Shown here: positions 1-32,785 of the stretch, in pieces
Layout of the letters: every line of letters starts with the position of its first letter
Position numbering within the stretch: position 1 is the stretch's first letter
Source: Acidiferrobacterales bacterium
GTDB lineage: Bacteria; Pseudomonadota; Gammaproteobacteria; Acidiferrobacterales; Sulfurifustaceae
DNA: 32,785 bases
Reading direction: 5' to 3'
Assembly (NCBI GenBank): GCA_919902925.1
Contig: CAKKRZ010000006.1
Span: forward strand, 1 to 32,785
The notes under the pieces: generated by a model
Seen by the model: only the letters and a program-made list of their open reading frames with translations
Database searches by the model: none
What the model was told of the DNA's origin: nothing
Made by a program: the position numbers and the translations under genes

Positions 1-48
1 GAACTGGCCAACAACCCGCAGGTGCGGGCCGCCTATCTCGGCGGTTAG
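1..48 (+). CDS. ABC transporter ATP-binding protein, C-terminal end only (partial)
   Basis: The first 48 bases read in frame as ELANNPQVRAAYLGG followed by TAG. This ending resembles the C-terminus of LivF/LivG/UrtE/LptB-type ABC ATPases, which often close with a (N/D)P-x-V-x-x-AYLG motif. The rest of the gene lies outside the window, so the Walker motifs cannot be seen and the substrate cannot be assigned. It converges with the TPR gene on the other strand; the 49-base gap between them shows no convincing terminator hairpin. Confidence 0.55.
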   Translation, partial: ELANNPQVRAAYLGG

Positions 49-97
49 TGGCGGGAATCTGAACCAAAGTGATATGGTGTGAGCGCCCCTCGGCGAG

Positions 98-1117
98 CTA
101 CGGTGCTCCAAGCCGTTTGAGTTCGTACACAGCGCCGGTGTATTCAACGAAGTTCTTCGGGCACTGGTCCCGGGCCGTACGCAGGGACGCCAAGGCCTGA
201 GTGCGATTGCCTTTCAGCAGGTGCCACTGTCCCACGTAGAAATTGGCCTCACAGACTTGCTCTTGGCGGGTCTTTGGGTCGGGATTCTCGGCGCCGCTTA
301 GCACCGATGCGGGCGTTCCTTTCCCAAGGTAGAGCGTTGTTACAGGGGCGGGCCATTTGGCGGTATCGAGCTTGGTGGTGTCCGTTACAAACTCGTTCTT
401 GCCATCGCTCCCGCTGCGTGTTCGGGCGAGAAAGAGCCAGATCGGAGTGTAGGCATCTGGTTTAAGCTCCAGAGAGCGGGCTAGATCAGTGGTCGCGAGC
501 GCGAACTCACCCTTGTAATAACGTGTACGGCCGCGTGCTTTGTAGGCCAACGCTAGATGCGGATCAATCTCGATGGTGCGGGTAAAGTCTGCAATGGCTC
601 CATCAAGATCACCTTTAGCGCGCTTTGCAGCGCCACGGGCGCCGTAAGCACGCGCGTACTGCGGATCAATTTTAAGAGCACGGTTAAAGTCGACAATCGC
701 CCCGTCGGGATCGCCTTTAACACGCCTTGCTTCACCGAGGTGTACGTAGGCTCTAGCATCCTGCGGATTAAGTTCGATCGCGCGTTTGTAGTCGGCAATG
801 GCTCCATCGACGTGGCCTTTACCCCGCTTTGCCACACCGCGGTTGATATAGGCTTTGGTGCTTTGCGGGTTAAGTTCAATCGCGCGGTTGTAGTCGGCAA
901 TGGCTCCGTCGAGGTCCCCTTTGCCTCGCTTTGCAATACCGCGGTTGTTATAGGCCCAGGACAGATTGGCGCCCTGCCAGCGGCCGGATTCGATCGCCCG
1001 CGTGCAGGCGGCGATTCTGGTGTCGCCAGTTGTCTTCACACAGTCATCGGCGTCATCGGCCCTGGCGTGGGTGGAGGCAAGCACAGCGAGTACGGCAAGA
1101 ATGAAACGTAGTTTCAT
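98..1117 (-). CDS. Secreted TPR-repeat protein
   Basis: A 339-aa protein. The ORF track starts at 1135, but the ATG at 1117 is preferred: GGGAGGA lies just upstream, and MKLRFILAVLAVLASTHARA then makes a typical signal peptide with a likely cut after ARA, so the product should be periplasmic. Residues about 55-224 hold five tandem 34-residue TPR units, the first starting AYNNRGIAKRGKGDLDGAIADY; the 102-base period is also visible in the DNA. A non-TPR C-terminal region (YLGKGTP..., CEANFYVGQWHLLKG) resembles the tail of TPR/NlpI-like proteins I recall from rhizobia. TPRs are protein-binding scaffolds; no partner is indicated. Local GC is about 57% in a 240-base sample (601-840), against about 70% in a sampled line of glnD. 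It lies downstream of glnD across a 166-base gap, where Pseudomonas and E. coli carry dap genes. Acquisition by transfer is possible. Confidence 0.85.
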   Translation of the reverse strand: MKLRFILAVLAVLASTHARADDADDCVKTTGDTRIAACTRAIESGRWQGANLSWAYNNRGIAKRGKGDLDGAIADYNRAIELNPQSTKAYINRGVAKRGKGHVDGAIADYKRAIELNPQDARAYVHLGEARRVKGDPDGAIVDFNRALKIDPQYARAYGARGAAKRAKGDLDGAIADFTRTIEIDPHLALAYKARGRTRYYKGEFALATTDLARSLELKPDAYTPIWLFLARTRSGSDGKNEFVTDTTKLDTAKWPAPVTTLYLGKGTPASVLSGAENPDPKTRQEQVCEANFYVGQWHLLKGNRTQALASLRTARDQCPKNFVEYTGAVYELKRLGAP

Positions 1118-1283
1118 GGCGGTCCTCCCGGACATCAGGTTGTTGTTTGGTAATATGGCCTGGCAGCGAACAGCATCTCGCGGCAGCCGGGTCGATGCAA
1201 GTGCACGGAAGCCTTAAACGTCACGCCACGGGGATTTGGGGTTATGTAGAGGTTGCCGTCTTGCGCATTCGGTCTGAGGGCGT

Positions 1284-3953
1284 CTAAGCAGATGAGGCGG
1301 GCGCATCGCCTGTCGATAACCGCGAAAGGATTTCGCGTTCCAGACAGGCGCGTTGTTCCGGATTGTTTACGGGTCCACCCTCCCGCGTGCTCACGAAGAA
1401 GATGTCTTCCACGCGTTCGCCGTAGGTGGCCACTTTGGCATTCACCAGGTTCAGTCCGCAGGCCCGCAGCGCCAGTGCGATCTGATAGAGCAGGCCGGGA
1501 CGGTCCTGGGCGATGACCTCGACGACGGTGTGCGGCTTGTCGGGCGCGTCCGTGAAGATCACGCGGCTCTGGATCGGGAAGTGGCGGAGGGTGCGCGGCA
1601 ACGGCGAATCGCGCCAGTCGCGACCGGGCCGGGGTTGTAGCAATTGTTCGCGCAACTCCTTTTGCAGACGTAGAAGCTCTTGTGCATCGCTGATCGGCGC
1701 GCCGTTGTGATCGAGCACGACGAAGGTGTCGAGGGCGTGCTTGTTCGCCAAGGTATGGATGCGCGCCTCGACGATCGACAGGCCGAGCCGGTCGATGCCG
1801 CCGGTCAGCACGGCGAACAGATCGTCGCGGTCCGGGGTGTAGATGAGCAGCTCGCTGCCGCCCAGCTCCGGTTGAAAACGGCTGGCGACCACGGGCAGAT
1901 CGCCGGAACCGGCGGCGGCGATGGTGCTGGCGTGCCAGGCGAGGGCGGGCGCGTCGTGCTGGAGGAAGTAGCTGGCATCGAGGTGCGACCAGAATTGCTC
2001 GATCGGTGGCAGTGGAATCTTTGATTCGTGCAGCAGGGCCAGTGCATCGCGACGCAGGTCGGCGGCGCGCGCCTCGCGGTCGATGGGCTCGGCGAGCCCA
2101 CGCTCCAGCAGGCGCGCGGTGGAGTGGTAGAGCTGCTGCAGGAGCCGGTCCTTCCAGGTGTTCCACACCGCCGGACTGGTGGCGCGCATGTCGGCGACAG
2201 TGAGCAGGTACAAGTTCTCGAGATGCTCCAGATCACCCACGCGGCGCGCGAATTCGTGCACCACGTCCGGATCGGAGATGTCGCGGCGCTGGGCGGTGGT
2301 CGACATGACCAGGTGGTGCTGCACCAGCCAGGCGATGAAGCGCGTGTCGTACTCGCTCAGGTGATGATCGTGGCCGAAGGCGACGGCGTCGTCGGCGCCG
2401 AGCGCGGAATGATCGCCGCCACGACCCTTGGCGATGTCGTGGAACAGGCCGGCGATCAGCAGTCGTTCCGGCTTGACCAGGCGCTCGATCAGCGAGGAGG
2501 CGAGCGGAAACTCGGCGCGGAATTCGGGCACGGTGAAGCGGCGCAGGTTGCGCACCACGAACAGCGTGTGCTGATCGACGGTGTAGACGTGAAACAGGTC
2601 GTGCTGCATCTGGCCGACGATGCGTCCGAACGCCGGCAGGTACTGGCCGAGCACGCCCCAGGCATTCATGCGCCGCAACTCATGGGTGATGCCGTGCGGC
2701 TGGCGCAGGATCTCCATGAACAGGCTGCGGCAGGCCAGGTCGCGCCGTGCCTTGCTATCAAGTTTCTTCAGGTTGGCACGCAGCAGACGGATGGTGTTGG
2801 CGCGCACGCCCTTGAGCGCTGGGCGTTGTTGCAGGATCAAAAATAGTTCCAGCATGGCGAAGGGTGTGCGTTCGAATACGCGCGCGTTCGTCACCTCCAG
2901 ATATCCGCCACGCGAGTGGAAGCGACGGTTGATGGCCTGTACCTTCGGTTTCCCCTTGGTGAGGATCTCTTCGTCGAAGTGCTGCAGCAGAATAACGTTG
3001 AGCAGTTGCAGCGATTTGACGGTGCGGTAGTAGCGTTTCATGAACTGCTCGACCGCCAGTGCACCGGTGCGGTCACGGTAGCCGAGCAGCTTGGCCAGCT
3101 CGCGCTGGTGATCGAACAGCAGGCGCTCCTCGCGTCGTCCGGCCAGATGGTGCAGGCCGGCACGGACCATCCAGAGATAATGGCGGCCGCGGATCAGCGA
3201 CCGGTATTCGTCCTCGCGCAGGAAACCGTGCGTGACCAGTTCGTGCAGGGCGGCGGTGCCGAAGTGGCGTTGCGTCACCCAGGCCAGGGTCTGGAGATCG
3301 CGCAGTCCGCCGGGCCCATCCTTGAGGTTTGGTTCGAGGTTATAGGCAGTGTCGTCAAAGCGGCGGTGACGCTCGCGCTGTTCGGCCAGCTTGCCGGCAA
3401 AGAATTTGCCACTCGGCCAGATCTTGTTTGGCCTTGTCTTGGCGAGCATGGACTTCCATAAAGCTTCATCGCCGGCGAGTAAGCGGGTTTCCATCAGGGT
3501 GGTAGCGACGGTCAGATCGCCTTTGGCCTCGCTGACACATTCCTTCACTGTGCGCACCGAATGGCCGATCTCCAGGCCGATGTCCCAGAGGAAGCGCACG
3601 AATGTTTCGACGAATCCTTGCGCGGCAGAGGCGTCGAAGCGCCCAAACAGAAGCAGCAGATCGATGTCCGAGGCCGGGTGTAGCTCGCCGCGCCCGTATC
3701 CGCCAACCGCGACCAGGGCGACCGAGGTTTTCCCGGGCAGGGCAGGTCGATGCAGCTCCCACGCCCGCTTCAACAGGGCATCGATGAAAGCGGCGCTGTC
3801 GCCGACCAGCCTGGGTGTGGCCGACGGTTTGTCGAAAAAGCGCTGGCGGAAGGTTTCGCGACCGGTTTGCAGAAGTTCCCGGAAGGCCGTGAGCGGCGGG
3901 ACACCGGCGGCGAGCCGCTCGTCGAGTGCTGGGCCGTCGAAAACGGCGGTCAT
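1284..3953 (-). CDS. glnD: Bifunctional PII uridylyltransferase / uridylyl-removing enzyme GlnD
   Basis: An 889-aa protein; the E. coli enzyme has 890. GlnD senses glutamine and adds or removes UMP on PII proteins, which sets glutamine synthetase activity and nitrogen gene expression. The nucleotidyltransferase motif GGYGRGELHPASDIDLLLLF spans residues 84-103, with D96 and D98 as the expected metal ligands. An HD hydrolase domain is marked by LFHDIAKGRGGDHS with H505-D506. Two ACT domains follow at roughly 709-780 and 808-885 (the second contains VVEVIAQDRPGLLYQ). The track ORF begins far upstream at 4331, but that part is map read in another frame. The true start is the ATG at 3953, where TGATG joins the map stop to the glnD start, so translation is probably coupled; no clear Shine-Dalgarno is seen. 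Confidence 0.97.
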   Translation of the reverse strand: MTAVFDGPALDERLAAGVPPLTAFRELLQTGRETFRQRFFDKPSATPRLVGDSAAFIDALLKRAWELHRPALPGKTSVALVAVGGYGRGELHPASDIDLLLLFGRFDASAAQGFVETFVRFLWDIGLEIGHSVRTVKECVSEAKGDLTVATTLMETRLLAGDEALWKSMLAKTRPNKIWPSGKFFAGKLAEQRERHRRFDDTAYNLEPNLKDGPGGLRDLQTLAWVTQRHFGTAALHELVTHGFLREDEYRSLIRGRHYLWMVRAGLHHLAGRREERLLFDHQRELAKLLGYRDRTGALAVEQFMKRYYRTVKSLQLLNVILLQHFDEEILTKGKPKVQAINRRFHSRGGYLEVTNARVFERTPFAMLELFLILQQRPALKGVRANTIRLLRANLKKLDSKARRDLACRSLFMEILRQPHGITHELRRMNAWGVLGQYLPAFGRIVGQMQHDLFHVYTVDQHTLFVVRNLRRFTVPEFRAEFPLASSLIERLVKPERLLIAGLFHDIAKGRGGDHSALGADDAVAFGHDHHLSEYDTRFIAWLVQHHLVMSTTAQRRDISDPDVVHEFARRVGDLEHLENLYLLTVADMRATSPAVWNTWKDRLLQQLYHSTARLLERGLAEPIDREARAADLRRDALALLHESKIPLPPIEQFWSHLDASYFLQHDAPALAWHASTIAAAGSGDLPVVASRFQPELGGSELLIYTPDRDDLFAVLTGGIDRLGLSIVEARIHTLANKHALDTFVVLDHNGAPISDAQELLRLQKELREQLLQPRPGRDWRDSPLPRTLRHFPIQSRVIFTDAPDKPHTVVEVIAQDRPGLLYQIALALRACGLNLVNAKVATYGERVEDIFFVSTREGGPVNNPEQRACLEREILSRLSTGDAPASSA

Positions 3954-4720
3954 CAGGGATTGTCGCCGGGTACGCGCGTGAGAATCTCGTGTCCGTCGGG
4001 GGTGACCAGCACGGTGTGCTCCCACTGCGCGGACAGCGAGTGGTCGCGGGTCACCACCGTCCAGTTGTCGGGCAGCAGGCGGATGTCCGCCTTGCCGGCG
4101 TTGATCATCGGCTCGATCGTGAAGGTCATGCCCGCGACCAGCTCCATGCCGGTGCCGGGCTTTCCGTAGTGCAGCACCTGCGGGTCTTCGTGAAAATTCC
4201 GGCCGATGCCGTGGCCGCAGTATTCGCGCACGATCGAGAAGCCGTGCGCCTCGGCGTGACGCTGGATGACATGGCCGATATCGCCGAGACGCGTGCCGGG
4301 GCGCACCTGCTCGATGCCGAGCAGCAGACACTCCTTGGTGATGTCCACCAGCCGACGTGCCTGGATCGAGGGTTCGCCGACATAGAACATGCGGCTGGTG
4401 TCGCCGTGGTAGCCGTCCTTGATGACGGTGATGTCGATGTTGACGATGTCGCCCTTCTTGAGGCGCTTGTCGCCCGGGATGCCGTGGCAGACCTGGTGGT
4501 TGACCGAGGTGCAGATGGAGCGGGGGAAGCCCCGGTAGTTGAGTGGGGCCGGGACCGCGGCCTGGACGTTGACGATGTGGTCGTGGCAGATCCGGTCCAG
4601 CTCGCCGGTGGTAATCCCCGGGCGGACATGGGGCCCGATCATGTTCAGGACCTCGGCCGCCAGCCGGCCGGCGACCCGCATTTTTTCGATTTCTTCGGCT
4701 GTTTTGATAGTGATGGCCAT
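3953..4720 (-). CDS. map: Type I methionine aminopeptidase
   Basis: A 255-aa cytoplasmic metalloprotease that removes the initiator methionine from new proteins. Length and sequence fit the bacterial type Ia enzyme. The five metal ligands are visible in order: two aspartates in NIDITVIKDGYHGDTS, a histidine in YCGHGIGRNFHEDP, a glutamate in TIEPM and a glutamate in QWEHTVLVTPDGHEILT. The ATG at 4720 has AGGGA six bases upstream. The gene is divergent from rpsB and shares a transcript with glnD, as in Pseudomonas and E. coli. A weak promoter may lie in the divergent gap (for example CATAAT, the complement of 4751-4756), but no good -35 box accompanies it. Confidence 0.97.
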   Translation of the reverse strand: MAITIKTAEEIEKMRVAGRLAAEVLNMIGPHVRPGITTGELDRICHDHIVNVQAAVPAPLNYRGFPRSICTSVNHQVCHGIPGDKRLKKGDIVNIDITVIKDGYHGDTSRMFYVGEPSIQARRLVDITKECLLLGIEQVRPGTRLGDIGHVIQRHAEAHGFSIVREYCGHGIGRNFHEDPQVLHYGKPGTGMELVAGMTFTIEPMINAGKADIRLLPDNWTVVTRDHSLSAQWEHTVLVTPDGHEILTRVPGDNP

Positions 4721-4810
4721 GTGGTCCCTGCGCGGGCGCTATTGTCGGCGATTATGGCCGCGGAACAAAGCCAAAACCGCTCCCTGGCCGGGCCAAAGGC
4801 CTTGAAAACA

Positions 4811-4840
4811 TTGTGCAAAAGAGGCTGGCCGTGGTATAAA
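4811..4840 (+). promoter_or_regulatory. Candidate sigma70 promoter for rpsB-tsf
   Basis: TTGTGC (4811-4816) and TATAAA (4835-4840) are separated by 18 bases. The bases after the -10 box are GCGCGCTCG, a GC-rich discriminator like those of ribosomal promoters repressed by ppGpp in E. coli. The start of transcription would be near 4847, giving a leader of about 120 bases. This is called by eye; the -35 box is imperfect. Confidence 0.55.
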
Positions 4841-4846
4841 GCGCGC

Positions 4847-4967
4847 TCGTTTTTTCACTTAAACTCTCACGCGGCACCGACACATGCGTCCGGGTGCCCC
4901 TGTCCAGCGGTAGGGATCAGGGGTTGGTGCATGGGGTCCGCGGCGGAAACAACCCGACGGAGGCTAT
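4847..4967 (+). promoter_or_regulatory. Structured rpsB 5' leader (candidate S2 autoregulatory element)
   Basis: Two tandem hairpins can be drawn. In the first, GGCACCGAC (4873-4881) pairs with GTC (4888-4890) and GGTGCC (4893-4898), with a two-base bulge. In the second, CCCCTGTCC (4897-4905) pairs with GGA (4914-4916) and CAGGGG (4918-4923), with a one-base bulge. They share bases 4897-4898, and GGTGC at 4926-4930 could compete for GCACC in the first. Gammaproteobacterial rpsB leaders are known to mediate feedback by S2; whether this leader matches that consensus needs a covariance search. The rpsB ribosome site GGAGG follows. Confidence 0.5.
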
Positions 4968-5876
<909 letters not shown>

Positions 5877-5896
5877 CCGCGACCGCGACGTTGCAC

Positions 5897-5924
5897 AACC
5901 GGGGGGCATTGCCCCCTTGGTTTT
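5897..5924 (+). terminator. Hairpin attenuator between rpsB and tsf
   Basis: AACC GGGGGG CATTG CCCCC TT GGTT followed by TTA forms a stem of about ten pairs: AACC with GGTT, and the G-run with the C-run, with a small bulge. The U-tract is short and partly inside the stem (GGTTTTATC). In E. coli a partial terminator in this same gap lowers tsf transcription relative to rpsB, and the position here matches. Full termination would silence the downstream essential genes unless they have other promoters, so a leaky attenuator is more likely. Confidence 0.55.
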
Positions 5925-5986
5925 ATCGGGACCTGTCCGGCGCCGGCAAGACGGCCCCGCAAGACCAGATACAGAGGAATCCGGAC

Positions 5987-6871
5987 ATGAGTATTTCTGC
6001 ACAACAGGTGAAGGAACTGCGCGAGCGTACCGGGCTCGGCATGATGGAATGCAAGGCCGCGCTCACCGAGGCGAACGGCGACATGCAGTCGGCGGAAGAC
6101 ATCCTGCGCATGAAGGCCGGTGCCAAGGTGGAGAAGAAGGCAGGTCGTACCGCGGCCGACGGCGCCATCGGCCTGCACCTCTCGGCCGACGGCAAACTCG
6201 CCGCCATGATCGAGATCAATTCCGAGACCGACTTCGTCGCCAAGGGCGACAACTTCGTGGCCTTCGCCGTGGCGGTCGCCGCGCGCCTGGCTTCGTCCAA
6301 TCCGGCCACGCTGGCGGCGTTGTCCGCGCTGCCGCTCAAGGTCGGCGATGCCACCACCATCGCCCAGTCGCTGGAGGGGATGGTGATGAAGCTGGGTGAA
6401 AAAATTACCCTGCGACGTTTTGTTCGTCTCACCACCGCCGGGCGCCTGGGCACCTACCTGCACGGCCGCAAGATCGGCGTGCTGGTTGAGGTAGAGGGCG
6501 GAGACGATGATCTGGCCAAGGACCTGGCCATGCACATCGCCGCCAGCCGACCCACCTGCGTGTCGAAGGACCAGGTGCCGGCCGAGCTGATCGCCAAGGA
6601 GAAAGAGATCTTTGCCGAGCAGGCGAAACAATCCGGCAAGCCGGCCAACATCGTCGACAAGATGGTCGAGGGCCGCGTCAACAAATTCCTGAGCGAGGTG
6701 ACGCTGCTCGGTCAGCCGTTTGTGAAAGACCCGGACACCACGGTGGAAAAGCTGCTGAAGGCAAAGAACGCCCGCGTGCTCGGTTTCACCCGCTATGAAG
6801 TCGGTGAGGGCATCGAAAAGCGGGCAGACGATTTCGCCGCCGAGGTCATGGCGCAGGTCCGCGGGGGCTGA
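5987..6871 (+). CDS. tsf: Elongation factor Ts
   Basis: A 294-aa guanine-nucleotide exchange factor that recycles EF-Tu-GDP in the cytoplasm. The N-terminal UBA-like module includes [26 protein letters not shown], and the EF-Ts signature [16 protein letters not shown] follows. Length fits the family (E. coli 283). The track ORF extends upstream to 5891, but the ATG at 5987 has AGAGGA eight bases before it and begins the conserved N-terminus [12 protein letters not shown], so it is chosen. The stop is four bases before the pyrH TTG start. Confidence 0.98.
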
Positions 6872-6875
6872 TTCC

Positions 6876-7613
6876 TTGAGCGGCGCAACGACACGTTCCA
6901 CCTACCGGCGCGTGCTGTTGAAGCTGTCCGGCGAGGCGCTCATGGGCAGCGAGCGCTTCGGTATCCAGCAGGAAGTGCTGGCGCGCATCGGCGAGGAGAT
7001 TCGCCAGATCACCGCCGCCGGCGTGCAACTGGCCATCGTCGTTGGCGGCGGCAACATCTTCCGCGGCGTGGCGCTGTCGGCGCAGGGCGTGGACCGCGCC
7101 AGCGCCGACTACATGGGCATGCTGGCGACCGTCATGAACGGGCTGGCCATCCAGAATACGCTCGAAAAAATCGGCGTGCCGGTGCGCGTGCAGTCGGCGT
7201 TGCGCATCGATCAGGTGGTTGAGCCGTATATCCGCCGGCGCGCGTTGCGCCATCTTGAGCGTGGCTACGTCGTGATCTTTGTGGCCGGTACCGGCAACCC
7301 GTTTTTTTCGACCGACACCGCCGCCACGCTGCGCGGCCTGGAGATCGGCGCCGACATCGTCCTCAAGGCCACCAAGGTCGACGGCGTGTACGACAAGGAT
7401 CCGGCCAAGCACAAGGATGCCCGCCGCTTCGATTGCATCACCTATGCCGAGGTTTTGGAGAAACGCCTTGGGATAATGGACGCCGCCTCAATCGTGCTGT
7501 GCCGCGACCAACAACTGCCCTTGCGGGTGTTCAACCTGAACAGTCCGGGGGCGCTCGTGCGGGCGGCGCTGGGTGAGCCGGAAGGCACGCTCGTCAACGC
7601 CGGAGGAGAATAG
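6876..7613 (+). CDS. pyrH: UMP kinase
   Basis: A 245-aa amino-acid-kinase-fold enzyme that phosphorylates UMP to UDP, the first committed step toward UTP and CTP (the latter made by PyrG further along this window). Conserved segments are [41 protein letters not shown] and [17 protein letters not shown]. The long track ORF starts at 6795 inside tsf; the TTG at 6876 is preferred because it follows the tsf stop by four bases, has a G-rich GGGGG ribosome site upstream, and gives a length close to the 241 aa of E. coli. Use of TTG is inferred from this alignment. Confidence 0.96.
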
Positions 7614-7615
7614 AT

Positions 7616-8179
7616 ATGCAGACGCTGGATCAGATCAAGAAGGACATGGACAGCAAGATGGTCAAGGCCATCGACACGCTCAAGGGCGATCTCGCCAAGA
7701 TGCGCACTGGTCGCGCCAATGCTTCGCTGCTCGACAACATCCGCATCGATTATTACGGCAACAAGAGTCCATTAAGCCAGGTGGCGAATGTCAGCGTGGC
7801 CGATGCCCGCACCCTGTCGGTATCGCCCTGGGACAAATCGATGGTGGCGGCGATCGAAAAGGCCATCCGCGATTCCGATCTTGGCCTGAACCCGGTCACC
7901 TCCGGTACGGTCATACGCGTGCCGCTGCCACCGCTGACGGAGGAGCGTCGCAAGGAACTCGGCAAGCATGCCCGCACCGAGGGCGAGAACACCAAGATCG
8001 CCGTGCGCAATATCCGTCGCGACTCCAACCAGCACATCAAGGATCTGCTTAAAAAAAAGATCATCACCGAGGACGAGGACAAACGTGCCGAGGCCGACGT
8101 GCAGAAGGCGACCGACAAATCCATTGCCGAAGTCGACAAGCTGGTCGCCGCCAAGGAAGCCGAGCTGATGCAGATCTGA
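7616..8179 (+). CDS. frr: Ribosome recycling factor
   Basis: A 187-aa cytoplasmic factor that, with EF-G, splits post-termination ribosomes. The sequence is typical along its length: [69 protein letters not shown] and the C-terminal helix [24 protein letters not shown]. The ATG lies two bases after the pyrH stop, with CGGAGGAGAA as a strong ribosome site inside the pyrH end. It belongs to the rpsB-tsf-pyrH-frr translation group. Confidence 0.98.
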
Positions 8180-8197
8180 CAGATCCATGAGGATCTG
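8180..8197 (+). promoter_or_regulatory. Perfect hairpin covering the uppS ribosome-binding region
   Basis: CAGATCC ATGA GGATCTG is a seven-pair stem with a four-base loop in the 24-base gap between frr and uppS. The only GAGG near the uppS start (8189-8192) falls in its loop and stem. A second CAGATC copy at 8171-8176 could pair instead with GGATCTG. No T-tract follows, so it is not a terminator; control of translation is an inference. Confidence 0.4.
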
Positions 8198-8203
8198 ACT
8201 GCC

Positions 8204-8977
8204 ATGAAAGAACGCTCCCACGATCAGGACCTTGCCCAGGCCGCCCACGTGACGGTCCCACGGCACGTGGCGGTCATCATGGACGGCAACGGGCGCTGGG
8301 CCCGCTCCCGCGCCATGCCGCGTATCGCCGGACACCGCAAGGGTCTGGAGCGGGTGCGAGAACTGGTGAGTGTGTGCGGCGAGAAGGGCGTGGCCAACCT
8401 GACGTTGTTTGCCTTTTCGAGCGAGAACTGGCGCCGCCCCGAACAGGAAGTACGGTTGCTGATGGAGCTGTTCTCCAGCGCGCTGGAGCGCGAGGTTGGC
8501 AAGCTGCACAGCAACGGCGTGCGCTTTTGCGTGATCGGCGATGTCGACGGTTTCGGACCGACCCTGGCTGCGGCCATCCGCGAGGCCGAGAACCTGACCC
8601 GGCAAAACGATCGCCTGACCCTGACCATCGCCGCCAACTACGGCGGGCGTTGGGACATCGCCCAGGCCTGCCGGGAGATCGCCCGGCGCGCCGTCGCCGG
8701 CGAAATCGATCCGGAATCCGTGAGCAGCGAAACGCTGGCCCCGCATCTCGCGCTCGCCGATCTGCCGGAACCGGATCTGTTTATCCGCACCGGCGGCGAG
8801 CAGCGCATCAGCAATTTCCTGCTCTGGCAACTCGCCTATACCGAACTCTATTTCACGCCGGCCCTGTGGCCGGAATTCGATCGCGGACATTTTGAAGAGG
8901 CGCTGACCTGGTACGCCGGACGCCAGCGCCGTTTCGGCATGACCGGCGATCAGGTGGAGGCCGCGCGCCGTGCTTAA
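8204..8977 (+). CDS. uppS: Undecaprenyl (polyprenyl) diphosphate synthase, cis-prenyltransferase
   Basis: A 257-aa enzyme that condenses isopentenyl diphosphate units onto farnesyl diphosphate to make the C55 lipid carrier for peptidoglycan and LPS. The motifs are clear: HVAVIMDGNGRWARSR with catalytic D27, GHRKGLERVRE, LTLFAFSSENWRRP and the C-terminal RTGGEQRISNFLLWQLAYTELYF. Length fits (E. coli 253). The gene sits between frr and cdsA and overlaps cdsA by eight bases. Its substrate pathway includes Dxr, encoded two genes downstream. Confidence 0.97.
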   Translation: MKERSHDQDLAQAAHVTVPRHVAVIMDGNGRWARSRAMPRIAGHRKGLERVRELVSVCGEKGVANLTLFAFSSENWRRPEQEVRLLMELFSSALEREVGKLHSNGVRFCVIGDVDGFGPTLAAAIREAENLTRQNDRLTLTIAANYGGRWDIAQACREIARRAVAGEIDPESVSSETLAPHLALADLPEPDLFIRTGGEQRISNFLLWQLAYTELYFTPALWPEFDRGHFEEALTWYAGRQRRFGMTGDQVEAARRA

Positions 8978-9818
8978 GACCCGCCTGCTGACGGCGCTGG
9001 TGCTGATCCCGCTGCTGTTGGCGGCGCTGTTCTGGCTGCCGAGCTCGGCCCTGGCCGCCCTGTTCGGCGTCATCATCGCGATCGGCGCCTGGGAGTGGGG
9101 CGCGCTGTGCGGTTTTCACGGCGGTCGTCAGATGTCCTATGTCGCCGCGCTGATGTTGACCGGGATTCTGGCGGTCGCGCCGATCGTCCTGCTTCCGCCC
9201 GGTGAGATTCCGGTGATGCTGTTGCTCGTCAACTTCGGGGTCGTGCTGGTGTTCTGGCTGGCGGCATTGGTCGCCATGGTGCGCGGGCGCGAGAATTCAT
9301 TTCTCTATCACAGCATAGCGGGCCGTGCGTTGAGCGGATTTTTTGTGCTGGTCCCGGCCTGGCAGGCCGCCGTTGTGCTGCATGCCCATGATCTTCAGCA
9401 GCCGGCCCTGTTGTTGTTCCTGTTCCTGCTGGTGTGGGGGGCGGACACCTTTGCCTACTTTGCCGGTCACAGCTTCGGCAGGCACAAGCTCGCCCCGTCG
9501 GTCAGTCCCGGCAAGACCATCGAAGGGGTGCTCGGCGGCCTGGTGGCTGTTCTGCTGCTGGCCGTGTTGGCCGACTGGTTCGTCTGGAAACTTGCCGGCG
9601 TGAAGGTTTTCTGGTGGCTGATGCTCTGTCTGGCCGTGGGACTGATATCGGTGCTCGGTGATCTCGTGGAGAGCAAGGTGAAACGTGTGGCGGGCGTCAA
9701 AGACAGCGGCACGATCATCCCGGGGCATGGCGGTGTCCTCGATCGCATCGATGCGCTGACGGCGGCGGCACCGGCCTTTGTGTTCGGAACGCTGCTGCTC
9801 AACCGGGTGTGGTCATGA
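8970..9818 (+). CDS. cdsA: Phosphatidate cytidylyltransferase (CDP-diacylglycerol synthase)
   Basis: A 282-aa integral membrane enzyme that makes CDP-diacylglycerol from phosphatidate and CTP, the branch point of phospholipid synthesis. The family signature is complete: [21 protein letters not shown] followed by VLDRID. About eight hydrophobic segments can be seen, starting at the N-terminus. The start is GTG at 8970, overlapping the last eight bases of uppS, with GGTGGAGG upstream. The stop overlaps the dxr start as ATGA. Confidence 0.96.
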
Positions 9819-11035
9819 CGATCCAGGGAGTGACCCTGTTGGGCTCCACCGGCAGTATCGGTGTCAACACCCTCGACGTGCTCGCCCGCCATCCGCAACG
9901 CTACCGGGTGGTGGCGCTGGCGGCGCGTCGTCAGGTCGACAAGTTGTTCGATCAATGCCGGCAGCATCGTCCCGACCTGGCCGTGATGTTGGAGACGGAC
10001 GCGGCCGAACAACTGCGCGCGCGCCTGCGGACGGCGGGCCTGCCGACGGAAGTGCGTGCCGGTGCCGAGGCGCTGGAGCAGCTGGCCGGGGACGCACGGG
10101 CAGACGTGGTCGTGGCCGGCATTGTCGGCGCGGCCGGGCTGCGGCCGACCCTGACGGCGGTGCGCGCCGGCAAGCGCGTGCTGTTCGCCAACAAGGAGCC
10201 GCTGGTCATGGCGGGTCGGCTGTTCATCGACGAGGCGCGCCGCAGCGGCGCCCGGCTGATGCCCGTCGACAGCGAGCACAACGCCATCTACCAGTGCATG
10301 CCGCCCGGTTATCGCCCCGGCGAACCCTGCGAGCCGGTCGAGAAGATTTTTCTGACCTGTTCCGGCGGTCCGTTCCGCCGCACGCCGACGGCCGAGTTGG
10401 CGCGCGTGACGCCCGACGAGGCCTGCGCGCATCCCAACTGGGTCATGGGGCGCAAGATCTCGGTCGATTCGGCCACGCTCATGAACAAGGGGCTGGAGCT
10501 GATCGAGGCCTGCTGGCTGTTTCACGTATCGCCCGATCAGGTTGAGGTGGTGATTCATCCGCAGAGTATCGTTCATTCCGCCGTGGCCTATCGCGACGGC
10601 TCGGTGCTGGCACAACTGGGAAACCCCGACATGCGCACACCGATCGCCCATGCGCTGGCCTGGCCGGAGCGCATCGACGCCGGCGTACCTGCGCTCGACC
10701 TGCTGACGCTGGCACGGCTGGAGTTCGAGGCACCCGATTGGCAACGCTTCCCCTGTCTGCGCCTGGCCGGCGAGGCGGCGCGCGTCGGCGGCACCGCCCC
10801 GACCGTGCTCAACGCCGCCAACGAAGTGGCCGTGCAGGCCTTTCTCGACCGGCGCATCGGCTTCACCGACATCCCGGTGATCATCGAGCGCACGCGCTCG
10901 GGCATGACGGTCAGCCCGGATACCTCGCTCGACAGCATCCTGACCGAAGATGCACGCGCCCGGACATTGGCCATGTCGCTGGTCGAGGGCATGCATCCGC
11001 ACACTCACGTCCGCGCCGGAGGAGGAATGTCATGA
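9815..11035 (+). CDS. dxr: 1-deoxy-D-xylulose 5-phosphate reductoisomerase
   Basis: A 406-aa NADPH-dependent enzyme that converts DXP to MEP, the committed step of the non-mevalonate isoprenoid pathway. The N-terminal nucleotide-binding loop is [17 protein letters not shown]; the metal and substrate site includes [12 protein letters not shown]; and [21 protein letters not shown] is the conserved central helix. The track begins at GTG 9809; the ATG at 9815 is chosen because ATGA overlaps the cdsA stop and [11 protein letters not shown] matches the family N-terminus. No Shine-Dalgarno is obvious, which fits coupling. Its product route feeds UppS upstream. Confidence 0.97.
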
Positions 11036-12396
11036 CCGGCCTGCCGCTGACCATCGCCGCCTTCATCGTGGCGCTGGGCGTCCTGATCACCGTCCACGAG
11101 TTCGGTCACTTCTGGGTGGCCCGCCTGCTGGGGGTCAAGGTGTTACGTTTTTCGATCGGTTTCGGTCGTCCGCTGTGGCAACGCAAGATCGGCCGTGACC
11201 GGATGGAGTTTGTCCTGGCCTGGATTCCGCTCGGCGGTTACGTCAAGATGCTCGATGAGCGCGAAGGTGAAGTGGCGGCGGCCGATCGCCCGCGCGCCTT
11301 CAACCGTCAGCCCTTGTGGAAGCGCTCACTGGTGGTGCTGGCCGGACCGGCTTTCAATTTCCTGTTCGCCATCCTGGTCTTCTGGGTGTTGTTCATGGCC
11401 GGTGTGTCGGGCATCAAGCCGGTGGTCGGGCACGTCACCCCCGATTCGCTGGCGGCGCGCGCCGGTTTCAAGGCCGGCGAGACGCTGGTGTCGATCGACC
11501 GGATGCCGGTGCAGAGCTGGAATCAGCACCGTCTGTACGTTTTCCGCCGCGCGCTGGAACGCGAACCCGTGCAGGTGGTGACCCGCGACGCGCAAGGCGT
11601 GACGCACGATCGCACCATCGACCTGACGAACTTCCCGCTCGGCCGTGTCAACGCCACGCTGCTGGAGCAGGGCCTCGGGCTGTACGGGTACATCCCGCCG
11701 ACCCTGCCCGAGATCGGCGCTGTGGAGAAGGGCAAGGCCGGCGAGCGCGCCGGGCTGCGTGCCGGCGACCGTCTGCTGGCCGTGGACGGTAAGACTTTCC
11801 GGCGCTGGCCGGAATTCGTCGAGCGCGTGAACGCCTCGGCCGGCAAACTGTTACGCCTGACGATCGAACGCGGCGGACAGACGCAGGTGCTGACGGTTAC
11901 CCCGGAGGCGTTCAGCCACAACGGCCAAACCATCGGCCGCCTGTACGTCTACCCGCAATACGCGCCGATTCCCGAAGAGATGCGCGCGCGCGTCCAGCAC
12001 GGACCGATCGCCGCCCTGAATGCCGCCGCCGGTCAAACCTGGGGTATGTCGTGGCTCACCCTGGAAATGCTCTACCACATGTTACGACTTGAGGTGTCGA
12101 CGAAGAATCTCAGCGGTCCGCTGACCATCGCCCAGTATGCCGGTGAGTCGGCGCGCATCGGGCTTGAGCCCTTTGTCCTGTTCCTGGCCATCATCAGCAT
12201 CAGCCTCGGCGTGCTGAATCTTTTGCCGATCCCGGTTCTGGACGGCGGTCATCTGCTTTATTTCGCCATCGAGGCCATCATTCGCCGGCCGGTGCCCGAA
12301 CGCGTGCTGGCGATCGGCCAGCAGGTCGGACTGGCGATGCTGGCGGCACTGATGTTTCTGGCCATCTACAACGACCTGACCCGCATTTTCCGCTAA
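11032..12396 (+). CDS. rseP: Site-2 intramembrane zinc protease RseP
   Basis: A 454-aa inner-membrane protease (E. coli 450). In known systems RseP makes the second cut of the anti-sigma factor RseA, releasing sigma-E under envelope stress, and clears signal-peptide remnants. The zinc motif HEFGH is at residues 22-26 in the first membrane segment; the second catalytic motif [12 protein letters not shown] has its aspartate at residue 404. Two PDZ regions lie between them (around [24 protein letters not shown] and [24 protein letters not shown]). The track ORF starts inside dxr; ATG 11032 overlaps the dxr stop as ATGA and follows GGAGGAGGA. Confidence 0.97.
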
Positions 12397-12418
12397 CCAA
12401 AACTAGAACAACGATCCC

Positions 12419-14713
12419 ATGCTGAAACGCTTTCTGTTGGCCCTGCTGTGCTGGGCGCTCACCCCGCCTGTGCTGGCCGCGATCGAGAGGTTTGTCGTCA
12501 AGGACATCCGCGTGGTCGGCCTGCAACGCATCGCCGCCGGCACGGTCTTCAACTACCTGCCGGTCAAGGTCGGCGATACGATTGGCGACAAGAATGTGCA
12601 GGATGCCATCCGCGCGCTCTACAAGACAGGCTTTTTCCGGGACGTGCGTCTCGCGCGTCAGGGTAATGTGCTGGTGGTCACGGTCGTCGAACGCCCGTCG
12701 ATCGCCGCTATCCGCATCCTCGGCACCAAGGAATTTTCCGAGGATGACCTGAAGAAGTCGCTCAAACAATTCGGCCTGACCGATGGACGCGTGTTCGATC
12801 GGTCGCTGCTCGATCGTATCGAGCAGGAACTGCGCCAGCAGTACTTCTCGCGCGGCTTCTATGCAGTCATCGTCAAACCGACGGTGACCCCGCTGGAACG
12901 TAACCGCGTAGATATCACCATCGACGTGCACGAAGGCAGTGCCGCCCGCATCCGTTCCATCAACATGGTCGGTAACGAAATCTACAAGGACAAGGAATTG
13001 CGCGAGCTGTTTACGCTCGGCCCAAGACCGTGGTGGGCGGTTTTTTCCAGTCGCGACCAGTACTCCAAGCAGACACTGACCGGCGACCTGGAGCGGCTTC
13101 GCCATTTCTATCAGGACCGCGGCTACCTGGACTTCCGCATCAGCTCCACGCAGGTGTCGATCACCCCCGATAAATCGCACATCTACATCACCGTGAACGT
13201 GGAAGAAGGGAAGAAGTACCGCATCAAGGGCACACGCCTGGTGGGCCGTCTGCCGGTACCTGAGAAGGAGTTGGCGGCGTTGATCACCATCAAGCCCGGC
13301 GACGTCTTCTCTCGCCGCCTGGTCGCCGACGCGTCCAAATCCATTACCGATCGGCTGGCCAACGACGGCTACGCCTTCGCCAACGTCAATCCCGAACCGG
13401 AGATCGACAAGGCCAAGTCCGAGGTGTTCTTCACGTTTCACGTCGATCCGGGCAAGCGCGTGTACGTGCGCCGCGTCAATTTCTCCGGCAACACCGCCAC
13501 CCGCGACGATGTGTTACGACAAGAGACGCGCCAGCTGGAGAGCGGTTGGTACTCCGCCGAGCAGATCAAACGTTCGCGCACGCGCCTGCAACGCCTGGGC
13601 TTTTTCGAGGACGTCAACGTCGAGACCCCACCGGTGGCCGGCACGCCGGACCAGGTCGATGTCAACGTCAAGGTCAAGGAGCGTGCGACCGGAAACATCA
13701 ATCTCGGCGTAGGCTATTCGGACACGGACGGCGTGATCGTCAATGCCAGCGTGACGCAGAGCAACCTCTTTGGCTCCGGACGCGAACTGTCTGTTTCGTT
13801 CGATAACAGCCAATCCACCACCAACTTTAACGTGCGCTACGTCAATCCGTACTACACGCAGGACGGTGTCACTCGCGGTTTCAATGCCTTTTCGTCGACT
13901 GTCGACGCCGCCCAGGCGGGCACGGCCGCCTATAACACGTCCACGGTTGGTGCCGGCGTCTTTTACAGTATCCCGCTCAGCGAGGACAACCGGATATTTT
14001 TCGGCCTTGATGTGGAGCAAATTCAGATCGAAACAAATATAGCCAGCGCCCAGGTGGCGCAGGATTTTGTTGCGCGCTATGGCGACTCCAACTCAATGTT
14101 GAAAGCAACTGTGTCCTGGGCCAAGGACACGCTGGATAGCACGCTCCTGCCGACGAGCGGAACCGTTCACCGTATTTCTGGTGAGGTTGCCGTGCCCGGC
14201 AGCGATATTACCTATTACAAGTTCAGCTATTTTACCAGCCGCTACTGGCCGGTTACGGCGCGGTCATCGTTCAAGACCAAGCTGGAACTCTCGTACGGTG
14301 GCGGCTATGGCGATACCACGGAACTGCCGTTCTACAAGAATTACTTCGCGGGCGGTTCCACCACCCTGCGAGGCTACCGGTCGCGCTCGCTCGGTCCACG
14401 CGATACCCTGCCACCCAATGACCCCATCGGCGGCAATCGGCGTGTTCTGGTCAATGCCGAGTATCTGTTCCCGATGCCGGGAATTTCGCTGGAGGACAAA
14501 TCCATCCGCCTGAGTGTGTTTGCGGATGGGGGCATGGTGTACGGACGCGACCAACCGCTGGATCTCGGGGAGTTGCGCTATTCAGCCGGTTTGGCGTTTA
14601 ATTGGTTCTCGCCGGTCGGCCCGCTCAGCTTCAGCCTGGCCAAACCCCTGAACGCCAGGGAAGGGGACCGTACCGAAAGCTTCCAGTTCACGCTCGGCGT
14701 GCCGTTTCGCTGA
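12419..14713 (+). CDS. bamA: Outer membrane protein assembly factor BamA (Omp85)
   Basis: A 764-aa beta-barrel protein at the core of the BAM complex, which folds outer-membrane proteins. The signal peptide MLKRFLLALLCWALTPPVLA is followed directly by IERFVVKDIRVVGLQRIAAGTVFNYLPVKVGD, the first of five POTRA domains that run to about residue 420. The barrel follows, with loop-6 motif LRGYRSRSLGPRD near residue 650 and the C-terminal strand ESFQFTLGVPFR. The last residue is R after F rather than an aromatic. It is slightly shorter than E. coli BamA (810). No strong ribosome site is visible before the ATG, 22 bases after rseP. Skp, its periplasmic chaperone partner, is encoded next. Confidence 0.97.
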   Translation: MLKRFLLALLCWALTPPVLAAIERFVVKDIRVVGLQRIAAGTVFNYLPVKVGDTIGDKNVQDAIRALYKTGFFRDVRLARQGNVLVVTVVERPSIAAIRILGTKEFSEDDLKKSLKQFGLTDGRVFDRSLLDRIEQELRQQYFSRGFYAVIVKPTVTPLERNRVDITIDVHEGSAARIRSINMVGNEIYKDKELRELFTLGPRPWWAVFSSRDQYSKQTLTGDLERLRHFYQDRGYLDFRISSTQVSITPDKSHIYITVNVEEGKKYRIKGTRLVGRLPVPEKELAALITIKPGDVFSRRLVADASKSITDRLANDGYAFANVNPEPEIDKAKSEVFFTFHVDPGKRVYVRRVNFSGNTATRDDVLRQETRQLESGWYSAEQIKRSRTRLQRLGFFEDVNVETPPVAGTPDQVDVNVKVKERATGNINLGVGYSDTDGVIVNASVTQSNLFGSGRELSVSFDNSQSTTNFNVRYVNPYYTQDGVTRGFNAFSSTVDAAQAGTAAYNTSTVGAGVFYSIPLSEDNRIFFGLDVEQIQIETNIASAQVAQDFVARYGDSNSMLKATVSWAKDTLDSTLLPTSGTVHRISGEVAVPGSDITYYKFSYFTSRYWPVTARSSFKTKLELSYGGGYGDTTELPFYKNYFAGGSTTLRGYRSRSLGPRDTLPPNDPIGGNRRVLVNAEYLFPMPGISLEDKSIRLSVFADGGMVYGRDQPLDLGELRYSAGLAFNWFSPVGPLSFSLAKPLNAREGDRTESFQFTLGVPFR

Positions 14714-14732
14714 GCATAGAGGAGACCATCAC

Positions 14733-15260
14733 TTGAGATTCCGATACCTGCCCGTTACGCGCCTGTTGATCGGCCTGACGATGGCCGCGGCCGTCACCTG
14801 GAGCGGTGCGGCCTCGGCCGAGCTTAAAATCGGCTACGTGAATGCCGTCAAGGTTATTGAAGAGGCACCGCAGGGAGAGGCGGCGCTGAAAAAGCTAGAA
14901 GCAGAATTCGGTCCGCGTGACAAAAAACTGGTCGAAATGCAGGCGCGCATCAAGCAGCTGGAAGAGGAGCTTAGCAAGAACACACTCGTCCTCAAGGAAG
15001 CCGACCGTCGCGCCCTCGAACATCGTCTGAATATCCAGCGTCGCGAGTTGCGCCGCGCCACCCAGGAGTTCCGGGAAGATTACAATCTGCGGCGCAACGA
15101 GGAACTGGCCGCCCTGCAGAAGGTGGTCCAGCGCGCCATCATCGAGGTGGCCCGCCAGGAACGCTATGACCTGATTCTGCATGAAGGCGTGCTGTTTGCC
15201 AGCGGCAAGACCGACATCACCAACCTGATACTCAAGAAGCTCGGCAAGCAGCTTCCCTGA
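14733..15260 (+). CDS. skp: Periplasmic chaperone Skp/OmpH family
   Basis: A 175-aa protein. Skp trimers hold unfolded outer-membrane proteins in the periplasm and pass them to BamA. A signal peptide ends at GAASA, giving mature ELKIGYVNAVKVIEEAPQGEAALKKLEAEF. The middle is a long charged coiled coil (about residues 55-135), and the C-terminal strand YDLILHEGVLFASGKTDIT completes the trimer core. The start is TTG at 14733, eight bases after AGAGGAG; no in-frame ATG would keep the signal peptide. It sits between bamA and lpxD as in most gammaproteobacteria. Confidence 0.95.
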   Translation: MRFRYLPVTRLLIGLTMAAAVTWSGAASAELKIGYVNAVKVIEEAPQGEAALKKLEAEFGPRDKKLVEMQARIKQLEEELSKNTLVLKEADRRALEHRLNIQRRELRRATQEFREDYNLRRNEELAALQKVVQRAIIEVARQERYDLILHEGVLFASGKTDITNLILKKLGKQLP

Positions 15261-15263
15261 TAC

Positions 15264-16301
15264 ATGGCCGAGACCCTGGCGGAACTCGCGCGGCTGACCG
15301 GTGGACAGTTGCGGGGCGATCGGAAACATACGATCCAGTCGGTTTCGACCCTGGCCGCTGCCGGTCCGGCGGAGATCGCCTTTCTTGCCGACGACAAATT
15401 CCTGCCCCAACTCAAGCGCACCCGCGCCGGTGCCGTCATCGTCGATCCGGCACACGCCAGCGAATGCCCGGGCAATGCCATCCTGACGGATAATCCACAC
15501 CTGGCTTTCGCCCGGATCGCGCAACGCCTGCATCCGGCGTCGGCATCGCGCCCCGGAGTCCACCCGACAGCGGTCGTCGATGCCACGGCACGGGTGGCCA
15601 CCAGCGCCTCCATTGGCGCGCACTGTGTAGTAGGTCCCGGCTGCGTCATCGCCGAGCGAGTCACCCTTGGCCCCCATTGCGTGCTGGGCACACAGGTTGA
15701 GATCGGTGACGACACCCGTCTTGCCGCCCACGTGACGGTGCTGGATCGTTGCGTGCTGGGCAAACGCGGTTTGCTGCAGCCGGGTGCCGTGATCGGCGCC
15801 GATGGTTTTGGTTTTGCGCGCGATGGTGTGCGCTGGGTGAAGGTACCGCAACTTGGCCGCGTGGTGATTGGTGACGATGTCGAGATTGGCGCCAACACGG
15901 CGATTGACCGTGGCGCGCTTTCCGACACCGTCATTGGCGACGGCGTCAAACTGGACAACCTCATTCAGGTCGCGCACAACGTGCGCATCGGTGACCATAC
16001 GGCCATGGCCGGGCAGGCCGGCATCGCCGGTAGCGCGGTGATCGGAAGCCGCTGTACAGTGGGAGGGCAGGCCGTGATCCTGGGCCACCTGGAACTGGGC
16101 GACGATGTGCACGTGACCGCCACCTCGCTGGTGACGAAATCCATCGACGAACCCGGCGCCTACTCATCCAGCCTCAAGGCCATGCCGGTCGCCGGCTGGC
16201 GCCGCAACGTCGCCCGTCTGCACCAGCTCGATGCGCTGGTGCGGCGCGTGGCCAAACTGGAAGAAAGATTACGTAAACTGGTCGGGGAGAAATCTGTTTG
16301 A
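15264..16301 (+). CDS. lpxD: UDP-3-O-acylglucosamine N-acyltransferase
   Basis: A 345-aa enzyme of the third lipid A step: it adds a 3-hydroxyacyl chain from ACP to the 2-amino group of UDP-3-O-acylglucosamine. The N-terminal uridine-binding domain is followed by a left-handed beta-helix built of hexapeptide repeats (residues about 105-300, such as [20 protein letters not shown]). The catalytic histidine is H238 in [13 protein letters not shown], matching E. coli H239. A C-terminal helix ([21 protein letters not shown]) closes the protein. The ATG lies three bases after skp; no strong ribosome site is seen. The stop overlaps the fabZ start. Confidence 0.97.
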
Positions 16302-16747
16302 ACACGCTCGATATTCACCAGGTGATGAAACACCTGCCACACCGTTATCCCATCCTGTTGGTCGATCGCGTGCTCGACTACAAGAAGGATGAGTTCCTCA
16401 CGGCCATCAAGAATGTCACGATCAATGAGCCGTTCTTCAACGGTCATTTCCCGCATCGCCCGGTGATGCCCGGGGTGCTGATCCTGGAGGCGCTGGCCCA
16501 GGCCAGCGCCATCCTGGCCTTCAAGTGCCTCGATATCCTGCCGGGCGACGACTCGGTCTACTATTTTGTCGGCATCGACAAGGCCCGCTTCAAGCGGCCG
16601 GTGGAACCCGGCGATCAACTGATGCTGCATACCCGTCTCAAGCGGCGCATGCGCGGTATGTGGATATTCGAAACCAAGGCCAAGGTTGGGGACGAGACCG
16701 CGGCCAGTGCCGACCTGATGTGCGCCTACAAGACCATCGGCTCGTGA
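16298..16747 (+). CDS. fabZ: 3-hydroxyacyl-[ACP] dehydratase FabZ
   Basis: A 149-aa hot-dog-fold enzyme that dehydrates 3-hydroxyacyl-ACP in fatty acid elongation. It competes with LpxA and LpxD for the same 3-hydroxyacyl-ACP pool, which makes its place between lpxD and lpxA meaningful. The signature [13 protein letters not shown] is followed by [21 protein letters not shown] with catalytic H50 and E64. The start is TTG at 16298, overlapping the lpxD stop as TTGA, with GGGGAGA about seven bases upstream. Confidence 0.97.
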
Positions 16748-16760
16748 GCAAGGCGACGTC

Positions 16761-17531
16761 GTGATCCACCCCCAGGCGATTGTCGATCCCAAGGCGCGAC
16801 TGGCGGCCGGTGTCCAGGTCGGCGCCTTCAGCGTCGTCGGGCCTGAGGTCGAGATCGGGGAAGGCACGTGGATCGGGCCGCACGTGATCATCAATGGCCC
16901 GACCGTCATCGGTCGCGAAAACCGCATTTACCAGTTCTGCTCGCTCGGCGAGGCGCCGCAGCACACCGGCTACAAGGGCGAGCCCACGCGGCTGGTCATC
17001 GGCGACCGTAATATCATCCGCGAATACTGCACCATGAACCGCGGTACCGTAGCCGGCGGCGGCGAGACGCGGCTGGGCCATGACGGATTTCTCATGGCTT
17101 ACTGCCACCTGGCTCACGACTGCCGGATCGGCGATCACGTGATCTTCGCCAACGCCACCAGCCTGGCCGGCCACGTGACGGTCGGCGACCGCGCGATACT
17201 CGGCGGTTTTACCATCGCCCACCAGTTTTGCCGCATCGGCGCCTTTGTCATCACGGCACTCGGAGCGGTGACGTTCAAGGACATCCCGCCGTACTTTATC
17301 GCGGCCGGGAACCCGGCCGGCCCGGGTGGCATCAATCTGCGCGGCCTTCGGCGCAATGGTTTCACCGACGAAGCCATCGCCACCATTCGCCGTGCCTACA
17401 AAATTCTATACAAGTCAGGCTCGACCCTTGATGAGGCCCTGATTGAACTTCGCGCGCTGGCCGCCACCCACGGCGAGCTTCAGCGACTGGTGGATTTTAT
17501 CGCCGGCTCGCAACGCGGCCTGATTCGCTGA
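16761..17531 (+). CDS. lpxA: Acyl-ACP:UDP-GlcNAc O-acyltransferase
   Basis: A 256-aa enzyme for the first lipid A step: transfer of a 3-hydroxyacyl chain from ACP to the 3-OH of UDP-GlcNAc. It is a hexapeptide-repeat beta-helix trimer. The catalytic histidine corresponds to H119 in YCHLAHDCRIGDH (E. coli H125). The segment HQFCRIGAFVITALGAVTF aligns without gaps to the E. coli acyl-ruler segment and places Leu167 where E. coli has Gly173, which suggests a chain shorter than C14. The start is GTG at 16761, 13 bases after fabZ, with AAGG upstream. Confidence 0.97.
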   Translation: MIHPQAIVDPKARLAAGVQVGAFSVVGPEVEIGEGTWIGPHVIINGPTVIGRENRIYQFCSLGEAPQHTGYKGEPTRLVIGDRNIIREYCTMNRGTVAGGGETRLGHDGFLMAYCHLAHDCRIGDHVIFANATSLAGHVTVGDRAILGGFTIAHQFCRIGAFVITALGAVTFKDIPPYFIAAGNPAGPGGINLRGLRRNGFTDEAIATIRRAYKILYKSGSTLDEALIELRALAATHGELQRLVDFIAGSQRGLIR

Positions 17532-17534
17532 CCC

Positions 17535-18758
17535 GTGGCTGTCCGCCAGCACTCCCGCGGGAGCCGACGGCATCCGCCATTGAAAGCTCGCCCCATCACC
17601 GATCGGCGCCCGCTGCGGATCGGGATGGTCGCTGGCGAGGCGTCCGGCGATCTGCTCGGCGCCGGCCTGATCCGCGAGCTCCGTCATCGCTGGCCCGAGG
17701 CCGTGTTCGAGGGTATCGGCGGGCCGTTGATGGCGGAACAGGGGTTTGTCATTCGCCTGCCCATGGACGAAATCACCATGATGGGGTGGGGCGGCCTGGG
17801 CCGGTTGTTCAGCATCCTGCGCCATCGCCGTCAGCTGGCCCGGTATTTTCTCGACCATCCGCCGGACGTGTTCATCGGCGTGGACGTACCGGATTTCAAT
17901 CTTTCGCTGGAGGCCCGGTTGCATCGCCGGGGAATTCGCACCGTCCATTATGTGAGCCCGACGGTCTGGGCCTGGCGTCGTTACCGATTGCGGCGCATTC
18001 GTCGCGCCGTGGATCGCATGCTGACACTGTTTCCGTTCGAGGTGGAGTTCTACCGAGCCCACAACGTGCCGGTGACCTGCGTCGGGCATCCGCTGGCCGA
18101 TATCATCCCGTTGCGCTACGACCCTAAGCGCTATCGCAAACGACTTGGGTTAACGGCCGATGGCCCGTTGCTGGCACTGATGCCCGGGAGCCGGGTGAGC
18201 GAGGTGGAGCGCCACGCGGAACTTTTTGTTGGTTGCGCGCTGGAGCTCCGCAAGCGACATCCGAATCTGCGCTTCGTGGCCCCATTCGTGAATACCGAGA
18301 CCCGCCGGATATTCGAGGGCGCGCTGGTGCGCACCGGGAAGTCACTGCCGATCACGCTGATCGACAGGCACTCGCGCGAGGTGTTGGCCGCTTGCGATGC
18401 GGTGCTGCTGGCCTCAGGAACCGCGGCGCTGGAAGCGGCGCTGTTCCGTAAACCCATGGTGGTGGTCTACCGGCTTTCCTGGCTGTCCTACCGGCTCATC
18501 CGCCTGTTCGCGCACGTTGACCTCTATTCCATGCCCAACCACCTGGCTGGGCGGCAGATCGTTCCCGAGTTGATCCAGGCGGATGCCACCGTGGAAAATA
18601 TTGTGCAGGCGGTGGATCGTTACCTCAACAATCCTCACGAAGTCAGGGTGCTGGGGCGCACGCTAGACCGGATTCATCTCAGCCTGCGCCGTAACGCCAG
18701 CCAGTCGGCGGCGCGGGCGGTGAGCGCCTTGATCGGACGCCGTCGATTGCCGGAATGA
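17535..18758 (+). CDS. lpxB: Lipid-A-disaccharide synthase
   Basis: Up to 407 aa. This GT19 glycosyltransferase joins UDP-2,3-diacylglucosamine and lipid X into the lipid A disaccharide at the inner membrane face. The N-terminal motif [19 protein letters not shown], the [14 protein letters not shown] segment, [17 protein letters not shown], the [12 protein letters not shown] loop and the [23 protein letters not shown] donor site are all typical. The start is uncertain: GTG at 17535 lies three bases after the lpxA stop but has no clear ribosome site and gives about 25 extra residues before the conserved core; TTG at 17580 is an alternative closer to the E. coli N-terminus. Confidence 0.96.
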
Positions 18759-19333
18759 CCGGTTTCCTGCTGATCGCTGGCGTGGATGAGGCCGGGCGCG
18801 GTCCGCTGGCCGGTCCGGTGGTGGCAGGAGCCGTCATTCTTGACCCCGACAGACCCATTGAGGGCCTGGCCGACTCCAAGGTGCTATCAGCGGCAAGACG
18901 CGAATCGTTGGCCGAGGCCATCCGCGAGCGGTCTCTGTGCTGGGCGCTTGGACTGGCCGAGGCTGAGGAAATTGACCGACTGAACATATTGCAGGCCACC
19001 CTGTTGGCCATGCAGCGTGCGGTGGCGGCGCTTGTCCGGGCACCGGACAAGGTGCTAATCGACGGCAACCGCTGCCCTCGTCTGTCCTGTCCCGCCGAGG
19101 CCATCGTAAAAGGCGATGCTACCGTGCCCGCGATCTCGGCGGCATCGATCATCGCCAAGGTGCATCGCGACCATATAATGACCGAACTCGATTCGCGCTA
19201 TCCCGGATACGGATTTCTTCAACACAAGGGATACCCAACCCGCGTCCACCTGCAGGCACTGGAACGTCACGGGGTCAGCCCGATCCACCGGCTAAGTTTT
19301 GCCCCCGTGGCAAAAATACTGAATAAAAGATAG
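18755..19333 (+). CDS. rnhB: Ribonuclease HII
   Basis: A 192-aa nuclease that cuts RNA in RNA-DNA hybrids and starts removal of single ribonucleotides from DNA. The active-site motif [19 protein letters not shown] carries the first two acidic ligands; the others lie in LIDGNRCP and the [17 protein letters not shown] region, with [13 protein letters not shown] between. The ATG overlaps the lpxB stop as ATGA. It ends the tightly packed run that starts at tsf; a 114-base gap with its own promoter features separates it from dnaE. Confidence 0.97.
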
Positions 19334-19370
19334 TTATAACAATAAGTTATGAATTATATTTAATACTTGA
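19331..19370. other. AT-rich island between rnhB and dnaE
   Basis: These 40 bases contain only 6 G or C (15%), in a region that is otherwise about 60-70% GC. The block holds the near-repeats AGTTATAAC and AAGTTATGA. It lies 40-80 bases upstream of a TATAAT box and just before a CAGGCC-GGCCG-GGCCTG hairpin (19385-19401) that has no T-tract. It may be a binding site for a nucleoid protein or an UP-like element; the sequence alone does not decide. Confidence 0.6.
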
Positions 19371-19410
19371 TCTAGGGCTAATTTCAGGCCGGCCGGGCCT
19401 GGAAGGGGCT

Positions 19411-19416
19411 TATAAT
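19411..19416 (+). promoter_or_regulatory. Candidate -10 box for dnaE
   Basis: A perfect TATAAT lies 31 bases before the dnaE ATG, which would put the transcript start near 19423 and give a leader of about 25 bases. No acceptable -35 box is found 16-18 bases upstream, where the GGCCGGCC hairpin lies, and the extended -10 TGn is missing. The promoter may be weak or depend on an activator. Confidence 0.45.
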
Positions 19417-19447
19417 CGATGTTCTTCCGGTGCTGTCAGTCAATCAC

Positions 19448-22400
19448 ATGAGCTCCTCCCAGCGCTTCGTCCATCTTCGCGTCCATTCGGAGTATTCGCT
19501 CTCCGACAGCATTGTCCGGCTCGATGCCCTGGTGAATCGCGTGCACGAACTGGGCATGCCGGCGGTGGCGCTGACCGACCTGGCCAATGTGTTCGGCGCG
19601 GTCAAGTTCTTCCGTCAGGCAGTCGGTCGTGGCATCAAGCCCATCATTGGCGCGGATGTCTGGCTGCTCAACCCCACTGACGTCAATAAACCCCATCGCC
19701 TTCTGTTGCTGTGTCAGGGTACGGACGGTTACCGGCGCCTTTGCCGTTTGCTGACCCGCGCCCACCAGGAAGGGCAACACACCGGCAGGCCCTGTATCGA
19801 CCGCGCCTGGTTGGCGGACGGTACTGACGACCTGCTGGCCCTGTCCGGAGCGCAGGACGGCGATATCGGCCAGGCCCTGCTGGGCGATAACACTGCCCAG
19901 GCTGATCGGCTGGCGAGCGAATACCAGACCTGGTTCCCGGGGCGGTTTTATATCGAGCTGCAGCGCACCGGACATCCGCACCAGGAGGGTTGTGTCCACG
20001 CCTCGGTGGCGCTGGCCACGCGCCTCGGTTTACCGGTAGTAGCCACCCAGCCGGTCATGTTCCTGCGCCCCGATGAGTATGAAGCTCACGAGATCCGGGT
20101 TTGTATCCAGGATGGACGCGTGTTGAACGACCCGCGTCGCCCGCGTCATTTCACGCCCCAACAGTACTTGCGCTCGGCCGACGAAATGGCCGAGCTGTTC
20201 GCCGATATTCCGGAGGCGATCGCCAACACGCTGGCGATCGCTCAGCGTTGCAACTTCCGTCTTGAGTTCGGCCGTTACTTTCTTCCGGATTTTCCGGTTC
20301 CGGAGGGGATGGGCATCGACGACGTGTTGCGCGCGGAAGCCGCCGCCGGCCTGAACACCTGGCTCGACCGTCAGCCGGGCATCCAGGATCGGACCGCGTA
20401 TAGCCAGCGCCTCGAAACGGAGCTCGATGTGATCATTCGCATGGGGTTCTCCGGCTACTTCCTGATCGTGGCGGATTTCATCCGCTGGGCCAAGAAAAAT
20501 GACGTGCCGGTCGGCCCCGGGCGCGGATCCGGAGCCGGATCGCTGGTGGCCTTCTGTCTGGGCATCACCGAACTCGATCCGATCCGTTACGAACTGCTGT
20601 TCGAGCGTTTTCTGAACCCGGAGCGCGTGTCGCTGCCCGATTTTGACATCGATTTCTGCATGGAGCGCCGCGACCGTGTGATTGACTACGTCAAGAGCCG
20701 CTACGGCGCTGACCGCGTGGCGCAGATCATTACTCATGGCACCATGGCTGCGCGCGCCGTACTGCGTGACGTCGGCCGCGTCATGGATCATCCCTACGGT
20801 TACGTCGACAAGCTGGCCAAGCTGATTCCGCATGCGCCCGGTCAGGATATCTCGCTGGACGACGCCCTGGAACAGGAACCGTTGCTGCGCGAGCGCTACG
20901 AAAAAGAAGAGGACGTGCGCGACCTGATCGATGCGGCGCGGGTCCTGGAGGGGTTGGCGCGCAGCGCGGGCAAGCACGCGGCCGGCGTGGTGATTGCGCC
21001 GGGACCGTTGACCGATTACATGCCGTTGTACACGGAACCGGGCAGCACGACCGCGGTCACGCAGTTTGACATGCAGGACATCGAGGCCATCGGACTCGTC
21101 AAGTTCGATTTCCTCGGTCTGCGCAACCTGACGGTGATCGACAAGGCCATCAAGCGGATCAACGCGGAACGCGCCACGCGCCAGGAATCGCCCATCCGCA
21201 TTGACGAGATTCCGCTGGACGACGTGCAAACCTACGCGCAGATCAAGTCGGCGCGCACCACGGCCCTGTTCCAGCTTGAATCCCGCGGCATGAAAGATCT
21301 CATCCAGCGCCTGAAGCCGGATCGCTTCGAGGAGATCATCGCCCTGGTGGCGCTGTTCCGTCCCGGCCCGTTGCAGTCCGGCATGGTCGACGACTACATC
21401 AACCGCAAGCATGGGCGCACCGCCGTCAAGTACATGCATCCGAGTCTGGAACCGATTCTGCGGCCGACCTACGGCGTGATCCTGTACCAGGAACAGGTCA
21501 TGCAAATCGCGCGCGTGCTGTCGAACTACACGCTGGGCAGCGCCGATCTGCTGCGCCGCGCCATGGGCAAGAAAAAGCCCGAGGAGATGGCCCAGCAACG
21601 CGCCGTGTTTGTCGATGGCGCGAAGCTCAACGGCGTGGCCGAAAGCCTCGCCACCCACATCTTCGACATGATCGAAAAGTTCGCTGGTTACGGCTTCAAC
21701 CGCTCGCATTCGGCAGCCTATGCCATGATCGCTTACCAGACGGCCTGGCTCAAGGCGCACTACCCAGCCCCGTTCATGGCCGCCGTGCTGTCGGCCGATA
21801 TGGAAAAGACCGACAAGGTGGTGACCATGGCGGCCGAGTGTCGCGACATGCACATCCAGTTGTTGCCACCGGACATTAACCGTTGCGATTACGAATTCGT
21901 TCCGGTCGGCGCGGACACCATTCTTTACGGTCTGGGTGCGATCAAGGGGCTCGGCCGTTCGGCCATCGACGCGGTTCTCGAGGCGCGGGCGGCCGGCGGC
22001 CCGTTTCAGGATGTATTCGACCTTTGCCGCCGGTTGGATCCCCGGCGAGTGAACCGGCGGGTGATGGAATCGCTGATTCGGGCCGGTGCCCTGGACGAAA
22101 TTGGACCACATCGCGCCTCCGTCATGGCAGCGCTCATCCCGGCACTGGCTTCTGCGGAACGCGCCACGCGCGATCAGAGCGCCGGTCAGGGCAGTCTGTT
22201 CGGTGAACACCAACCGGTCGTCGCGGCCGTGGAGAGCTATCCGGAAATCGAACCGTGGAGCGAGGATCAGCGGCTGGAAGGCGAGAAGGACACGCTCGGC
22301 CTGTACCTCACCGGGCACCCGATTGCCCGTTACGCGGAGGAGCTGGCGGCTATTACCGGCACCAACATTGCCGAGTTGCGGCCTACTCAGGATCGTAACG

Positions 22401-22903
22401 TGGTGGTCGCTGGTCTGGTGGTGGCCATCCGCACCATGCAGACGCGACGCGGTGACCGCATGGCCTTTGTCACCCTCGACGACCGCAGCGGGCGGCTGGA
22501 ACTGGCAGTGTTTGCCGACATCTACCAGCGTTCCCGGGAACAGATTGCCAAGGACAATCTGCTGGTGGTGGAAGGGCAGGTCAGCGTGGACGAATACACC
22601 GGCGGATTTAAAATGTCGGCCGACCGGATTTATACTATCGACCAGGCCCGCGCCGCCTTTGGCAAACGCATCGTGATCGAGGTGAGCCAGGCGCAGGCCG
22701 GGAATGGCTTTGTCGGACAGCTCAAATTGATCCTGGCCGGAGGGTCCCGCGGTCGCTGCCCGGTGTGGCTGCGTTACCGGAATGGCGATGCCGCGGCCGA
22801 CATCGAGCTGGGTGACGCCTGGCGCATCGAACCGACGCGGACGGTGATGGACAGCCTGGCCGAACTGGCCGGCGACCGGAACGTGCAACTGGACTATCAT
22901 TAG
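19448..22903 (+). CDS. dnaE: DNA polymerase III alpha subunit
   Basis: A 1151-aa catalytic subunit of the replicative polymerase (E. coli 1160). The N-terminal PHP domain begins [16 protein letters not shown]. The palm carries [17 protein letters not shown] and [19 protein letters not shown], where D400 and D402 match the E. coli catalytic pair D401/D403. Later parts include [22 protein letters not shown], the [27 protein letters not shown] helix-hairpin-helix region, and an OB fold ([28 protein letters not shown]). The track starts at GTG 19430; ATG 19448 is preferred because [17 protein letters not shown] matches the E. coli start. Neither site has a good Shine-Dalgarno. Confidence 0.98.
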
Positions 22904-22914
22904 CGGCTTCTGCC

Positions 22915-23874
22915 ATGAATCAGAATTATCTCGAATTCGAACAGTCCATCGCCGATCTGGAGGCCAAGATCGAGGCCCTGCGCTATGCGTCGCGTGACAG
23001 CGACGTCAACATCAGCGAGGAGATCCGCCGTCTCGAGACCAGGAGCCGCAAACTCACCGAGTCGATCTTTACCGCGCTGACACCGTGGCAGATCTCGCAG
23101 CTCGCCCGTCACCCGCTGCGACCCTATACGCTGGACTACACGTCCCGCCTGTTCACCGACTTCGAGGAACTGCACGGCGATCGCGCCTACGGCGATGACC
23201 CGTCGATCGTCGGCGGCGTGGCCCGGCTGGACGATCGGCCGGTGGTCGTCATCGGTCACCAGAAGGGGCGCGATACGCGCGAGAAGGTGCGTCGCAATTT
23301 CGGCATGTCGCGTCCGGAAGGGTACCGCAAGGCCATGCGCCTGATGCGCCTGGCGGAGCGCTTCCGTCTGCCAGTGATTACCCTCATTGACACCCCCGGT
23401 GCCTATCCCGGCGTCGGCGCCGAGGAGCGCGGCCAGAGCGAGGCCATCGCCCGCAATCTTTTTGTCATGGCGCGCCTGCGCACGCCGATCGTCTCCGTGG
23501 TCATCGGCGAAGGCGGTTCCGGCGGCGCGCTCGCCATCGGCGTCTGTGACCGATTGCTCATGCTTCAGTACTCGACCTATTCGGTGATCTCGCCGGAAGG
23601 CTGCGCCTCGATTCTGTGGCGATCGGCCGACAAGGCCAGCGAGGCGGCCGAGGCCATGGGCATCACCGCCGAGTCGCTGAACCGCCTCGGTCTGGTCGAC
23701 CAGATTGTGCCGGAACCGCCGGGCGGCGCGCATCGCAATGTCGATGCCATGGCCGGCCGGTTACGCGAGCATTTGCAGCGGGTCGTCCAGGAACTCTCCG
23801 AGATTCCGACGGAGCGTCTGCTCGAACAACGCTACGCGCGCCTGATGCGCTATGGGGAGCTTGAGGAAAATTGA
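22915..23874 (+). CDS. accA: Acetyl-CoA carboxylase carboxyltransferase subunit alpha
   Basis: A 319-aa protein, the same length as in E. coli. With AccD it transfers the carboxyl group from biotin carrier protein to acetyl-CoA, making malonyl-CoA for fatty acid synthesis. Typical segments are [84 protein letters not shown] and [38 protein letters not shown]. It follows dnaE by 11 bases, the usual gammaproteobacterial pairing, and its last 23 bases overlap the likely tilS start. Confidence 0.98.
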
Positions 23875-25285
23875 TAGCGATCTCCATCAGATCACGCTCG
23901 CCACGGGGGCGCCTTTCAGCCCGGAGGCCCTGTCCGGTATCCTGATCCGGTCCGGCTGGGCATCCGCCACCACCCTCAAGGTGGCCTACAGCGGCGGTCT
24001 CGATTCCACTGTCCTTCTGCACGCCCTGGCCGGGCTGCGTCCGGCGCACGGCTGGCGGCTTGAGGCCGTGCATGTCCAGCACGGCCTGCACCCCCAGGCC
24101 GAGGCCTGGCTGGACCAGTGCCGCCGCTTCTGCCAGGTGCTGTCCGTGCCCCTGAGGGTGGAGCGTGCCCGGATCGGGTCTACAGCGGATACCGGGCTGG
24201 AGGCCGCCGCTCGCCACGCCCGTTATGCCTGCCTGGCCGCGCAGATCGGCCCAACGGATGTGTTGTTGACCGCTCATCATCTGGACGATCAGGCGGAGAC
24301 CCTGCTTCTGCAACTCCTGCGCGGGGCGGGGGTCGAGGGACTGGCCGCCATGCCGGGCGATGCACCCTTGGGCGAGGGTCGGCACGCACGGCCGTTGCTC
24401 GGTTTCCGGCGCGCCGCGCTGCTGGCCTATGCCCGGACTGAGGGGTTGGCCTGGGTCGAGGACAGCGGCAATCTCGATACGCGCCTGGGTCGAAATTTTC
24501 TCCGCTATCGCGCGCTGCCACTCCTGGAAAGCCGCTGGCCGTCGGTGGCGACCCGCTTGGCCCGCGCGGCCGATCATGCCGCCGAGGCGTCGTTCCTGCT
24601 CGCCCGTTCGGCTGCCGAAGATCTGCGCCGCTGTCGCCGGGCCGGGGATGCCATCGAACTGACGGCGCTGGGCCGCCTGACGACGCCGCAACAACGAAAC
24701 GTGTTACGGCAATGGATCCGGCAACGGGGTTTGCCGGCACCCTCGGCGCGGGCCATCGACGGCCTGTTGGCGTATCTCAGGCGCAGACCCAGGACAGGCT
24801 ACTCCCAGATGTCGATCGGTCACTACCGTATCTATCTCTATCAGCATCATTTTCATCTCGTGACGGATCGGCCGGACCCGCCGACGTCGCTGCTGGATTG
24901 GGATCCAGCGCGACCGCTGCTTCTTCCGCACGACCGTCGCCTGTTGGCGGTTGACACTATTGGGGCCGGGATCGCCAGGGCGAAGATCGATGGCCGACAG
25001 CTGACAGTCGACTGGAGACAGGGTGGTGAGTGCTGTCGCCTGGCAGGCCAGGCTCACCGGCAGACTCTCAAGAAGCTTTTACAGTCCTCGGCCATTCCGC
25101 CCTGGGAGCGTCATCTGGTGCCGCTGGTGCGCGTGGACGGCCAACTTGCCGCTATCGGCGATCGCTGGATCTGTGAACCGTTTGCCGCTCGGGCGCACGA
25201 ACCGGGCTATTTGCTGCGCATCGCTGACGTTTCCATCGACGTGAGAGAAAATTTTTCTATTGAGCCCGATGCCCTCATCTGGTAA
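23852..25285 (+). CDS. tilS: tRNA(Ile)-lysidine synthase
   Basis: Up to 477 aa. TilS attaches lysine to C34 of the CAU-anticodon tRNA-Ile, changing its identity from methionine to isoleucine. The PP-loop ATP site is [16 protein letters not shown] (SGGLDS at residues 47-52). Other family segments are [44 protein letters not shown] and [23 protein letters not shown]; the C-terminal tRNA-binding domain includes [36 protein letters not shown]. The ATG at 23852 overlaps accA by 23 bases; TTG at 23861 is the only nearby alternative, and neither has a well-spaced ribosome site. Confidence 0.95.
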
Positions 25286-25293
25286 CGTGCGAT

Positions 25294-27097
<1,804 letters not shown>

Positions 27098-27130
27098 TAT
27101 ACTCCCGATCCCGTTTCAGAACTGCTGCCC

Positions 27131-27976
27131 ATGAAGCTTTGCGGATTCGAAGCCGGCCTCCACCGGCCGTTTTTTCTTATTGCCGGCCCCTGTGTGATCG
27201 AGTCGGAACAGCTCGCCCTCGATACCGCCGGCCGGCTGAAGGAAATCACCGGCTCACTCGGCATCCCGTTTATCTACAAGTCATCGTTTGACAAGGCCAA
27301 CCGCAGCTCGCATCAGTCTTTCCGCGGCCTGGGCATGGAGAAGGGTCTGGAGATCCTGGCCCGGGTGCGCCGCGAGATCGGCGTGCCGGTCATTACCGAT
27401 GTGCACGATATACCGGAGATCGGACCGGTCGCGGCCGTGGTCGACGTGCTGCAGACCCCGGCCTTTCTTTGCCGCCAGACGGATTTCATCCAGGCGGTGG
27501 TGGCCGCCGGCAAGCCGGTCAATATCAAGAAGGGCCAGTTCCTGGCCCCGCAGGACATGAAGAACGTGGTCGACAAGGCGGTGGCGGCCGGCGGCCGTGA
27601 CCGCGTCATGGTCTGCGAACGCGGCGTGTCCTTTGGCTACAACAACCTGGTGTCGGACATGCGCTCGCTGGCCATCATGCGCGATACCGGCTGCCCGGTG
27701 GTTTTCGATGCCACCCATTCGGTGCAATTGCCGGGCGGGCAGGGCACCCGCAGCGGCGGGCAACGCGAGTTCGTGCCGGTCCTGGCCCGCGCCGCGATCG
27801 CGACCGGAGTCGCCGGGCTGTTCATGGAAACCCATCCAGACCCGGAAAAGGCCCTGTCGGACGGACCCAACGCCTGGCCGTTGGCCAAGATGAAGTCTCT
27901 TCTCGAAACGCTGCTGGCGATCGATACCACTGTCAAACGATCCGGTTTTGCCGAGAGCGAATGGCTTGGAAAGTAG
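27131..27976 (+). CDS. kdsA: 3-deoxy-8-phosphooctulonate (Kdo-8-P) synthase, metal-type
   Basis: A 281-aa TIM-barrel enzyme that condenses arabinose 5-phosphate and PEP to Kdo 8-phosphate for the LPS inner core. Conserved segments include [63 protein letters not shown] and [16 protein letters not shown]. The N-terminal IAGPCVIES has Cys21 where E. coli KdsA has Asn26; with H196, E233 and D244 this gives the full ligand set of the metal-dependent class (Aquifex C11/H185/E222/D233). The gene lies between pyrG and eno, as in Pseudomonas. A TATACT sequence at 27098 has no matching -35. Confidence 0.96.
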
Positions 27977-28027
27977 CGAAATCCCGGCGGACAATGCACA
28001 TCAGAAATAATTCCTAACCTGCTGTAA

Positions 28028-29338
<1,311 letters not shown>

Positions 29339-29403
29339 CCGATCTGCGCCTCCCGGCCCGAACCCGCAGGTGTGCTTTACCGGGCGAGCAGCGACACCCT
29401 AGA

Positions 29404-29709
29404 ATGGATCGTATGCGGCGCCCCATCGCCTATGGTTTGGCCGGCCTGCTGGTTCTGCTGCAGATTCCCCTGTGGTTCGGCAGCGGCGGCCTGATCGCCA
29501 TGTGGCAACTCAAGCACGAGATCGGCCAGCAACAGGTCGAAAACCGCAAACTGCGGGAGCGCAACCGGGCGCTGGAGGCCGAGGTCGTCGACCTCAAGCA
29601 GGGATACGAAGCCATCGAGGCCAGAGCCCGGCACGAACTGGGCATGATCCGGCGCAACGAAACCTACTACCGGATTGTCACGCCGCCAGCGCCAGTCAGC
29701 CGGCATTGA
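29404..29709 (+). CDS. ftsB: Cell division protein FtsB
   Basis: A 101-aa bitopic membrane protein. FtsB forms the FtsQLB complex that activates septal peptidoglycan synthesis. A short N-terminus is followed by one membrane segment (YGLAGLLVLLQIPLWFG, residues 10-26), then a coiled coil (about 33-70: QLKHEIGQQQVENRKLRERNR), and the family motif EARARHELGMIRRNETYYRIV. The track ORF starts inside eno in another frame, so only its end is real. ATG 29404 or ATG 29413 could be the start; neither has a clear ribosome site. It follows eno as in Pseudomonas and E. coli, but the usual next gene ispD is absent here. Confidence 0.93.
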   Translation: MDRMRRPIAYGLAGLLVLLQIPLWFGSGGLIAMWQLKHEIGQQQVENRKLRERNRALEAEVVDLKQGYEAIEARARHELGMIRRNETYYRIVTPPAPVSRH

Positions 29710-29730
29710 GCAACATGGGCCGTCCGGGGT

Positions 29731-30363
29731 TCAGCCACCGTACTCGATGAACCAGATGGCGAAGCCGAGCGCGACGATGACCGTGTCGAACAGCGTGAAC
29801 AGCCAGAGCAGCCACAGGATACGCCGGTGTGAGGGCTTCATCGGCATCCAGACGCGGCGGATGTACCAGCGCCAACCGGGTAGCCAGCAGTATCGGCGCT
29901 GGCGGACGAAATATCGCCTCAGGGCCTCACCCCAGGCGACGATGCTGCGATCGACCTCGTTCTTGCGGGATTCGCGTTCCGCCTCGCTCGGACCCTCGTA
30001 GTCATCAACCACGATCAGCTGGCTGCCGTTCGGTGTGGCCTCGATCGAGAAGAATGTCCGTTGCTTCAGTCCCTTTCGGTGGTGCAGGACAAGCACACCG
30101 TCCGGACGCATCTCGGCTGCAATATCGCCCTGATACTCGAGCTGATTGGTTTCATTGTGGAAATCCACCCGGTAGCGATCCGGCCCGGCCGCCTCCCAGC
30201 GTTTGAAAACCAGGTAGGGATTGATGCGCAGCAGGATTTCTGGGTCACTGAGGTACCGGCGCAGGGTTTCCGGCGTCTGGCGGCAGGGCACGGCGACCCA
30301 GGCGATATCCTTCGAGTCAGTTGGCAGCCGGGGAGCAGCCGGTGTCGGCGCGGTGCTGGTCAT
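29731..30363 (-). CDS. SRPBCC-like protein with C-terminal membrane anchor, function unknown
   Basis: A 210-aa protein. The first 150 or so residues look like an SRPBCC (START-like) ligand-binding fold: PCRQTPETLRRYLSDPEILLRINPYLVFKRWE, then alternating strands through YRVDFHNETNQLEYQGDIAAEM and a long amphipathic helix SEAERESRKNEVDRSIVAWGEALRRYF. A basic stretch follows, then a membrane segment (WLLWLFTLFDTVIVALGFAIWFIEYGG) at the very end, so it is probably tail-anchored. I assign the fold by pattern only and know no substrate. The start overlaps the stop of the stress-protein gene (ATGA), so the two are likely made together. It converges on ftsB with a 21-base gap. Confidence 0.8.
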   Translation of the reverse strand: MTSTAPTPAAPRLPTDSKDIAWVAVPCRQTPETLRRYLSDPEILLRINPYLVFKRWEAAGPDRYRVDFHNETNQLEYQGDIAAEMRPDGVLVLHHRKGLKQRTFFSIEATPNGSQLIVVDDYEGPSEAERESRKNEVDRSIVAWGEALRRYFVRQRRYCWLPGWRWYIRRVWMPMKPSHRRILWLLWLFTLFDTVIVALGFAIWFIEYGG

Positions 30364-30824
30364 GGTTTCGACGGCACCACCAGCAGGGGCACGGTCAGAC
30401 GCCGCAGGAGGTCATCGGTCAGCATGCGCGAACGCAGGCCGGTTTTCCCCTTGCGGCGCAGGCTGCCCGTGACGATGAGTTGTGGTTTAGCGCTGCGCAC
30501 GGCGTCCAGCAGGCAGTCGTCCGGTTTGCCGAATATCGTGCGGGAACGATATTTCAGCTTGCGCCGGCGGGCGGCGCGCTCGACCCGCCGGATTTCGCTT
30601 TGCACCTCCCGCTCCAGGGTAGTCTCAACGTGGCGGGCGAACGCGTCGCGGGTGGCGGCATTATTGAGCCAGTCATCACCCTGCATGCCAGACCAGAATT
30701 CAGGCACGACTACCAGGTGAAAGAGAGTGGCGCCGGGGGCGGCCATGCGGATGGCCGCACGCTCGGCCGCGCGCGTGCCGGGCGAGCCGTGGCTGGCCAG
30801 CAGGATTTTTTTCAGGGGTTTCAT
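30360..30824 (-). CDS. Universal stress protein (UspA)-like
   Basis: A 154-aa protein with the Usp pattern: MKPLKKILLASHGSPGTRAAERAAIRMA at the N-terminus, an LFHLVVVPEFW strand, a long charged helix, and the closing KPQLIVTGSLRRKGKTG...LTVPLLVVPSKP. The classic ATP-binding G-x2-G-x9-G(S/T) pattern is not met after VTGS, so nucleotide binding is doubtful. Usp proteins act in stress survival or as sensors beside transporters. The track ORF runs back to 31187 through unrelated frames; ATG 30824 starts the conserved domain. The start lies only about 13 bases after a strong terminator, so its transcription must come from readthrough or an unseen promoter. Confidence 0.85.
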   Translation of the reverse strand: MKPLKKILLASHGSPGTRAAERAAIRMAAPGATLFHLVVVPEFWSGMQGDDWLNNAATRDAFARHVETTLEREVQSEIRRVERAARRRKLKYRSRTIFGKPDDCLLDAVRSAKPQLIVTGSLRRKGKTGLRSRMLTDDLLRRLTVPLLVVPSKP

Positions 30825-30837
30825 ATTTTCCGGGCAT

Positions 30838-30873
30838 AAAAAACCCGGGGCCCGCCATCGGCGAACCCCGGGT
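30838..30873 (-). terminator. Rho-independent terminator after the small membrane protein gene
   Basis: Read on the minus strand: ACCCGGGG, TT, CGCC, GAT, GGCG, GG, CCCCGGGT, then a run of six T. The outer stem has eight perfect pairs, an inner stem four more, and the U-tract is immediate. This is the strongest terminator in the window. It ends the transporter and small-protein transcript and stands directly before the stress-protein gene. Confidence 0.92.
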
Positions 30874-30885
30874 CGTAGACAGCGT

Positions 30886-31014
30886 TTACTTGACGGGTAC
30901 CATCGCCAGCACGATTCCCACGATGACCAGTGAGACCAGCAGGGCCATGATGTCTTCCAGACGGTCGCTCTTGAAGATCGAGAGTGCCGTACCGCGATCG
31001 AATTTGTCTGCCAT
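30886..31014 (-). CDS. 42-aa single-pass membrane protein next to YeiH-type transporter
   Basis: This gene is not in the ORF track because of its size. It reads MADKFDRGTALSIFKSDRLE, then DIMALLVSLVIVGIVLAMVPVK and TAA. The ATG at 31014 has a strong AAGGAGA ribosome site that overlaps the end of the transporter gene; the gap is ten bases. Residues about 22-40 form one membrane helix; the N-terminal half is charged and probably cytoplasmic. The clean ribosome site, full reading frame, cotranscription with the transporter and terminator right after it all support a real gene. I do not recognise the family. By analogy with KdpF or AcrZ it could be a small transporter partner, which is inference. 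Confidence 0.85.
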   Translation of the reverse strand: MADKFDRGTALSIFKSDRLEDIMALLVSLVIVGIVLAMVPVK

Positions 31015-31024
31015 GGTTTTCTCC

Positions 31025-32575
31025 TTATCCAATCAGGTTCTTGAGCATGAGTACTGCAATCAGCGCACCGACCGCCTTGACCGTACCGACGATGGTACCG
31101 ATCACGAGCGGCTGACCGCCGGCCTGGGCGAGTGAGCGGAAGGTGATCTGCATGCCGAGGCCGGTAAGGCCGAAGGCAAAGAACCACACAATCAGGTCAC
31201 GGAACCAGGCGATACGCGGGGCCGTCTTCCAGGCGTTCTTGTTGGAGGCCTTGAGGGCTTCCTTGACGTCTTTCGGCACGCCCTTGCTCTTCTCAAGACC
31301 GCGCAACAGGATGTCGTCGGCCTTGGTGGTGGCCTTCTTGGTCTCGATCAGTCGGGCCAGTGCGGCCTTGTGATCCTCGCGCTCGATCTTCGACACGTCC
31401 ATGGTCTTGAGGGCGTCAATCTCTTTGTCGCCCAGCGCCTTGCCTTTCTCACCGACAAAGAACTTGCCCTGGTAGTGGTCAGCCGGGGCGAACACGCCGG
31501 TGGTCGATAGCAGGAACACGACAATGAAACCCAGCACGAACAGCGGGAACTTGCCGATGATGACCTGCATGACATTGACCTTCACGCCGGTCTGTTCACG
31601 CTCGACGTACCACACCGCCAGCCACATGACGATGATCGGCAGGACCAGGATGCGGGTGATGTTGAAGATTTCCGCCACCTTCAGGGTCTCGATGCCGTTC
31701 GGCTGGTAGATCAGCGCGGCGGCGGCGACCTGCGCCGAGTTCAGGATGCCGGTACCGGCCCAAGCGCCGAACTGCTCGTAGGACAGGCCGAGGGCGCGAC
31801 CGACCGGCGGGAAGATGAACATCATCAACACGCCCCACACCAGGATGGTGCCGATCGTGTAGGCAATCTCACTCGACTTGGCGTTGACCACCGGGGCGGC
31901 GGCTACCGCCGCCGATACGCCGCAGACGCCCAGGCCGGCCGACAGCACGCCGCCCATGGAGTTCGGGATCTTCTTGATGCGGCCCAGCCACAGGGTCAGA
32001 CCGACCGAGCCGAGCACGAAGAAGAAGATCAGGCCGATCGACCACTGCGAGTATTCCGCCAGCTCAGCAGCGCTGTACAGGCCGCCCAGCAGCACCACAC
32101 CGGTCTTCAGGCCGAGGCGGGAAAGACGCACACCGTTCTCTGCCCAATTCGGGACCTTAAGTACGTTGACCACGACCATGCCGACGATAATGCCCAGCAG
32201 GATGTAGTTGACGCCCAAAGTGCTGGCCCAGTTCCAGCCGATGGCCTTGCCGGAGGCGGCGCCCCATTGCTTCATGATCGGTTCGGCGCCGTACTTGACG
32301 ACGAACACGCACAGCAGGATCAGCATTACGCCGCCCACGGTGGAGAGGTAATAGTCGATGTGTCCTTGTTTGGGGGAAATGAACAGCTGCCAGAGTCCTA
32401 CCACGATGCCGATGCCGCCGAAGATATAGCCCATCGTCACCATTTCGTTGGCCAGCTTCTTGGTGTGCAGGTAATCCAGCGTACCGCCGATCGTGCCGGA
32501 TGCGACCAGCCACGCGTAGGCCGCCATGATGATGCCGATAATCAGCACCCATGGGGTTCTTTTGGTGTAGACCAT
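31025..32575 (-). CDS. YeiH/UPF0324-family putative sulfate exporter with cytoplasmic insert
   Basis: A 516-aa integral membrane protein. The track ORF starts at 32647, but ATG 32575 has AGGAGGAG eight bases upstream and begins MVYTKRTPWVLIIGIIM, so it is chosen. Roughly eleven hydrophobic segments can be seen. The region CGVSAAVAAAPVVNAKSSEIAYTIG ... LGLSYEQFGAWAGTGILNSAQVAAAALIY (about residues 218-290) is the hallmark of the conserved family often labelled putative sulfate exporter (YeiH). Usual members have about 350 residues; here an extra charged block lies at about 361-458 (KALGDKEIDALKTMDVSKIERED...) between membrane segments, and the N-terminus is also longer. The substrate has not been shown for this branch, and the sulfate label is only database custom. 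It is cotranscribed with the 42-aa protein. Confidence 0.88.
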   Translation of the reverse strand: MVYTKRTPWVLIIGIIMAAYAWLVASGTIGGTLDYLHTKKLANEMVTMGYIFGGIGIVVGLWQLFISPKQGHIDYYLSTVGGVMLILLCVFVVKYGAEPIMKQWGAASGKAIGWNWASTLGVNYILLGIIVGMVVVNVLKVPNWAENGVRLSRLGLKTGVVLLGGLYSAAELAEYSQWSIGLIFFFVLGSVGLTLWLGRIKKIPNSMGGVLSAGLGVCGVSAAVAAAPVVNAKSSEIAYTIGTILVWGVLMMFIFPPVGRALGLSYEQFGAWAGTGILNSAQVAAAALIYQPNGIETLKVAEIFNITRILVLPIIVMWLAVWYVEREQTGVKVNVMQVIIGKFPLFVLGFIVVFLLSTTGVFAPADHYQGKFFVGEKGKALGDKEIDALKTMDVSKIEREDHKAALARLIETKKATTKADDILLRGLEKSKGVPKDVKEALKASNKNAWKTAPRIAWFRDLIVWFFAFGLTGLGMQITFRSLAQAGGQPLVIGTIVGTVKAVGALIAVLMLKNLIG

Positions 32576-32619
32576 ATGTGCACTCCTCCTGTGGGTTGAA
32601 AACACCTGTAAGTTATTAT

Positions 32620-32639
32620 GGCAGCCTTCGAGCGCTGCC
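32620..32639 (-). promoter_or_regulatory. Hairpin in the leader of the transporter gene
   Basis: GGCAGC and GCTGCC form a six-pair stem with an eight-base loop, 45 bases upstream of the transporter start. No T-tract follows in the coding direction. I find no convincing -35/-10 pair in 32576-32785; the best try is TTGAAT with TGTATT (18-base gap) on the minus strand, each matching four of six bases. The element may be an operator or a leader stem. Confidence 0.3.
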
Positions 32640-32745
32640 TTGTACATAAGAAAACGCTAATACACAGACCGAACGCCGGCTCATTCAAGCACAGGGGGCC
32701 GGGCAGGACAAGCCGTTCGGGGATAAAAATGCTTGCACAGTCATT

Positions 32746-32769
32746 AATCTGCCAGCCATGGCGCAGATT
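32746..32769. repeat. Inverted repeat AATCTGC / GCAGATT near the window edge
   Basis: A seven-base inverted repeat flanks CAGCCATGGC, itself containing the palindrome GCCATGGC. On the plus strand it is followed by TTTT, so it could be a weak terminator, but no plus-strand gene is seen just upstream. It may instead be an operator for the divergent promoter region of the transporter or of a gene beyond the window. Confidence 0.35.
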
Positions 32770-32785
32770 TTTTCACCAAGCTGTC

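Follow-up and report, generated by a model that had tools for sequence, protein, structure and literature searches.

A conserved single-helix protein encoded beside a long PF03601 transporter, a probable accessory subunit of a putative sulfite/sulfate exporter in sulfur-oxidizing Proteobacteria

Directly behind the gene for a large membrane transporter, an Acidiferrobacterales genome carries an open reading frame (ORF) for only 42 amino acids. Is this ORF a gene, and with which of its neighbors would its product work? The locus lies within the window, that is, the whole stretch of 32,785 nucleotides analyzed here (Table 1). The question has a physiological side, as the disposal of sulfite and sulfate by sulfur oxidizers that make both in the cytoplasm is poorly known, and in a recent study YeiH, to which the transporter is related, still has no more than candidate status as an exporter of sulfite (PMC11582611).

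Table 1. Positions of the cassette features in the window
Feature	Position	Strand	Basis or remark
Long PF03601 (PSE/YeiH-like) transporter	31025..32575	-	516 aa
Ribosome-binding site AAGGAG of the small gene	31021..31026	-	Overlaps transporter stop; conserved in 75/78 loci
Small membrane protein, 42 aa, one helix, putative new family	30886..31014	-	ORF and homologues
Intrinsic-terminator-like hairpin, small gene/usp interval	30842..30874	-	Position kept in 44/78 loci
Universal stress protein (Usp, PF00582), 154 aa, third cassette gene	30360..30824	-	Pfam
Predicted SRPBCC (START-like) domain with C-terminal membrane helix, 210 aa, fourth gene	29731..30363	-	Fold model

RESULTS

The small ORF is a conserved gene

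The small ORF starts 10 nt past the stop codon of the transporter, and because the junction reads TAAGGAGAAAACC-ATG, its ribosome-binding site overlaps that stop. The sequence-only reading had named recurrence of the ORF beside long transporter homologues as the check to be made on it, and this recurrence was found. GTDB holds 293 relatives of the transporter, and in 78 of the best 80 of these, drawn from the Alpha-, Beta-, and Gammaproteobacteria, a small ORF lies directly downstream on the same strand. The hosts include relatives of Beggiatoa as well as Marithrix, Thiomargarita, Sedimenticola, and Sulfuricaulis. The gap between the two genes in the 78 loci is mostly 9 to 32 nt, extending to 52 to 384 nt in several Beggiatoa-like genomes, and a strict GGAG, GAGG, or AGGA site precedes the small gene in 75 of them. 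Among 96 related genomes, 23 contain the small ORF. Over a 32-codon core, pN/pS is 0.27, with pN below pS in 99.97% of pairs, and differences per codon position amount to 0.30/0.14/0.61, a pattern absent from the other two frames. The 42-aa ORF is thus a real, conserved gene under purifying selection.

The protein is built alike across the 78 loci, with a nearly fixed motif, F-[DH]-R-G-[ST]-A-L-[ST]-I-F-x-S-D-R-x-E-D, preceding a single membrane helix that closes the protein, usually without a C-terminal tail. A looser form of this extramembrane motif is RG-[ST]-x-L-[ST]-x-F-x-x-DR-x-ED. Its R, G, L, and both D residues are invariant in 78 of 78 proteins; the invariance of the core F, R, and E is not independent, because the search pattern itself contained these residues. 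No Pfam or NCBIfam model matched the protein above its cut-off and PDB sequence searches with the protein and its profile returned no match, and we regard it as the likely founder of a new family. A link to ArsP_1 (E of 0.008, below cut-off) was rejected, as the match spans a generic helix. What the sequence-only reading described in the letters of the window, including a strong ribosome site overlapping the transporter end and one membrane helix, is correct throughout. In the N-terminal part of alphaproteobacterial versions (e.g., L084, L101, and L106), there is a further conserved stretch, SQDIDLQEEAGAKFHRGSALSIF, which the version in the window does not have.

The transporter is a long member of PF03601

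The 516-aa transporter matches PF03601 with 156 bits against a Pfam gathering cut-off of 24.5, and members of that family carry the annotation "putative sulfate exporter." Its description as YeiH-type is borne out at this level but not at that of TIGR00698 (YeiH), for which it reaches 69.6 bits against an NCBIfam curated cut-off of 232.6, in a partial alignment to model positions 30 to 267 of 335. Relative to YeiH, it has an N-terminal extension of about 110 aa and a soluble insert of about 90 aa (approximately residues 365 to 455). PDB sequence searches with the transporter and its profile gave no match, and a comparison of an only moderate model with solved structures, made with the CPA/AT-type (broken-helix) transporter fold in view, gave CitS and NhaP as the best matches (E of about 0.06, TM of about 0.2). 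No copy of the transporter was found on plasmids.

The unit usually comprises four genes

The sequence-only reading had taken the transcript to be just these two genes. This is not supported, as Usp follows the small gene in 69 of the 77 loci with enough sequence, and the SRPBCC gene follows in 65 of 74 (both within the best 80 of 293), always on the same strand and past a conserved terminator. The unit is therefore usually a larger cassette of transporter, small protein, Usp, and SRPBCC protein. The Usp of the window matches PF00582 with 50.2 bits against a gathering cut-off of 24. The cassette Usp family departs from the ATP-binding Usp motif G-x2-G-x9-G(S/T), with a consensus end GspRPkg..GlrSrm..e.l.r.L from which the final G(S/T) is missing. 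The usp stop and the start of the fourth gene share 4 nt. An AlphaFold model of its 210-aa product (pLDDT of 94) has a helix-grip domain and a long C-terminal helix, and the top Foldseek matches are SRPBCC proteins (probability of 1.0, E of 1e-5), with lachrymatory-factor synthase, TcmN, and START-type proteins among the matches. Together with weak Polyketide_cyc2 matches in 6 of 43 members, the model places the family in the SRPBCC/START-like superfamily.

Across 57 related genomes, the SRPBCC gene occurs in 22 of 22 with the long transporter versus 1 of 35 without it (p of 7e-15). The sole exception, G004 (63% complete), lacks both transporter and small gene and carries the SRPBCC gene together with a truncated usp. 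These two genes adjoin enolase/ftsB (L144:5339-6338), and the locus is apparently a deletion remnant or an assembly artefact. Just upstream of the transporter, 13 loci (L070, L084, L088, L090, L093, L096, L100, L101, L106, L110, L116, L120, and L128) carry an extracytoplasmic function (ECF) sigma factor and an anti-sigma-like protein on the same strand, which suggests dedicated regulation of the cassette there.

The strong terminator that had been noted directly after the small gene is confirmed as a hairpin of 15 pairs, 11 of them G-C, followed by a T run, with an RNA fold of -31.6 kcal/mol (z of -2.9). A hairpin occupies this interval in 44 of the 78 loci, versus about 2 in shuffled sequence. 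Given this conservation, the terminator may be leaky, and it probably acts as an attenuator that sets a high level of transporter and small protein against a low level of Usp and SRPBCC protein.

The small protein diverges together with the transporter

With Usp and SRPBCC divergence controlled for, the small protein and the transporter co-diverge with a partial r of 0.54 (permutation p of 0.001), in genes that share their ancestry. The values for the small protein with Usp and with SRPBCC are 0.11 and -0.04, and Usp and SRPBCC reach 0.59 with each other. Since the small protein follows the transporter and hardly the other two, a role as transporter subunit is favored, within the limits that shared ancestry sets. 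The proposal of a two-part transporter thus keeps its conserved, co-diverging single-helix partner and loses its restriction to two genes. We also modeled the small protein fused to the transporter by reading through the stop codon of L098, where the spacing is in frame. In this single-chain AlphaFold model, the transporter and the small helix are folded (pLDDT of about 74 to 87 for the helix), and the conserved motif and linker stay at about 29 to 41. The fusion was set aside as a docking approach, as it places the motif without confidence.

An apparently older branch and detached clusters

A second clade of transporters, about 42% identical to that of the window, measures about 400 aa and is without the 90-aa insert. 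Its gene order is transporter, small protein, and Usp, and the small protein is an 83-aa version (TLFKDDRGEDIGAIVV...) with a Pro/Ala-rich tail. As this clade carries all three genes, the trio is apparently the older core, the SRPBCC gene and the insert being peculiar to the long clade. One genome has two cassettes in tandem (L151:4097-10094), the first with a short transporter, the 83-aa protein, and Usp, and the second with the long transporter, small protein, Usp, and SRPBCC protein, with a rhodanese-like ORF between them.

Beside the six short YeiH homologues examined (about 30% identical), no small ORF with the cassette motif was found. Long and short transporter forms never coexist in the 57 genomes (22 versus 12; chance of 0.001, with kinship ignored). 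Relatives without the cassette (L046, L047, L048, and L050) have a different Cys/His-containing ORF of about 70 aa downstream of the short YeiH, starting CxxCRHW or CRHCRHF.

In both "Ca. Marithrix" genomes, a small-Usp-SRPBCC cluster lies apart from the transporter (L139, L140, L141, L146, and L147), and one of them has two such clusters, one with a damaged usp. In the phylum scan, all six long-clade small genes adjoin the transporter. Among the genomes scanned, the small gene was never found in one without the transporter.

Association with sulfur oxidation

Homologues provide the physiological context. Deletion of yeiH made Salmonella 20-fold more sensitive to sulfite (PMC12880088), and yeiH of Hyphomicrobium rose 526-fold with thiosulfate, for which sulfite export was proposed (PMC11582611). 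In a scan of 398 genomes of the phylum, aprA, used as the marker of cytoplasmic sulfite oxidation, is present in 7 of 8 genomes with the small gene versus 23 of 390 without (p of 5e-8, with kinship ignored), and dsrA is present in 5 of 8 versus 34 of 390 (p of 3e-4). Within the order, dsrA and aprA do not discriminate cassette from noncassette genomes, aprA being nearly ubiquitous there. The genome of the window has aprA; dsrA was not found in this 88% complete assembly. The simplest reading of the homologues and the aprA association is that the transporter exports sulfite and/or sulfate formed in the cytoplasm, which we word as an inference because the association ignores kinship and aprA is near-ubiquitous within the order.

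DISCUSSION

With moderate confidence, we favor the reading that the small protein serves as a single-pass accessory subunit in a regulated exporter of sulfite/sulfate in sulfur-oxidizing Proteobacteria. It would be dedicated to one PF03601 (PSE/YeiH-like) exporter clade, share one message with the transporter, bind it, and sit in the inner membrane through its C-terminal helix. The conserved N-terminal segment of about 20 residues (RGSALSIFxSDRxED) is probably at the cytoplasmic face, where it could stabilize or gate the transporter. Usp and the membrane-anchored SRPBCC protein, presumably made at a lower level by read-through past the leaky terminator, would be likely regulatory inputs, and the exporter would probably remove sulfite and/or sulfate arising from cytoplasmic sulfur oxidation. 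The detachment in "Ca. Marithrix" and the gaps of 85 to 384 nt in some Beggiatoaceae count against the subunit model. It is also conceivable, and we put this forward tentatively, that all four parts form a signal-gated exporter in which the single-pass protein couples Usp and the SRPBCC ligand-binding protein to the PSE transporter; if so, Apr-type sulfur-oxidizing Proteobacteria would have a dedicated, regulated exit for sulfite and sulfate.

Other readings differ in how they divide the cassette. The small protein could be an obligate structural subunit of a plain two-part transporter, with Usp and SRPBCC mere neighbors that have their own role and transcript. A strong terminator does separate the two halves, which co-diverge as two pairs (0.54 and 0.59), and G004 has lost both genes of one half and retains those of the other, with its usp truncated. 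However, the four-gene order is maintained over three classes, SRPBCC, G004 apart, is found only alongside the long transporter, and Marithrix and the divergent clade both keep the small gene linked to usp, so that we hold this division to be unlikely. The same linkage would fit a membrane anchor or adaptor of Usp and SRPBCC that stands behind the transporter only through operon order, as the clusters of Marithrix, two of them in one genome, have no adjoining transporter and the small gene of the divergent clade adjoins usp. This is more doubtful, given that divergence of the small protein follows that of the transporter and hardly that of Usp or SRPBCC, that G004 retains the latter two without it, and that several Thiotrichaceae-like loci have the small gene with no adjoining usp.

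Stress or toxin-like roles are common among single-helix small proteins, and an independent peptide of this kind could share the operon by chance. The near-absolute linkage across great phylogenetic depth, the presence of a transporter in every scanned genome with the small gene, and the strongly constrained soluble motif make this very improbable. Finally, an ORF this short might be noncoding, either a leader peptide or a chance ORF, but the adjacency in 78 of 80 loci and the pN/pS of 0.27 rule this out for practical purposes, in line with the codon-position pattern, the ribosome sites, and the residues invariant in 78 loci.

The accessory-subunit reading can be set beside known systems. The core domain of the transporter is homologous to that of YeiH and SuyZ (PSE family, PF03601, TC 2.A.98), and the functional literature on these homologues points to sulfite/sulfate export; the transporter of the window is longer, through its extension and insert, and scores below the TIGR00698 cut-off. 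In SbtA-SbtB, a bicarbonate transporter has a small soluble nucleotide-sensing regulator, SbtB, which is PII-like and not a Usp. SbtA may be in the same broad fold class as the cassette transporter, and the likeness would be one of function; unlike the cassette, SbtA-SbtB is not known to have a single-helix mediator or SRPBCC-membrane protein. A limited literature search found no paper that connects sulfate exporters with universal stress proteins and sulfur oxidation, and as far as this search shows, the cassette is undescribed. For many uncultured sulfur oxidizers and some cultured ones, it offers a precise, testable exporter candidate.

The closest parallels in form are AcrZ-AcrB and KdpF-KdpABC, in which, as in the cassette, a tiny single-pass protein is linked to a larger transporter. 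In contrast to AcrZ and KdpF, the cassette protein matches no Pfam family above cut-off and no PDB entry. It also differs in having its strongest conservation in an extramembrane motif of about 20 residues, and its transporter is a single-polypeptide PSE protein in a unit that adds Usp and SRPBCC. To the few transporters with single-helix subunits, the cassette may thus add a new family of small proteins and a partnership with Usp and SRPBCC proteins.
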